NCBI GenBank assembly: GCA_003243975.1
Contig: QHBJ01000023.1
Location: 1 to 64,000, forward strand
Reading direction: 5' to 3'
Length of the DNA stretch: 64,000 bases
Source: Candidatus Meridianibacter frigidus
GTDB lineage: Bacteria; Vulcanimicrobiota; Vulcanimicrobiia; Vulcanimicrobiales; Vulcanimicrobiaceae
The notes under the pieces were generated by a model. The model worked only from the letters and a program-made list of their open reading frames with translations, searched no databases and had not been told where the DNA came from. Below, one piece after another: positions 1-64,000 of this stretch; positions within the stretch are counted from its first letter, which is position 1; each line of letters starts with the position of its first letter. Made by a program: the position numbers and the translations under genes.

Positions 1-47
1 TTATGGTCGCGGCCGTCGTCCTCGGCGCACGGCGCCGGTGAAAGAGC

Positions 48-1601
48 TTACAGCGGGATGTTCCCGTGTTTGCGTTTGGGTCGTTCGACTCGCTTATTCG
101 CTAGCATCTCGAGTGATTTGACGATGACGCGGCGCGTGTGGTGCGCTTCGATGATGTCGTCCACGTAGCCGCGCTGCGCGGCGATGAACGGGTTGGCAAA
201 GCGTTCGCTGTAGTCATCGACGAGCTGCGCCATCTTGGCATCTTTGTCTTTGGCGGCGGCGATCTCGCGGCGAAAAATGGTCTTGACCGCTCCCTCCGCG
301 CCCATGACCGCGATCTCCGCGGTGGGCCACGCAACGTTGATGTCGGCACGAATATGCTTGCTCGCCATAACGTCGTAGGCGCCACCGTAAGCCTTGCGCG
401 TAATGATGGTGATTTTCGGCACCGTCGCCTCAGCGAACGCATACAAGAGCTTGGCACCGTGTTTGATGATGCCGCCGAACTCTTGGGAGGTGCCCGGCAA
501 GAATCCCGGGACGTCCACGAACGTCACGAGTGGAATATTGAATGCATCGCAGAAGCGCACGAACCGCGCGGCCTTGATGGATGAGTCGATATCCAGAACG
601 CCCGCTAGAAATTTGGGCTGGTTGGCAACGATTCCGACCGACTGGCCATTGACGCGGCCAAACCCCGTGATGATGTTCTGCGCGTAGAGCGGAGCGATTT
701 CGAAGAAATCCCCGTTGTCGAGCACCGGGGCCACAGCATCGTGCATGTCGTAGGGCTTGCTCGGCGAGTCGGGGATGAGGTCATCCAGTTCCATGACGTC
801 GCGCGCCGGGTCGTCGTCGCAGGCAAAGCGCGGCGGATCTTCCAGGTTGTTCTGCGGGATGAATGAGAGCAGCGACTTGGTGAGCGCACTCATCTCCTCT
901 TCGTCGGCAGCGGTTAGGTGCGCTACGCCGCTCTTGGTCGCGTGAGTCTGGGCGCCGCCCAGCTCTTCGAAGGATACGTCTTCGCCGGTCACCGTCTTGA
1001 TAATCTCCGGGCCGGTGATGAACATTTGGGCGATCTGCTCGGTCATGATAATGAAGTCGGTGATGGCGGGCGAGTACACGGCACCGCCGGCGCACGGCCC
1101 GGCGATCAGACTAATCTGCGGGATGACGCCGCTGGCTTGCACGTTGCGCCAGAAGATCTCCGCATAGCCGCCCAAGCTTACGACGCCTTCCTGAATACGA
1201 GCGCCGCCTGAATCGTTAATGCCGATCATCGGCGAGCCGGTGCGCATGGCCAAATCCATGACCTTGCAGATTTTCTCGGCGAAGACTTCGCCCAGCGACC
1301 CGCCGAGCACGGTGAAATCCTGCGAAAACAGAAAGACTTGCCGGCCGTCGATGGTCGCGCGTCCGGTAATGACTCCGTCCCCTAAGAACTCCTTGTCGGC
1401 CAAGCCAAACGCGGTCGTGCGGTGTACGGCGAATTGGTCGAGTTCGATAAACGAACCGTCATCGACGAGACTCTCGATGCGCTCGCGCGCCGTTCGCTTG
1501 CCGCGCTGATGCTGCTTGGCAATTGCCTCCTTGCCGGCGGGCGCTCGCGCCAACTCCCGCTTGCTCAGAAGTTCGGCGTACTTCTCTTCGTGCGATTTCA
1601 T
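48..1601 (-). CDS. pccB: Acyl-CoA carboxylase carboxyltransferase (beta) subunit, propionyl-CoA carboxylase type
   Basis: 517 residues, the usual length for PccB/MmdA-type carboxyltransferases. It transfers a carboxyl group from biotin to an acyl-CoA, most often propionyl-CoA to give methylmalonyl-CoA. Two crotonase-fold halves are visible: the N half with [23 protein letters not shown] and [12 protein letters not shown], and the C half with [17 protein letters not shown] and [17 protein letters not shown] start with AAGG about 9 bases upstream; the start overlaps the stop of the small membrane gene in an ATGA. The biotin carboxylase and biotin carrier partners are not in the window and may lie beyond base 1. 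Which acyl-CoA is used cannot be settled from sequence alone. Confidence 0.93.
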
Positions 1602-1765
1602 CTGCGCCGGCCTTGCACGGCGGCTTGCACCAGGCCTGTGGAATCGATGCGCGCCGCGCCGATCGGGCGCACGGCCAGAAACATGAGAGTGGTTAAAACG
1701 CTGAAAACGATCGCCGCGTCGAAGGCTCCGCGGGTCTCCAATGCGGTTGCAACGAGCGTCTTTAC
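1598..1765 (-). CDS. Small single-span membrane protein between DUF59 gene and carboxyltransferase (GTA start?)
   Basis: A 55-codon frame fits exactly between its neighbours. Its first codon is the GTA of a GTAA overlap with the DUF59 stop, and its TGA stop overlaps the pccB ATG (ATGA). The product has one predicted membrane segment ([16 protein letters not shown]) and a basic tail ending GRRR. No ATG, GTG or TTG lies in frame at the left edge; the next candidate is a TTG nine codons in, without a clear ribosome site. Small membrane subunits do occur beside biotin-dependent carboxylases and decarboxylases (OadG type), but I see no convincing similarity. The exact tiling is the main argument that it is real. 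Confidence 0.4.
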
Positions 1766-2073
1766 CAGATGCCGAGCATCATTTTGACGTCGTCGCTGGC
1801 CATTTCGCGCGGATCCCATGGCGGCGTAAAGGTGACGTCCACTTTGGCAGTCTTCACGCCTTCCATCGCTTCGACTTTCTCGAGCACCTCTTTGCGGAAT
1901 TGTGGGCCCACGGGGCACATGGGCGAAGTCAGCGTCATCGTAACGGTAACGTGTTCGTTTTGTTCGCCGGCGACATCGACGCCATAGAGCAGGCCAAGAT
2001 CGACAATACTTAGGTGCAGCTCCGGATCGAGCACTTCTTTGAGATTTTCGCGGACCTCTTCAACGGTTGGCAA
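1762..2073 (-). CDS. DUF59/MIP18-family iron-sulfur assembly factor
   Basis: 103 residues with the DUF59 signature: [20 protein letters not shown] near the N terminus, then [13 protein letters not shown] holding the conserved cysteine, and [14 protein letters not shown] near the end. Members (SufT, PaaD-like, MIP18) help mature Fe-S proteins. A longer frame exists upstream, but the TTG at 2071-2073 is preceded by GGAGG at a 9-base gap and begins right at the conserved domain, so that start is chosen. First gene of a minus-strand operon leading to the carboxyltransferase; divergent from clpC across about 140 bases. Confidence 0.85.
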
Positions 2074-2213
2074 CGTGCGGTTCCTCCAAAGCGACTCTTC
2101 GCGCTTTCTGTTCCACAACTTCCATTGGATGGAAGGGCGCCCCGGTCGCGAAACTTCTGCGCGGCGTTTTCGGTTATATCCATCAAACGGGTCCGCCAAG
2201 GAGCAGAACAAGC

Positions 2214-4715
2214 ATGTCAATGTGGGAACCCTTCACGGAGCGGGCGAGGCGCAGCATCGTCTTGGCTCAGGAAGAGGCCCAGCGGCTCGGCAATAACTAC
2301 ATCGGGACCGAGCATATCCTGTTAGGCATCATCTCCGAGGGCGAGAGTCTGGCTGCCAAAGTGCTCGAAACGCTCGGCGTCAATCTCTCCAAAGTCCGTC
2401 AAGAGGTGGAAGCGATCGTGGGTCGCGGAGGCCAGACCGTCCAGCAGGAGATGGTCTTCACGCCGCGGGCCAAGCGCGTCATCGAGCTTGCTTTTGAGGA
2501 AGCGCGCCAGCTCAATCACAATTACATCGGCACGGAGCATTTGCTACTGGGCCTGATTCGCGAAGGCGAAGGCGTGGCGGCGCGCGTGCTAACCAATCTT
2601 GGCGTGGATCCGGCGAAGGTTCGCGTGCAAACCACATCGCTCTTGGGAGCCGAAGGGCAGCCGCCCGCGCCCAAAGGGAAATCCAAGACACCGACGCTGG
2701 ATGCGTATGGCCGCGATCTTACGCAACTGGCACGCGACAACAAACTGGATCCCGTTATCGGGCGTGCCGCCGAAATCGAACGCGTCATTCAAATTCTCTC
2801 GCGCCGCACCAAGAACAATCCCGCGCTGATCGGCGAGCCCGGCGTTGGCAAGACGGCAATTGCCGAGGGGCTGGCGCAGCGCGTCATCAAGGGCGACATT
2901 CCGGAGCCGCTGCGTGACCGCCGCGTTATTACGCTGGACCTTGCGGGTTTGGTGGCTGGAACGAAGTACCGTGGCGAGTTCGAGGAGCGCATGAAACGCG
3001 TCATGGACGAGATACGCACTGCGGCCGGTGAGATTATTCTGTTTATCGATGAGTTGCATACCCTAGTGGGTGCAGGCGCAGCGGAGGGCGCCATCGATGC
3101 GAGCAACATCATCAAGCCGGCGCTGGCACGCGGCGAGCTGCAGTGCATCGGCGCAACCACGCTCAACGAGTTTCGCAAACATATCGAAAAAGATTCAGCA
3201 CTCGAGCGCCGCTTTCAGCCGATCATGGTCGGCGAGCCGACGATCGACGAAACCATCGAGATCCTCAAAGGGCTGCGCGACCGTTATGAGGCCCACCATA
3301 AGGTAACGATCACCGACGATGCGCTCGTCGCCGCGGCGCGTTTGGGAGACCGCTACATCACCGATCGCTTCTTGCCCGACAAAGCGGTCGATCTGATCGA
3401 CGAAGCCGCGTCGCGCGTTCGTTTGCAAGCCACCTTGCCTCCGCCGGAAATACGGGCCGTGGAGGCGGAGCTTCGCAAGGTCATGGCCGAAAAAGAATCG
3501 GTTGTCAAGTCGCAAGAGTTCGAGAAAGCCGCTTCGATTCGCGATCGTGAAGAGAAGCTGCGCGTGCAGAAAGCCCGGCTCGAACAAGAATGGCAAGATA
3601 AGCGCGCGCAGGCCGACAACGTCATCAAAGTAACCGAAGAAGATATCGCCACGATTGTCTCCGCCTGGACGAAGATTCCGGTGGCGCGCTTGGCGGAGGC
3701 CGAAACCGCGAAGTTGTTGAGCATGAAAGAGTCTCTGCACAAACGGGTGATCGGCCAGGACCCAGCCATCGAAGTAATTACCCGCGCGATCCGCCGTTCG
3801 CGAGCGGGGCTGAAGAATCCAAAGCGTCCCATCGGCTCATTCATCTTCCTAGGCCCGACGGGCGTCGGCAAGACCGAGGTCGCGCGCAGTCTGGCAGAGT
3901 TTCTCTTCGACGACTCCGAGTCGATGATCCGCATCGACATGTCGGAGTATATGGAGAAGTATGCGGTTAGCCGGCTGGTGGGAGCGCCGCCCGGATACGT
4001 CGGTTATGAGGAAGGCGGACAGCTCACGGAGGCCGTCCGGCGGCGCCCGTATTGCGTGGTGCTGCTCGACGAGATCGAGAAGGCCCACCCGGATGTTTTT
4101 AATCTCTTGCTGCAGGTGCTCGACGACGGGCGGCTGACCGACAGTCAGGGCCGGGTCGTCGATTTCAAAAACTCTCTCATCATCATGACCAGCAACGTCG
4201 GCGCAACCGGCATTCAGACGACGACCGACATCGGTTTCCGCCCGCAGCGGGACGAGGGCAAGACCGACGATCAGATGTATGAGAAGATGAAGAACAAGGT
4301 CATGGAAGAGGTGAAGCACACCTTCCGCCCCGAGTTTCTCAATCGCGTCGACGAAGTCGTGGTCTTCCACCAGCTCACGCGCGAGGAAATCGAGTTGATC
4401 GTTGGCCTCGAGCTGGACAAAGTCGTCCGCGAAGTGAAGGCGCAAGAGATGCAGCTTGAAGTAACCGATGATGCAAAGAAGCTGCTCGCCAAGAAGGGGT
4501 GGGATCCCCAGTTCGGCGCACGCCCGCTGCGCCGCGCAATTCAGCGTGAGGTGGAAGACGAACTATCCGAGGAGATGCTGCGAGGCAGGTTCACAACCGG
4601 CGATCATATCTTGGCGGAGATCGATGCGGATAATCCGGACAAGCTGAAGTTCAGCAAGATTCCGACCATCGAGCCGCCGCCCGCTCCTCCACAGCCAGAG
4701 CACGCGGCGACATAA
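2214..4715 (+). CDS. clpC: ATP-dependent Clp protease ATPase subunit ClpC
   Basis: 833 residues. Domains in order: two Clp N repeats (about 3-145, with [12 protein letters not shown] and [12 protein letters not shown]), first AAA+ module with Walker A GEPGVGKT near 206, a UVR-type middle domain near 432 ([16 protein letters not shown]) that is typical of ClpC rather than ClpA or ClpB, second AAA+ module with Walker A GPTGVGKT near 547, and the ClpB D2-small domain. It unfolds proteins for ClpP in the cytoplasm. Start ATG at 2214 has AAGGAG ten bases upstream and matches family N termini; the frame is open further upstream but that part has no homology. No ctsR or mcsAB beside it, unlike Firmicutes. 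Confidence 0.97.
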
Positions 4716-6301
4716 GAAAAAGTCTCGCGAGCGCTTTGGCGCTGAGCGCGATCATTTCTCTTGTCCGCGCCGTGCAAGCGCAAGAATCGCCTTCTCCCTC
4801 GCCGCCGCCGGCAGGGCTTAGTGCATCGCCCCAAGCGGTGAACGATACCCCGGGATTGCCGGTTGCTGTGGCTATCAGCGGCGCCCGCGAACCGCTGCAG
4901 GTGTCGCTCGATGACAAAATTGCCGCGGTCTCAACGAGCGGTACGACCATTACGCTGACCGGGGGCAACCGCCCGGGCCGCACGACGATGCACGTGTTGG
5001 ACGCCACCGGCGCGCAACTGGACCTTCCCGTGCGCATCGCATTCAACGCGGGGACGGTTCCCAAGGTTCTGACGCTCAAGCTGACGGGCGATCCGGATGG
5101 TGCCTTTGCGGCGGCGCAGGCCCAGTTGGCCGTCGCACGCGCCACGCAGGGGCAGCCTGGTACGACGCCGCAATTCGGCCCGGTCGCTGTGCCCGGGCAG
5201 CAGTTGCGACCCAACGACGCCGCTGTTCTAAGCGTTCCCGTTCGGATTGCCGGGGGCGACGAGTATTTTGACGTGAACGATACGACACAGGTCACGCTGC
5301 AATATGCGTCTTCAGCGCCGTTCGAACCGCAGATCCTGTATTATTCGGACGATCCCGAACGCATCGATGCCGACGGCGTGCTCTACCGAGCGACGTTGAC
5401 ACCCTCGCAGCCGGTGCGCCTTTACGACTATCACGAGAACGGAGACCAACCACGGCGACTCGTGATCGCGATGCGCGCGTCCGCGCCCTCATCCTTGCAG
5501 ATCGTCGAGTCTTTCCACGGACCCAATATCGACGTAATGACGGTCGGTCATTCGGTCACGCGGGAATTTCTGGCGGTTAAACCCGGAAACAAAGGGCTCG
5601 TTGTGGATCTGAGCGCGGGGGTCACGTACGTGCATCGCGACGTGGCGATGGCCGGGGGGCAGGGCATCGCTTCAAATATCGATTTTAATCTGCTCTCGGG
5701 CGGACCCGTTTCCGTGGTGGTCGCCGCACTTCCACCTGAGGCAAGCGCGCAGGAAGCCTTCGCCCTTCCGGCCGCTCCGCTTGATGGAAAGAATCGCCAT
5801 GGCATCTTCGATCTTCGCAGATACGGCGCGCTCTCAGCGACGTACGTGGCGGGCGGTCCAGATCAGGCGCTGAGCGTTGGCGACCGTGAGCCGAGCGTTC
5901 CGAAGGCGAGCTCCGGCGATGGAGCAGATTACGGCGATTACGGCGTGCTATTCCGGCTGAGGTTTGCGTTCAGCAATCCCACGGATTCTACGCAGACGGC
6001 ATACCTCTATGAAACGCCGCGCGGCGGTCCCGCGCGGGCAGCGTATTTGGTTGACAACGATCCGGCGCAACTCAAAGAACTGGGTTGCGCGACCTCGGTC
6101 CGTACTCCGACCGATGCACCGCACCGCTATCTCATCGCCGCCTATGAACTGCCGGCGCGCTCGAACCAGACGCATACGCTTCTGACGATGACGGACGGCG
6201 GATCAAATCTTCCCTTGGAAATCGGCGTTACGGGAGTTCCACCAGAGCTCAACGCGCCCCCGATCGGTTCACCCGAGGGTTGCTTCCCGAAGCCCGGGTA
6301 G
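4712..6301 (+). CDS. Secreted protein of unknown function (start ATA in ATAA overlap, or TTG at 4736)
   Basis: About 529 residues with an N-terminal signal peptide. Read from the ATA at 4712, which overlaps the clpC stop as ATAA, the N terminus is [18 protein letters not shown], a normal signal peptide with a basic n-region. The first canonical start (TTG, 4736) removes both basic residues. After a Ser/Pro-rich linker comes a beta-rich segment resembling bacterial Ig-like repeats ([25 protein letters not shown]), then a long beta-rich body without recognisable family. A cysteine pair near the C terminus could form a disulfide. Directly after clpC and 8 bases before the WYL gene. Function not assigned. 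Confidence 0.8.
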
Positions 6302-6308
6302 ATCGAAC

Positions 6309-7319
6309 ATGCCCGAAGCCATCGACCGCTCGGAACCTAGAATCGTGTTGCTGGTTCGGCTGCTCAACGCCATTGACGAAGGCCGTTTCTCGTTCGAAGA
6401 ACTGAAGGGACGGATCGCCGAGGGGGAGCGGCCACCGAGTACGCGCAGCCTGCGCCGCTACCTTGCCGTGCTTTCGGATGCCGGGTTCCCATGGTACTTT
6501 GACCGGGCCGCCAACCGCTACCGGTTCGCGGAGGGGTATAGTTTGCGGCGATTGGAGCTGACACCGAGCGAGCTTTTCGGGCTGGTGGCGCTTCGGTCGT
6601 TGGGCGCGAGCTTGGGGGGCTCAATCGGTGGCTACGTGGACGACGTTACCGAGAAGCTGCTGAGTTCGGCGGGAAGCAGCGCGCGCCGAGGCGCCGGCAC
6701 ATCTTCGCCGGTCGCATTTCGCCTGAGCGAGATTCGCCTCGACGAGCAGGGCGAGAAGGCGTTTGCGTTGCTTTCGGAGGCCGAACGCAACTCTCGAACG
6801 GTGCGCTTCCACTACACGGATAAGGAGGGTCGTCAAACCGAGCGCCGGGTCGATCCATACGGCTTCATCGTTTCGGCGGGCCGGGTGTATCTGGTAGCCC
6901 ATGATCATACCCGAAACGACAAGCGTGTTTTTGCCATCGAGAACATCACGAGCCCCGATGTTTCCGGCAGCACCTTTCACAAACCGGAGGATTTTGACGT
7001 GGAGACCTTTGCAGCGGCGTCGATCAGCGGCGTGCTGCACAGCGAACGCACCACGGAAGTCCGCGTGCACTTTGGCGCGCGGGTGGCCAAGGCAGCCGTC
7101 GCGGCCCGGGTTGTGGCGGATCGCGCGGTGCGGCGCGCGCCCGGCGGCAGTGTTGACATCACGTACACGGTGGCCGACGTGGACGAACTTATGCGGTGGG
7201 TGCTGGGATGGGGCGCGGAAGCCGAAGTTCTGGGGCCGGCCGATATCCGCACACGGATGCGCGAGTTGCTTGGTTCGATTCGTGGAGTCTACGAAAAAAA
7301 CGAAACCCGGTGCCGTTAG
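6309..7319 (+). CDS. WYL-domain transcriptional regulator
   Basis: 336 residues. N-terminal winged helix (about 10-85; RSLRRYLAVLSDAGFPWYFD), then the WYL domain at about 155-220 with FHYTDKEGRQTERRVDPYG and the core GRVYLVAHDHTRNDKRVFAI, then a WCX-like C-terminal segment. Such proteins (PafC/DeoR-like) bind DNA and sense nucleic acids or small ligands. It starts 8 bases after the secreted-protein gene, so the two may be co-transcribed; the targets are unknown. It also sits about 800 bases upstream of hutH, but nothing in the sequence ties it to hut control. Confidence 0.9.
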   Translation: MPEAIDRSEPRIVLLVRLLNAIDEGRFSFEELKGRIAEGERPPSTRSLRRYLAVLSDAGFPWYFDRAANRYRFAEGYSLRRLELTPSELFGLVALRSLGASLGGSIGGYVDDVTEKLLSSAGSSARRGAGTSSPVAFRLSEIRLDEQGEKAFALLSEAERNSRTVRFHYTDKEGRQTERRVDPYGFIVSAGRVYLVAHDHTRNDKRVFAIENITSPDVSGSTFHKPEDFDVETFAAASISGVLHSERTTEVRVHFGARVAKAAVAARVVADRAVRRAPGGSVDITYTVADVDELMRWVLGWGAEAEVLGPADIRTRMRELLGSIRGVYEKNETRCR

Positions 7320-7327
7320 GCGCCGGG
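7294..7327 (-). terminator. Hairpin plus T-run, terminator-like on the minus strand
   Basis: On the minus strand a 9-bp stem (CCCGGCGCC with GGCACCGGG, one G-T pair) with loop TAAC is followed by TTTCG and seven T. The polarity suits an RNA made on the minus strand, although no minus-strand gene ends here; it overlaps the end of the WYL gene. See the adjoining 7320-7634 entry. Confidence 0.4.
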
Positions 7328-7634
7328 CTCCGACGTATTTCCGATCGTCTCGCTGGCTTGAGTCCCTTTCGGGTACTCCGGCCGGCGTCATCGATGGTTC
7401 GGTGTCTGCACTCGGATCGCCGCTTACGCGTCGTCATCGTCAACATGCAGGACCGCGGTCTCTACGTGTTCCGCACTTCGTCGTTACTCGAAGTGATTGC
7501 ATGGTAGCAGAGCGAAAAAAGGCCCGCAAGGCAATCTCGGGTTCACCCACAGCATTTCCACAAGAAATGAAACTTACTCACCGAACGTTGCTCCCTTATC
7601 CTCGGTTTCCACAATTTTTCTTCATGAGGGCAGC
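7320..7634. other. Gene-free stretch; possible minus-strand structured RNA
   Basis: No convincing protein gene. On the minus strand a possible promoter is visible: TTGCGG, 17 bases, TACCAT with TG one base before it (about 7505-7533). Downstream lies a hairpin with a GAAA tetraloop (GAGTACCCGAAAGGGACTC, 7360-7378), and the stretch ends in the terminator-like hairpin at 7294-7327. This would give an RNA of about 200 nt. It does not match the conserved cores I know for 4.5S, RNase P, 6S or tmRNA. A short plus-strand frame ending near 7507 has no supporting features. Confidence 0.25.
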
Positions 7635-8141
7635 TTGAAAATATCGCATCTTTACTTTTCTTGCGTTTGCGCGATGGCCATCACGATCTTGCCAGCCACG
7701 CCGTCCTACGCACAGCAGATGATGGCGGGCGTACCCATCGATGGTATCAAGTGCGAGAGTATGGAGGGTGCCGTGTTGCACATCCATCAGCACCTGACGC
7801 TCTTCGACCATGGTCGCCCGGTCGGGCTGCCGGCGCAAATTGGAATCCCTGCCGGCACAGGGTGTCTCTACTGGCTGCACACCCACAGCAACGACGGTGT
7901 GCTGCACATCGAATCTCCCGTACGACGCAGCTTCACCTTGGGTGAATTCTTTGATGTGTGGGCCCAGCCGCTGAGCTCATCGGTCGCCGGTCCAGTTCGT
8001 GCATCGCGCGGAAGGCGTTTGCGGATCACGGTGAATGGCAAGGCGTACGGACGCGATCCGCGCCGCATCGCACTGAAGGACCACGAGGAGATTGTCATCC
8101 AAAGCGGGCCACCGTTTGCGCACCCCTATTCCGGACGATGA
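7635..8141 (+). CDS. Secreted histidine-rich protein, unknown function, coupled to hutH
   Basis: 168 residues from a TTG at 7635 with GAGGG four bases upstream; this start gives a clean signal peptide (MKISHLYFSCVCAMAITILP, cleaved near SYAQQ). The mature part has clustered histidines: HIHQHLTLFDH and WLHTHSNDGVLHIES, with a conserved-looking FTLGEFFDVWAQPLS and single cysteines in each half. The pattern suggests metal or small-ligand binding outside the cytoplasm, but that is inference. Its stop overlaps the hutH ATG (ATGA), so it is translated with the histidine-degradation genes; a role in handling extracellular histidine or metal is possible but unproven. Confidence 0.8.
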   Translation: MKISHLYFSCVCAMAITILPATPSYAQQMMAGVPIDGIKCESMEGAVLHIHQHLTLFDHGRPVGLPAQIGIPAGTGCLYWLHTHSNDGVLHIESPVRRSFTLGEFFDVWAQPLSSSVAGPVRASRGRRLRITVNGKAYGRDPRRIALKDHEEIVIQSGPPFAHPYSGR

Positions 8142-9688
8142 CCGCTGGCGCCGCAGCCGGCATTGAGCTGGATGGAATCTCGCTCTCGCTGGAGCAGATT
8201 CGGGCGGTAGCAGAAGACCACGTAGCGGTAAGCATCGTGCCTGACGCACGCGTGCGCGTCGCCGCAGCGCGCGAGTTTGTCGAAGAGCAGTTTGAAAGCG
8301 GTGAGCCGATCTACGGAGTGACCACCGGATTTGGCCGGCTCGCGAATGTTTCGGTCGCTCCGGCGGACGCAGCGGCTTTGCAGGTCAATCTCGTTCGCAG
8401 CCACGCTGCCGGCACCGGCGATCCTCTGGGTGCGAAGTTCGTTCGCGCCGCCGGTGTTCTGCGGGCAAGCTCATTGGCCGCTGGGCACAGCGGCGTCCGA
8501 AGCTCGACACTCGATTTGCTTGTCGCTATTTTAAATGAGGACGTTACGCCGGTGGTTCCGATGCAGGGCTCCGTCGGCGCGAGCGGCGACCTCGCACCCC
8601 TGGCGCACATGACCCTGACGCTCATGGGGGAGGGCGAAGCTTTTTACAAGGGCGAGCGCATGGAGGCATCGCTCGCCTTGGAGAAAGCAGGCCTGCAGCC
8701 GCTGGTGCTAGAGGCGAAGGAAGGGCTCTCGCTCGTGAACGGCACCGAGGTGATGACCGGTATCGCCGCCCTCTGCGTCTTGCGTGCCCTGCGCCAGATC
8801 GCGGCCGCCGACGTTATCGGCGCCATGGCCTTTGAGGCGTTTCTAGCCACCGACCGCGTCTTCGATAAAAGGATCAATGCATTGCGGCCGCATCCCGGGC
8901 AGGCACGCGTGGCGGATAACCTACGCGCGTTGCTGGCGGGCTCGGAGATCATGCAATCGCACCGCGAGTGCGGGCGTATTCAGGATCCCTACTCCTATCG
9001 ATGTATTCCGGTGGTTCATGGTGCGGTGCGCGACGCCGTTGCCTACGCGCGGCGAGTGGTGGAAACCGAGGTCGTATCGGTGACCGACAATCCGCTGGTC
9101 TTCGCGCAGGATGGTGAGTTTCTTACCGGCGGAAACTTTCACGGACAGCCGGTTGCCCTTGCGGCGGACATTTTGAAGATTGCAGTGGCAGAGCTTGCCG
9201 GTATCAGCGAGCGCCGCTTGTACCTACTGCTCAACGCCGAAGACCGCGGCTTGCCACTCTTCTTAACCGGCCGCTCCGGCCTGCAGTCGGGACTGATGCT
9301 GGTGCAGTATACGGCGGCGGCGCTGGTAAGCGAGAACAAGGGACTTGCGTTTCCCAACAGCGTCGATTCGATTCCCACTTCTGCCGGTCAAGAAGATCAC
9401 GTGAGCATGGGTATGACGGCCGCCTGCAATCTGGACCGCGTCCTGAACAACGTGGAGGGCGCGCTGGCCTGCGAACTGCTCGGCGCTTTGGCCGCGACCG
9501 ACTTTCGCCGCCCTTTGAAGTCGGGAACGGGAACGGGCGCCGCTTATGAGAGGGCGCGACAAGGCATCGAACCCTGGGTGGAAGACCGGATTCCCGCCAC
9601 CGACATCGTTGCCGCGCGCGCGCTTATTGCATCGGGAGCGTTGGTCGATGCGGCTGCGGCGGCAATTGGAATGGCGCTGGTGGACTAA
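8138..9688 (+). CDS. hutH: Histidine ammonia-lyase
   Basis: 516 residues. Removes ammonia from L-histidine to give urocanate, the first step of histidine degradation, in the cytoplasm. The MIO-forming Ala-Ser-Gly triad is at 148-150 inside GSVGASGDLAPLAH; other family motifs are VTTGFGRL, VNLVRSHAAGTG and QDPYSYRCIP. ATG at 8138 overlaps the stop of the secreted protein gene. A much longer open frame exists upstream but overlaps that gene and lacks homology. First enzyme of hutHUIF. Confidence 0.97.
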   Translation: MTAGAAAGIELDGISLSLEQIRAVAEDHVAVSIVPDARVRVAAAREFVEEQFESGEPIYGVTTGFGRLANVSVAPADAAALQVNLVRSHAAGTGDPLGAKFVRAAGVLRASSLAAGHSGVRSSTLDLLVAILNEDVTPVVPMQGSVGASGDLAPLAHMTLTLMGEGEAFYKGERMEASLALEKAGLQPLVLEAKEGLSLVNGTEVMTGIAALCVLRALRQIAAADVIGAMAFEAFLATDRVFDKRINALRPHPGQARVADNLRALLAGSEIMQSHRECGRIQDPYSYRCIPVVHGAVRDAVAYARRVVETEVVSVTDNPLVFAQDGEFLTGGNFHGQPVALAADILKIAVAELAGISERRLYLLLNAEDRGLPLFLTGRSGLQSGLMLVQYTAAALVSENKGLAFPNSVDSIPTSAGQEDHVSMGMTAACNLDRVLNNVEGALACELLGALAATDFRRPLKSGTGTGAAYERARQGIEPWVEDRIPATDIVAARALIASGALVDAAAAAIGMALVD

Positions 9689-9718
9689 GACCGAAGGACG
9701 CGCCATGAGGCAGCGTTC

Positions 9719-11380
9719 ATGACGGCTACAGTTTCGGGCGCGCGAACGGTGCGCGCGCCGCGCGGAAGCGACTTGAGTTGCCGCGCGTGGCCGCAAGAAG
9801 CCGCGCTTCGCATGCTCATGAACAACTTGGATCCGGACGTGGCCGAGCGTCCGGAGGACTTGGTAGTGTACGGTGGCAACGGGCGTGCTGCTCGTTCGTG
9901 GGATGCGTTCGACGCTATCGTGAGGACGTTGCGGCGCCTGGAGAACGACCAGACGCTCATCGTGCAGAGCGGCAAGCCGGTTGCAGTGTGGAGAACGCAC
10001 GCGCGAGCGCCGCGCGTGCTAATCGCTAACGCAAACTTAGTTCCGAAGTGGGCCGATTGGACCGTTTTTCGCGAGCTGGAAGCGCAAGGTCTCACGATGT
10101 ACGGACAGATGACCGCAGGTTCGTGGATCTATATCGGAACGCAGGGCATCGTGCAAGGGACGTACGAGACCTTTGCGGAGTTGGCGCGCAGGCACTTCGG
10201 GGGCACCCTCGCCGGGCGAATCTGCTTGACCGCCGGCGTCGGTGGCATGGGCGGAGCGCAGCCCCTGGCCATTACCATGAACGGCGGCGTAGCCCTGGTG
10301 GTGGATGTTGACGCCGCGCGGCTAGAACGCCGGCGCGAACTGCGCTATCTCGATGTTATCGCCGGTTCGCGCGAAGAGGCGTTGAACGAGGTGCGAACCG
10401 CTCGGCAGCAGGGCCGCGCGCTCTCGGTTGGTTATGAAGGAAACGCGGGGGATGAGTTTTCGGCATTGCGGACCGCCGGTTTGCGACCCGATGTCGTGAC
10501 CGACCAGACATCCGCGCACGACATGCTCAACGGTTATGTGCCGATGGACTTCTCGCTCGCGCAGGCCGGCGAGTTGCGCAAGCGCGATCCCCAGGAGTAC
10601 GAGCGACTTGCGTTTGCCACGGTCGCGAGACACGTGGAGGCAATGCTCGGTTACCTCGATGACGGCGCGGTCGTATTCGACTACGGCAACAATATTCGAG
10701 CGATGGCTCAGCGCGCGGGCGTACAGCGCGCGTTCGATTTTCCGGGATTCGTTCCGGCTTTCATTCGCCCGCTGTTCTGCCGCGGCAGCGGCCCGTTTCG
10801 CTTTGTAGCACTCTCCGGCGAACCCTCGGACATTGCGCGGTGCGATGCCGAGCTACTGGCCTTGTTTCCGCACGACGCCTCGCTACGCCGTTGGATCGAG
10901 CTGGCACAGGAGCGCGTCGCATTCCAAGGGTTGCCTGCGCGCATCTGCTGGCTCGGCTTTGGCGAGCGCGCCAAAGCGGGCCTGCGTTTCAACCAGCTTG
11001 TCGCATCCGGTGAAGTTAGCGCGCCGATCGTCATCGGCCGCGATCACTTGGACACGGGCAGCGTCGCCTCGCCGTACCGTGAGACCGAGGCGATGAAGGA
11101 CGGCAGCGACGCGATTGCTGACTGGCCCATACTGAATGCGCTGCTGAATACCGCCGCAGGCGCGCATTGGGTGTCCTTCCATCACGGCGGCGGCGTGGGA
11201 ATCGGGTATAGCTTGCACGCGGGGATGGTGGTCGTAGCGGACGGAACGCCAGATGCCCGCGAGCGCCTCGAGGCCGTTTTGACTACGGACTGCGGTATGG
11301 GCGTCGTCCGCCATGCCGATGCCGGATACGATTCGGCAGCCGAGACGGCCGACCAAATGGGCATCGACTGGAGACTGTAA
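9719..11380 (+). CDS. hutU: Urocanate hydratase
   Basis: 553 residues, full length. Converts urocanate to imidazolonepropionate using tightly bound NAD+. Motifs: [31 protein letters not shown], the NAD-binding [10 protein letters not shown], and the C-terminal [17 protein letters not shown]. Thirty bases after hutH. Its TAA stop sits in CTGTAACG, so the last bases also read GTA, which appears to be the first codon of hutI. Confidence 0.97.
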
Positions 11381-12612
11381 CGCCGCGCGCGCTTCTGGCG
11401 CGTGCCCGGCACCTCGTTACGTGCCAAAGCCAGTCTCACCAAAACGGCATCACCTTCGAGGATTTGGGATGGCATTCGCCCGGCGCCGTCCTGGCCGTAG
11501 ATGGCCGAATCAGCTACGCCGGAAGCGTATCCGGCTTGAACGCAACAATTGTGCCGCCCGATGTGCGTGAGATCGATGCGGGCAACGCCGTCATCGTGCC
11601 GGGATTTGTGGACGCCCATTCCCATCCGCTCTATGCCGGAAACCGCGAGCCGGATTTCAGTGCAGGCGTGCGCGGACAGAAAGCACCGCTCGGGATGTTA
11701 TACACGGTGCGGGAGACGCGGCGCGCTTTGGAATCGCAGAGCGGAAGGCAGGCATTTTGGCAAACCGCGCGCGCGCGCATGCATACGATGCTGCGCCACG
11801 GTACGACCACTCTGGAAGTGAAAACCGGCTACGCCCTGCACAAAGACGGCGAAGTGCAACTGCTGGATCTGATTCAGACTCACCGGCAAGATCCCGACGT
11901 TCCCGCCTTGATCGCAACGGTTCTGGGCGCGCACGCGCTGCCGCCCGAATACGTGAGCGAAGAGGTTTTTGTAGAGTACTTGATCGGGCATCTGCTGCCG
12001 GTCGCCAAAGCGCACGGTGCGGTTTATGCGGATGCATTCTGCGAACCGGGATTCTTCGCGCCCGACCTCACTCGGCGCTACCTCGAAGCGGCCCGCGCTT
12101 GCGGCTTGCGCCTGCGTTGCCACTGCGACGAAATGGCATACGGGGGCGCGGCCCGCATGGCTGCAGATTTAGGCGTCGATGCGATCGATCATGCCAACTG
12201 CATCACGTCGCAAGATGTGGCGGCAATAGCCGAGCGGGGCATTATCGCGGTTGCGTGTCCCGCAACCATTGCATATTTGAACCTGCCGCAACGCGCTCCC
12301 GTGCGTGCGCTCTTGGATGCGGGCGCTAGCGTGGCGCTGGCAAGCGATTACAATCCCGGAACGTCGCCGTGCTTTAACCTGCAGACCGTGGCCTATCTGG
12401 GTCGCTCGCTCTTCGGTTTGAGTGCAGCCGAAGCGCTCTACGGCGTAACGCGAGCGGCGGCACGTTCGCTACGTGCCGATGCGGGGCAGATCGCTGCCGG
12501 TGCGTCCGCCGATTTCGTCGTGCTGCAGATTGAATCGCCTCAAGAGTTCGGATGGCAATTCGGCGGCAACCTTGCGCAGCTGGTCGTCCATGCCGGGCGC
12601 ATATATGAGTGA
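11377..12612 (+). CDS. hutI: Imidazolonepropionase (probable GTA start in GTAA overlap with hutU)
   Basis: Hydrolyses imidazolonepropionate to N-formimidoyl-L-glutamate; amidohydrolase superfamily. Motifs: [14 protein letters not shown] (metal-binding HxH), [34 protein letters not shown]. The family N-terminal beta strand is encoded upstream of the first canonical start: the frame from 11377 reads (M)[15 protein letters not shown], equivalent to the ILINxGQLLT strand of known HutI proteins. The only start codon there that fits is GTA at 11377, overlapping the hutU stop as GTAA, or a CTG at 11395. The TTG at 11464 would delete this strand. About 411 residues from GTA. Confidence 0.93.
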
Positions 12613-13909
12613 AATCTTCTCGTGCGCGCGAGCAATCGTCGGGGCGTGCGAAGTTCGTGATTTTAGTTTTGTGGTAGAGGCCGGTAAGATCGTTGACGCC
12701 GGCGCAGCTGCGGAGGTCGTCCCGGTCTACCCGGACGTGCCGGCGCGCCGGTTTGGCGAGCAGGTCATCGTTACGCCCGGCTTTGTTAACGGCCATAGTC
12801 ATGCGTATCAGATCTTGTTGCGGGGGTGGGGCGACGACCTGTCCTTCGCAACGTGGCGCAGCGAAGCGCTCTATCGCATAATACCGAAACTCAGCCCGCA
12901 GGATATATACCACACCTTCGTTGTCGCGTTTACGGAGATGCTCGCAGCGGGCATCACCACCGTGGCCGAATTCTTCTATCTCAATGGAAGCGGTAACGAG
13001 CATGCGCGGGCAGCCATTCGGGCTGCTTCCGATACGGGCATCCGATTGATTTTTGCACGCACCTGGATGGATGCGCCGAATGCGCCCGCCGCTTTTCGCG
13101 AATCAATCGGCGTTGCGCGTTCTCGGACCGCCGAGCTGCTGGACGAATACCCGGAGATCAATCTTTGCGTCGCGCCGCATTCGCTGCATGCTGCCTCACC
13201 CGAAATGATCGCCGCTGCCTGGGAGTTTGCTCGCGAGCGTGATCTGTTGGTGCATATGCACTTGGCGGAGGCCGCATATGAAGGCGAGCAAACTCAGCAG
13301 AAGTTTGGCGCGACACCGGTGATGTTACTGCAGCACATGGGGCTGCTCGACGAACGGCTGGTCGCCGTTCACGCCATCTATCTGAGCGTGGAGGAGAAGA
13401 AACGGCTGGCCGCGGCGGGAGCCCGCGTGGTGCACAACCCGATGACCAACCAATACTTGGGCGACGGCACCTGCGACGTGCCTGCCTTCTTGAAGTTTGG
13501 CGCTCGCGTGGGATTGGGGACGGACGCTAATGTGAAGCCGTCGCTCCTGGAGGAGATGCGCGCTGCAGCCTTCCTGCAAAAATTGGCGGCCTGCGACGGC
13601 GCCGCATTGGATGCACGGACCGCCTTCGAGCTAGGCACCAGCGGCGGTGCGGCTGCCGTCGGGTTGGCCGCCGGTGATTTGGCACCCGGCAGCTACGCAG
13701 ACTTCAACGTGATCCGAGCCGCAGGGATCGATGCGTGGTCACCTGCGGTCAATGCTCTGGTGTATCGTGGCCAGGATGCGTGGATTGCCGAGGTGTACGT
13801 TGCAGGTAAACCCGTCTGGAACGGCCGGCCGCCCATGTTGGTCGAACGGGCAAAAGCCGAACTTGCCATCCTCGCACGCTCGCTATCTTTTGGAGGAAAT
13901 CACGCATGA
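12605..13909 (+). CDS. hutF: Formimidoylglutamate deiminase-like amidohydrolase
   Basis: 434 residues, TRZ/ATZ-type amidohydrolase. Visible: metal-binding HSHAYQ near the start, VAPHSLHAASPE, the HMHLAE metal ligand region, HAIYLS, and GLGTDAN with the catalytic Asp. In the hut pathway HutF would deaminate N-formimidoylglutamate to N-formylglutamate plus ammonia. The identity rests on position directly after hutI (8-base overlap, ATGAGTGA) as much as on sequence, since related guanine- or SAH-deaminase-like enzymes share these motifs. The next enzyme, HutG, is not in the window. Confidence 0.8.
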   Translation: MSEIFSCARAIVGACEVRDFSFVVEAGKIVDAGAAAEVVPVYPDVPARRFGEQVIVTPGFVNGHSHAYQILLRGWGDDLSFATWRSEALYRIIPKLSPQDIYHTFVVAFTEMLAAGITTVAEFFYLNGSGNEHARAAIRAASDTGIRLIFARTWMDAPNAPAAFRESIGVARSRTAELLDEYPEINLCVAPHSLHAASPEMIAAAWEFARERDLLVHMHLAEAAYEGEQTQQKFGATPVMLLQHMGLLDERLVAVHAIYLSVEEKKRLAAAGARVVHNPMTNQYLGDGTCDVPAFLKFGARVGLGTDANVKPSLLEEMRAAAFLQKLAACDGAALDARTAFELGTSGGAAAVGLAAGDLAPGSYADFNVIRAAGIDAWSPAVNALVYRGQDAWIAEVYVAGKPVWNGRPPMLVERAKAELAILARSLSFGGNHA

Positions 13910-14304
13910 ACACCTATCTTCGCGCCGCAGGCGCGGTTCTGGCGGTCCTTTTGCTCGCCGGGTGCGGTGGAAACAAGACCACCAGCACCACGACCAGCAC
14001 CGTGACGGCGTCCCCAATGAGCGAGGGGCAGCGCGAACAGAATGCACTGCCTCTGACCGCTGCGCAGCCGGTGCCGGCCGGTTTAAACTGTGGCGCCACG
14101 CAGCCGGTATGGGTGAATCTTAAAAGCAAGGCGTATCACGAACCGGCTGACCCCTACTACGGCCGCACGAAAAATGGTAAGTACATGTGCCCGAGTGCCG
14201 CCTCGCAGGCCGGCTTCCATCCCGCCGGTTCCCATGCGGGAAATGAAAGCGGCCAGTATGGCCGGATGCGGCATCACAAACATCGCAGCAGTTCCAGCTA
14301 CTAG
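13906..14304 (+). CDS. Small lipoprotein with YHxPxxxYYGxTKxGKYMC motif
   Basis: 132 residues. Signal peptide with lipobox LLAGC (cysteine near 22), a Ser/Thr-rich linker, then PVWVNLKSKAYHEPADPYYG and RTKNGKYMCPSAASQAGF, a short conserved motif seen in many secreted or membrane proteins of unknown role, and a His/Ser-rich basic tail. ATGA overlap with hutF and a good ribosome site (GGAGG) inside the hutF end. Whether it serves histidine use or is only co-transcribed is unknown. It ends directly against the convergent beta-lactamase-like gene. Confidence 0.85.
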   Translation: MNTYLRAAGAVLAVLLLAGCGGNKTTSTTTSTVTASPMSEGQREQNALPLTAAQPVPAGLNCGATQPVWVNLKSKAYHEPADPYYGRTKNGKYMCPSAASQAGFHPAGSHAGNESGQYGRMRHHKHRSSSSY

Positions 14305-15090
14305 CTAGAGATAACCGCGAATCGCACGCATGAAGGGTGCGAAGCGCGCGTTGTTCTCTTTGGTCGAACGCAGGCCGGTGTAAACGACAAGGACGTAACG
14401 CCGGCCTTGCGCTGTGGTGAGAATGCCCCCATCGTGCGTGACCTCCTCGGTATCACCGGTCTTGTGCGCAAAAACGTCGCCGTGCTGCAGACCTTCACTT
14501 AGCTTGTCGTTGAAATGCTGGCGTCCCAGAAATTTCAGCAGCAACCGCGCGTGCGGAATTCCATGGCGGGCGATCATGGTCAGCAAGCGCGCGCAGTCAC
14601 CGCATGAATGCTGGTTGCGGTGCCGCCCGTCCCAGCCGGGATCGGCGATCAACGGCTCGGCCCCTGAAAGCTTGCGATGGAACGCCGTGCTTTGCAGACC
14701 GAAAGCATTTCGCGCGATACCGGTGGCTCGTTCCCGACCGCATATGTCGAAGAGTAAGTTGGTGGCCACATTGTCGGAGTGCGTAATCGCGCGTTCGATG
14801 ATCACTGCCAGCTCGCCGCGATAGCCGGGCACGAGTGGGGATTCGGCGTCGTTGGCCGTCATGTTCTGCGGCGTTACCTCAACGCGCTCGCGCAGTGAAA
14901 GTTCCCCGGCCTGGACCAGGCTCAGCGCGGCTGCAGCGAGCGGGACCTTCAGCATGCTGGCCGGGTAGAAGGAACGTTTTGGGTCGATCTGAACCGGCTC
15001 CGGCGAACCGTCGAGCGGGGTAAGGACGGCCGAAAGCGGCGAGAGGCCGCAGGCGCGGGCGGCTTGTTCGAGGATTGGCCTGGTCAGCAC
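14305..15090 (-). CDS. Class A beta-lactamase-like serine hydrolase without signal peptide
   Basis: About 261 residues from GTG at 15090. Active-site motifs: S45-M-L-K48 (YPASMLKV), S105-D-N (THSDNVATN) and K210-T-G (HKTGDTEE). The omega-loop glutamate appears present (GAEPLI, E145), but the usual ExxLN is not: the place of N170 seems to hold Ala. No signal peptide is visible at this start, and the frame further upstream runs antisense to the TetR gene and is not credible. No obvious ribosome site. It may be a penicillin-hydrolysing or related serine esterase; real lactamase activity is uncertain. Confidence 0.8.
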   Translation of the reverse strand: MLTRPILEQAARACGLSPLSAVLTPLDGSPEPVQIDPKRSFYPASMLKVPLAAAALSLVQAGELSLRERVEVTPQNMTANDAESPLVPGYRGELAVIIERAITHSDNVATNLLFDICGRERATGIARNAFGLQSTAFHRKLSGAEPLIADPGWDGRHRNQHSCGDCARLLTMIARHGIPHARLLLKFLGRQHFNDKLSEGLQHGDVFAHKTGDTEEVTHDGGILTTAQGRRYVLVVYTGLRSTKENNARFAPFMRAIRGYL

Positions 15091-15115
15091 GACGCACGTG
15101 AGTTGGCGTTCGGGC

Positions 15116-15145
15116 TTGCCGAGCCCACCTGGATTTTGGTAGACT
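15116..15145 (+). promoter_or_regulatory. Sigma-70 type promoter of tetR; transcript likely leaderless
   Basis: TTGCCG (15116-15121), 18-base spacer, TAGACT (15140-15145). Transcription would begin about 6-7 bases after the -10, at the GTG start codon at 15152, and there is no ribosome-binding sequence upstream, so the mRNA is probably leaderless. Confidence 0.5.
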
Positions 15146-15151
15146 CTGTGC

Positions 15152-15772
15152 GTGCAAGTACTTACTTCGACGCGTCCCGCGGCCGAAGACACGCGCGCCC
15201 GTATCTTTGCCGCGGCGCGCGAGATCTTCGCGCTGCACGGCCCGCATGGCACCACGACCCGCGAAATTGCCGACCGTGCCGGCGTCAACGAGGCGACGCT
15301 CTTCCGCCACTTCGGAAGCAAGAGCGCCTTGCTGGATGCCATGAAAGAACATTTCTGCCGGCAAAAAGAGTCGCTCATTCGCGATATATTCGCGCAGAGT
15401 ACGGGCGTCTTGGAGGCCGATCTGGGCGCTATCGGCGCAGCGATGGTTACCGGCATGACCGAGAGCCGCGACCTTATCCGGGTCGCGCTGCTCGAGGAGG
15501 CGGCCAATCCCCAGGCCGCGGTTGCGCCATGGCGGGCCCCCAACCTGGCACGCGACAACCTCTGCGCTTTCCTGACTCCCTATGTTCGGTCGAGCGAACT
15601 GCATGGCGATCCGGCCGTTCTCGCGCGAGTTTTCATGGGAATGATTTTCGCCTACGTCATGGGCCGGCAATTTTGGAAGCAAGCTCCAGAGTCGTCGTTC
15701 CTAGATGATGAAACGCGCGCCGTCGAAACATTCGTGCGTATCTTTTTGAACGGCGCGAGGAGCACAACATGA
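15152..15772 (+). CDS. TetR-family transcriptional regulator of efflux genes
   Basis: 206 residues. TetR helix-turn-helix at about 14-60 (RARIFAAAREIFALHG, TTREIADRAGVNEATLFRHF), followed by an all-helical ligand domain. GTG start chosen because it lies just after the predicted -10. Its stop overlaps the ATG of the HlyD gene (ATGA), so it probably represses its own efflux operon. The divergent beta-lactamase-like gene could be under the same control. Ligand unknown. Confidence 0.92.
   Translation: MQVLTSTRPAAEDTRARIFAAAREIFALHGPHGTTTREIADRAGVNEATLFRHFGSKSALLDAMKEHFCRQKESLIRDIFAQSTGVLEADLGAIGAAMVTGMTESRDLIRVALLEEAANPQAAVAPWRAPNLARDNLCAFLTPYVRSSELHGDPAVLARVFMGMIFAYVMGRQFWKQAPESSFLDDETRAVETFVRIFLNGARSTT
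15156..15167. promoter_or_regulatory. Inverted repeat AAGTA-CT-TACTT at tetR start, possible operator
   Basis: A perfect 5+2+5 inverted repeat that begins 4 bases into the tetR coding sequence, at the predicted transcription start. A site here would let TetR block its own transcription. It is short and could be chance. Confidence 0.3.
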
Positions 15773-17103
15773 GTGCCGTCAGCGTCGATCCCGAGAAACC
15801 GCCCGTGCGCGAAGATGAACGCGCGCCGGCAGCCGATGTCCCGGCGCCCAACAACCCCACGGTGCGCCGCATCGGCATCCTGGTCGGCGCAATTGCCGTT
15901 ATCGCACTCTTGATCTGGGGAATCAGCTACTTTTTGTACGCCCGCACCCACCAGAGTACCGACGATGCGCGTATCGATGCATCGACCACCACGGTTACGA
16001 GCAAGATCGCCGAACGGGTCGGCTCGATCGCGGTCGATACCGACCAGCGCGTTCAGCGCGGACAACTCCTGGTACGTTTGGATGACTTTGACGAACGTTC
16101 GCGCATGACGCAGGCGCAAGCGGCGTTGACGGCGCAGCGCGCGCAGGCCACAGCCGGGCAAGCGAACGTCGAATTGACCCAGCAGACCGTTGCCGCTCAA
16201 TCCCAAGAAGGCCTCGGCGGAGTGTCGCAGGCACAATCCGGAGTCTCGGGAGCGCAGGCAAACGTTTCCGCGGCGCAGGGCAACGTTGATGTTGCGGCTG
16301 CCGGGCTGATTCAAGCTCAGGCAGCGGTTCCCGCCGCGCAGCAAGCGCGCGACCGAGCAAACGCCGATCTGAGGCGCACGCAGTCGCTGGTTTCCACGGG
16401 TGACTTGCCGCGTCAGCAACTGGATGCTGCTCGTGCATCCGCGGCAGCCGCCGATTCGCAGTATCAGCAGGCGCTGGCGGCGGTATCGGGCGCTGCCAAT
16501 CGCGAGAGCGCCGCTCGGGCGCAAGCCGAAGGCGCTTCGTCTGGAATCGGCGCTGCGCAGGGGTCGCTGCAAACGGCTCAAGGCAAGTTTGCCGAGGCCT
16601 CCGCGCCCGGTCGTGTGGCCGCTTCGCAAGCTCAGGCCAACGCAGCATACGCCGGCGTCGCGAGTCTGCAAGCGCAATTGCAGCTCGCGAAAGATCAATT
16701 GGCTGAAACGCGCATCGTTTCACCGGTAGACGGGTACGTCGGCGAAAAGAACGTCGAGGTTGGCCAAACGGTGGCCCCGGGAACGACGCTCATGACGATC
16801 ATTCCTTCGAAGAACATCTTCATCACCGCCAACTATAAAGAAACGCAGATCGGCGACATGCACCCGGGCCAGCCGGTCGACATCAAAGTGGACGCTTATA
16901 AAGGGGTGAAGTTTCACGGGCACGTTATCGCGATCAATCCTGCATCGCAAAGCACGTATTCGCTGATTCCCGCCCAGAATGCAACCGGCAACTTCATAAA
17001 AGTTACGCAACGTATCCCGGTCAAGATTGCGGTGGATAGTCCGCCGTCGAACATGCCGCTGCGTCCCGGCATGTCGGTGGAAACCTCGGTCAAAGTTCGA
17101 TAG
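15769..17103 (+). CDS. HlyD/EmrA-family periplasmic adaptor subunit
   Basis: 444 residues. Cytoplasmic acidic/proline-rich N terminus, one membrane span at about 41-63 (GILVGAIAVIALLIWGIS), biotinyl-lipoyl-like half motif (KIAERVGSIAVDTDQRVQRG), a very long Ala/Gln-rich coiled coil (about 100-290), second half motif (SPVDGYVGEKNVEVGQTV) and a beta-barrel end. It would link an inner-membrane exporter to the TolC protein next door. The EmrB/DHA2-type pump usually found with EmrA is not here. Confidence 0.93.
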   Translation: MSAVSVDPEKPPVREDERAPAADVPAPNNPTVRRIGILVGAIAVIALLIWGISYFLYARTHQSTDDARIDASTTTVTSKIAERVGSIAVDTDQRVQRGQLLVRLDDFDERSRMTQAQAALTAQRAQATAGQANVELTQQTVAAQSQEGLGGVSQAQSGVSGAQANVSAAQGNVDVAAAGLIQAQAAVPAAQQARDRANADLRRTQSLVSTGDLPRQQLDAARASAAAADSQYQQALAAVSGAANRESAARAQAEGASSGIGAAQGSLQTAQGKFAEASAPGRVAASQAQANAAYAGVASLQAQLQLAKDQLAETRIVSPVDGYVGEKNVEVGQTVAPGTTLMTIIPSKNIFITANYKETQIGDMHPGQPVDIKVDAYKGVKFHGHVIAINPASQSTYSLIPAQNATGNFIKVTQRIPVKIAVDSPPSNMPLRPGMSVETSVKVR

Positions 17104-17107
17104 CGCC

Positions 17108-19054
17108 GTGAGGATGCGAAGAGTGCTCTGCGCCTACCTCGTGTGCGGCTTTGTTTCCAGCGCGGTGCCGGCATTCGGGCAATTGCAGCCTAGCGCATCG
17201 CCGCTTCCAGCGCCGTCCAGCGCGCCGGCTACGCAGCCGACTCTCGCGCCCGTCGTCCTGCCGAGCGCTGCGCCTCTGGGAGCTCCGACGCTCGCACCGG
17301 CCAATGGGGCAAGTACTGCCGCGCCACCGCTTCGGGGACTGCCCCCACCGCCGTCGATACCGGTTTTGCCCCCCGTTCCGAATGTAGCCCCCGGATACTC
17401 CGCACCTGAAATCGGCGCAGTAAACGGCGAACTGATCGGGATAACGCAGCAGCCGTTTGTTGGCATTACGCTGCGCGATGTCATCGGGATGGTGCTCTCG
17501 CGCAATCCGGATCTTTCGGTAGCAGAGGCCGCCCGCCGCATAGCGGGCTATCAAATCGTGGCTGCGCAGGGCGCATACGACGTCCGGCTCTTCGTCGAGC
17601 CGACCTTTTCGCACACCACGCAACCACCGCAGAATGCATTCTTCTCCGGCCCAAACTTCGGCCCGATCGTCCAGAACCAGACGCAACTGAGCGCGGGCGT
17701 GCAAGGCGTTACGCCCGGCGGCCAGCAGTATTCCGTGAGCGCTTCGGGCAGCCGTATCGACAACAATACGACCATCAACACGTTCGACCCGACCTATCCG
17801 AGCGCGCTATCGCTCAACTTCACGCAGCCGCTGGGAAGGCGCGACCAGAACGACCCCAGACACGCGCTTCAACTGGCGGTGATCAACGCGCAAACATCGC
17901 GAGCGCAAGCGCTGCTAACGGCGTCGCAAACAATTGCAAACGCCGAGGATACCTATTGGGACTTGGTCGCCGCATGGCGTAACCTCGCCATTCAGGAAGG
18001 GGCGCTCAGAGAGGCAGAAGTGCAAGCTGCCAGCAACCGCCGCTTGGCCAGAGCGGGCGCCGCCGCGCCCATCGATATCGTATCCTCGAACACCCAGGTC
18101 AATGTGTTTACGGACAACGTATTCTCGGCATTGCAAAACGTCCAACGCTTGCAGAACACGCTCAAATCACTGACGCTGGCCGACCCGTCCGATCCCATTT
18201 GGGCGGCCAACCTCGTACCCTCCACCCCGGTTCTAACCCTGCCGCCCGAACCGGCCCTAGCAACGGTGATTTCGCAAGCGCTGGCACACCGCCCCGAGAT
18301 CGACCAGTTGCGTGCCGCCGCCCAAATCGCTGCGGAGAACGTCGCTTACGCGCGGGATCAAACCAAACCGCAGGTCGATCTGCAGCTCGGCTATACCAGC
18401 AATGGTTTCGCGGGACAGCTTGTTCCGCTGAGCAACAGCCCCTTCTTGGCCTCCAGCGCGCTGCAAGTCGCGGTTATCAACCAGCTGGTCGCCTTGGCAA
18501 ACGCATCCCTGCCGCCCAGCCGGCAAATCCCGACGATACCGGTCATGAATCAAACGCCCCCGTCGTATTTGATCGGTAACCTGGATCAGTCCATCAATAA
18601 TTTGCTGGCGAACAAATTTCCGGTTTATCAAGCGAGCGTGCGCTTTGCGGTGCCACTCGGTAACCGAACCGCCAAAGCGAACTATGCCATCGCCGCAGAA
18701 CAAGTTCGCGAAACGCAGCTCAACGCAATTTCGTTTATAGAACGCATCACTGCTGAGGCGCGTAACGCGCTGCAGACATATCGTACGGCGCGTTACCGGC
18801 TCATCGCAGCGCGATCTGCGCGACAGGCGTCGCAGTCGGTGCTGGCGAGCGAAATGCGTCGCTTCCGCAACGGCGTTTCGACCACGTTCTTCGTGTTGCA
18901 GCGCCAGCTCGACTTGGCAAACAACCGCGGGCGCGAGCTGCAGGCGCAAACCGATTTGAACAAGGCCGTCGTCGAACTGCAACGTGTGACCGGCGGCCTT
19001 CTGGGCGAGAATAACGTCGACGCTACACTGATGCAGAAGGAGAGCGAACCGTGA
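17108..19054 (+). CDS. TolC-family outer-membrane efflux protein
   Basis: 648 residues, somewhat longer than TolC because of a Pro/Ala-rich stretch of about 90 residues after the signal peptide (VPAFG). Two OEP repeats follow: GITLRDVIGMVLSRNPDLS begins the first, and a second copy with helical pairs (QIAAENVAYARDQTKPQVDL) follows. Start is GTG 17108 or ATG 17114 (GAGG lies between them), four bases after the HlyD gene. Forms the outer-membrane channel of the efflux system, which is direct evidence for an outer membrane. Confidence 0.92.
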   Translation: MRMRRVLCAYLVCGFVSSAVPAFGQLQPSASPLPAPSSAPATQPTLAPVVLPSAAPLGAPTLAPANGASTAAPPLRGLPPPPSIPVLPPVPNVAPGYSAPEIGAVNGELIGITQQPFVGITLRDVIGMVLSRNPDLSVAEAARRIAGYQIVAAQGAYDVRLFVEPTFSHTTQPPQNAFFSGPNFGPIVQNQTQLSAGVQGVTPGGQQYSVSASGSRIDNNTTINTFDPTYPSALSLNFTQPLGRRDQNDPRHALQLAVINAQTSRAQALLTASQTIANAEDTYWDLVAAWRNLAIQEGALREAEVQAASNRRLARAGAAAPIDIVSSNTQVNVFTDNVFSALQNVQRLQNTLKSLTLADPSDPIWAANLVPSTPVLTLPPEPALATVISQALAHRPEIDQLRAAAQIAAENVAYARDQTKPQVDLQLGYTSNGFAGQLVPLSNSPFLASSALQVAVINQLVALANASLPPSRQIPTIPVMNQTPPSYLIGNLDQSINNLLANKFPVYQASVRFAVPLGNRTAKANYAIAAEQVRETQLNAISFIERITAEARNALQTYRTARYRLIAARSARQASQSVLASEMRRFRNGVSTTFFVLQRQLDLANNRGRELQAQTDLNKAVVELQRVTGGLLGENNVDATLMQKESEP

Positions 19055-19173
19055 GAACCATCACCAGAATCAAGTTGTCAGCGGTTGCGCGGCAGAAGCT
19101 GCAAGAGCGTTCGGCCGTTCTCTATACGCGCGCATTGGAACGCTGGAACTCTCGCGTTCCGGTAGCAAAGTAG
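19051..19173 (+). CDS. 40-residue basic peptide coupled to tolC
   Basis: GTG start in a GTGA overlap with the tolC stop, with AAGGAG eight bases upstream, the best ribosome site in this operon. The product begins MRTITRIKLSAVARQKL and is rich in Arg/Lys with no membrane segment or cysteine. The coupling and strong ribosome site argue that it is translated; function unknown. It ends 17 bases before the convergent pgl gene. Confidence 0.5.
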   Translation: MRTITRIKLSAVARQKLQERSAVLYTRALERWNSRVPVAK

Positions 19174-19190
19174 CGCGCCCGAGGCCGCGA

Positions 19191-19922
19191 CTACTTCTGG
19201 AGCGAGGAGGCGGCGGCGCGGTCCACGAGCCACGTCAATTCGCCATCGGTTGGGAGTACCAGGGCAATCGGATAGATCGCCGGGTCGGCGGCTTTATCCA
19301 GAACGCTCGCCAAAATCTCCGCCTTTTCGATTCCTTCAACTGCAACGGCGATTCGGCGCGCCCGGTTGATGACGCGCGGCGTCAGCGTTATCCGATGCGC
19401 GCTAAACTTCGGAACGTAGGGCGCTTCGACGAAGGTCTCTGCAGTCAGCGGGTTCCCAGGAAAAAGCGAAGCGGTGTGACCGTCCAGGCCCAATCCCAGC
19501 AGCACCAAGTCGAAGCGCGGATCGGCGCCCATATCTTCGATCAGGATTTTTTGATAGCCCGCAGCCGCCTGATCGGGCTGCTCTTCGCCACGCATGCGAT
19601 GGACGTTGCCGAGCGGAATCTGAACTCGATCCAGAAACGACTGCTTCGCCAATAGGTAGTTCGATTGTTCGTCGTCCGGCGGCACGCAGCGCTCGTCGCC
19701 AAAGTAGATGAAGACGTCTTTCCACGGAACGGCATTGGTGCGGGGCTCTTGCGCAAGGAGTTCGTAGGCCCTCGTGGGGGTGCGGCCGCCGGAGAGCGCG
19801 ACATAGAAGCCGCCCCGCTCCGTCGTTGCCGTCTGCGCGCAATCGACGAAGAGATCCGCGATCGCTGCGGCTAGCGTTTCAGGGTTGTCGAATACTTCGA
19901 TCTTGCTGCGTGCGCCGTCCAT
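19191..19922 (-). CDS. pgl: 6-phosphogluconolactonase
   Basis: 243 residues, DevB/Pgl type. Hydrolyses 6-phosphogluconolactone to 6-phosphogluconate. Motifs: ALSGGRTPTRAYELL, the FGDERCVPPDDEQSNY stretch and GLGLDGHTASLFPGN. ATG with GGGAAAG upstream; 6 bases after opcA. Last gene of the pentose-phosphate operon. Confidence 0.95.
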   Translation of the reverse strand: MDGARSKIEVFDNPETLAAAIADLFVDCAQTATTERGGFYVALSGGRTPTRAYELLAQEPRTNAVPWKDVFIYFGDERCVPPDDEQSNYLLAKQSFLDRVQIPLGNVHRMRGEEQPDQAAAGYQKILIEDMGADPRFDLVLLGLGLDGHTASLFPGNPLTAETFVEAPYVPKFSAHRITLTPRVINRARRIAVAVEGIEKAEILASVLDKAADPAIYPIALVLPTDGELTWLVDRAAASSLQK

Positions 19923-19928
19923 CTTTCC

Positions 19929-20951
19929 CTATTTCGCAAATTTGAGCAGCTGGTAAATCACGCGGAGCGCATCGTCGAAAACTCGGTCGCTCGCGGGCGC
20001 GAGGAACGATTTTTCCAGCAGCGACATGTTATCCACATGCAGCAGAGGCGCGCAGCGCTTGAATGCGGGTACGTCGCTAATCTCCAGACAAACCGTGTCG
20101 GACGAATCGCCAAGTTCGGCGGAGAACGTACGCGCCTTGGTGGCGATGGCGACCCGCAGCACCCGCCGCATCTGCCCCTCGCGCTTGATCGTAACGTCAA
20201 TCGAACGCCCATCTGCATCGCACAGTGCATCGCGCCCGCATGGGGTCCACCCGAGCCGGCTCGCTAGCCAGCCTACCAAGTAGAGTGCTTCAGCGCTTGA
20301 GCCTGCGGTTATCTCCAGCGTGCTAATGCAGCGCAACTCCGAAACGAAGTCGGAATCGTCGAAGAATTGGGCCACCATATCTTGCCAGGGTGCCAGGCGC
20401 AGGTACGCCAGATCTCTGATGGTGACGGTGCTTTCTCGCTCGCAGAAACGCGTCAGTTCCTGGATAGCCGATTCGCCCTGCTGCGTTCCCGACGAGTCGA
20501 CGATGATTGTGTCGATCCGCTCGGTCAACTCTTTGAAAAGCGCCGGTTCGCAGACAGGCGAGGCCGTCCACCACAGCACGTCGGGGATGCCTGGGATGCG
20601 CAGCGTATTTACCAGAGAGCAGACCACCTCGGGCGTTAGCTCTGCGATGCCCAGTTCGATGCGTTCCGCTTCGGCCTCACTTGCTTCACCCACTTTCAAG
20701 CTGGACGCCGCGACGCTGGCTTGCGGCGCGCGATGCGCATTGAGGATGAAGACGCGGGCCGGATGCTTTTCGGACAGCCGGCGCGCCTTTTTCAAAGCAC
20801 CTTCGTAGAACCCCTGATCGCCGATATAAACGATGAAGTTCATCGTGCTGGTGATTGCGGTCGCCTCGCCGGACTTGGCGCGGGCCGTGTTGAGTTCGGC
20901 CTGCACCTTCTCGAGGTCGATCGCGCCCGCGCCCATTAGATCCGCCGCCAT
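19929..20951 (-). CDS. opcA: Glucose-6-phosphate dehydrogenase assembly protein OpcA
   Basis: 340 residues, OpcA family, known from Cyanobacteria and Actinobacteria as an allosteric partner that activates Zwf. Recognised by length, by its position right after zwf, and by segments such as STMNFIVYIGDQG and LRIPGIPDVLWWTASP plus a C-terminal domain rich in beta strands. Start could be ATG 20951 (16-base overlap with zwf) or ATG 20936 (TAATG overlap of one base); the second has GGCGGCGGA close upstream. Confidence 0.9.
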   Translation of the reverse strand: MAADLMGAGAIDLEKVQAELNTARAKSGEATAITSTMNFIVYIGDQGFYEGALKKARRLSEKHPARVFILNAHRAPQASVAASSLKVGEASEAEAERIELGIAELTPEVVCSLVNTLRIPGIPDVLWWTASPVCEPALFKELTERIDTIIVDSSGTQQGESAIQELTRFCERESTVTIRDLAYLRLAPWQDMVAQFFDDSDFVSELRCISTLEITAGSSAEALYLVGWLASRLGWTPCGRDALCDADGRSIDVTIKREGQMRRVLRVAIATKARTFSAELGDSSDTVCLEISDVPAFKRCAPLLHVDNMSLLEKSFLAPASDRVFDDALRVIYQLLKFAK

Positions 20952-22543
20952 TCATCGTGCTGGGCCTGTACCAAAGCGTCGGCTTCGGGCGGCCCTTCGC
21001 TGCCTGCGGGATAGTTAGGAAAGGAAGGATCTTTGGTCTTCTGCCAAGCGTTTAAAACCGGCGTTACGATCTGCCAAGCGCGTTGCACGGCATCCCAGCG
21101 CGTGAAGAGTGTCGCATCGCCACGGATCGCATCGCCGATGAGCCGCTCGTATGCAGGCGCCGACTGCACGCCGAATCCGGTGCCGTAGTTGAAATCCATG
21201 TTGACGCTGCGAATGTGGTTCTTGGGGCCCGGAACCTTCGCGTTGAAGCGCAGCGTGACGCCCTCGTCGGGCTGAATCTTCATGACCAACACATTTGGAT
21301 CGATGTCGTCGCTTTTCTCCCCAAAGAGCCGGTGGGGGATGCACGAGAAGTTCACCGCGATCTCAGAAACCTTGCGTGCCAAGCGCTTCCCGCTCCTCAA
21401 GTAGAACGGTACGCCGGCCCAGCGCCAGTTGTCGATCCACAAGTTGACCGCGGCGAAGGTTTCCGTGTTGGAGTGCGGGTCGACGTCCTGTTCTTGCCGA
21501 TATGCGGCCACGGCCTGACCGTCAACCGTTCCCGCGCCGTACTGCCCGCGCGTCGATACCTCGGCGACCTTCTCGTCGGGAATCGCCCGAATAGCGGAGA
21601 GCACTTTGTATTTTTCGTTGCGGATCGCATCGGCATCGGAATTCACGGGCGGCTCCATGGCGACGAGTGCCAGCAGATTGATGACGTGATTCTGAATCAT
21701 GTCACGCAGGGCGCCCGCATGGTCGTAGTATCCGCCGCGCAGCTCCACGCCCAGGGTTTCGGCGGCGGTTATCTGCACTGAGCTCACGTAGCGCCGGTTC
21801 CATACCGGCTCGAAAATTACGTTCGCAAAGCGCAGCGCCATGATGTCCTGGACCGGCTCTTTGCCCAGGTAGTGATCGATGCGGTATACCTGCGATTCAT
21901 CGAAGACTTTTTCGACCTCCGTTTGCAGCGCTTGCGCGGACTGCAGATCCGTTCCGAACGGTTTCTCAATGATAATCCGCGTCCAGCCCTGCTGGTTGGA
22001 TCCGGGGTCTAGTCCGGCCGCTTTGATCTGTTCGATGATCGGCGCGAAGACTTGTGGCGGCGTCGAGAGGTAGAATAGCACGTTACCCTTCGTGCCGAAC
22101 TTCTTGTCATTATCCGCCAGCTTGGTTTTGAGTTGTCCGTAGTCCGACGTGTCGGAGAACTCGCCACTGATGTAACTGATGCGTTCCTGGAAGTTGCTCC
22201 AGAGAGGGTCTTTGGCCGGCCCGGAACGCGAGTATTGGTCGACCTGTTGTTTGCAGTAGGTGCGAAAGCTGTCGTCGCTAAACTCGGTGCGGCTGTAGCC
22301 GACCAGCGCGAAATCGGCGGGTAGGATATCTTCCAATCGCAGATTGTAGATGGCGGGCAACAGCATCCGTTTGAACAAGTCGCCGCTGGCTCCGAAGAAG
22401 ACAATGGTGCACGGGTCGCTGATGCGGTCGGTATCCAGGCCGGCACGTAGCGGATTGGCGGCGTGGCCGTCGGGGTGTGGCGTGGCACTCGCGGAAGCGA
22501 TGGCCGCTTCAGGCATGGGCGGAGGTTTCTTCTTTGACGGCAT
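20936..22543 (-). CDS. zwf: Glucose-6-phosphate 1-dehydrogenase
   Basis: 535 residues from ATG 22543 (526 from ATG 22516). Oxidises glucose-6-phosphate to 6-phosphogluconolactone with NADP+. Motifs: nucleotide-binding VFFGASGDLFKRMLLPA, substrate-binding and catalytic RIDHYLGKEPVQDI, and IIEKPFGTDLQSA. Its start overlaps the end of gnd by 35 bases (8 bases if the later ATG is used). Followed by opcA, whose product probably activates it. Confidence 0.97.
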   Translation of the reverse strand: MPSKKKPPPMPEAAIASASATPHPDGHAANPLRAGLDTDRISDPCTIVFFGASGDLFKRMLLPAIYNLRLEDILPADFALVGYSRTEFSDDSFRTYCKQQVDQYSRSGPAKDPLWSNFQERISYISGEFSDTSDYGQLKTKLADNDKKFGTKGNVLFYLSTPPQVFAPIIEQIKAAGLDPGSNQQGWTRIIIEKPFGTDLQSAQALQTEVEKVFDESQVYRIDHYLGKEPVQDIMALRFANVIFEPVWNRRYVSSVQITAAETLGVELRGGYYDHAGALRDMIQNHVINLLALVAMEPPVNSDADAIRNEKYKVLSAIRAIPDEKVAEVSTRGQYGAGTVDGQAVAAYRQEQDVDPHSNTETFAAVNLWIDNWRWAGVPFYLRSGKRLARKVSEIAVNFSCIPHRLFGEKSDDIDPNVLVMKIQPDEGVTLRFNAKVPGPKNHIRSVNMDFNYGTGFGVQSAPAYERLIGDAIRGDATLFTRWDAVQRAWQIVTPVLNAWQKTKDPSFPNYPAGSEGPPEADALVQAQHDEWRRI

Positions 22544-23420
22544 GGCCTCCGAATTGATTGCGCAGCGCGGCCACAACCTTCGCACTAAACGATTCGTCTT
22601 GGCGCGATGCAAAGCGCGAGAGCAACGACAGCGTGATGACCGGGGCGGGCACGCTTTGGTCGATCGCCGCCTCGACGGTCCACCGCCCCTCGCCGGTATC
22701 GTCGACGTAGCCGCGAATGTCTTTTAACCCGGGATCGGCCCGAAATGCGAGAACGGCCAGTTCCAGAAGCCACGATCGTACTACGCTGGCGTGCGTCCAC
22801 AACTCGGCGAGCTGACCCAAGTCGAAATCGAATTGCGACCGCTCGAGAATTTCAAATCCCTCACCGTAGGCGGCCAGCAAACCGTACTCGATCCCGTTGT
22901 GAACCATCTTGCTGAAGTGTCCTGCTCCCGGCGGTCCCACGTGCGCGTAACCGTTCGGCGGCGCCAGCGTCACGAAGATAGGCTCGCAGGTTTTCACCGC
23001 TTTCTCGTCGCCGCCGACCATGAGGCAGTACCCGTTTTCCAAGCCCCAGACGCCCCCGCTGGTTCCGGCATCAACGAGCGAGACACCCTTAGCCGAGCAA
23101 CGCTTTTCAGCCGCGAGACCGTCCGTCCACTTGGTATTGCCGCCGTCGATAATGACGTCGCCGGATTGCAAGAGTCCCAACAGGTCGTCGATCGTTTGAT
23201 CGGTCGGCCCGCCGGCGGGAACCATAATCCACACGATGCGCGGAGCTGACAGTTTCGAAACGGTTTCGGCCAGCGAGTTCGCCGCAAGCGCGCCGCCCGA
23301 GGCAGCCGTCTTGACCGCATCGCCGCTGCGGTCGTAAGCCACGACCTCGTGGCCGCCGCGCAGCAAGCGCGTCGTCATGTTCGCGCCCATCTTTCCCAGA
23401 CCGACCATTGCCAGTTTCAT
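22509..23420 (-). CDS. gnd: 6-phosphogluconate dehydrogenase, decarboxylating (short form)
   Basis: 303 residues, the short GntZ/YqeC-type class rather than the 470-residue enzyme. N-terminal Rossmann motif GLGKMGANMTTRLL, IDGGNTKWTDG, DAGTSGGVWGLENGYCLMVG and KMVHNGIEYGLLAAYGEG. Converts 6-phosphogluconate to ribulose-5-phosphate, probably with NAD+ or NADP+; the cofactor is not certain from sequence. Lies between tal-pgi and zwf. Confidence 0.95.
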   Translation of the reverse strand: MKLAMVGLGKMGANMTTRLLRGGHEVVAYDRSGDAVKTAASGGALAANSLAETVSKLSAPRIVWIMVPAGGPTDQTIDDLLGLLQSGDVIIDGGNTKWTDGLAAEKRCSAKGVSLVDAGTSGGVWGLENGYCLMVGGDEKAVKTCEPIFVTLAPPNGYAHVGPPGAGHFSKMVHNGIEYGLLAAYGEGFEILERSQFDFDLGQLAELWTHASVVRSWLLELAVLAFRADPGLKDIRGYVDDTGEGRWTVEAAIDQSVPAPVITLSLLSRFASRQDESFSAKVVAALRNQFGGHAVKEETSAHA

Positions 23421-23431
23421 GCGTGCTCCTC

Positions 23432-26266
23432 TTAGACCGCGGCGGTGAGAGCGGCGTCCACGTGGCTGGCGAGCGCGCGCAAGCCGTCGCGCAAGTTTCC
23501 TTTGATGTGAATGCGCACGCCGCGGCGTCGGCGCTTATCCAGCGACTGGAAATCGCCGAGCGCCTGCGCGGCCTCCAGGGTTCGAAAGCCCGTCATTCCG
23601 GGGATTGGAAGATCGAAGGGCGCGTCGTGCGTGATCTGCATGAAGACCCCGGTGCTGGGGCCGCCCTTATGCAGCTGGCCGGTCGAGTGGAGGAAACGGG
23701 GTCCGAAGCCGACGGTGGTGGCAATCTTGTGCGCGTCGCGAATCTTGATGCGAAGTTCTTGCAAGATGCCGGTATTCTCGTCGTCGCGTTCGACGTACGC
23801 GGTGAACGCGAAGTAATCGTGCGCTTCGATCTGAGCGAACAGCGCGCCCAGGGCACGGTCCAGCGTGGATGAGGGCAACGACTGGCTGCCCGCCAGACAG
23901 CTTAAATCCAGCACCTCGCCGGTTACGGTTACAGCCGGTTCGCTAAATGCGCCGGTGCCGGCAAACTCCTTGAGCAAGGCCTTCGTGTTGTCTTTGGACT
24001 CCTGAACGTTGGGTTGATCGAAGGCATCGATGCCGATAATGCAGCCGGCGGCCGCGGTTGCAACCTCCCAAAGATAAAACTGCTCGCCCAGGTCGTACGC
24101 GTCGTTCATCGCCAGGCGGATTACGGGATGTCCCGCGTCTTGAAGCGCCGTCAAGGCACCCACATTCGTGTCGTCGCCAACGAGCTTGTCGCCAACGTAG
24201 ACGAAGACGCGGTCGTCGCCGTAAACCGACGGCGCCCCAAGCGGCTCGTTCTCAACGGGCACGATTCCCTTGCCCAGTTTGCCGGTCGATTCGGCAATCA
24301 GCTGCTCGGCCCACGCGCCGAATGCGCGTACCGCTGGATGCGTGACGATCGTCAGTTTGTCGCGCCCTGCTTTGGCTAGACCGCCGAGGGCCGCGCCGAA
24401 GCGCGCTCCGGGCGAGTCTTTCACCGAAACGGTTTTCGCATTGGCGTGCATCGCGCCCAAGCCCCGGTCCACCAACAGGGCCACGTCATAACCGGCCAGC
24501 GCCGCCGGGACCATTCCAAAGTATGACAACGCCGAATACCGACCGCCGATGTGGGGGTCGTTGGTAAAGACTTTGCGGAATCCGCATTCAGCGGCTTCGG
24601 CTTCCAACTTCGTTGCCGGATCGGTAATTGCGACGAAATGCGCCCCGGCGTTGGCCGAGCCCACCGCTTTGGTGACCTTATCGTGAAAGTAGCGGAAGAA
24701 GGCATCGGGTTCGGTGGTCGTTCCGCTCTTGCTGGCAACGATGAAGAGCGTGTCTTTGAGATCGATCTCTTGCTCCAGCGTTGCAATCTGCTGCGGATCG
24801 GTCGAGTCCAGGACATGCAGTTGCGGGTATCCGTCGTTCCGGCCATATGTGGCGCGCATAATATCCGGGGCTAGCGAACTGCCCCCCATCCCCAAAACGA
24901 CGACGTGGTGAAACTTGGCGGCGACCTCTTTGGCAAAAGAAGTTAGACCGGGGACGGCGGCCAGCAGGTGCTGCGGAATATCCAACCACCCCAGCGCATT
25001 CTTGATGATGTCGGCGTGCGCGGGGTCGGCTGACCATAACGTCGGGTCTTTCGCCCACATTTTCTTAATGAAGTCTGCGCTTTCGAGTTGCGCGAGAGCG
25101 CTGTTGTAGGCGCCTTCACTTCCGGTGAGGGAAAACGCCACGCGTTCGAAGCCGTCGCTGAGTTGCCGTTGTTTGTACTCGATCGCGCCCAGAAGTGCAG
25201 CAAAAGAGTCGGAAAAAGAAGTGACGCCCTCCTTGACCAGATTGCTGGTTACTTCGAAGAGGGATATTTTTGCGGCTTGCAGTTTTTGCTCGACCTCTCG
25301 AGCCTCCTCAATACCTTCGAGGATGGTGTCTGGCTGGATTTGTCCGTGGTCGATCAAAGCGTCCAAGGTATTGGGTGGCATGGTGTTGATCGTTTGGCGG
25401 CCGACCACGTTTTCAACGTACATCAGATCGGGGTAGCGTGGGTTTTTGGTCGAGGTGCTGGCCCATAAGGGACGCTGCACGGCGGCACCTTTCTCGCGCA
25501 GCGAATCGAATTCGGTGCCGGTAAAGAGTTCCAAGAACTTCTGATAAGCCAGTTTGAGATTGGCAATGCCCGATTTGCCCAAGAGCGAGTCGAGCTGTTT
25601 TTCGCCCCTGGCAATTCTTTCTTCGAGTAGCTTGTCGACCGCGGTGTCGATGCGGCTGACGAAGATGCTGTTGACCGAGCGGATGCTTTGTACCGGCTGG
25701 CCGGCGGCGACGCGCCGTTTGATTCCATTGATGTACGCGCGGGCGGTTTTTTCATACATCTCAACGGAGAATACCAGCGTGACGTTGATGTTGATTCCGG
25801 CTGCGATGCTCTCTTCGATGGCTGCCACGCCCTGCGCCGTGCCGGGAATCTTGACCATGAGGTTCGGGCGGTCGACGCGCGCCCAAAGCTCCTTGGCCGC
25901 CGCAATCGTGCCTTGCGTGTCGTGCGCGAGCAGCGGCGAAACCTCCAGACTCACGAATCCATCGTTGCCGCCGCAGGCATCGTACACCGGACGGAACAGA
26001 TCGGTGGCGCTTTGGATGTCTCGAATCGCGAGGGCCCAGAAGAGTTTCTGAGGGTCGCTCTCTGCTGCGATCAGCGTGCGCAGTTGCTCGTCGTAATCGT
26101 TTCCGGTGCCGATGGCCTTCTCAAAAATGGTTGGGTTTGAGGTCATGCCGCGTAGCCCTTGATCGATCAGGTGCTGCAGGTCACCGCCGGCGAACATGCT
26201 GCGGCGCAGGTTGTCCAGCCAGACGCTCTGCCCCGCATCGAGCAACTGTTGTAGTTGTTTTTCCAT
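23432..26266 (-). CDS. tal-pgi: Fused transaldolase - glucose-6-phosphate isomerase
   Basis: 944 residues. N-terminal transaldolase of about 365 residues (LRGMTSNPTIFEKAI, Schiff-base lysine in NLMVKIPGTAQG, SIFVSRIDTAVDKLL), then a phosphoglucose isomerase of about 560 residues (VVLGMGGSSLAPDIMRATYG, VASKSGTTTEPDAFFRYF, GGRYSALSYFGMVPAAL). This links sedoheptulose-7-P/glyceraldehyde-3-P exchange to fructose-6-P/glucose-6-P interconversion, feeding glucose-6-P back to Zwf. ATG at 26266 has AGGAG seven bases upstream; longer upstream frame is antisense to tkt and rejected. Such fusions are known in several phyla. Confidence 0.95.
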   Translation of the reverse strand: MEKQLQQLLDAGQSVWLDNLRRSMFAGGDLQHLIDQGLRGMTSNPTIFEKAIGTGNDYDEQLRTLIAAESDPQKLFWALAIRDIQSATDLFRPVYDACGGNDGFVSLEVSPLLAHDTQGTIAAAKELWARVDRPNLMVKIPGTAQGVAAIEESIAAGININVTLVFSVEMYEKTARAYINGIKRRVAAGQPVQSIRSVNSIFVSRIDTAVDKLLEERIARGEKQLDSLLGKSGIANLKLAYQKFLELFTGTEFDSLREKGAAVQRPLWASTSTKNPRYPDLMYVENVVGRQTINTMPPNTLDALIDHGQIQPDTILEGIEEAREVEQKLQAAKISLFEVTSNLVKEGVTSFSDSFAALLGAIEYKQRQLSDGFERVAFSLTGSEGAYNSALAQLESADFIKKMWAKDPTLWSADPAHADIIKNALGWLDIPQHLLAAVPGLTSFAKEVAAKFHHVVVLGMGGSSLAPDIMRATYGRNDGYPQLHVLDSTDPQQIATLEQEIDLKDTLFIVASKSGTTTEPDAFFRYFHDKVTKAVGSANAGAHFVAITDPATKLEAEAAECGFRKVFTNDPHIGGRYSALSYFGMVPAALAGYDVALLVDRGLGAMHANAKTVSVKDSPGARFGAALGGLAKAGRDKLTIVTHPAVRAFGAWAEQLIAESTGKLGKGIVPVENEPLGAPSVYGDDRVFVYVGDKLVGDDTNVGALTALQDAGHPVIRLAMNDAYDLGEQFYLWEVATAAAGCIIGIDAFDQPNVQESKDNTKALLKEFAGTGAFSEPAVTVTGEVLDLSCLAGSQSLPSSTLDRALGALFAQIEAHDYFAFTAYVERDDENTGILQELRIKIRDAHKIATTVGFGPRFLHSTGQLHKGGPSTGVFMQITHDAPFDLPIPGMTGFRTLEAAQALGDFQSLDKRRRRGVRIHIKGNLRDGLRALASHVDAALTAAV

Positions 26267-26274
26267 CTTCTCTC

Positions 26275-28272
26275 CTAGCGGCTTACGGTTGCGAACTTGT
26301 CGCTGGCGACTTTTGCGATGGTCTCGGGAGTAAATCCATAGAGTTTGGCAATGTCGGCAGCCGGTGCCGATGTACCGAAGTGATCGATGCCGAACGCGAA
26401 TCCGCGGCTTCCAACCCAGCGATCCCAGCCGAAGGTCGAGGCGGCCTCGATGGACAGCCGCGCCGTGCAGTCCGGTGGTAGAATCCGGTCGCGGTACTCT
26501 TCGGTCTGCCGCTCGAAGAGTTCCCAGCACGGCATCGAGACGACGCGCGTGCGCGCTCCTTGCTCCTCGAGTATCTTGGCAGCGCCCGCGGCCACCGCGA
26601 CCTCCGATCCGGTTGCGATCAAGATGAGATCGGGTGTTCCATCGCAGTCTTTCAAGATGTAGGCACCGTGCGCGAGGTCCGCATTGCGGTCCCCCAGGTA
26701 TGGAACCTTTTGGCGCGTGAGCACCAGCGCCCACGGACCCGTTCTTGGCTGGATCATAAGCTTCCAAGCCTCCAGCACTTCCAGCGCGTCGGCGGGCCGC
26801 ACCACCATCATGTTCGGTGTTGCGCGCAGGGTGGCGAGTTGTTCGATCGGCTGGTGCGTCGGCCCATCTTCGCCTAAGAATACGGAATCATGAGTGAGCA
26901 CGTAGATGCACCGGATTTCATTGATGGCTGCTAGCCGCATCGAGGGCTTCATGTAGTCGATGAAGTTGAAGAACGTGGCGCCGAAGGGCAGCAGACCGCC
27001 GTGCAAGGCAATGCCGTTGTTGATCGATGCCATCCCGTGCTCGCGCACGCCGTAGTGAATGTTGCGCCCCGCGAAATTCCCCGGCTCAAAATCGCCGTAA
27101 TCCTTCAGGTAGGTCTTGGTGGAAGGATCCAGATCGGCCGATCCGCCGACCAATTCGGGCATCGCTTTGGCAATCGCGTTGATGACCGTGCCACCGGATT
27201 CCCGGGTCGCCACATTGGCGGTTTCGGGAGTAAAGCTCGGCCACGATATGGTCGCCGGCAGCTCACCCGCCGTGGTGCGCGAGAGCGTTTGCGCGAGATC
27301 GGCGTTGGCGGATTTCCATTCATCGCAGCGCGCCTGCCACTCCGCTTGGAGTTGAGCCCCTTTGCCGCCGAGCGCGCGCCACCATTCCAAGGTGGCGTCG
27401 GGGACGTAGAAATCCGGCTGCACGGGCCAGCCGAAGAACTCCTTGGTTTTCTTTACGCCCTCAGCTCCCAGTGGCTCGCCGTGCGCCTTGAACGTATCCG
27501 CAACGGGGGAACCGTATCCGATGTGCGTGCGAACGGCGATGAACGACGGCGCATCGGTGCGCGCTTTGGCCTTACCGATGGCCTCATCCACCGGCGCCAC
27601 TTCTTCGCCGTGCGCGACATCGATCAGCTGCGTATGCCAGCCGTAGGCGGCGAAGCGCTCGACATGCCGGTCGGTAAAGGTGATGTCGGTTGGACCCGCC
27701 AGCGACACTTTGTTGTCGTCGTAAAGCAGAATCAGTTTTCCAAGTTGGTGATGCCCCGCGAAGGACGCTGCCTCGTGCGAGACGCCTTCCATTAGGTCGC
27801 CGTCGCTGGCCACGCAGTAGGTGTGGTGGTCGATGATTTTCTGCTCGCGATTGTAGACCGCCGCGAGGTGCGCCTCGGCCACGGCAAACCCCACCGCGTT
27901 TCCTACCCCTTGGCCCAGCGGGCCGGTCGTCACTTCCACGCCCGGGGTGTGGTGGTACTCCGGGTGCCCCGGCGTCTTGCTGCCGAGCTGGCGAAACCGC
28001 TTGATGTCGTCGAGCGTTAGATCGTACCCGGTCAAATACAACAGCGAGTAGAGCAGCATGGAGCCGTGCCCCGCGCTTAGGATAAAGCGGTCGCGGTCGA
28101 ACCAGTGTGGATCCTGCGGATTAAAACGCAAATGGCGCGACCAAAGGACGTACGCGAAAGCCGCCGCGCCGAGCGGTAACCCCGGGTGCCCTGAATTTGC
28201 TTTCTGTACCGCATCGATCGAGAGCATGCGAATTGCATTGATCCGGCTTTCGTCATCGGGCGCGTTGGGCAC
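26275..28272 (-). CDS. tkt: Transketolase
   Basis: 665 residues, full length. Thiamine diphosphate-dependent transfer of two-carbon units between sugar phosphates. Motifs: [39 protein letters not shown], ThDP motif beginning [17 protein letters not shown], and [23 protein letters not shown] at 28272 has AAGGAGG seven bases upstream, which decides the start. First gene of the operon tkt, tal-pgi, gnd, zwf, opcA, pgl. Confidence 0.96.
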
Positions 28273-28386
28273 GGCTATCCTCCTTGGGGCCGGTAACATT
28301 CGCTTGCGTGGCACAATCTCTTACCCGTGCCGAGGTACCACAATCAAGACCGGGAATCGGCCGGCGCCGGACCGTAAGCCAGCGCG

Positions 28387-29208
28387 ATGGATTGGTCGGA
28401 CCACCGCTCGCGGATCGAAGCGCTGGCGAAAGCCACAGCCGAGCCGCGCGGTGCCGAGGGAAACGCCGTGGATGAGGTTGTCGACGCGCTCGACCGCGGT
28501 GAGTTGCGTGTAGCAGAACCGCAAGCCGGTCACTGGATTACTCACGGCTGGATCAAAGAGGCGATCTTGCTGTACTTTCGGCGTAAGGAGAGCGTGCGGC
28601 TGGAAGCCGGCTACGGGTTGGTCTTCTACGACAAGATTCCGCTGAAGCAGAACTATGCAGCCCTGGGCGTGCGCTGCGTTCCACCGGGTGTCGCGCGTTA
28701 TGGCTCCTTTCTCGGGCGCGGCACCATCTTAATGCCTGGATACGTGAACATCGGTGCGTACGTCGGCGAGAATTCCATGATCGACACGTGGGCCACGGTG
28801 GGTTCGTGCGCGCAGATCGGCAGCAACGTTCACCTTTCGGGCGGCGTGGGAATTGGTGGCGTACTCGAGCCGCTGCAAGCGGTGCCGGTAATCGTGGAAG
28901 ATGGGGCCTTCGTGGGTTCGCGTTGTATTGTGGTTGAAGGCGTTCACGTCGAACGCGAGGCGGTGCTGGGCGCGGGGGTGGTGTTGACGGCCAGCACACC
29001 CATCATTGATGTGCGGGGCTCCCAGCCAAGAACCACCAAAGGTTCGATTCCCGCGCGCTCCGTGGTGATTCCCGGAACCCTGCCCAAGAAGTTTGCGGCC
29101 GGCGAATTCGGTGTGCCGTGCGCGCTCATCGTGGGAACGCGCTCGGAATCGACAGACCGCAAAACGTCGCTCAATGCCGCACTGCGCGAATACGAAGTGG
29201 CTGTTTAA
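28387..29208 (+). CDS. dapD: Tetrahydrodipicolinate N-succinyltransferase
   Basis: 273 residues, DapD family. N-terminal helical domain, then left-handed beta-helix hexapeptide repeats (PGYVNIGAYVGENSMIDTWA, HLSGGVGIGGVLEP, GSRCIVVEGVHVEREAVLGAG). Succinylates tetrahydrodipicolinate in lysine/diaminopimelate synthesis, hence feeds peptidoglycan. Divergent from tkt; followed by an aminotransferase with a one-base TAATG overlap. Confidence 0.94.
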   Translation: MDWSDHRSRIEALAKATAEPRGAEGNAVDEVVDALDRGELRVAEPQAGHWITHGWIKEAILLYFRRKESVRLEAGYGLVFYDKIPLKQNYAALGVRCVPPGVARYGSFLGRGTILMPGYVNIGAYVGENSMIDTWATVGSCAQIGSNVHLSGGVGIGGVLEPLQAVPVIVEDGAFVGSRCIVVEGVHVEREAVLGAGVVLTASTPIIDVRGSQPRTTKGSIPARSVVIPGTLPKKFAAGEFGVPCALIVGTRSESTDRKTSLNAALREYEVAV

Positions 29209-30368
29209 TGAATCCGGTTGTCGAGCGAATCAGCGGCTCTCTGATTCGAGAGATTGCCGGCAAACGGAAAGTCGGCTCTATCGACTTAGGACTGGGCGAA
29301 CCTACGCTATTGCCCACGATGGTTTTTCTCGAACGTGCGCTCGCCAAGAGCGAGGGCCTCGGCTTGAAGTATACGGTCAACGCTGGCGATAGCGAGCTTC
29401 GCGCATCGATTGCATCGCACTACCGCTATCCGCAGCTGAGTACGGCTGACAACGTGTGCGTGACCACCGGCTCGCAAGAAGCCGTGTACGTTACCATTAA
29501 AGCGCTGCTCGACCCCGCACATGACGAGTTGCTCGTCGTCGAGCCCGCATTTCCGGCTTATGCAAAGATGGCGTCGCTCGAAGGCGTGCGGTGCCGCACG
29601 GTTTCAATGGATGCCGCCGATGATTTCGCATTCGATGCGCAGCGCATCTTGAATGCCGTGACGAGTCGCACGCGTTTGGTCGTGATCTGTTCGCCATGTA
29701 ATCCGACGGGGCGCGTCATCACCGGTGAGCAAGCGCGCAAACTTGGCCACGGACTACTCGCGCGCGGCGCCGGCCCGGTTTACGTTCTGCACGATGAGAT
29801 TTACCGCGAGCAAACCTATATCGAGGAGGCGGGGCATTTCGCCGAATGTTATCCGCACACGATCGTCACGAACTCGCTATCGAAAAGTAATGCGCTCACG
29901 GGTTTGCGTTTAGGGTGGACGCTGGCTTCGGCCGAAATAACCGCGGCTCTGGTGAAAACCCACGCTTGGGTTACGTCGTGTGCGAGCACCTTCGCCCAGC
30001 GGGTCGCCCAAGAAATCTTCTCCACACCGGGCGCGCTCCTGGAACATGCTCGGTGGTATCGCGAGCAGGCAGCCAGTGCGTCCGGAGTTCTGGAGCGCAG
30101 CGGGCTACGGTTCGTGCGGCCGGAGGGCAGTTTCTACGCATGCGTGCAATTGGCAGAAGGCACTAGTTCGCTGGCCTTTGCGCACCGGTTGGCCGATGAA
30201 TTCGATGTGATTGCCATCCCCGGCATCGCGTTCGGGCCGTGTATGGAGGGGTGGTTGCGCTTGAGCTGGGTGTGCGTGCTCGATCAGCTGGCCGAAGGCG
30301 TATCCCGCATCGAACGTTTGAACTCAGCGACAGGTGCCGCAAGCATGCAAGTTTCCTCAACCTCGTAA
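29208..30368 (+). CDS. PLP-dependent class I/II aminotransferase, probable DapC
   Basis: 386 residues, fold-type I. Substrate/PLP motifs: LGLGEPTLLP, TTGSQEAVYVTIKALLDP, CSPCNPTGRVI, LHDEIYREQTY, and the PLP lysine in TNSLSKSNALTGLRLGW. Coupling to dapD suggests N-succinyl-diaminopimelate aminotransferase, the next but one step of the pathway, but broad-specificity aminotransferases look the same. Start ATG at 29208 chosen because it overlaps the dapD stop; the longer frame is antisense-type extension into dapD. Confidence 0.88.
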   Translation: MNPVVERISGSLIREIAGKRKVGSIDLGLGEPTLLPTMVFLERALAKSEGLGLKYTVNAGDSELRASIASHYRYPQLSTADNVCVTTGSQEAVYVTIKALLDPAHDELLVVEPAFPAYAKMASLEGVRCRTVSMDAADDFAFDAQRILNAVTSRTRLVVICSPCNPTGRVITGEQARKLGHGLLARGAGPVYVLHDEIYREQTYIEEAGHFAECYPHTIVTNSLSKSNALTGLRLGWTLASAEITAALVKTHAWVTSCASTFAQRVAQEIFSTPGALLEHARWYREQAASASGVLERSGLRFVRPEGSFYACVQLAEGTSSLAFAHRLADEFDVIAIPGIAFGPCMEGWLRLSWVCVLDQLAEGVSRIERLNSATGAASMQVSSTS

Positions 30369-30385
30369 AGAGCGAGGAGAAGCCG

Positions 30386-30550
30386 TTGCGGCCGAACCGG
30401 AACGTAAATTTTCGTGGCGTCGGTATAGCTGTGGGTGCCGGTATCGGTCTAGTGATCGGCAAAGCCGCTGGAAACGTTGGTGCAGGCCTTGCGATTGGTG
30501 TGGCGATCGGCGTCGCGCTCGGCGCGGCGTTCGCAAAGAGGAAAAGTTAA
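30386..30550 (+). CDS. 54-residue glycine-zipper membrane peptide
   Basis: TTG start with GAGGAG six bases upstream. Basic N terminus (MRPNRNVNFRG), then glycine-zipper hydrophobic segments (VGIAVGAGIGLVIGKAAG, GLAIGVAIGVALGAAFA) and a KRKS tail: two short spans likely. Stop TAA overlaps the stop of the convergent aldehyde dehydrogenase in a TTAA palindrome. Role unknown. Confidence 0.6.
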   Translation: MRPNRNVNFRGVGIAVGAGIGLVIGKAAGNVGAGLAIGVAIGVALGAAFAKRKS

Positions 30551-31938
30551 ACGGTTGCGGGGCCGATCCAGATGCTCTGAACGTTGACGAACTCGCGGAT
30601 ACCGAAGTGGGAGAGTTCGCGGCCGTAACCGCTGTTTTTTACTCCGCCGAACGGCAGTCGCGGGTCGCTGGCCATCATTCCGTTGAGAAAAACGCTACCG
30701 CACTCCATCCGCGCGGCCAGCTGCGCGCCTCGCTCCACGTCGGTAGTCCACATCGTGCCGCCTAAACCGAATGAGGAGGTGTTGGCAAGAGCGATTGCAT
30801 TCTCTGCATCGGCTGCGCGAGCTACAGCGGCGGCGGGGCCGAAAGTTTCTTCCTTAAACATCGGCATCTGGGGGGTCACCCCCGCAACGATCGTGGGCTG
30901 GTAGAAAAAGCCTGGACCGTCAACCTGGCGGCCACCGGTTACGCACTGCGCACCCGCGTTTAGCGTCTTAGCGACCTGCTCTTTGAGCGCATCGCGCAAG
31001 TCCTCCCGCGCCATCGGACCGACGTCGGTCTCTTCCAGTTTTGGGTCTCCGGCGCGCAATTTACTAGTCTCCTCGGCGAAGCGTGCCAAAAATGCATCGT
31101 AGACCGAGCTTTCGACGATGAATCGTTTGGCCGCGATGCAGCTTTGCCCGGCATTTTGAAAGCGAGATCGAACGGCCGCCTGCGCCGCCGCATCTAGATC
31201 GGCATCGGCCAAAACGACGAAGGCATCCGACCCGCCCAGTTCTAGCACGACCTTCTTTAGCGCTCGCCCCGCTTTTGCAGCGACAGCCCTGCCGGCGGCG
31301 ACGCTGCCCGTCAACGTCGCCGCGGCGATTCGGGAATCGTCCAGAAGATGCGACGTCGCGTCGTTATCCGCGATGATGACCGAGAAGATGCCGGTCGGCG
31401 CGCCCGCGTCGTTAAAGAGCCGCTCGATCTCCAGCGCGCAGCGCGTTACGTTGGACGCGTGCTTGAGCAGAATTCCGTTGCCGGCCATAAGCGCCGGTGC
31501 GGCCGCGCGAAACACTTGCCAGTACGGAAAATTCCACGGCATGATCGCCAGCACGATCCCCAGCGGACGGAACGCAACGTAACTGCGCGTGGCGTTGGTT
31601 GCTACATGCTCCTCCTTGAGGAATTCTCGAGCGTGCTCGGCGTAAAAATCGCAGCACCAAGCACACTTTTCGATTTCCGCGCGCGCCTGTTTGAGCGGTT
31701 TGCCCATCTCTCGCGCGGCCGTGAGCGCAAGGTCGGCGCCGTTCGAGCGCAACCGCGCCCCGACCGAACGTAAAACATCTGCGCGCTTTTCGACCGCCAT
31801 CGTGCTCCACCGCCGCTGCGCGCCGACCGCCGCATTCAGAGTCGCTTCGAGTTGCGCGCTGCTCGTATATGCAAAACGTTCCAGCACGCCGCCCGTGTAA
31901 GGATCGATGGTCGTAACCGGGGCGCGCGCCCTACTCAC
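30547..31938 (-). CDS. Aldehyde dehydrogenase, succinate-semialdehyde dehydrogenase type
   Basis: 463 residues, shorter GabD1-like class. Catalytic Cys267 (QNAGQSCIAAKRF), general base Glu233 (VLELGGSDAF), Asn137 (MPWNFPYW). Oxidises an aldehyde to the acid with NAD(P)+; succinate semialdehyde is the usual substrate of the nearest class, but this is not proven. GTG start in a GTGA overlap with the M16 peptidase gene. Last gene of the radA operon. Confidence 0.9.
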   Translation of the reverse strand: MSRARAPVTTIDPYTGGVLERFAYTSSAQLEATLNAAVGAQRRWSTMAVEKRADVLRSVGARLRSNGADLALTAAREMGKPLKQARAEIEKCAWCCDFYAEHAREFLKEEHVATNATRSYVAFRPLGIVLAIMPWNFPYWQVFRAAAPALMAGNGILLKHASNVTRCALEIERLFNDAGAPTGIFSVIIADNDATSHLLDDSRIAAATLTGSVAAGRAVAAKAGRALKKVVLELGGSDAFVVLADADLDAAAQAAVRSRFQNAGQSCIAAKRFIVESSVYDAFLARFAEETSKLRAGDPKLEETDVGPMAREDLRDALKEQVAKTLNAGAQCVTGGRQVDGPGFFYQPTIVAGVTPQMPMFKEETFGPAAAVARAADAENAIALANTSSFGLGGTMWTTDVERGAQLAARMECGSVFLNGMMASDPRLPFGGVKNSGYGRELSHFGIREFVNVQSIWIGPATV

Positions 31939-34637
31939 TGAAAGAGTGAGTGCTCAGACCACGGCCCCGGCGGTCCGGCGTAGATCTCAATCAGCGCATC
32001 GGGACGGAGGTAGGTCTTGGCGACGCGCAGCAGGTCGGCCGGCGTGATACGTGCGTTACGGTCGGCCAGCGTGGCAAAATAATTCGAGGGCAGGTTGTTG
32101 CGCACGAGGTCCAAGAGTTGCCGCGCCTCTCCGGCTTGGGATTCTTCGGCGAGGAGTGCGTCGGACGAGGCGCGCGCTTTCGCATCAACCAGCTCGGTTT
32201 GGGTGACCTCGTGCCGCTGCAACTCGCGCAACTGCGAACGCACGAAGCGGACGGCCGATTCAACTTTTGCCGGTGCCGCCGAGAGTACGATCGTCATGTC
32301 GCCCCGGTCGCGGTCGGAATCGATCTTGCCGCTGACGCTGTAGACCAGCCCGCGTTTCTGGCGCATTTCATTTAGCAACCGGGATTCAAAGGCGCCGCTT
32401 CCGGCCAAGATCTCGTTGAGCAGCAGGAGCGCATTGTAGTCCGGGTTCGAGCGCGCGAGTACCGGCTGACCGATTTGGATGAACACCTCGCCCGCATCGG
32501 TTCCAACGTAGGCGTGCGCTGCGTGCGCGGCGGGCAAATCCGGTTCGTGCGCCGGCGGCGTGGCGCCCGGAGAGCGCCAGCCGTCGAAGGCGGCTTCGAC
32601 CGCAGCGCGCGCGCGTTCGGGCGTCACATCGCCCACCAGCGCGAGCGTGGTCAGATCGGGACGCCAGTAGTTCTGAACGTAAGCGAGGAGATCGGCACGC
32701 GAAATGCTCTTCACCGTTTGTTCGCTCGGAAAGCGGAGGGCCGGATCGTTTGCATTCAACAAGAGCTGTAGATAAGCGCGCTGCACCGCCTGGCCCGAGA
32801 TATTCTGTTCTTGCCCGATGCTGCCAGCGAGTTGGTCTCGCTCTTGCGCAAAGTAGCGCTCCGGAAATGTGGGATGGGCTTCGCCGTCAGCCAGCAGTGC
32901 CAGCGCACGTTCCAGATCGCGCGAGAAGATGTGGGCCTCGAAGGATTGGCCGAGCGTTACCTGCCCGCCCAAATCATCGATCGTCTTATGTTGAGCGTCG
33001 AAAGCGAATTGCGCGCTCCCGAAATTCGCCAAGTCGGATGCCAAACGAGCGATCCCGGCTTTCCCTGCCGGTTCGAATGCTGCCGCGGCGCTAATGGAGC
33101 CCCGCATCGTTATGGTTGGGCGGTCGGTGCGCTGCTGGACCGCCAGCGTCATGCCGTTGCTTAAATGAAAGATTTGCGGAAGGAGTTTGCCGTGCGCGCC
33201 GGTTGGAACGCGCATCTGGCTGGCAATGACGGGCGGCACGACGATCTTTCCACTTGGCACGCGCGCACTGAAGTCGTCGGTCGCGTTCGAGGTGCTCTTC
33301 TGCGAAGACCCGGTCGGCGGCTTGTCGCTGGGACGAAGGTGGCCCACCACGGTGGGCGCGCTTAGGAATTCCCTCGCGACGGAAAGCATTGATTGCGGCG
33401 TAATCGCTTGCAACCTTTGGTCTTCGTCTTCGACGCGCTCACGGACGATGCCGTACGTGTAGCCGACGAGGTATTCGACGCCCGAGATCGAGTCCGAGCC
33501 TAGAGCCCGTTCGGCAATAGTGGCGTGCCGAGCCGTGGACACGAGTTCGGGATCGATTCCATTGTGCAGAAGCTGATCCATCGTGTTTTGGAAGATGGCT
33601 TGCGCCTCCCCCGCATCCCGCGCGCGGTTTAGCACGATAAAAACGTGCATGATGCCCCCGCGCAGTTGCGTATCCGCGTTTGCCATAACCGCCAACGCTA
33701 CGTTTGTTTCGACCAGAGCCCGGTAAAACGGTCCGCGCTGGTTGGCGATCAGTGCAGCCAGAGCGCTCATCTCCGGCTCGCCCCTTTCGGCGTCGCCGGG
33801 AATCGCGTAGGCCATATCGACGACTTCAAATGGAAAGGGAAAATCGGACTCGGCGGTCTTTCCGTGCGCCGCCGCGGGGCGGCCCGAATCGTACTTTGGC
33901 AGCACTTTGGGTGGAATGGAGCCGAACATCTTCCGTGCGATTGCAAAGACCGCGGCCGGCGCGGCGTCTCCCGCCACGACCAGGATGGCGTTGTTCGGCG
34001 CATACCACTGCTCGTAGTATTTTCTTATATCGTTTGCGGTCGCGCCGACGACGTCGTTACGTTTGCCCAGGGAGGTTAGCCCCGCAGGGGAGTCAGGGTA
34101 GGCAGCGGCTCGAACCGATGAAAGCAGACTGAAGAACGGCGAGCTTGCGTCCCCGTCGAGTTCGGAAAGGACCGCTCCGCGTTCTACCCGCCATTCGCTC
34201 TGCGCGATCTGCGCGTTGCGCATGCGATCGGCTTCAATTGCCAACGCGATCGAAACCTTATCGGAAGGCATCACGAAGTAGAAATGGGTGTAGTCGTAGT
34301 TGGTTTCCGCATTCATCTGTGCGCCGACGTGCGCCACGATGTCGTCCAGCCCGCTGGCAGAGATGTTGGGGGTGCCCCGGAACATCATGTGTTCCAACGC
34401 GTGGGCCAAGCCGGTTTTGCCCGGCTGTTCGTAGAGCGAACCGAAACGGTACCAGACTCCGGTCTGCACCACCGGGGCTGCGTGGTCTTCTACGACCACG
34501 ACCCGCAGGCCGTTGGAGAGCGTCGTCGAGCGAACCGGAAGCGCCGGCACATCTTGGCCTCGCGCGGGCGTCCCCGCCAAGCAAAAAAATGCGGCCGAAA
34601 TTGCCGCGACCCAAAGACGAACGTTCACGCGGCTCAT
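31935..34637 (-). CDS. Secreted M16-family zinc metallopeptidase, two-repeat form
   Basis: 900 residues. Signal peptide 1-27 (RLWVAAISAAFFCLAGTPA). First M16 unit with the inverted zinc motif H79-A-L-E82-H83 and the downstream glutamate region; second unit from about 500 lacks the motif and is the structural half (YFAQERDQLAGSIGQE). Acts outside the cytoplasm, presumably in the periplasm, degrading peptides. ATG chosen because it overlaps the restored stop of the DUF1003 gene (ATGA) and gives a signal peptide. Confidence 0.93.
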   Translation of the reverse strand: MSRVNVRLWVAAISAAFFCLAGTPARGQDVPALPVRSTTLSNGLRVVVVEDHAAPVVQTGVWYRFGSLYEQPGKTGLAHALEHMMFRGTPNISASGLDDIVAHVGAQMNAETNYDYTHFYFVMPSDKVSIALAIEADRMRNAQIAQSEWRVERGAVLSELDGDASSPFFSLLSSVRAAAYPDSPAGLTSLGKRNDVVGATANDIRKYYEQWYAPNNAILVVAGDAAPAAVFAIARKMFGSIPPKVLPKYDSGRPAAAHGKTAESDFPFPFEVVDMAYAIPGDAERGEPEMSALAALIANQRGPFYRALVETNVALAVMANADTQLRGGIMHVFIVLNRARDAGEAQAIFQNTMDQLLHNGIDPELVSTARHATIAERALGSDSISGVEYLVGYTYGIVRERVEDEDQRLQAITPQSMLSVAREFLSAPTVVGHLRPSDKPPTGSSQKSTSNATDDFSARVPSGKIVVPPVIASQMRVPTGAHGKLLPQIFHLSNGMTLAVQQRTDRPTITMRGSISAAAAFEPAGKAGIARLASDLANFGSAQFAFDAQHKTIDDLGGQVTLGQSFEAHIFSRDLERALALLADGEAHPTFPERYFAQERDQLAGSIGQEQNISGQAVQRAYLQLLLNANDPALRFPSEQTVKSISRADLLAYVQNYWRPDLTTLALVGDVTPERARAAVEAAFDGWRSPGATPPAHEPDLPAAHAAHAYVGTDAGEVFIQIGQPVLARSNPDYNALLLLNEILAGSGAFESRLLNEMRQKRGLVYSVSGKIDSDRDRGDMTIVLSAAPAKVESAVRFVRSQLRELQRHEVTQTELVDAKARASSDALLAEESQAGEARQLLDLVRNNLPSNYFATLADRNARITPADLLRVAKTYLRPDALIEIYAGPPGPWSEHSLFQ

Positions 34638-35091
34638 CCTTCGCTGGCCAGCGTTTTGATGACTTTGCGCAGATCCCCAATTTCGATGCCCAGTTTCTCC
34701 GTAGACGCTCCAGAAACGTTTCTTGGAGTTGCTGATGGTAGAGCAGGCGCGAAATTGCGTCGTGGTCCGCTTCGGCGCGCAGCTCGTCGTGCTGCGAGGA
34801 CTGCTTCTGGGCGACCGCAATGACGAAGATGAGTATCAGTTGCAGAATGTTGGAACACGTGAGCAAGAACGCGAACGGATACGGATCCCAGCGCGTAATC
34901 ATACCTACCGCCACCCAGCTCAGTTGAACGATGATGGCCAGAACCAGAGCGATCGGTGCACCGGTGGCGTCGGCGATGCGCTTGCACATCTTCTCCGTTT
35001 TGGAAAGTTGCGCCTGATGCATGGCATTGACGTCGCCGGCCATCGGGTGGTCGGAAACCGACGTCGCGTCGAGCGGAGCCGTTTGTGTCAC
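34634..35091 (-). CDS. DUF1003-family membrane protein, disrupted by a one-base frameshift
   Basis: GTG start in a GTGA overlap with the preceding gene. The N-terminal 100+ residues are a normal DUF1003 protein: KRIADATGAPIALVLAIIVQ and FLLTCSNILQLILIFVIAVA are two membrane spans and the tail LLYHQQLQETFLERLR is the usual coiled end. After that the frame runs on antisense-like through the M16 gene. Adding one C to the CC at 34699-34700 gives ERLREKLGIEIGDLRKVIK and a TGA overlapping the M16 ATG, exactly as expected. So the gene is either mis-sequenced here, truly broken, or recoded. Restored length 152 residues. Function of the family is unknown. Confidence 0.75.
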
Positions 35092-35963
35092 GTTGCAATG
35101 TCCTTTTCAATGGTTGCGATCTGTGCGCCGAGATAGAACGACGCGGCGCGCTTCACTGCCGCAAGTGGAATGCATCCGATCAACTCGCAACGCCGTATTT
35201 CAGTCCCGGCGTCCCGCGCCAGTACGCGCACGGTTTCCACCACGCGTGCAAGTGGCGTCGCGCAGTAGTCGGTGATGTTGAGCGATACCTGCACAACGTC
35301 CTCGCCCAGCGGCAAGCCCAGCGCTTTGAGCGTGCGAAATCCCCCATTGCTTTCGCGGATAGCCCGCGCGAGCCGCTTTGCGACCGATAGGTCGCCGGTG
35401 GCCAGCTCGATGTTGAAGGCAATGAGAATCTGGCGAGCCCCGATAGCGATGGCACCGGCACTACTATGCGCGCGCGGGTCCCCAACGTCGGGGCGCCACT
35501 CCGGGCGCTCGAAGCGTGTATCCAACCCTTCGAACTGACCGCTTCGAACGTGGGCCAAGCTACGGCGTAGCGCGGTAGCCGCGGCCTCGGCGTAAAAAAA
35601 GGAGGGAATGTGGTGCGTTTCCCAGATGCGCCGCGCGCACTCTCGGGCCAAGTCGACTGCCTGCTGCATCGTCGCCTCGCTCAACGGCACGAACGGCAGA
35701 ACATCGAGCGCGCCGATGCGCGGGTGCACGCCCCGGTGCGCGCGCAGGTCGATGTTTTCCAGGGCTGCGCCCGCCAGCGCCACCCCCGCATCGCAGACCG
35801 CTGCAGCCGATCCCACGGCCGTAATGACGCTGCGGTTGTGAACGACGTCGCTGGTACGGTGAATCACACGCGCGCCGGCGTTTTCAACACTCCGCACGCA
35901 AGCATCCACCACCTCGGCGCGGCCGCCTTCGGAGATGTTCGGGACAATTTCGAAAATTTGCAA
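35088..35963 (-). CDS. Glutamate formimidoyltransferase (N-terminal FTCD type)
   Basis: 291 residues. Transfers the formimino group of N-formimidoylglutamate to tetrahydrofolate, giving glutamate. Family motifs: VPNISEGGRAEVVDACV, DVVHNRSVITAVG, DLRAHRGVHPRIGALDVLPF (catalytic His region), IAFNIELATGD and VQVSLNITDY. The cyclodeaminase half is absent. TTG start just after the radA stop. It gives the cell a second fate for the HutI product besides HutF. Confidence 0.92.
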   Translation of the reverse strand: MQIFEIVPNISEGGRAEVVDACVRSVENAGARVIHRTSDVVHNRSVITAVGSAAAVCDAGVALAGAALENIDLRAHRGVHPRIGALDVLPFVPLSEATMQQAVDLARECARRIWETHHIPSFFYAEAAATALRRSLAHVRSGQFEGLDTRFERPEWRPDVGDPRAHSSAGAIAIGARQILIAFNIELATGDLSVAKRLARAIRESNGGFRTLKALGLPLGEDVVQVSLNITDYCATPLARVVETVRVLARDAGTEIRRCELIGCIPLAAVKRAASFYLGAQIATIEKDIAT

Positions 35964-35965
35964 CG

Positions 35966-37276
35966 CTATCCGAGTGAGGCCGATATGGCGGTGCCGATGT
36001 CCGCATGTTTTTCCGGTGTGATAAGCGTCGTATAGCCCAGCCGGATCGCTTCGGCTTCGCGCCGCGCGGCCGACTGCACGGCGCGAACCTCACCCGAGAG
36101 GCCGATTTCGCCGAATGCCACGCTGTGTGGCGGCATAGCGACATTGCGATGCGCCGAGGCGATAGCCAGCGCGATGCCCAAGTCCGCCGCCGGTTCGTTG
36201 ATCCGCAATCCGCCTGCCACTGAAGCGTACACATCGAATTGCCCCAACGAGAAGCCGGCGCGCCTCTCGAGAACAGCCAGAATCATTGCCAATCGGGCTT
36301 GATCCAGATTGGCCGCCAATCGGCGCGGGGTTCCATAACCGGTTTCGCCCACAAGCGCTTGAACCTCGATGAGAACCGGACGCGAACCCACGATGCTTGC
36401 AACCACGCACGATCCACTGGGCCGCATCTCCCTACCGGAGAGAAAAAGTTCCGAAGGGTTGGGCATTTCGTGTAAGCCGTCGCCGTGCATGGTGAAGACG
36501 CAGATCTCGTCGACGCTGCCGAACCGGTTCTTATAAGCGCGCACGATGCGAAGTTCGCCGCCGGGATCGCCTTCGAAATAGAGCACCGTATCGACTAAAT
36601 GCTCCAAGAGCCGTGGGCCGCCGATCGTACCGTCCTTCGTGACGTGGCCTACGATAAACGTAGCGCAGCCCGTTCGCTTTGAGAACTCCATGAGCGCATG
36701 CGCGCAGTCGCGAATCTGGCTCACGCCCCCTGCGTAGCTTTCGGACTCGGGCAGCCATACGGTTTGAATGGAATCCACGATCAAGACGCGCGGTGCATGG
36801 GGTTCGAGATCCTCGAGCGCGGCCCGCAGGTTCGTTTCCGGGAAAACCAGGAGGTCGCTTCGTAGGGCGAGGCGATGGGCGCGGAGTTTGATCTGCGCCG
36901 CCGATTCTTCGCCACAGAGGTACACGACCGTCATCGTTTTCGAGTGAAGGTGCGCGGCGATCTGCAGGAGCAGCGTGGATTTGCCGGCGCCCGGCGGTCC
37001 ACCGACCAGCGTCAAACTGCCGGGCACGACGCCGCCCCCGAGAACCGTGTCGAACTCGCGCAAACCGGTCGAGAAACGGGGCAGCTTGGAGTCATCAACC
37101 GCACTGAGTGCTACCGGGAGGACGCGTGGCATGACCGGCTTGCCCTTCGAGTGCTTCGATTGCGTCGGAGCTTCGGCGAAGGAGTTCCACGCCTCGCACG
37201 ACGGGCAGCGTCCCAGCCACCGCGCCGATTCAAAACCGCACGAAGAACAGAAGAAGACGTTGCGTGCCTTGACCAT
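35966..37276 (-). CDS. radA: DNA repair protein RadA/Sms
   Basis: 436 residues. N-terminal C4 zinc finger (C10, C13, C24, C27 in FFCSSCG and GRCPSCEAW), RecA-like ATPase with Walker A GGPPGAGKST, the family-specific KNRFG motif, and a C-terminal Lon-protease-like domain (ADLGIALAIASAH). Helps branch migration of recombination intermediates. Head of an operon with the formimidoyltransferase, DUF1003, M16 and aldehyde dehydrogenase genes; divergent from cmk across about 85 bases. Confidence 0.96.
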   Translation of the reverse strand: MVKARNVFFCSSCGFESARWLGRCPSCEAWNSFAEAPTQSKHSKGKPVMPRVLPVALSAVDDSKLPRFSTGLREFDTVLGGGVVPGSLTLVGGPPGAGKSTLLLQIAAHLHSKTMTVVYLCGEESAAQIKLRAHRLALRSDLLVFPETNLRAALEDLEPHAPRVLIVDSIQTVWLPESESYAGGVSQIRDCAHALMEFSKRTGCATFIVGHVTKDGTIGGPRLLEHLVDTVLYFEGDPGGELRIVRAYKNRFGSVDEICVFTMHGDGLHEMPNPSELFLSGREMRPSGSCVVASIVGSRPVLIEVQALVGETGYGTPRRLAANLDQARLAMILAVLERRAGFSLGQFDVYASVAGGLRINEPAADLGIALAIASAHRNVAMPPHSVAFGEIGLSGEVRAVQSAARREAEAIRLGYTTLITPEKHADIGTAISASLG

Positions 37277-37362
37277 CGGATTGCGCTTCGGCGTTCCAGC
37301 GCATCTCCCGCCCGGCTCGTATGCTATGCTAACGTGATGAAAATGCGCAAGAGTGCGTGCGC

Positions 37363-38046
37363 ATGAGTGACGCCGACTCCATCGCCATCGATGGGCCGGC
37401 TGCGTCCGGAAAGACCACGGTTGGTCGGCTGGTGGCGCGGCGACTGAACTATCTTTACCTCGATACGGGCGCCATGTACCGTGCCTTAACCGCGCTGGCC
37501 GATGAAACGCAAACCCATTTGGATAACCAGACCGCGCTGGTTCATCTGCTCGAAGCGCACCCGATGCGGGTTGAGCTCGACGCGCACGCTGCGGGCGGCT
37601 ATCGAATCTTCACGGGCGGCCGAGAAGTAACGCCCAATCAATTGATTGCCGGCCATGTGACCGCGGGCGTTTCCACGGTGGCCGCGCACCCACAGGTCCG
37701 CGCCCAAATGGTTCGTGCGCAGCGTGCTATCGCGGCGCGGGGCCCGGTTGTCATGGCGGGCCGCGACATAGGCACGGTCGTGTTGCCAAATGCGCGCGTC
37801 AAGATTTTCTTGACTGCATCGTTGGAGGAGCGCGTAGCGCGCCGACGCGCAGAGTTGGAAGAATCGGTTGTACGCATTGACGCAGCGCGCCTTCGCCAGG
37901 AGATTCAGGAACGCGATCGCCTCGACGAAAGCCGGTCAACCGCGCCGTTGCGGCAGGCCGCCGGCGCCAAGATCATTGATTCAACCGGAATGACCGCCGA
38001 CGAAGTCGCGGCTGCCATCGTAGCTTGCGTACCGAGTGTGTCGTGA
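37363..38046 (+). CDS. cmk: Cytidylate kinase
   Basis: 227 residues from ATG 37363 (GTG 37357 is also possible). Phosphorylates CMP/dCMP. P-loop IDGPAASGKTTVGRLVA, LYLDTGAMYRALT, VMAGRDIGTVVLPNA and a basic lid (RQEIQERDRLDESR). First gene of cmk-plsC-ispH, an order common in Clostridia. Confidence 0.96.
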   Translation: MSDADSIAIDGPAASGKTTVGRLVARRLNYLYLDTGAMYRALTALADETQTHLDNQTALVHLLEAHPMRVELDAHAAGGYRIFTGGREVTPNQLIAGHVTAGVSTVAAHPQVRAQMVRAQRAIAARGPVVMAGRDIGTVVLPNARVKIFLTASLEERVARRRAELEESVVRIDAARLRQEIQERDRLDESRSTAPLRQAAGAKIIDSTGMTADEVAAAIVACVPSVS

Positions 38047-38636
38047 CGCTCTACAAGCTTGCGCAAGAAATTTTGCTGCCGCCGGTTCTAAAATTGTGGC
38101 GTTTTCGCGTCGTTGGAAGAGAGAACGTTCCGCGCGGCGGCGCGTTGATCGTGGCATGCAATCACGCTTCGTACATGGACCCTATCGCGCTGGGGGTGGC
38201 CTGTCCGCGGCCAATCTCCTATATGGCCAAAGCCGAGCTCTTCTCGATTCCGATTCTCGGACCGCTCATCGCGGCTGTGCATGCCTATCCGGTGGAACGC
38301 AATAAGAGCCCAATGGCGGCGATCAAGAAGTCGCTTGAAATCTTGGGCCAGGGACACGCGGTGGGCATCTTTCCGCAGGGCACGCGCATCCGCGAGGGGG
38401 AGGGGCAGATTCATCAGGGCGTCGCGCTTTTGGCCTCCCTTGGAGATGCGCCCGTCGTGCCGGCCTACATTTCCGGATCCCATGGTACCGCGCGATTTCA
38501 TCAGATAAAAGTCGCTTTCGGGAAGCCGCTACGCCTGCCGTTGGGGCGAAAAGCTACCCGCGAAGATTTGTCGAACTTCACGCGCACCGTGATGACTTCA
38601 ATTCGAGCGCTGCAAAGCGACCTGCAATCGAAGTAA
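38043..38636 (+). CDS. plsC: 1-acyl-sn-glycerol-3-phosphate acyltransferase
   Basis: 197 residues. Acylates lysophosphatidic acid at the inner membrane. Motif I NHASYMDP (HxxxxD), motif III GIFPQGTRIREGEG, and VVPAYISGS. GTG start in a GTGA overlap with cmk. With PlsX further along the window it covers two steps of phosphatidate synthesis; PlsY is not in the window. Confidence 0.94.
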   Translation: MTLYKLAQEILLPPVLKLWRFRVVGRENVPRGGALIVACNHASYMDPIALGVACPRPISYMAKAELFSIPILGPLIAAVHAYPVERNKSPMAAIKKSLEILGQGHAVGIFPQGTRIREGEGQIHQGVALLASLGDAPVVPAYISGSHGTARFHQIKVAFGKPLRLPLGRKATREDLSNFTRTVMTSIRALQSDLQSK

Positions 38637-38651
38637 GCGCGTTACAAAGAT

Positions 38652-39494
38652 ATGCAGATCAAAAAGGCCGCGGTTCAGGGATTCTGTTTCGGCGTTGCCA
38701 TCACCGTGAAGAAAGCCGAAGAGGCGATTGCGGGTGGTGCGAATGTTACGTCGCTTGGCAACGTCGTGCACAATCCGCAGATGGTGCAGTCGCTCGCTAA
38801 CCGCGGCCTGAAGAATGCCTCCAGCGTCGACGAGGTAGATTCGGGCGCGCTGTTCGTGCGAGCCCACGGGCTGCCGCTCGAAGTTTTTGAAAGCGCCAAG
38901 GAAAAAGGCCTGAACGTCATCGATGCCACCTGTCCCATGGTCACCAAGATTCACGTCCAGGCCGAGAAGCTGAAAGCGGACGGCTATAAGATCATCGTGG
39001 TGGGCGATCCGCACCACCCCGAGGTCAAGGGTACGCTCAGCCACGTCCCGGGGGCCTGGTGCATCGAAACGGTCGAGGACGTCGCACGCCTCCCGCGCGC
39101 TAGCCGGGTCGGCGTTGTCGTTCAATCTACCTATTCCGGCCGGCGATTCGCCGAAATCGTCAAGGCCCTTACTTCAAAGTATTACGAAGTGCGCGCCATC
39201 AACACGATCTGCACGGACACGCACAACCGTCAAACGGAAGCGATGCAGCTCTCGAAAGAAGTTGAGGTCGTCGTGGTGGTGGGCGGAAAGACTTCGGCCA
39301 ACACCAAGCATTTGGCGGAGTTGGCCGAGATGAACGGCGCGCGCGCCTTTCATATTGAAGGGCCGGACGAACTGCGCGCGCAGTGGTTCGAAGGCGTGGA
39401 GAGGGCCGGTCTCATGTCGGGCGCTTCGACGCCGGGTTGGCTGCTCGATTCGGTAGCGCAGCGGATGGAGGAACTCAGTCGTCAGCTCGCGTGA
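38652..39494 (+). CDS. ispH: 4-hydroxy-3-methylbut-2-enyl diphosphate reductase
   Basis: 280 residues. Last step of the non-mevalonate (MEP) isoprenoid pathway, making IPP and DMAPP with a [4Fe-4S] cluster. The three cluster cysteines are C12 (QGFCFGV), C94 (DATCPMV) and C187 (INTICTDTHNRQ), with HNPQMV and the E/H residues around AHGLP. Followed immediately by a polyprenyl synthase that uses the product. Confidence 0.96.
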   Translation: MQIKKAAVQGFCFGVAITVKKAEEAIAGGANVTSLGNVVHNPQMVQSLANRGLKNASSVDEVDSGALFVRAHGLPLEVFESAKEKGLNVIDATCPMVTKIHVQAEKLKADGYKIIVVGDPHHPEVKGTLSHVPGAWCIETVEDVARLPRASRVGVVVQSTYSGRRFAEIVKALTSKYYEVRAINTICTDTHNRQTEAMQLSKEVEVVVVVGGKTSANTKHLAELAEMNGARAFHIEGPDELRAQWFEGVERAGLMSGASTPGWLLDSVAQRMEELSRQLA

Positions 39495-39558
39495 GCGCCT
39501 CGATGCACACCTCAAGCAACTAATCGAGACCCAGACGGAGAGCGCACTGCTCTCCGAA

Positions 39559-40458
39559 ATGCTTTCCTACCATTTTGGGTTCGCCCATAACGCGCGGCGA
39601 GGCAAACGTTTGCGCCCGCGCCTGCTCATTGAAGTCGGCCTTTTCGAGGGCGCCGGTTTCGAAGCTCTGGTCGACGCCGCCGCCGCCGTCGAACTCTTGC
39701 ACAACTACTCTCTCATTCACGACGACATCGAAGACGAGGATCCGGTGCGCCACGGGCGGGCAACGCTTTGGACCCGTTACGGTCTGGCGCAGGCCGTAAA
39801 CGCCGGCGATGCGCTGTGCGCTCTTAGTTACCTCTCCCTGCTGGCCTCCGCGCGTTGGCAAGCGCCCGAGCGCGTCATCGAAATGGCGCGCGCGTTGCAC
39901 ACGGCCAATCTGGCAATGTGCCGGGGACAGAGTGAGGATCTCGCTTTTGAAGACCGCCGGGACGTAACGACCGAACAGTACCTGGAAATGATTGCCGCCA
40001 AGACGGGCGCGCTCTTTGCGGTTTCGGCGGAGTTGGGTGCGGTGTGCGCCGGCGCAGAGAATCGTGCGGCGTTTTACGCGCAGCTCGGGCATCATTTCGG
40101 GATTGCCTTTCAGATCTTGGACGACTGTCGTGGGATTTGGGCAGACTCGCAGAGCACCGGGAAGAAGCGTGGAGCGGACATCGTGCGTAAGAAGAAGAGT
40201 TTTCCCATCGTGTGGGCCTCCGAACACGGGGGTGGCGCGCTGCGCAGTCGCCTCGCGTCCGCCTACGACGGCGGGAACCTCGAAGCTCGGGGGCTTGAGG
40301 AACTGGCGGAAGCCCTGAGGGCGGCGGGCGCGCAAGAGGCGGCATATCGAACACTCGCAGAACATCTGGCGTTCGTGGAACAAGCGCCCGCGGGCGGCGT
40401 CCGAGATTTTCTGCTTGCACTTTTACCACTGAAAGGTTCCGGGGAGATAGTGGCCTAG
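39559..40458 (+). CDS. Polyprenyl diphosphate synthase; 5' end disturbed
   Basis: 299 residues from ATG 39559, but the coding sequence clearly begins earlier. Motifs: RRGKRLRPRLL, first Asp-rich motif IHDDIEDEDPVRHG, second region QILDDCRGIWAD, KKKSFPIV. Upstream of 39559 the frame encodes the expected first helix (RLDAHLKQLIETQTESALLS) with no start codon until a stop at 39454. A GTG at 39491, in a GTGA overlap with ispH, is in the wrong frame; one extra base near 39497-39500 would join it and give MSALDAHLKQLIET. So a base is missing or the start is unusual. Chain length of the product is not clear, probably C15-C20. Confidence 0.85.
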   Translation: MLSYHFGFAHNARRGKRLRPRLLIEVGLFEGAGFEALVDAAAAVELLHNYSLIHDDIEDEDPVRHGRATLWTRYGLAQAVNAGDALCALSYLSLLASARWQAPERVIEMARALHTANLAMCRGQSEDLAFEDRRDVTTEQYLEMIAAKTGALFAVSAELGAVCAGAENRAAFYAQLGHHFGIAFQILDDCRGIWADSQSTGKKRGADIVRKKKSFPIVWASEHGGGALRSRLASAYDGGNLEARGLEELAEALRAAGAQEAAYRTLAEHLAFVEQAPAGGVRDFLLALLPLKGSGEIVA

Positions 40459-43400
40459 TGAGCGCATCGGAAGTTAAGCTACAGTCCACCGCGCGAGAAG
40501 GCGCCGCTTCCGGTTCGTTTGTTCTCTTTGGCTTGGTCGGGGCCGGCCTCTTGCTGCGCCTGCTCTTCATCGGCCATGCCGGCTTCAAGAACGACGTCGA
40601 GGCATTTCAATCGTGGGCGATGACGCTGGCGCAAGTTCCGCTGTGGCAGTTCTACGCCAAAGCCGGATTTGCGGATTATCCCCCCGGCTACTTCTACATT
40701 TTGAGCGTGGTCGGGCATCTTCACGCTGCGTTTGCCGACCCCGACTTTACGCTCTTGCGAGTGATGATCAAACTTCCGGCCATTATTGCAGACCTGCTCG
40801 TCGGCATGTTGATCTTTCGAATCGCACTCCGCTTCACGACGCGGACATGGTCCTATATCGCGGCCGCCGCCTACATTTTGAATCCGGTAACGATCTATAT
40901 CTCGGCGGCCTGGGGCCAGATCGACGCCATCTCCGGCGGACTTGCGCTGCTCGGAATTTACCTCTTAATGCGAGCAGACGAAACGCAAGACACCGTTTCG
41001 GACCGGTTCATCTTAGGCGCTTGGCTCGCACTGGCATATTCGCTGCTGATCAAACCGCAAGCAGCCATCCTGATCCCGCTGTTTATCGCCTTTGCATTTG
41101 CCGACCGCATGCGCGTTCGGCAGCGGGTTGCGGCAACAGCCGCCGGCATTCTGGCTTCATTTGCCTTGGCGTGGATCTTATCGCTACCATTTCACCCGGC
41201 GGCCAACCCCCTGACGGTCTTGGGATGGCTTTTGGGTCAGTACGCCAAGGGTGCAGCGGTTTATCCATACACCTCCATCAATGCCTTTAACTTGTGGTCG
41301 ATTCGCTGGGATTTCTGGCTGCCCGATACTGTTCGCGAACTCTTCATCCCGCGTTATGCATTGGGCATGCTCTTGCTGGGAGCCGCAGCGGTCGTTACCA
41401 TCCTGCGCTACCTGCAGCTTCGGACCTCGCTGGCGATGTTGGAGGCGGCCGCGCTGCTCGCGCTCGCGTTCTTCCTGCTCTCCACGCGCATGCACGAGCG
41501 CTACATCTTCGACGGCCTGCTCTTTACGATCGCCCTCGTCTTCGCCGGGAAGCGCTACCGAACCGCCGCCGTTGTGCTTTCGATCACGCTGTTTGCCAAT
41601 CTCATGTACTCCCTGTCCTATATCAACGCGATTAACGGGCACTTGCCGGTGAATGCCGCCAACCTGATGCCGCTGATCTCGCGGCCGCTCTCGTTGGTAA
41701 ACGTCGCGGTGCTCTTCGTGCTGGGGTGGTCGTATTTGGGCGATGAAGTGCCCGCGCAGCATCCGGCGTTTTCAGAGAAGACGGGCGCCGGTCTCGAGAT
41801 AGCGAGCGACCCCCGCTCGCGCACCTGGTTTGATCCACGGGAGGGGCTCGCCGCGCTGAAATGGCCGGTGGACCACGCTATTGCAGCCGGCTTAGGTTTG
41901 CTTTCGTTTGTTCTCTCCTTCATTGGATACGCGAACGTAAAAACCAAGATCTTCGATGAAATTTACTTTGCGCGGGCGGCCGAAGAGTACCTCAAGCACC
42001 AGTATATCTACGAAAATACACATCCGCCCTTAACCAAATTGCTTATCACGCTCTCCACCATCATGTTTGGGGGCTTGGCGCACGGCGACAATGCGGCCGG
42101 ATGGCGTTTTCTCGACTTGGTCGCCGGCGCGCTCATGGTAAGTTTACTTTACGCCTTTGCCGTGCGTATCACGGGATCACGCTTCTTCGCTGCGTTGGCG
42201 GCGGGCTTGCTCGTTCTCGACGGGATGCACTTTGTGCAGTCGCGCATTGCCACGCCCGAAAGCTTCGTGGGCCTCTTTGCCTTGGCGACGCTGTATACGT
42301 TTTACCGCTACTGGCTCGCTTCTCAGGTGCGTCGAGCCGACGATGTCGTCGTTCCGCGCGCGGTTTTGGTGCGCGTCGTGGGAACCACGCTCTGTTTCTT
42401 GCTGGCGCTGGGACTGAACTATCTGCTCTTCCACACGCAGGCCTTCACCCGGTACGCGTTCTTTCACGACGGCTCGTCGCTTGCGCAGATGGTTGCGGTT
42501 CTCTACTTATTCGCCGGACTCTATTTACTCTTTCGGGGCGTGGTTCTGCGATTGTTCGCGGGCTCGGCGAGCTCATTCGTATCCTATCCGGATGGCACGA
42601 AAATCCGGCTTGCGGACGGCGCCGTGGCCGTCGAGACGGCGGACGGCGGGCGCATCGATTCGCGCAGAAAGATGCCGGTGCCCGGCGATTTGACCCTGGT
42701 GCAAAAAGGGATGCTCACGCTGCGCGATGATGAGCTGCTTGCGACCTACAAAAGTGATGGTTCGCTCGAGTACAAGACGCCGACGGCCGGCGCGCGCTTT
42801 GCGCTCGACGGCACGATGATCGACGGTTCCAAGACCGATTTCGGACCGGCGCGTTTGTGGCTGCTGCTTTTTGCCGCCTCGATCACGGCGCTGGTAACCA
42901 GTAAGTGGTACGGCGTCATGATTTATCCGGCGACGCTGGCAATCATTGCGTGGGTTTGGGCTCAACCGCGCATCGCGCAGGCGCTCAAGGAACTGAGCCG
43001 CCGGCCACGCCATCCTGCGCGCTGGGGGAATCCGTTCGGATTTCCGCTGGATGTAGTCGCCGCCACACTGGTGTTTGTCGGCGCGACGATTTACTTTGGT
43101 GCCTACACGCCTCATTTCGTAGGGCTTGCCGACACGCCGGGCGCCGCGCCTCGCTCTTGGAGCTTCACCGATGTGGTGAACGAGCAGCCGCGCATGTATG
43201 CCTATCATGCGAATCTGAAGGCGACCCATCCATACGCGTCGTCTTGGTGGCAGTGGCCGCTGGACTTGCGTCCGATCGCGTATTATTGGCAGGATTCACG
43301 CGGCGGCAATCACACGGCGGCTGAGAACGCGTGTTGCGTGGCCGAGATTACATCGTTGCCCAATCCGCTCATCTTATGGTTCGGTTTGTTCAGCGTACCG

Positions 43401-43757
43401 TTCATCGGATGGCTGGCCTACCGCGAAAAGAACAAGGGTTATCTCTTGCTCATTGTATCCTATCTGCTGCTATGGCTGCCTTGGATGCGCTCGCCTCGCA
43501 TCTCGTTCGCGTATCATTTTTATGCGGACATCCCGATCATCTGCTTGTGCAATGCGATCGCCTTGCAACGCTTGTGGACTTGGGGGAACTCCAACCCCAA
43601 GATGCGCATCTGGTCCCGCATCGGCACTTTTGGATTCGTCGGTGCAGCCGCGCTGATGTTTGCGTTCCTGTATCCCTTACTGGCGGGCGTTCCCATGACG
43701 TGGGGTCAATGGAATATTCGCACCCTGCCATTCCTCATGGGCTCGCGATGGGTCTAA
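40458..43757 (+). CDS. Giant fused GT-C glycosyltransferase: Gpi18-like plus PMT-like halves
   Basis: 1099 residues, many membrane spans. Residues about 20-435 look like a Gpi18-like mannosyltransferase (early acidic NDVEAFQSW, FADYPPGYFYIL, WGQIDAISGGLALLG, LLSTRMHERYIFDGL). Residues about 470-1099 look like a protein O-mannosyltransferase: FDEIYFARAAEEYLKHQ (catalytic Asp-Glu at 500-501), YENTHPPLTKLLI, FVQSRIATPESFVGL, and a C-terminal four-span domain. A beta-rich soluble insert (about 706-797) interrupts the second half. GTG start overlapping the polyprenyl synthase stop by one base; that neighbour may supply polyprenyl-phosphate for lipid-linked sugars. Confidence 0.88.
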   Translation: MSASEVKLQSTAREGAASGSFVLFGLVGAGLLLRLLFIGHAGFKNDVEAFQSWAMTLAQVPLWQFYAKAGFADYPPGYFYILSVVGHLHAAFADPDFTLLRVMIKLPAIIADLLVGMLIFRIALRFTTRTWSYIAAAAYILNPVTIYISAAWGQIDAISGGLALLGIYLLMRADETQDTVSDRFILGAWLALAYSLLIKPQAAILIPLFIAFAFADRMRVRQRVAATAAGILASFALAWILSLPFHPAANPLTVLGWLLGQYAKGAAVYPYTSINAFNLWSIRWDFWLPDTVRELFIPRYALGMLLLGAAAVVTILRYLQLRTSLAMLEAAALLALAFFLLSTRMHERYIFDGLLFTIALVFAGKRYRTAAVVLSITLFANLMYSLSYINAINGHLPVNAANLMPLISRPLSLVNVAVLFVLGWSYLGDEVPAQHPAFSEKTGAGLEIASDPRSRTWFDPREGLAALKWPVDHAIAAGLGLLSFVLSFIGYANVKTKIFDEIYFARAAEEYLKHQYIYENTHPPLTKLLITLSTIMFGGLAHGDNAAGWRFLDLVAGALMVSLLYAFAVRITGSRFFAALAAGLLVLDGMHFVQSRIATPESFVGLFALATLYTFYRYWLASQVRRADDVVVPRAVLVRVVGTTLCFLLALGLNYLLFHTQAFTRYAFFHDGSSLAQMVAVLYLFAGLYLLFRGVVLRLFAGSASSFVSYPDGTKIRLADGAVAVETADGGRIDSRRKMPVPGDLTLVQKGMLTLRDDELLATYKSDGSLEYKTPTAGARFALDGTMIDGSKTDFGPARLWLLLFAASITALVTSKWYGVMIYPATLAIIAWVWAQPRIAQALKELSRRPRHPARWGNPFGFPLDVVAATLVFVGATIYFGAYTPHFVGLADTPGAAPRSWSFTDVVNEQPRMYAYHANLKATHPYASSWWQWPLDLRPIAYYWQDSRGGNHTAAENACCVAEITSLPNPLILWFGLFSVPFIGWLAYREKNKGYLLLIVSYLLLWLPWMRSPRISFAYHFYADIPIICLCNAIALQRLWTWGNSNPKMRIWSRIGTFGFVGAAALMFAFLYPLLAGVPMTWGQWNIRTLPFLMGSRWV

Positions 43758-43762
43758 TCTGA

Positions 43763-44506
43763 ATGTCAGGGCATTCCAAGTGGCACAACATTCGCTTGCG
43801 AAAAGGCAAAGTCGATGCGCAGCGCGGTGCCCTCTTTACCAAGTTGAGCAAAGAGATCATTTTGGCAGCCAAGGGTGGTTCCGCGGACCCGGAAGCCAAC
43901 TATCGGCTGAAGATGGCGGTTGAAAAAGCGCGCGAGAACAACATGCCGCAAGAGAACATCAAGCGGGCCATCGCCCGCGCGACGGGCGAGGGCGAACGCG
44001 AGATTGCGGAGATGCGCTACGAGGGGTATGGACCTGCCGGCGTTGCCGTCGTGGTTGATGCCGCAACCGACAACCGTAATCGTACCGCCGCGGAATTGCG
44101 TTTTCTCTTCACACGCAACGGCGGGACCCTCGGAGAGAGCGGAAGCGTCGCTTGGATGTTCGAGCCCGCCGGGCTTTTGGAAGTCGACCCGCAAGGTCGA
44201 TCTGAGGATGATTTTACCGAGGCCTGTCTCGTTGATGGAGTTGTGGACGTTGATTTCGGTCAGCCGGCGACGGTGTACACGGAGGCCGACGCCGTTATTG
44301 CTGTCCGCGACGCGTTGCGCGCACGCCAAATCAGAGTTACCGATGCCGTTCTTGGCGTACGCCCGAAGACAACGGTGCCCCCGTCGGACGTCCGCGCGGT
44401 TTTCGACTTCTTGGACTCGCTAGAAGAACACGAAGACGTGCAGCGCGTGTACTCCAATATTGAATTCACCGACGACGCACTTGAAGCGGCGGCGCAGCCG
44501 CGGTGA
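43763..44506 (+). CDS. yebC: YebC/PmpR-family protein
   Basis: 247 residues, full length. N-terminal SGHSKWHNIRLRKGKVDAQR and FTKLSKEIILAAKGG are hallmark motifs, followed by MPQENIKRAIARATGEG and EGYGPAGVAVVVDAATDN. Family members act as transcription regulators and, as shown more recently for some, in relieving ribosome stalling. GTGA overlap with the following PASTA gene. Confidence 0.95.
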   Translation: MSGHSKWHNIRLRKGKVDAQRGALFTKLSKEIILAAKGGSADPEANYRLKMAVEKARENNMPQENIKRAIARATGEGEREIAEMRYEGYGPAGVAVVVDAATDNRNRTAAELRFLFTRNGGTLGESGSVAWMFEPAGLLEVDPQGRSEDDFTEACLVDGVVDVDFGQPATVYTEADAVIAVRDALRARQIRVTDAVLGVRPKTTVPPSDVRAVFDFLDSLEEHEDVQRVYSNIEFTDDALEAAAQPR

Positions 44507-45594
44507 TTACCCAAGCCGAAGATCAATATCGGCCCCCAACACCGATGGGGCTGCGCGAATACCTGCCGAAAGACTGGCTCTTTCCCATTGCGCTGGCGCT
44601 CTTTGTCGCGATCATCGTGTGGTTTTCGCGCTCGATCCACGACTTCTTGATGCCGAATTCCGCCACGTTGATGGTGCCGACCTTCGTAGGTCAGACATTG
44701 ACCGACGCAACCACCGAAGCGTACCGTTTCGGGCTGCGCACCAAAGTGGTCGCGCGGCAGATCAGCGACCGGTTTCCAAAGGGTGTGGTCCTTGGCCAGG
44801 AGCCGTCGCCGGGATCGCGCGTGCGGGAAGGACGGCAGATCTCACTCGTGGTGAGCAACGGCGTGCAAATCTACAGCATGCCCGATCTGCGCTATCAGAC
44901 CTTGCGCGAGGCGGGGCTGGATCTCTCGCACCTTCGCCTACAATTGGGAAAGCTCAAGACGGTCGATAGTGACGTCGTGCCCGCAAATCATGTGATCGAC
45001 CAAGATCCCGCGCCGCTCACCAGCGTGCGGCAGGGGACGCAAGTGAATCTGACGATTTCACGCGGCGGCAGCGTTCAAATTCGGCTGCCCGATCTCACCA
45101 ATCAGGACATCGACGCGGCGCGAGCGCAAGCCGGCCGCGAGCACATTCAGCTGGGACAGATCGTTTGGATGCCATTGGGTCCCGGCGGCCCCGCGCACGG
45201 ACGCGTTGTTCGTCAGGCGCCTTCCGCCGGCAGCAAGGTCGACCCGTACGAGCCGGTATCACTCGAAGTAAGCGCAGGCCCCCGTGAGTCGGGGTACGTG
45301 CTGCGCCAAGTGCATCTGCTTGCGTCGGTACCTGCAGATCAGACGCCGGACAAACCGCTGCACGTTCAGGTGATCGTGACGGATGTTACCGGCAAATACA
45401 ACCTGTACGACGGCTACGCGCAACCCGGCCAGAAGATGGACTTTAACGTCAGCGCTCTGGGCACGTCGGTGGTCGATATGTTCGTGAACAACGCACTCAT
45501 CGCCGAATCGCGCTTGGGGCACGAACCACCGAACGCCTACGAGCACCCGAAATCGAATGCGAGTCCCCAGCCCTCCGCGGTCCCATCGCCGTGA
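44503..45594 (+). CDS. Membrane-anchored PASTA-repeat protein without kinase domain
   Basis: 363 residues. Short cytoplasmic N terminus, one span (WLFPIALALFVAIIVWF), then three PASTA repeats at about 57-127, 128-197 and 198-265 (VPTFVGQTLTDATTEAYRFG, SMPDLRYQTLREAGLDLSH, RLPDLTNQDIDAARAQAG), and a further beta-rich domain with a Pro/Ser-rich end. PASTA repeats bind peptidoglycan fragments or beta-lactams in PrkC/PknB kinases. Here the kinase part is missing although the position, just before rpe, is that of prkC in Firmicutes. A sensor or cell-wall-anchoring role is inferred. Confidence 0.9.
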   Translation: MITQAEDQYRPPTPMGLREYLPKDWLFPIALALFVAIIVWFSRSIHDFLMPNSATLMVPTFVGQTLTDATTEAYRFGLRTKVVARQISDRFPKGVVLGQEPSPGSRVREGRQISLVVSNGVQIYSMPDLRYQTLREAGLDLSHLRLQLGKLKTVDSDVVPANHVIDQDPAPLTSVRQGTQVNLTISRGGSVQIRLPDLTNQDIDAARAQAGREHIQLGQIVWMPLGPGGPAHGRVVRQAPSAGSKVDPYEPVSLEVSAGPRESGYVLRQVHLLASVPADQTPDKPLHVQVIVTDVTGKYNLYDGYAQPGQKMDFNVSALGTSVVDMFVNNALIAESRLGHEPPNAYEHPKSNASPQPSAVPSP

Positions 45595-46259
45595 TAAAAT
45601 TGGCCCCATCGCTGCTCTCCGCGGATTTTTGCAACATCAAAACGCAGATCGAAGCGGTGCAATCGGGCGGGGCGGATTACTTGCACCTCGACGTGATGGA
45701 CGGGCGCTTCGTTCCCAACATCACCTGGGGTCCGAAAATTATCGCAGACCTGCGCAAGTGCTCCGCTCTCCCGTTCGATTGTCACTTGATGATCGCGGAG
45801 CCCGAGCGGTACGTGGAGCAGTTTCGACAAGCCGGCGCGGATATTATCACCTTTCACTATGAAGCCACGCCGCATGCCCAACGTCTGCTCGCGCACATTC
45901 GCTCCCTCGGCGCGAAAGCGGGCATCGCACTCTGCCCGCAAACGCCGGTATCGATGTTGCAAGACTTGCTGGGCGATATCGACTTGCTGCTGATCATGAG
46001 CGTGAATCCCGGTTTCGGCGGGCAGCGATTCATCGAACGTTCGTTGCGCAAACTACGTGAAGCTCGCACGCTGATCGACGCGCACGGCGCTTCGATCGAG
46101 TTGGAGGTCGACGGCGGTATCCACCTGGAGAATTTTGAAGCGGTTCGCGAAGCAGGCGCGCGAGTTATCGTTATGGGCTCGAGCATTTTCGATACCGCGA
46201 ACCCGCGAGAAACCGTCGCGGAGTTCCGTACGTTGGCAGCCGGGGCTGCCGCTCGCTGA
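45591..46259 (+). CDS. rpe: Ribulose-phosphate 3-epimerase
   Basis: 222 residues, TIM barrel. APSLLSADFCNIKTQI, YLHLDVMDGRFVPNITWGP (metal/catalytic Asp), CHLMIAEPERYVEQF, MSVNPGFGGQRFI and VDGGIHLENFEAVREAGA. Interconverts ribulose-5-P and xylulose-5-P, serving the pentose-phosphate genes elsewhere in the window. GTG start in a GTGA overlap with the PASTA gene. Confidence 0.96.
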   Translation: MIKLAPSLLSADFCNIKTQIEAVQSGGADYLHLDVMDGRFVPNITWGPKIIADLRKCSALPFDCHLMIAEPERYVEQFRQAGADIITFHYEATPHAQRLLAHIRSLGAKAGIALCPQTPVSMLQDLLGDIDLLLIMSVNPGFGGQRFIERSLRKLREARTLIDAHGASIELEVDGGIHLENFEAVREAGARVIVMGSSIFDTANPRETVAEFRTLAAGAAAR

Positions 46260-47254
46260 ACGAAACCGAGTTGATCGCGGCGCTTAGCGCGCTAAGCGAA
46301 TCGTCCACAAATCGCAAGATTCTGGTCGGTATCGGAGACGATGCCGCCGCTTGGCGGCCGTCGCGGTCGCGTCTGTCCGTCATTTCCACGGACGCGCTCA
46401 TCGAGGGCGTACACTTTACACGCGCTCTCGGGAACGAGGCCATCGGGCATCGGGCTATGGCCGCAAACTTGAGCGACCTGGCCGCAATGGGTGCACGGCC
46501 GGTTTTGTGCACCATCGCGCTCGGTGTTCCACGCGACGAATTGCACGAAGGTGTACTCGAAATGTACGCCGCCGGCGCGCGGCTGGCGCGGGAATACAAC
46601 CTAACGATCGTTGGCGGCGATGTCGCGCGCTCACCGGTTTTGATGCTCTGCATTACCGTCGTCGGCGAAGTTCGGCCCACGCGCATGAAACGGCGCGCCG
46701 GCGCAAAGCCCGGCGATCTTATTGCAACGACCGGAGCCCTGGGCGCGAGCCGTGCGGGCCTCGATGTAAGCCAAGGCCGCGTGCACCTTCGCGACGGACT
46801 TCAGGACGTCGCGCTGCGCGCGCACTGCTTTCCGCAGCCGCGCCTGGCGATGGGAGCGTGGCTGGCGGCATCGCAGTCTGTGCATGCGATGACGGACCTA
46901 TCGGATGGGCTCTCCACCGATGTGTTGCACATGGCGCGGAGTTCCGGCCGCCGGGCGATCCTCGAAAGGGTTCCGGTTTCGAGCAGCGCGCTGGCGGCGG
47001 CCAGTGCGCAAGGAATGGATGCGACCGAGTACGTCCTGGCTGCAGGTGAAGATTACGAACTTCTGGTGGCAATAGCGCCGCGTGCGTTCCGATATTTGAA
47101 CTCGCGTTTTACAAAGCGCTTTGGAAGCGGCCTCGAGTGCGTCGGGCGTTTCGAAGCCGGCGAAGGGGGCGCCATTGTCGGCTCTTCGGGCGAAGTGCCG
47201 CTCAAGGCCAGTGGGTGGGATCACCTTCGGCGAGGTGACTCAGCGGGGAGCTAG
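46256..47254 (+). CDS. thiL: Thiamine-monophosphate kinase (probable CTG start)
   Basis: 332 residues from CTG 46256 or 327 from TTG 46271. Phosphorylates thiamine-P to thiamine-PP. Motifs: [53 protein letters not shown] and [12 protein letters not shown]. Known ThiL proteins start just before an E-x-x-LI helix; here that is (M)[10 protein letters not shown], reached only from the CTG that overlaps the rpe stop (CTGA). Its TAG stop overlaps the rpmB stop on the other strand (CTAG). Confidence 0.93.
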
Positions 47255-47442
47255 ACCGCGCGCGTCACCTTCTTGGCGCGCAGACACGCGGTGCAGACGC
47301 GGGCGGTTTTTGACGTTCCGCCATCGTTGATCCGCACGCTCTGAAGGTTGGGCAGCCAGCGGCGGCGCGTCTTGTTCATGGCATGACTAACATTGTTGCC
47401 GGCCATCGGTCCCTTGCTGCAAACGTCGCATCGCTTTGCCAT
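47251..47442 (-). CDS. rpmB: Large ribosomal subunit protein bL28
   Basis: 63 residues with [20 protein letters not shown], a zinc-binding (C+) form: CxxC near the N terminus and CTACL near the end. Start ATG 47442 has GGGAG about ten bases upstream. Transcribed alone from a near-consensus promoter and convergent with thiL. Divergent from fakA, as rpmB commonly lies beside the yloU-fakA genes of Firmicutes. Confidence 0.97.
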
Positions 47443-47493
47443 TGAAAATCTCTCCCGTGTAAGTACGTCGGTGCCCGGGCGGACAACTTTGGA

Positions 47494-47522
47494 ATAGTAC
47501 CATGCGCCATGATTGCTGACAA
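47494..47522 (-). promoter_or_regulatory. Sigma-70 type promoter of rpmB
   Basis: On the minus strand TTGTCA (47522-47517), 17-base spacer, TACTAT (47499-47494). Transcription would start near 47487, leaving a leader of about 45 bases before the rpmB ATG. Confidence 0.65.
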
Positions 47523-47556
47523 GGATTGTGGTGGGGCCGGCCAAAGGTCCGGCGCA

Positions 47557-49143
47557 ATGGAAGTCACCGCCCTCGACGGCCGCGCCTATGCCCGATTCCT
47601 CGTGGCGGGGGCGTACTTCCTAAAGAAGTACCGGGCTGTCCTCAACGATCTGAACGTGTTTCCGGTTCCCGACGGGGACACCGGGACCAACATGCATTTG
47701 ACGGCCCGCTCGGCCGCCGTGCAGGCAGGCAGGGCCGCCCCGGGGCCACTGTGCGACGTCGCCGCGGCGGCGGCGAACGGAGCGCTCATGGGTGCGCGCG
47801 GGAACTCCGGCGTGATCCTTTCGCAAATGCTGCGCGGTTTTTCGCACCACGTGCGGCACCGGTCGCAGATTGATACCTTTGTGTTGGCCACCGGTATGGG
47901 CGAGGCGGTGCGCGCGGCCGAAAGCGCACTGCTCAAGCCGCTTGAGGGAACCATTCTCTCCGTTGCGCGCGCGGCGGCCCAGAGCGCGTACAAGCTCGCG
48001 TTGCGCGAGCGGGAGTTTTACCGCGTTGCAAACGCCTCGGTGCACGCGGCCTTTGAGGCACTTGAGAGGACCCCCGAGCAACTGCCGGTTCTCAGGGAAG
48101 CGGGGGTTGTCGATGCCGGAGGCGCCGGCCTGGTGTACTTCCTCGAGGGGATTTTGCGTTTCTTGCCGGCTGTGAAGCCTCGGACGACCGCTTTTCCTCA
48201 TCGTCCGGTGCGAGCAAGCGTCTTCACGCCCGCACAAGCCGTGACGCAGAATATCTTTTGCACCGAGTTCGTCCTTACCGAAGCGACGTGTTCCCCATCC
48301 GCACTGCAGGCGAAGCTCCGGGAGTACGGCGACAGTCTTATCGTCGCCGGCGAGCGACCAATGCTTCGAGTACACATCCACACCGACCAGCCGCAAGCAG
48401 TCAGCGCGCTTGCCGCAACGTTCGGTTCGCCCGCGCAATTAAAGATCGAGAATATGGAGCAGCAGCACAACCTGTTGCTCGTGGACGCGCCATCCAAAGC
48501 GTTCTCGAGTGTAGTGGCGGTCCCGGGGCTGGGCTTCGAACGCATCGCTAAAGAGCTGGGCGCGGAAGTCACCGTCCTCAGTGAAGGAAATCCGAGCGTG
48601 CGCGAACTTCTCCTGGCGGTGAATAGATGTCTTTGCGAGACGGTAGTTCTTATAACCGGAGATTCAAACATCGTGCCCGCTGCGCGCGAGGTGGTAAAAC
48701 TTGCGAACAAACGCGTGGAGGTTCTTGCTTGCGCTCACATGCCGCAGGCGGTCGCCGCGCTCTTGGCCCTGGGTGCAGTCCAAAACGTGCCAGACCCGAT
48801 CCGCATCCGCGCAGAGGCCGAGCACGCCAAAGGTGCCGCAGTTTTTTTCGCCGCGCGTGATGCCCGCATCGGGGACACATTTGTTTCGTGTGGAGAGCCC
48901 GCGGCGGCGATGAACGGCAGATTGTTTGCAGGCGCCTCGCTGCTGGATGTAAGCAGTGCGGCCGTACAGGCGATGGGCGCCCGCTCAGGGGGAGTGATCA
49001 CGCTCTATTACGGCGGGCGCCAGAGCGAAAGGGACGCCGAAGTTCTGGCGGCGGACCTGCGAGCGGCCTTTCCCGGCTGCGACGTCGAATACTACTTCGG
49101 TGGTCAAAGCGGGGACGAATACCTGATGTCGTTCGATGAATAG
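47557..49143 (+). CDS. fakA: Fatty acid kinase subunit FakA-like (DAK2 domain)
   Basis: 528 residues from ATG 47557 (ATG 47509 is in frame too). DhaL/DAK2 ATP-binding domain first: [35 protein letters not shown] and [15 protein letters not shown]; then a middle domain and a DegV-like C-terminal domain ([16 protein letters not shown]). With a DegV-family FakB it phosphorylates fatty acids to acyl-phosphates. It lies in fakA-plsX-degV, so acyl-phosphate can flow to PlsX products. Confidence 0.93.
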
Positions 49144-50158
49144 CGACGCGCGCCGGCCGCGAATCGCCGTGGACGCAATGGGCGGCGATCATGCGCCAGA
49201 GGAAATTGTGGCCGGTGCGCTGCTCGCTGCAACCGAAGGCTACGCAGAACTAATTCTTGTGGGCGACGAAGCGCGCATTCGGCCGCTCCTGCCTACGCCG
49301 GTGCCCGTTCATTTGCGAGTGGTGCATGCGCCCGAGGAAGTGCCGATGGATCAAAACCCCTCGCAGGCGCTTCGGGCACATCAGCGTAGCAGCTTGGGTA
49401 TTGCGGTCAACTTGGTCCGCGACGGCGAGGCAGACGCAGTGGTTTCGGCGGGCAACAGCGGCGCATTTTTAGCGATCGCACTCATCCGTTTGCGAACCAT
49501 CGAAGGTATCGCACGCCCGGCGATTGCCACGGTTATGCCGGGGCTGCGCGGGCCTACCGTGCTGCTGGATGCGGGGGCGAACGTGGACTGCAAGCCCGAG
49601 TGGCTGGAACAATTCGGGATGATGGGCGCGGCCTATGCGCGAGCGGTTTTGCGCATCGAGAATCCTCGCGTTGCCACACTCTCGGTCGGCGAAGAGCGGA
49701 CCAAGGGAAATCAGCAAGTGATCGAAGCCGGCAAACGTTTGGAGTGCGCGCCGGTGAACTTCATCGGAAACGTCGAGGGCAAGGACGTTCTCACCACGGC
49801 TGCCGATGTGATCGTGGCCGACGGATTCGTCGGCAATGTGGTTCTAAAACTCGCCGAAGGTATTATCGCCGCGCTCGGAAGCGTCATCAAGGACAACATC
49901 ATTCGCGGCAACGTGCTGACGAAGGTCGGCGCCTTCTTGATGCTGCCGACCTTGCGCCGAATGCGCCGGAAGTACAACTATGAAACGTACGGCGGGGCGC
50001 CGCTGCTCGGCCTTCGAGGAAATTGCATCGTAACCCACGGGCGTGCTAAGCGTATGGCCATCGCCAGTGCGATTCGCACCGCCGCGGACGAAGTGCGCAG
50101 CGACGTCGTGGGAAAGATTGCTTCCCTGGTAAAGCCGCACGTCGTAAAAGAAGCCTAG
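49136..50158 (+). CDS. plsX: Phosphate acyltransferase PlsX
   Basis: 340 residues. IAVDAMGGDHAPEEIVAGAL, NSGAFLAIALIRLRTIEG, LDAGANVDCKPEWLEQFG, NFIGNVEGKDV and ADGFVGNVVLKLAEG are all family motifs. Converts acyl-ACP to acyl-phosphate for phospholipid synthesis at the membrane surface. ATG overlaps the fakA end by 8 bases. Confidence 0.96.
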   Translation: MNSDARRPRIAVDAMGGDHAPEEIVAGALLAATEGYAELILVGDEARIRPLLPTPVPVHLRVVHAPEEVPMDQNPSQALRAHQRSSLGIAVNLVRDGEADAVVSAGNSGAFLAIALIRLRTIEGIARPAIATVMPGLRGPTVLLDAGANVDCKPEWLEQFGMMGAAYARAVLRIENPRVATLSVGEERTKGNQQVIEAGKRLECAPVNFIGNVEGKDVLTTAADVIVADGFVGNVVLKLAEGIIAALGSVIKDNIIRGNVLTKVGAFLMLPTLRRMRRKYNYETYGGAPLLGLRGNCIVTHGRAKRMAIASAIRTAADEVRSDVVGKIASLVKPHVVKEA

Positions 50159-51004
50159 TTGCCCGCGGCCATCGTCACCGACAGCACCTCCGATATCGAG
50201 CCGGAGCGCGCGCGCACACTGGGGATCGAAGTCGTTCCGCTCTTCATTCTTTTTGGGGAGCGTAGCTACCGCGATTACGTCGATCTATCCCGCGCCCAAT
50301 TCTATGAAAAGCTCGCCCGCGAAAAGGTGCTTCCGATTACTTCCCAACCCACCGCGTCCATGTTCGAGGAGGCGTTTGCCAAACACGCCGCCGCAGGCGA
50401 AGACATCCTGTGCATCACCATTGCGCAGACGCTCTCCGGCACGATCAACGCCGCTCGGGCAGCGGCACAGAAGTTTCCGGACGCACGCATCGAGCTCTTC
50501 GATTCGCAAACCGCCGCCGGCGGCCTGGGCTTGCAAGTGCTGCGCGCCGTCGAGATGGCGGGCGGGGGCGTGCCAACCTCGCAAATCATCGCGCAGCTCA
50601 CACGCGACCGGGAATTGCAACGGTTGTATGCGGTTGCGCCCGACCTCTCGCATCTGGTGCGCACCGGGCGCATCGGACGCGCACGAGCGGCCTTCGGGAC
50701 CCTGATGAAGCTCGTGCCGGTGCTGCGGCTGCGCGACGGGGTGGTTGAAGCCGAGGCGACGGTGCGAACCTTGCGCCGCGCCCAAGAAGTAATGATCGAT
50801 GCATCGCTGCGCGAAGTTGGCGATCGCAATTCGGCGCGCGTCATGGTCATGCACACGCAGGCCCCCGACCTTGCGCAGCGCGTGCTGGAGGCGTTCCTGG
50901 CGCAGTTGGGCGGCAATCCGAAGTTTGTCGAGATACTGGAAGCGGGGCCAGCCATCGCCACGCATGCGGGCGCCGGCGCGGTCGGCATCTTCACGGCAGG
51001 CTGA
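50159..51004 (+). CDS. DegV-family fatty-acid-binding protein (FakB-like)
   Basis: 281 residues. AIVTDSTSDIEPERARTLGI at the N terminus, fatty-acid pocket motifs TSQPTASMFEEAF and CITIAQTLSGTINAA, and the C-terminal domain with THAGAGAVGIF. FakB proteins present fatty acid to FakA. TTG start immediately after the plsX TAG. Confidence 0.93.
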   Translation: MPAAIVTDSTSDIEPERARTLGIEVVPLFILFGERSYRDYVDLSRAQFYEKLAREKVLPITSQPTASMFEEAFAKHAAAGEDILCITIAQTLSGTINAARAAAQKFPDARIELFDSQTAAGGLGLQVLRAVEMAGGGVPTSQIIAQLTRDRELQRLYAVAPDLSHLVRTGRIGRARAAFGTLMKLVPVLRLRDGVVEAEATVRTLRRAQEVMIDASLREVGDRNSARVMVMHTQAPDLAQRVLEAFLAQLGGNPKFVEILEAGPAIATHAGAGAVGIFTAG

Positions 51005-51005
51005 G

Positions 51006-52124
51006 GTGTCAGCCATCTACGTTCATCTTCCATTCTGCCCGTACATCTGTCCTTACTGTGACTTTGCGAAGTGGCCGCACCGTGGGAGTTTGGCTCACGA
51101 TTACTTTGCCGCGCTGGTCGATGAGATCCGCCGCGAACCGGCCTTTGCGGCGCGGACGCTCTACTTGGGCGGCGGCACGCCCAATACGTACGGCTGCGCT
51201 CGTATCGCCGACCTGAAGGCGCTTTTGGACGCGCATTTTGGACCGTTTTCCGAGAGCAGCATCGAACTCAATCCCGAGTTAGTCGCCGCCGGAGATATGG
51301 ACGCGTACGCCCGCGCCGGGTTCGATCGCGTTTCGATCGGGGTGCAATCCTTCGAACCACGTGAGATCGGTACGCTCGGGCGACGCCACACGCAAAGCGA
51401 GGTCACGCGTGCAGTCAGCGCTGCACGCCAGGCCGGAGTACGTTCGGTTTCGATCGACTTGATGTTTGGGGTGCCCGGCCAAACCGTGCAAAGCTGGGGC
51501 CGCACGCTGAAGTCGGCGGTAACTCTCGCTCCGGACCACATCTCGGCCTATGGCCTCACAGTGGAAGAAGGAACACCGTTTTGGCAGTGGCGCGAAAAGG
51601 AACCCGGCGTCTTCCCGGGCGACGGGCTCGAAGCCGACCTCTACGAGCTTGCGATCGATGAACTCGGTGCGGCCGGATACGAACACTATGAAATTAGCAA
51701 CTTCGCGCGGCCGGGTCACCGTTGCGCCCACAACGAGAATTATTGGGCCAATGGCGAGTACCGCGGGTTTGGTGTCGGCGCGGCCTCGTATCGAAACGGT
51801 GTTCGATGGGTACAGAGCAGAGAGCTTGGCAGTTACCTGCAAGCTCTGCGGGACGGCGTTCAAGTTCCGGCACAATGCGAGCATTTGCAGAGTGCAGCCG
51901 CCGCCGGCGAAGCGGTGATGCTGGCGTTGCGGACGGCGGATGGGGTGGCCTTCGAAGCTTTCGCGCAACGCTACGGCATCGATTTCTTGGAGTTTTATCG
52001 ACCGGTGATACGGGACATGCAACGCGACGGTCTCCTGGCCGTCGACGGCGAGCGGGCGCGGCTAACCCAGCGCGGCCGTTTGCTAGCGAACGACGTTTGC
52101 GGAGCGTTCGTAACATTCGCATAG
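51006..52124 (+). CDS. hemW: Radical SAM protein HemW (heme chaperone / coproporphyrinogen oxidase-like)
   Basis: 372 residues. Radical SAM cluster motif [10 protein letters not shown] (CxxxCxxC), [30 protein letters not shown] and the HemN_C end. HemW lacks oxidase activity and is thought to deliver heme. GTG start one base after the degV stop. The frame is open further upstream but overlaps degV. Confidence 0.92.
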
Positions 52125-52126
52125 GA

Positions 52127-53203
52127 ATGCTCTCCGCGACGCTGCTGCGGGGCATCTTCGCCGTTGTGTTTGGCGTAACCGGATTCTTGCTGGGGCGCGA
52201 GGCCTACGCTGCGCTCATTTCACATTACTTTGCCAGCGACGCCTGGCAGCTGGGGTTCAATATTATCTCTCCGGTCCTCGGCGCCGTGGTCGGTGTGGCG
52301 CTCGCGCCCGCGGCGCAAGCCTTCTTCGAAGATGAGCTGAGCGTGGTCGAAGGGGCGATCGACCGTTTGTCTCCCGCAGAGGTGGCGGGCGGTGCGGTCG
52401 GACTCATCGTGGGACTTATCATTGCCTTTCTCATTAGAAGCATTCTGTTTGAATTCATCTCGGTCACCGGGCGCGCAGGCGGCTACATTGCGATCATGCT
52501 CTACATCGTTATCAGCATATTTGCAGCATACTTGGGCGCGCGCGTGGGTGCCAAACAGCGGATTCTGCCGGTGCCCGCAAGTTCGGGCTCTGCGGGCGGC
52601 GACGCAAATCCAAAGGTTGTGGACACCTCCGTTATCGTCGATGGGAGAATCCTGGAGATCGTGACCAGTGGTTTTCTGGAGGGTCCGTTAATTCTGCCAC
52701 GTTTCGTTTTGCGCGAATTGCAGCTTATTGCGGATTCATTGGACCCCATGAAGCGCGTTCGCGGACGCCGCGGACTGGACGTGCTCTCGCAGCTCCAACA
52801 GCATTCGGATGTTCGAATCAGCGAACGGGACTATCCTGACATCGTCGGTGGAGCGGTGGACGCCAAACTGGTCCGGCTGGCGCAAGAACTGGGCGGGAAG
52901 CTGGTCACCACCGATTACAATCTGAATCGCGTGGCCCATGTTGAGGGCGTGAGCGTCTTGAATATCAACGAATTGGCCAACGCGGTCAAGCCGGTTGTTC
53001 TTCCGGGTGAGGAGCTGAATGTGCAAGTTATTCGAGAGGGAAAGGAGTCACATCAAGGCGTCGGCTACCTGGACGATGGAACCATGATCGTGTTGGAAAA
53101 CGGACGCAAACTGCTGGGAGAAACCGTTGACGTTGTTGTTACGAGCGTACTGCAAACCGTCGCTGGCCGCATGATCTTCGCGCGCTTGAAGAAGGAGCAT
53201 TAG
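52127..53203 (+). CDS. PIN/TRAM-domain membrane protein (YacL family)
   Basis: 358 residues. Four N-terminal membrane spans ([28 protein letters not shown] and others), a PIN domain from about 155 ([43 protein letters not shown]) and a C-terminal TRAM domain ([14 protein letters not shown]). Putative membrane ribonuclease. In Firmicutes it is yacL, right before ispD as here; disA, which usually precedes it, is missing. Confidence 0.93.
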
Positions 53204-53204
53204 A

Positions 53205-54170
53205 ATGTTGTGGGGCGCAATCATCGTGGCCGCCGGGCACGGTACGCGTTTCGGAGAGCGCAAGCAGCTGGTTGAGGTGGCCGGCGCGCCGATGCTTGCA
53301 TGGTCGGCGCGACTTCTGTTATCGATGACGGAAATTTCTCACCTCATCGTGGTGACCGAAGCGCAGGACGGCGATGCGGTTCGGCAGCTGATGACCACGA
53401 TCGCCGGCGAAAAGCCCTTTGAGGTCATTGCCGGCGGTGCAACCCGGCAGGCAAGCGTGAGGGCTGGACTAGAGGCCGTCCCCGAAGCTTGCGTGGCCGT
53501 GCTCGTTCACGATGGAGCCCGCCCCTTGTTGCTCGCGCACGACGCCCGCAACGCTATGAAGGTCGTCGCCGACGGCACGGCCTCGCTCCTGGCGGTGCCC
53601 GTTGCCGATACGATCAAAGTGGTCGATGCAAAGGGCCAAGTTACGCGCACACTGGACCGGCAAGAGCTGTGGGCCGCGCAGACGCCGCAGTGCGCGATGG
53701 CGCGTGACTTACGGCGAGCCCACCACGATGCGCTTCGGAATGGGACGACGGCGAATGACGACGCGACGCTGCTCGAGCGTGCCGGTTTGCAGGTCATCGC
53801 GGTCGCTGGTTCCCCGGAAAACTTCAAAATTACGGTGCCTGCGGACTTGGCGCGTGCCGAGCTTCTTCTGCGCGAGCGCGCGCCATGGGGGCCGGAGCGC
53901 GAGGAGATTCTGCTGGTCGAAATGTTTGTCGAGGCAAAATTGGTAGCGGCCGTCTGTGGGGATGTGGAAGCTCGCGGGGGCACGATTGATGGAATCGAAC
54001 GCGATCTGCCGGACGGCGTGGCGATTCGTGCATACGTTTCCTCGGAGAACGTTGCGGGCTTTGAGGAACGCCTCGCATCCGTAAGCGGCGGCCGCGCGCT
54101 GTGCACGACGCACTTCTCGCATTTCGCGCAGCGCCACCCGCACGACGGGTTGGCTGCGCCCTCTGTCTGA
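53205..54170 (+). CDS. ispD: IspD cytidylyltransferase fused to an EF-G domain V-like module
   Basis: 321 residues, about 90 longer than IspD. Residues 1-224: complete IspD (IVAAGHGTRFGERKQ nucleotide motif, VHDGARPL, AAQTPQ, ENFKITVPADLA), which makes CDP-methylerythritol in the MEP pathway. Residues about 233-312 match the C-terminal domain of elongation factor G: LLVEMFVEAKLVAAVCGDVE, ARGGTIDGIERDLPDG, AIRAYVSSENVAGFEERL and SGGRALCTTHFSHF align with the VEV...GDLNxRRGxIxGME...IRAxVP...F...LRSxTxGRGxxxMxFxHY pattern. No stop or frameshift separates the halves. Function of the added domain is unknown. Confidence 0.92.
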   Translation: MLWGAIIVAAGHGTRFGERKQLVEVAGAPMLAWSARLLLSMTEISHLIVVTEAQDGDAVRQLMTTIAGEKPFEVIAGGATRQASVRAGLEAVPEACVAVLVHDGARPLLLAHDARNAMKVVADGTASLLAVPVADTIKVVDAKGQVTRTLDRQELWAAQTPQCAMARDLRRAHHDALRNGTTANDDATLLERAGLQVIAVAGSPENFKITVPADLARAELLLRERAPWGPEREEILLVEMFVEAKLVAAVCGDVEARGGTIDGIERDLPDGVAIRAYVSSENVAGFEERLASVSGGRALCTTHFSHFAQRHPHDGLAAPSV

Positions 54171-54172
54171 GC

Positions 54173-54640
54173 GTGCGTATCGGGTACGGTTTCGACGCGC
54201 ACCGCTTGGTGGAAGGACGGCCGCTCGTCCTCGGCGGCGTCGACGTGCCCGCGCCACGCGGTTGCTTGGGACACTCTGATGCCGATGCGCTCGCCCATGC
54301 GCTCTGCGACGCATTGCTTGGAGGGGCCGCGCTGGGTGATTTGGGAACGCATTTCCCCTCATCCGATCCGCAGTGGAAAGACGCGGATTCCATCCTGCTG
54401 CTGCGCGTGTGCGCCAAGATGGTTCACGATGCGGGTTACAGTATCGAGAACGTGGACGCCACGATCGTCTTGCAGTCACCGCAATTGGCGACCTTCCTTA
54501 CCAGCATTCGAGAACGCATCGCCGACGCGCTGGGATTGCCCTTTGGAAGCGTCAGTGTAAAGGCGAAGACAAGCGAAGGGATGGGCTATACGGGTGACGG
54601 AAGTGGGCTGGCCGTCCATGCGGTAGCGTCGCTGTCGTAA
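54173..54640 (+). CDS. ispF: 2-C-methyl-D-erythritol 2,4-cyclodiphosphate synthase
   Basis: 155 residues from GTG 54173. RIGYGFDAHRLVEGRPLVLG (metal-binding DxH), LGHSDADALAHALCDALLG, KTSEGMGYTGDGSGLAVHA. Follows ispD by two bases; with ispH it gives three MEP-pathway genes in this window. Confidence 0.96.
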   Translation: MRIGYGFDAHRLVEGRPLVLGGVDVPAPRGCLGHSDADALAHALCDALLGGAALGDLGTHFPSSDPQWKDADSILLLRVCAKMVHDAGYSIENVDATIVLQSPQLATFLTSIRERIADALGLPFGSVSVKAKTSEGMGYTGDGSGLAVHAVASLS

Positions 54641-54651
54641 ACGCCAAGAAC

Positions 54652-56214
54652 ATGATCGATTATCAGAGACCGCTGCGAGTGCGCTATGCGCCTTCGCCCA
54701 CCGGGCAGACGCACGTGGGTGGCGTGCGCACCGCGCTCTTCAATTACCTCCTCGCGAGAAAGACCGGCGGCGCCTTGATATTGCGGGTCGAAGATACTGA
54801 CGAAGAACGCCATTCGCCGCAAAGCGAAGCGAGCATGATGGCCGACCTGCGGTGGTTCGGCTTGAGTTGGGACGAGGGGCCTGACGTCGGCGGCGTTTTT
54901 GGACCGTACCGCCAGTCGGAACGGCTCGGGCTCTACGATGGTTACAGTCGTGAGCTCTTGGAATCCGGCACCGCGTACCGTTGCTACTGCACGCCTGACG
55001 AGCTAGACGCCGAGCGCACCGAACAGCGCGCGCGCGGGATCGTGGCAACAAAATACTCCGGTCGCTGCCGCCGGCTGAGCGCCGCGCAGCGCGCCGCATT
55101 CGAAGAAGAAGGCCGGAAGTGGAGCCTGCGTTTTCACGTGCCGCCGGGCCGCAGCGAGGTCGACGATCTGATTAAAGGCAAGGTCCATTTTGAAAACGAT
55201 GCCTTCGGGGACTTCATCATGATGAAGTCCACCGGCGGACCGACCTACAACTTTGCCGCCGCGGTGGACGATGCGTTGATGCAGGTCTCGGTGGTGTTAC
55301 GCGGCGACGAGCATTTAGCCAACACCCCAGTACAGATGATGTTGCTTCAGGCGCTCGGGTTGCAGCAGCCGCGCTACGCGCACGTTCCCCTGATTCTCAA
55401 CGAAGATCATTCCAAGCTGAGCAAACGTCACAATACCGTCGGCATCGAGGAGTATCGAAGTCAAGGCGTGCTGCCCGAAGCCCTGCTCAATCACTTGGTG
55501 CTGCTGGGGTGGTCGCCCGGTGACGATCGCGAGGAGTTTACCTTAGCAGAGCTTCCGGAGATCTTCTCACTCGAGCGCATTCATAAATCGCCCGCCATTT
55601 ACAATGCCGATCGGTTGCGCGCGTTCAACCAGCGTGCGCTGCGAAAGTTGCCGCCGCCTCAACTGCGCGCCATGATTGCAAGCGCAATGCAGGAAGCCGG
55701 CTTTTTGGAGAACCCCGCTCCCGAACCCGCGCTGCGCTGGCTCGACCTTTTCATCGAGGCCTACGGCGAGGAGTTGCACACGATTGGGGACGCGATTCCC
55801 CGCGTAAAGGCCTTGCGCGATGAAGCGGTGGTCGTGCCGGCACTGGAGCTCGAGCGCCTGCGCTCGCGCGACGTGCTCTTTTACCTGGATGCGGTGAGTC
55901 AGTACGTGGACGACCAATCGGAACTCCGCGGTTTGCCACTGAGCCACGACCTGCCGGAGATCGCCAAAGAGTTCGGGCTAAAGAAGAAGGAAGCGTTTCA
56001 CTGCGTCCGCATGGCGTTGACCGGCGAAAAAGGCGGGCCACCACTAACGCTGCTCTTCCCACTGCTGGGTCATGACCGCATCATGATGCGAATCGGCGCG
56101 ATCTCTTCACATCTCTTGCACGGCCGGGGTCTGGAGCCCATCAAATACGGTCCCGATGGTCAACCATTCGAACCGATACGGGGTGTCAAGTCCGAATCGC
56201 CGGACTCGGCATGA
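54652..56214 (+). CDS. gltX: Glutamate-tRNA ligase
   Basis: 520 residues. Class I synthetase with HIGH-like PSPTGQTHVGGVRTALFN and KMSKS-like KLSKRHNTVG, RVEDTDEERH, and a helical anticodon-binding end. A cysteine/histidine zinc pair is suggested by YRCYCTPDEL and the downstream CRRLS. Part of the conserved ispD-ispF-gltX-cysE-cysS run. Confidence 0.96.
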   Translation: MIDYQRPLRVRYAPSPTGQTHVGGVRTALFNYLLARKTGGALILRVEDTDEERHSPQSEASMMADLRWFGLSWDEGPDVGGVFGPYRQSERLGLYDGYSRELLESGTAYRCYCTPDELDAERTEQRARGIVATKYSGRCRRLSAAQRAAFEEEGRKWSLRFHVPPGRSEVDDLIKGKVHFENDAFGDFIMMKSTGGPTYNFAAAVDDALMQVSVVLRGDEHLANTPVQMMLLQALGLQQPRYAHVPLILNEDHSKLSKRHNTVGIEEYRSQGVLPEALLNHLVLLGWSPGDDREEFTLAELPEIFSLERIHKSPAIYNADRLRAFNQRALRKLPPPQLRAMIASAMQEAGFLENPAPEPALRWLDLFIEAYGEELHTIGDAIPRVKALRDEAVVVPALELERLRSRDVLFYLDAVSQYVDDQSELRGLPLSHDLPEIAKEFGLKKKEAFHCVRMALTGEKGGPPLTLLFPLLGHDRIMMRIGAISSHLLHGRGLEPIKYGPDGQPFEPIRGVKSESPDSA

Positions 56215-56262
56215 ACGCAGGATAAGCAACCCACGCAGCGCCGCAGCGGTTTGAGCTACACG

Positions 56263-56946
56263 ATGAGAAACGCGATCGACTGCATTGCGGCCGACCTGCG
56301 CGCCCCGCTGGAACGCGATCCTGCGGCGCGCGGCTGGCTGGATGTCGCGCTTTCGTATCCCGGATTTCATGCCATCGTGGCGCACCGCTTGATTCATGCA
56401 CTCTATCGCACGGGGCTGCCGATTCTTCCGCGCTTCCTCTCGCACGTGAATCGCTTCCTAACCGGAATCGAGATCCATCCGGCGGCCCGGATTGGTGCGG
56501 GACTCTTTATCGATCACGGCATGGGCGTAGTGATCGGCGAAACGAGCGAGATTGGCGAAAACGTGACGATGTACCAGGGCGTAACGCTTGGTGGAACGAG
56601 TCTTTCGCATGGAAAGCGTCATCCCACAATCGGAAACAATGTGACCATCGGCCTGAACTCCGCGGTGCTGGGCGCAATTTCCGTGGGCGACAATTCAAGG
56701 GTGGGCGCGGGCTCGGTGGTGGTCAAAGACGTACCCGCCAACGCAACGGTGGTGGGTATTCCAGCGCGCGTCGTCTTTCAGGACGGCCGTCCAGTGCATC
56801 CGGTCTCGCAGCGCCCGCAGGTCGATATGCCGGATCCAACTGCGGACCTCATCGCGCAACTGAGCGCACGCCTCAGCGAATTGGAACGCCAGTTGCGCAT
56901 CCTTCAGCGTGGAACGGCGGATGGGAGTAATGCTGAAGCTATATAA
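56263..56946 (+). CDS. cysE: Serine O-acetyltransferase
   Basis: 227 residues. N-terminal helical part (PGFHAIVAHRLIHALY), then hexapeptide repeats with GIEIHPAARIGAGLFIDHG and GVVIGETSEIGENVTMYQGV, typical of SAT. Makes O-acetylserine for cysteine synthesis. A TTG at 56251 is an alternative start. Coiled-coil-like tail (LIAQLSARLSELERQL). Confidence 0.95.
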   Translation: MRNAIDCIAADLRAPLERDPAARGWLDVALSYPGFHAIVAHRLIHALYRTGLPILPRFLSHVNRFLTGIEIHPAARIGAGLFIDHGMGVVIGETSEIGENVTMYQGVTLGGTSLSHGKRHPTIGNNVTIGLNSAVLGAISVGDNSRVGAGSVVVKDVPANATVVGIPARVVFQDGRPVHPVSQRPQVDMPDPTADLIAQLSARLSELERQLRILQRGTADGSNAEAI

Positions 56947-58360
56947 CACACGCACACGTAGGGTCGAAGAGTTTCGGCCGCTCCACCCGCCACATGTGCG
57001 AATCTACGTCTGCGGACTTACGCCCTCGGCCGAACCGCACATCGGCCACTTCCGCACCTACCTATTCTTTGATGTGTTGCGACGGTATCTCGAACATCTT
57101 GGTTACGACGTTCGCTACGTGCAGAATGTTACCGACATCGATGATCGTAGTATTGCGCGCGCGATGGATACCGGCGAGCATTGGTACGATATCGTCAGGG
57201 GGTTCTACGCGATGTTCAAGGACGCATGGCGCAAACTGGGGTTATTGCCGCTCGATGCGCACAACGAACCATACGCTACGCGTTTTATACCGCAGATTCA
57301 AATCATGATCTCCGAATTGATCGGTCGCGACTTGGCCTACGTCGCACGGGATGGAATCTACTACCGCGTTTCCAAGTTCGCCGGTTACGGCGCGCTCTCA
57401 AATCGAAATCTTGAAGAACTTCAAGCCGGCGCCCGCATCGAGATCGACGAGTTTAAAGAGGACCCGCTGGATTTTGCGCTCTGGAAGTTCGCCAAGCCCG
57501 GCGAGCCGAATTGGCCGTTTGAGGGCTATGGCGCCGGACGTCCGGGGTGGCACATCGAGTGTTCGGCGATGGCGCGCGAGCTCTTGGATCAGGAAGGATG
57601 CGGATTCGATATCCACGGCGGCGGCGCGGACTTGATCTTTCCGCATCATGAAAATGAGATCGCACAGAGCGAACCCTTGATGCGGAGCCCGCCGATGTCG
57701 AACTTTTGGGTGCACGGCGGCTTGTTGCTGCACGAAAGCAAGAAGATGTCGAAGTCGCTGGGCAACTTCGAACCCGTGGGCGGCCTTTTGGAGCGCCACG
57801 ATCCGCAAGCGATTCGGCTGCTATTCCTACAGACGGGCTACAGCAAAGTGATGAATTTCACCGAAGGTTCGATCACCGCCGCCGCCGCAGGATTGCAGAG
57901 GCTCAAGGCAACGTATCGCAGTTTGGCCCTCGCCGGAGCCCCCTCGACCCCGCAGTCTTCCGGAGCGCTGGTTGCGCGCATCGAGCAAGTCATGGGCGAG
58001 GACATGAACACTGCCGCCGCCATCGCGGAACTTCACCGCGGCGCGGCGCCCGAAGAATTTGGGCAATTCATCTACGCTCTGCAATTGCTGGGATTGAGCC
58101 CATCGCAACAGTGGATGGAGCACGCGCAGCTCGAGCTTCCCGATGATCTTGCGCAAAAACTCGTGCGGGAGCTAGGACCCACGGTTGCGCTGAATGGCGC
58201 AGAACCCCAAGAAGCCGTGGCTCACGTTATTGCGCTGCGCACGAAGGCGCGCGCGCAAAAGGATTGGACCGAATCCGATCGCCTTCGCGACGCGCTCGCA
58301 CGCGCCGGCGTGGCCCTCGAGGATTCCAAGGACGGCACGACGTGGACCGTTCGTCCGTAG
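56930..58360 (+). CDS. cysS: Cysteine-tRNA ligase
   Basis: 476 residues from ATG 56930 (ATG 56921 also possible). CGLTPSAEPHIGHFRTYLFF (HIGH and first zinc Cys), WHIECSAMA and HPHHENEIAQSE-like zinc region (FPHHENEIAQSE), KKMSKSLGN, and the DALR domain. Overlaps the cysE end. The adjacency to cysE couples cysteine supply with its charging. Confidence 0.96.
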   Translation: MLKLYNTRTRRVEEFRPLHPPHVRIYVCGLTPSAEPHIGHFRTYLFFDVLRRYLEHLGYDVRYVQNVTDIDDRSIARAMDTGEHWYDIVRGFYAMFKDAWRKLGLLPLDAHNEPYATRFIPQIQIMISELIGRDLAYVARDGIYYRVSKFAGYGALSNRNLEELQAGARIEIDEFKEDPLDFALWKFAKPGEPNWPFEGYGAGRPGWHIECSAMARELLDQEGCGFDIHGGGADLIFPHHENEIAQSEPLMRSPPMSNFWVHGGLLLHESKKMSKSLGNFEPVGGLLERHDPQAIRLLFLQTGYSKVMNFTEGSITAAAAGLQRLKATYRSLALAGAPSTPQSSGALVARIEQVMGEDMNTAAAIAELHRGAAPEEFGQFIYALQLLGLSPSQQWMEHAQLELPDDLAQKLVRELGPTVALNGAEPQEAVAHVIALRTKARAQKDWTESDRLRDALARAGVALEDSKDGTTWTVRP

Positions 58361-59136
58361 GGCGAAGGCGAGCCGGGCTTGTCATCGACCTCGACGACGT
58401 CATCTACGGCATTCACGCTTTAGACGAGGCCCTGAACGCGGGCGAGAAGCTTCGGACGATTCATATCGGTGCCCAGCGCCGGCGCGACCCGGCCGTACGC
58501 CATTTCATCGATGAAGCCAAAGCCCGAGGCATTCCCCTGCGCTTCGAGGACGGTGCCTTCTTCGCGCACTTTCCGTACAAAGCGCATCAGAGCGTCGTGG
58601 CGTTCGGCGAGCCATTTTCATATGTAAGTCTCGATGACATTCTCGCGACGCCGCGCACGGGGCCGCTCTTGGTCGTGCTGCTGGATCACATCACGGACCC
58701 CCACAATGCCGGGGCCATCATTCGCACGGCCGAAGCGGCGGGCGCGCACGGCCTCATCCTGCCGGAACGCCGAGCCGTGGGGGTGAACGCGACAGTGCGC
58801 AAAGCCGCGGCGGGAGCCGCCGCGCACCTGCCCGTTGCCCGTGTCGCCAACATCGCCCAGAGCGTACGCATTCTAAAGAAGGCCGGGGTTTGGGTGGCTG
58901 GCGCAGATGCTTCGGAATCCGCCGTGCCCTACGACGGCGTCGATTTGCGGGGCGACTGTGCGGTCGTGATCGGGGCCGAGGGGCACGGGCTCTCCCAATT
59001 GGTAGCTCGGGAGTGCGATTTTCTGCTCAGAATTCCCATGTTGGGAATGGTGGGTTCCCTCAACGCTTCCGTGGCGGCAGGGGTCCTCTTGTACGAGGTC
59101 GTCCGCCAGCGAGCAGGCTCAGAGAAATCGCCTTGA
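58342..59136 (+). CDS. rlmB: 23S rRNA 2'-O-methyltransferase RlmB (TrmH/SpoU family)
   Basis: 264 residues from GTG 58342. Substrate-binding N domain (DVIYGIHALDEALNAG), then SPOUT motifs: LLDHITDPHNAGAIIRTAEA, VVIGAEGHGLSQLV and RIPMLGMVGSLNASVAAGV. Methylates a guanosine of 23S rRNA. The start could also be a GTA at 58357 overlapping the cysS stop as GTAG. The ribonuclease gene mrnC that sits between cysS and rlmB in Bacillus is missing. Confidence 0.94.
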   Translation: MDRSSVGRRRAGLVIDLDDVIYGIHALDEALNAGEKLRTIHIGAQRRRDPAVRHFIDEAKARGIPLRFEDGAFFAHFPYKAHQSVVAFGEPFSYVSLDDILATPRTGPLLVVLLDHITDPHNAGAIIRTAEAAGAHGLILPERRAVGVNATVRKAAAGAAAHLPVARVANIAQSVRILKKAGVWVAGADASESAVPYDGVDLRGDCAVVIGAEGHGLSQLVARECDFLLRIPMLGMVGSLNASVAAGVLLYEVVRQRAGSEKSP

Positions 59137-59161
59137 CGCGCAAGGAGGTCCCTCCTATACT
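59133..59161 (+). promoter_or_regulatory. Near-consensus sigma-70 promoter of sigH with an inverted repeat in its spacer
   Basis: TTGACG (59133-59138), 17-base spacer, TATACT (59156-59161). The spacer holds AGGAGG-TC-CCTCCT (59143-59156), a perfect inverted repeat between the two boxes that could bind a repressor. The same AAGGAGG could alternatively serve as a ribosome site on read-through mRNA. Confidence 0.7.
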
Positions 59162-59233
59162 ATGCAGGATGTGCCGCGCTCGACGGGCTGCGGCCTGCGA
59201 TTTTCGGCACATTTTCCCAGGGGCAAGATTTTG

Positions 59234-59881
59234 ATGGCTATCACCCATCCCGCACCGGATGGACTCGAATATCAGCAGCGGGCGGACGAGGACCTCGTCG
59301 CCACCGCCAAGGGCGGGGACAATCTCGCGATGGAGTTCCTGCTCAACAAGTATAAGAATTTCGTTCGGATCAAGGCCAAGAGCTACTTCCTGATCGGAGC
59401 CGATCGCGAGGACATCATCCAAGAAGGAATGATTGGCCTCTATAAGGCCGTTCGGGACTTCAAAGCCGACAAGCTGTCCAGCTTCCGGGCTTTTGCCGAG
59501 CTCTGCATCACCCGCCAAATCATCACGGCGATCAAGACCGCCACGCGCCAGAAGCACATTCCGCTTAATCAGTACATCTCGCTAAACAAGCCGATTTACG
59601 ATGAAGACAGCGAGCGCACGCTTTTGGACGTCATGGCCTCGCAGAAGATGTCTGATCCCGAAGAACTTGTGATCAATCAGGAAGTCTCGCAAGACATCAA
59701 AGAGCGCATTCAAGAGAATCTATCCGAGCTGGAGTCGCAAGTGCTGCTTTCGTATCTGGAAGGCAAGAGCTACCAGGAGATGGCGCGCGACCTCGGCCGC
59801 CACGTGAAATCGATCGATAACGCGCTGCAGCGAGTCAAGCGCAAGATCGAAAAGAATCTCTCCGAGATCGAATTACCGTAA
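59234..59881 (+). CDS. sigH: RNA polymerase sigma factor of the SigH (sigma-30) type
   Basis: 215 residues. Region 2 (DIIQEGMIGLYKAVRDF, FRAFAELCITRQIITAIKTA) and region 4 (LSYLEGKSYQEMARDLGRHV) match Firmicutes SigH closely. In those bacteria SigH drives stationary-phase, competence and early sporulation genes. It keeps the SigH place after rlmB. ATG 59234 with AGGGG about ten bases upstream; ATG 59162 would add 24 residues without homology. No sporulation gene is visible here, so the regulon is unknown. Confidence 0.93.
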   Translation: MAITHPAPDGLEYQQRADEDLVATAKGGDNLAMEFLLNKYKNFVRIKAKSYFLIGADREDIIQEGMIGLYKAVRDFKADKLSSFRAFAELCITRQIITAIKTATRQKHIPLNQYISLNKPIYDEDSERTLLDVMASQKMSDPEELVINQEVSQDIKERIQENLSELESQVLLSYLEGKSYQEMARDLGRHVKSIDNALQRVKRKIEKNLSEIELP

Positions 59882-59904
59882 ACGAGCTGGTTCGAGATCC
59901 ATCC

Positions 59905-59935
59905 AAGGGGCGCCCGTGCGGGCGCCCCTTGTAAT
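59905..59935 (+). terminator. Rho-independent-type terminator after sigH
   Basis: Perfect 11-bp stem AAGGGGCGCCC with GGGCGCCCCTT around a GTGC loop, followed by GTAATTTTA. It closes the long fakA-sigH gene run and may serve both strands, since the tRNA gene points toward it. Confidence 0.8.
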
Positions 59936-59938
59936 TTT

Positions 59939-60010
59939 AGCCGGCGGTCAGGATCGAACTGACGGCCTGAACTTTACAAAAGTCCTGCTCTACCACTGAG
60001 CTACGCCGGC
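59939..60010 (-). tRNA. tRNA-Thr (anticodon TGT)
   Basis: Cloverleaf on the minus strand: acceptor GCCGGCG/CGCCGGC, D arm GCTC-AGTGGTA-GAGC, anticodon arm GGACT-TTTGTAA-AGTTC (one G-T pair) with anticodon TGT, variable loop AGGCC, T arm GTCAG-TTCGATC-CTGAC, discriminator T. CCA is not encoded. Reads ACA threonine codons. Confidence 0.95.
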
Positions 60011-60251
60011 TAGCGGGAGTTGATTGTTCGGGCGGGGCTCTGTTGACCTCCGGGAGCCGGGGAAACCGCCGGAACGCTTGGGGGGCTGTGGATGCTCCCG
60101 CCATCTTGATTGTCTCGGTGCGCATTTCGCCACGCCCTCCCGTTTCCACGGTTGAGGCTACGAAATGTTGACATCAACGAATGGCAACTCGGGCAGAGCA
60201 GAATGACGTTGTCGTCGCGTCGCCTTAGGCCGCGGGAATCCAGCTCCGGTT

Positions 60252-60468
60252 GTGGCCGCGATGAACGAGCGGTGGTCGCTCGATTTCGTTCACGACACCT
60301 TGGCTTCTGGACGACGGATCCGCACGCTCAACATCGTGGATGATTTTACCCGAGAATGCTTGGCCATTGAAGTCGACACCTCGCTTACCGGGCTGCGAGT
60401 CGTACGGGTTCTAGAGGCGATCGCAAGCGTGCGTGGTTATCCGAAAACCCTGGTAATGGACAACGGGA
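60252..60468 (+). pseudogene. IS3-family transposase (integrase core) fragment
   Basis: Encodes NERWSLDFVHDTLASGRRIR, TLNIVDDFTRECLAIEVDTS and GYPKTLVMDNG, the first part of the rve integrase core of IS3-type OrfB including the first Asp and the DNG motif. Sequence leaves the family right after DNG and the last catalytic Glu is lost. No OrfA, terminal repeats or target duplication seen. A remnant of an insertion sequence. Confidence 0.85.
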
Positions 60469-60528
60469 ACCAAGCTAACGTCTTTGGTCATGCTTTGTTG
60501 GGCACGCGACCGGAAAGTCCGGTCCGGC

Positions 60529-60768
60529 ATGGAAATCAACCCAAATACGATCGAGAATCATGAATACGATGTCGTGCTAGACGCTCTTTTCGGTTTTGGC
60601 TTAAACGCCGCCCCTCGCGGTACAAGCGCCCAACTGATCAACTGGGCGAACACGACACGCAAGACCATACTTTCGCTGGACTTGCCCTCTGGCCTCGATG
60701 CAATGCGGCGCCTGCACGAGGCGCACCCATGCGGAGCCTGTGATACAAAACCGCCCGACTATAAGTGA
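60529..60768 (+). pseudogene. NAD(P)H-hydrate epimerase (YjeF N-domain) fragment
   Basis: The stretch YDVVLDALFGFGLNAAPRG followed by ILSLDLPSGLDA is the core of NnrE/YjeF_N (VVxDALFGTGL, VxSVDIPSGLD). Only about 55 residues of the family remain; the sequence then changes to unrelated residues ending in DTKPPDYK. Joined to the IS3 remnant about 60 bases upstream. A decay product of a larger gene, not a working enzyme. Confidence 0.7.
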
Positions 60769-60824
60769 GAACCAATCGCAAAGCGAAGGACTCGGTTAAA
60801 CCGGCTCGCCGTTGTAGCGCATAC

Positions 60825-61289
60825 TCACTTCATCTTCGAACGTGGGAATAGGCGGCTGCTCAGCTTAAAACGGCGATCGGTTGTAACGATGCGGCTGTAG
60901 GTATCGCGCGTCAAACCGCCGCTTCGCAACGATTCAATGATCCGCTGTAAGTCGTGTTGATCAACCGCAATGACTTCAAGCAACCAGTCGTAACGCCCGG
61001 TCGTCACGAGGGCGCGGATTACACCCGGCGTCGCGGCGGTTATCTTCTCGAATTGCTCATTGCTGACTCCGGATTCCATCTTCACTTCGATTAATGCCTG
61101 CAGCCCAACGCCAAGGTGACGGGAATCGATCTCCGCGGTGAATCGCCTAATGACTCCGACTTCGTGCAGCCTGCGTACACGCTCCGCTACCGCATTTGCA
61201 CTCAGGCCGACCTTATCTGAGAGATGAGCATAGGAGATTCGAGCGTCGCCCTCCAGCACGCAGAGGATATCTCCGTCAAGCACGTCCAT
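60825..61289 (-). CDS. Lrp/AsnC-family transcriptional regulator
   Basis: 154 residues. Helix-turn-helix at about 5-60 (ISYAHLSDKVGLSANAVAER, VRRLHEVGVIRRF) and the RAM ligand domain (VGLQALIEVKMESG, TGRYDWLLEVIAVDQHDLQ). Stand-alone amino-acid-responsive regulator; divergent from the ECF sigma gene across a 450-base gap. Confidence 0.93.
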   Translation of the reverse strand: MDVLDGDILCVLEGDARISYAHLSDKVGLSANAVAERVRRLHEVGVIRRFTAEIDSRHLGVGLQALIEVKMESGVSNEQFEKITAATPGVIRALVTTGRYDWLLEVIAVDQHDLQRIIESLRSGGLTRDTYSRIVTTDRRFKLSSRLFPRSKMK

Positions 61290-61742
61290 TGCAGTGACTT
61301 CTTCTGCCCTTTCTCAACTTTTCCCTCAAACACCGTGAAAGTCGCACCGTGCGCCGCGGTATAATAATGTTGGGTTCTCGTTCAGGCGAAAGCGTCGTTG
61401 ATAGAGGGCCCGTCGCAACGTGTCTTTGTAACTTGCTGTGCAAACGAAATTACGAGCATTGATACCCCGGACGCGTTGACACAATGTTTAGACTTACGCC
61501 AAGATCGTCACGCTGAGTGCTTAAGCGAATAACCGTTACTCTGCCCGCTCATCTCGTTTCCCATTTGGAAGATATGCGGAGCACCCATCGCATTTCTGTC
61601 TCATCGGTCACTGAAATTGCGCTCCGAGATTCTCCCCGAGAGCGCCCATAGGAGAAACGCGTCCTCAAGTATCAGCGGGTCCGGTTTAGCATCGCATGGT
61701 CCGTCGATTTCGCCAGATTAGAGCGGCGGAGGGAGTTTTCCT
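61290..61742. other. Long gene-free stretch between lrp and the ECF sigma gene
   Basis: No protein frame longer than about 25 codons looks real. Base composition is clearly less GC-rich than the rest. A TATAAT lies at 61360-61365 (plus strand) without a good -35, and a TTGACA at 61476-61481 without a good -10. The stretch must hold the lrp and ECF promoters but I cannot place them. No stable terminator or tRNA seen. Confidence 0.5.
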
Positions 61743-62288
61743 ATGGAGCGACTTGAGCGCCGCGATGATGTCGACAACTTTGAGGCTTCCTACATCAAAT
61801 ATCGGGAACTAGTTTACGGCGTTGCTTTCCGTCTGCTGCGAGATCACGATGAAGCGGAAGATGTCGCACAGCAAGTTTTTCTTACTCTATGGGCAAAGCC
61901 GTTCACCTTTCGGGGTGGCAACCTTGAGGCGTGGCTTACGACCGTGACTCGTAACTATTCAATTACGCTCCTTCGTCGTCATCGCTCTCGACCGTTCGGA
62001 CGACTCTACGCAGAGGCGGACCGCGTCGCCGACCCAAATGCGTTCAACCTTGAAGACGAGGTCATGATACGGCAACTGTCACAACGCGTGCGAGAATCGA
62101 TCTCAAGCTTGAAACCTGCACAACGGTCACTTGTGCTAGCGGCGTTTTTTAGCGGAGAAACGCACGAAATGATTGCCCGCACAACGTTGATGCCGCTCGG
62201 GACCGTCAAAACACGTATACGGGCTGGGCTTCGCCGTATGCTCCGGCGAGACGGGCACGCCCTCCGCCACTGGGTGACCGTTGTGTGA
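61743..62288 (+). CDS. ECF-type RNA polymerase sigma factor
   Basis: 181 residues. Sigma-70 region 2 (YRELVYGVAFRLLRDHDEAE, DVAQQVFLTLWAKP) and region 4 (SLKPAQRSLVLAAFFSGETH, GTVKTRIRAGLRRML). ATG with GGAGGGAG about eight bases upstream. ECF genes usually precede an anti-sigma factor; here only a small secreted peptide follows, so the control is unclear. Confidence 0.93.
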   Translation: MERLERRDDVDNFEASYIKYRELVYGVAFRLLRDHDEAEDVAQQVFLTLWAKPFTFRGGNLEAWLTTVTRNYSITLLRRHRSRPFGRLYAEADRVADPNAFNLEDEVMIRQLSQRVRESISSLKPAQRSLVLAAFFSGETHEMIARTTLMPLGTVKTRIRAGLRRMLRRDGHALRHWVTVV

Positions 62289-62382
62289 AAAGCCTCTGCC
62301 GGTGAACTCCCAAAATCGAATGCCCACCTGCGCACTGGACCCCCAAAACGTTCAAAACACCTCACACGACTAGGAGATAGTG

Positions 62383-62549
62383 ATGACCAAATTGCTGACC
62401 TTATTCTTCGCAGGAGCGATGGTGTTCACGGCACAATCGGCCCTGGCAATGGACGCAATGCATAGCTCAATCCCTAAATGCGGCGCCGGCGATCTTGTGT
62501 CGCAGCCAATATGAAAATGAAAATGTACGGGATGCACGCCCGAGGGTAA
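62383..62549 (+). pseudogene. Small secreted peptide gene with a probable one-base deletion
   Basis: ATG with AGGAG about six bases upstream. The first 43 codons give a signal peptide (LLTLFFAGAMVFTAQSALA) and SSIPKCGAGDLV, then stop at 62512. One extra G in GTGTC (62497-62502 area) would continue as GDLVVAANMKMKMYGMHARG with a stop at 62547. This restored end resembles small Met/Lys-rich secreted proteins with a KCxxGDPVV motif. As written, the product is a 43-residue peptide. Confidence 0.5.
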
Positions 62550-62669
62550 AGTCACTGTCCCGGCACAGCGTTTATTGAGCGACGTGCGCCTGCCCGCTTT
62601 CGCGAGGCAGGACCTGACCGTCTACATCCAGATTTGGCGGCCGCGCGTTGTAGCGGTATACAAAATGCC

Positions 62670-62960
62670 GTGACGGGGAGAATACCAACGCGATTTTTCC
62701 AACGCTTGCTGCTGCCGGCTCTCCTCCTTGGCTTCGTATGCGGCGGCCGGGCAGTCGCGCATCCGCTTGGCAACTTTACGATCAACCATTTGGCCAAGGT
62801 CGGCGTCGGCGCTCGCAAGTTGCACGTACGCTATATCCTCGATATCGCCGAGAGAGCAGAGGCAGCTCGCCGGTTCTCCGCTCTTGCAACAAATCCGCAG
62901 TTCGATGTCTTTGAGGCGGACGACGCACCCACGCAGCTCGCGACGCTCGGCAAACGGTGA
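62670..62960 (+). pseudogene. Truncated N terminus of a nickel/cobalt-type transporter
   Basis: 96 residues from GTG 62670. Signal segment (LLLPALLLGFVCGGRAVA) then AHPLGNFTINHLAKVGVGAR and KLHVRYILDIAE, the hallmark start of large HoxN/UreH-like nickel/cobalt exporters, which normally continue with IPTFQ and hundreds of residues of membrane spans. Here the sequence switches to RAEAARRFSALATNPQ and stops. An internal deletion seems to have joined this start to another gene's end; the stop overlaps the next gene's GTG (GTGA). Confidence 0.6.
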
Positions 62961-64000
62961 ATCCTCGAACTTTGTTATTATTGGCCGCAACGGTCCTCGC
63001 AGCGCTCTTGTTCTGGCCGGTTTTCGGCTCCAGCGGTCACGAGCGCACTGGCGGCCCTACGCCGGCGCCCGTGATGCCCGACTATTTGTACAGGGACAAG
63101 ACCATCGCTTTTTACGAGATGCGCGTAAGGCGGGACCCGCAAGACCAAATAAGTGCAAGAATGTTGGCCGGGCAATACATGCAGCGCTACCGGGAATCGT
63201 CCGATATCGACGATATAAAGCGTGCCCTGGTGCAAGCGCGCCGTTCGATCGCTTTGCAACCAGCGAACAGTTCCAGTTCCTATGAAGTAGCCGCCTCGGG
63301 AGAAACGGCGCTGCATTTGTTCGCCAAGGCGTTGGCGGACGAGCGATACGCCCATGCGGACCGCAGCGATGATATGAATGCAGTGGCACAGATCGCCTCG
63401 CTCGACATGGAGTTGGGACGCTACGATGCGGCGCGTGCGATTATTCGGCCCGCTGCGCAGCAACACCCCGCTGACGCGGGTTTGCTGGCGGTGCTGGCGC
63501 GCTACGAAGAAATGACTGGACATTTGAAGGACGCGCGCGCTTATTTGAGTCGGGCGGCAGCGATTACGGATAGCGTCATGGACAACCCGGCGCAAGCGCG
63601 CGCGTGGTTCCACTTTCGGGCCGGCGAGATGGCCTTTTCAGCCGGTGCGGTTGACGCGGCGAAGAACGACGAGCGTACCGCGCTTACGATCTTCCCGCGT
63701 TTTGCACCGGCCTTTAACGCGCTCGCGCGCTTTTGCTGGGCCACGCAAGATTGGGGTTGCGCGTTGGAAAATGCCGAAAAAGGCGCCGCCATCGTCCCGC
63801 TGCCGGAAACACTGGGCTACGAAGCGGACGCGCAACGCGCCCTCGGCGATGTTCAAGGTGCAACGCGCACGGTCGCGCTGATCGGCGCTATCGAACGCAT
63901 TGGGAACGCCTACCACGTGAGCGACCGGCTTCTCGCGGTGTACTATACCGAACACAACGTGCGGCTTCCCGATGCGCTGAAAATGGCCAGACGTGAAGTT
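62957..64000 (+). CDS. Secreted or anchored TPR-repeat protein, cut by the window end
   Basis: 348 codons from GTG 62957, open to the last base. N-terminal hydrophobic segment (LLLLAATVLAALLFWPVF) may be a signal or anchor. Then helical repeats of TPR type: ISARMLAGQYMQRYRESSD, MNAVAQIASLDMELGRYDAA, ARYEEMTGHLKDARAYLSRA, FAPAFNALARFCWATQDWGC. TPR proteins are found beside nickel-transporter-like genes, which fits the upstream fragment. Function unknown; C terminus outside the window. Confidence 0.85.
   Translation, partial: MNPRTLLLLAATVLAALLFWPVFGSSGHERTGGPTPAPVMPDYLYRDKTIAFYEMRVRRDPQDQISARMLAGQYMQRYRESSDIDDIKRALVQARRSIALQPANSSSSYEVAASGETALHLFAKALADERYAHADRSDDMNAVAQIASLDMELGRYDAARAIIRPAAQQHPADAGLLAVLARYEEMTGHLKDARAYLSRAAAITDSVMDNPAQARAWFHFRAGEMAFSAGAVDAAKNDERTALTIFPRFAPAFNALARFCWATQDWGCALENAEKGAAIVPLPETLGYEADAQRALGDVQGATRTVALIGAIERIGNAYHVSDRLLAVYYTEHNVRLPDALKMARREV

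Follow-up and report, generated by a model that had tools for sequence, protein, structure and literature searches.

Why should an enzyme of isoprenoid biosynthesis end in what looks like a piece of a translation factor? The question is raised by the ispD gene of Candidatus Meridianibacter frigidus, which lies in the 64,000 nucleotides of contig QHBJ01000023.1 analyzed here (the window). The ORF extends without interruption over positions 53205-54170 and encodes 321 amino acids; it, the parts of the protein located below, and ispF are on the + strand. The initial annotation had noted about 80 extra C-terminal residues with the pattern of EF-G domain V (EFG_C), and had suggested that they might tie isoprenoid synthesis to ribosomes or simply be a reused ferredoxin-like fold.

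The core of the protein, residues 1-223 (53205..53873), was identified as 2-C-methyl-D-erythritol 4-phosphate cytidylyltransferase. The Pfam IspD model matched residues 5-223, the whole catalytic domain, with an E-value of 9e-60 and 202.7 bits (cut-off 27), and the match to TIGR00453 was 214.5 bits against a cut-off of 181.3. Over the core, a model of the full-length protein resembled the IspD structures in the PDB, the best being that from B. subtilis (5ddv, TMt 0.91). The strictly conserved residues of E. coli IspD, R20, K27, G82, D106, R109, and K213 (PMC11770629), correspond to R15, K20, G78, D103, R106, and K208 here and were invariant in 61 aligned relatives. By sequence, the ORF is predicted to encode a complete IspD that converts CTP and MEP to CDP-ME. 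In a Pfam scan of the 321-residue protein, no model exceeded its cut-off other than IspD, EFG_C, and a related NTP-transferase model; the GTPase domain and domain IV of EF-G were absent, and the protein does not classify as a translational GTPase. Between the two main Pfam matches is a linker, residues 224-234 (53874..53906), with a pLDDT of 70 at residues 221-230.

The tail proper, residues 235-310 (53907..54134), is homologous to EF-G domain V in both sequence and predicted fold. The comparison with PF00679 proposed in the initial annotation gave 38.8 bits in the context of the whole protein (cut-off 27.9) and 42.2 bits with an E-value of 8.5e-11 for the tail by itself, and all 13 of the relatives' tails that were scanned matched EFG_C independently. 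When PDB sequences were searched with the tail in phmmer, EF-Gs were matched, the best with an E-value of 4e-5. The structural comparison it had likewise proposed agreed. AlphaFold modeled the isolated tail with a mean pLDDT of 87, rising to about 96 over residues 11-60, and with the βαββαβ order of a ferredoxin-like fold; the top PDB matches of this model in Foldseek were EF-G domain V, with E-values near 2e-8 and rmsd of 1.0-1.3 A. Chance resemblance to EFG_C was ruled out by the Pfam match, the 13 relatives, and Foldseek.

The genome encodes four GTPases bearing EFG_C, and a profile made from the tails scored best against the canonical EF-G (27.7 bits), with the others at or below 11.4 bits. 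The tail therefore appears most like canonical EF-G, which is a likelier source than LepA, TypA, or an EF-G2-like protein, and the latter three were set aside on this basis. The source genome does possess a second EF-G-like GTPase beside the canonical one (L033, G000:C9:11407-11658), with an open frame of 685 amino acids; it is not a likely source of the tail.

A fusion of this kind in a metagenome-assembled genome might be an assembly join or a chimera, and the initial annotation had argued against a join from the continuous reading frame. That argument was borne out. The fusion was found in 35 genomes of 15 genera, among them a relative (G007) assembled as one contig of 3,508,363 bp, in which the IspD (L009, 317 amino acids) carries the tail. 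The length of this contig is exactly that of the closed chromosome of Vulcanimicrobium alpinum WC8-2, a pure culture (PMC9758169), and on this match in length an assembly artefact is excluded. A separate tail gene or a split ORF was also rejected, given the single open frame across 53205-54170. The sole stand-alone match to the tail, of 85 amino acids in G018, was at a contig edge, and the matching core fragment was at the edge of another contig.

Directly downstream of ispD is ispF (54173..54640), for which a GTG start at 54173 was inferred from the sequence, and the IspF motif G-x-G-x-D-x-H occurs 14 nt past the first base of the ispD stop codon. No IspF domain is fused to the IspD; ispF is a separate ORF following the TGA stop. 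The ispD-ispF order was the same in all 30 relatives' loci examined, tail present or not. The two genes are part of a compact cluster at 51722-58360 comprising a PIN/TRAM-like ORF, ispD, ispF, gltX, cysE, and cysS, the names having been assigned by reading the translations. We take this gene order to be like one in Firmicutes.

The tail was then sought more widely with a profile built from 13 tails. Family matches were at least 98 bits, whereas the EF-Gs of the same genomes scored no higher than 38.5 bits. The profile found the tail in 35 of 99 genomes of the Vulcanimicrobiaceae, a family described as Baltobacteraceae (PMC9758169) in the phylum Eremiobacterota/Vulcanimicrobiota. The survey of relatives' IspDs suggested in the initial annotation thus had a mixed outcome, in that the tail recurs and is also missing from many relatives. 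None was found outside the family, either in the other genomes of the 149-genome phylum sample or in a sample of 388 genomes. A degenerate DNA pattern for a hairpin of the tail, described below, was searched over 84,980 species genomes and gave 26 loci; 25 were the IspD tail, in Eremiobacterota/WPS-2 or in bacterial MAGs, and L078 was cut at a contig edge. A pattern this strict may have missed divergent cousins elsewhere. The tail-bearing family consists of soil and ice bacteria. A literature search, with most subscription journals outside its scope, returned no report of an IspD with such a tail.

The distribution of the tail requires eight changes on a tree of IspD cores and ten on a tree of EF-G, used as a proxy for the history of the organisms. 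The four lineages that branch off deepest within the family, one after another, on the EF-G tree (G021, G033, G025, and the source genome itself, G000) each carry the tail; the order-level outgroup is without it. The simplest reading is that the tail was gained once, at the base of the family, and has since been lost about nine times, because all tails have in common a hairpin that is missing from EF-Gs; transfer of the tail between family members is possible. Core and tail identities were correlated with r = 0.90 over 465 pairs, as expected if both have descended together vertically. Loss could also be seen within genera, in G095 beside G096 and G032, and in G108 beside G017. Inspection of six tail-less loci showed no remnant of the tail; IspD stops cleanly right before IspF in them. 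The tail-less IspDs L131 (G108), L128 (G095), and L017 (G036) are from genera that otherwise keep the tail and represent clean recent deletions, potentially useful as natural controls.

Repeated loss shows that IspD activity does not depend on the tail, and raises the prospect that it is a passenger, a neutral and harmless by-product of an old fusion that is deleted occasionally. The roughly nine independent losses without visible replacement would fit this, as would one clade (L014, L067, L077, L087, and L090) whose tails are without the conserved FSHxAxR end, the end of the last strand. In the cores of the same clade, four residues are deleted near positions 177-181 and position 167 is not basic; the clade may represent a half-way stage of tail decay. 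Against a passenger, dN/dS in the 22 closest pairs (core dS < 0.6) was 0-0.39 for the tail and 0.10-0.43 for the core, several tail residues are invariant over 15 genera, and the tail is present in all four deepest lineages. These substitution ratios show that the tail is under purifying selection where it is retained, although selection against misfolding alone could mimic part of the conservation signal. We consider a passenger improbable, and regard the fusion as real, old, selectively maintained, and dispensable.

What, then, is being maintained? In T. thermophilus EF-G, R660, S661, and Q664 make a network with the sarcin-ricin loop (PMC6562825), and the homology of the tail to a domain that is bound on the ribosome at this loop and the L11 region (PMC6562825, PMC7395135) is the argument for the first suggestion of the initial annotation, in which the tail would tether IspD to the ribosome or its GTPase center and couple isoprenoid synthesis to translation. 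We aligned 34 tails with 40 EF-Gs from the family and its outgroup, having verified the numbering of R660, S661, and Q664 on T. thermophilus EF-G in the PDB. The segment equivalent to R660-R666 is residues 291-297 here (54075..54095), A-S-V-S-G-G-R. R660 was found in none of the 34 tails versus all 40 EF-Gs, and Q664 in none versus 39 of 40; S661 was present in five tails and R666 in one, both being present in all 40 EF-Gs. The EF-G helix GDLNRRRG is replaced in the tails by a mostly acidic helix with a single conserved Arg, and the mean net charge of the tails was -6.9 compared to -3.0 for the EF-Gs. The EF-Gs of the hosts are encoded by normal genes of their own and keep the contact residues. 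A lone EF-G domain lacking the GTPase domain is not known to have affinity for the ribosome. With the sarcin-ricin-loop residues lost, the helix and overall charge acidic, and the EF-Gs encoded separately and normally, a ribosome tether is unlikely as judged from these contacts, and we give the proposed coupling to translation very little credence. The other suggestion of the initial annotation, a reused ferredoxin-like fold, lies closer to the evidence.

The tails do have a conserved feature of their own. Residues 262-269 (53988..54011) form a family-specific hairpin, D-x-x-x-R-[DE]-L-P, in which D262, R266, L268, and P269 were invariant among the aligned tails; host EF-Gs have E-E-x-x-G-G-A at this position, and the D-x-x-x-R-[DE]-L-P motif is absent from them. 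The full set of invariant tail positions was E239, D262, R266, L268, P269, R275, A276, and T301. Comparison of the aligned sequences points to the hairpin as a new contact surface. The charged invariant residues E239, D262, R266, and R275 could alternatively form a ligand-binding site. Since ACT domains have the same ferredoxin-like topology as that predicted here, the tail might be an ACT-type ligand sensor that exerts feedback control on the MEP pathway. Yet EF-G domain V was the best match in both sequence and fold, and no ACT family appeared in Pfam or among the 50 Foldseek matches listed, which makes such sensing a doubtful prospect, marginally more so than a passenger.

One core column of the IspD alignment varied most strongly with the presence of the tail. 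Residue 167 (codon 53703-53705) was Arg in 22 of 31 tail-bearing IspDs and in none of 43 tail-less IspDs of the family (Fisher p = 5.5e-12, ignoring kinship), and a basic residue at this position occurred mainly in company with the tail. A Pagel-type likelihood test for dependent evolution on the tree, which covered 17 of the 27 strongest tail-associated core columns, gave p = 6.7e-6 for R/K/H at this residue and 9.2e-5 for Arg alone. After Bonferroni correction for 510 states, these became 0.003 for R/K/H, a grouping chosen post hoc, and about 0.05, which is borderline, for Arg alone. Four supported independent pairs were available at residue 167, too few for a sign test. Residue 97 (53493-53495) was the second-strongest tail-correlated core column, with Asp in 30 of 43 tail-less and 2 of 31 tail-bearing IspDs; dependent evolution was indicated there with p = 6.2e-5, Asp being favored without the tail.

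In the predicted model, residue 167 begins a core helix, residues 166-179 (53700..53741), beside the segment that forms an allosteric pocket in the Arabidopsis enzyme. The residues of that pocket are Q238, V239, I240, F249, and D262 (PMC11770629). They were aligned by motif, from QTPQ to DD, with the second Gln and the first Asp 23 residues apart in both proteins and the Arabidopsis segment verified, and correspond to Q162, C163, A164, H173, and D186 here. The helix is thereby matched to the pocket segment with Q238, V239, I240, and F249, and D262 is just beyond. The natural function of the plant pocket is unknown (PMC11770629). The clade whose tails are without the end of the last strand has its 4-residue core deletion at the end of this helix. 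The covariation at residue 167 suggests that the tail may pack near the helix.

A partner other than the core itself was also considered. The tail may be a docking module for another enzyme of the MEP pathway, IspF or IspE, and the complex so formed would resemble IspDF fusions. The gene for IspF is directly downstream at all loci examined, natural IspDF fusions exist, assemblies of IspD, IspE, and IspF have been proposed (PMC5821942), and the tail is a compact module with a conserved surface hairpin unlike that of EF-G. However, ispF is just as adjacent where the tail is missing; the best p for any IspF column was about 3e-6, as compared to 5e-12 for core residue 167, kinship being ignored in both; and complexes of the three enzymes were undetected in vitro with the B. 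subtilis and E. coli proteins (PMC5821942). Docking to IspF or IspE is in our estimation unlikely.

The explanation that we favor, tentatively and at somewhat below an even chance, is that EF-G domain V has been reused as an accessory domain that acts on IspD itself, stabilizing or tuning the enzyme. A single fusion event in the ancestor of the Vulcanimicrobiaceae (Baltobacteraceae) would have joined a copy of the domain to IspD, and the copy would then have become an accessory domain, with the residues contacting the ribosome lost. Its ferredoxin-like fold would pack onto the core near helix 166-179 by means of the invariant hairpin acquired by the tail, and this packing would stabilize IspD or adjust its activity. 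The domain is optional, and deletion of it has happened many times. A narrower proposal, that the tail is a cis regulator docked on the helix flanking the flexible allosteric pocket, is a long shot, about on a par with a passenger. If it were true, a biological use would have been found for that pocket region for the first time, and the tail would represent the recruitment of a translation-factor domain as an enzyme regulator. Action through the pocket-adjacent helix would likewise bear on the role of the pocket, which is a herbicide and anti-infective target. Because EFG_C has been described as a domain that arose inside the EF2/EF-G family of translational GTPases (PMC4342817), its presence alone on a metabolic enzyme is unusual in any case. 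The tail was apparently gained once and lost about nine times, and a strain in culture has the fusion; the family thus offers a natural experiment.

An extra C-terminal domain on an IspD-family enzyme has a precedent in human CRPPA/ISPD, where both the domain and the pathway are different. With canonical IspD (PF01128, TIGR00453), the protein described here shares the full core, the active-site residues, and an adjoining ispF; the canonical enzymes, and the tail-less IspDs of the same family, are without the additional domain of about 85 residues. Compared to EF-G domain V (EFG_C, PF00679), the tail retains homology above the cut-off and the same ferredoxin-like fold to within 1.0-1.3 A rmsd, but it stands alone on an enzyme that has no GTPase domain, has lost the residues for the sarcin-ricin loop, carries the invariant R-[DE]-L-P in the hairpin between beta2 and beta3, and is strongly acidic. 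In the bifunctional IspDF of Campylobacter jejuni and alphaproteobacteria (NF006899), IspD likewise has a partner fused at its C-terminus, in that case the enzyme IspF; here the partner is a non-catalytic domain derived from EF-G, and ispF is a separate gene.
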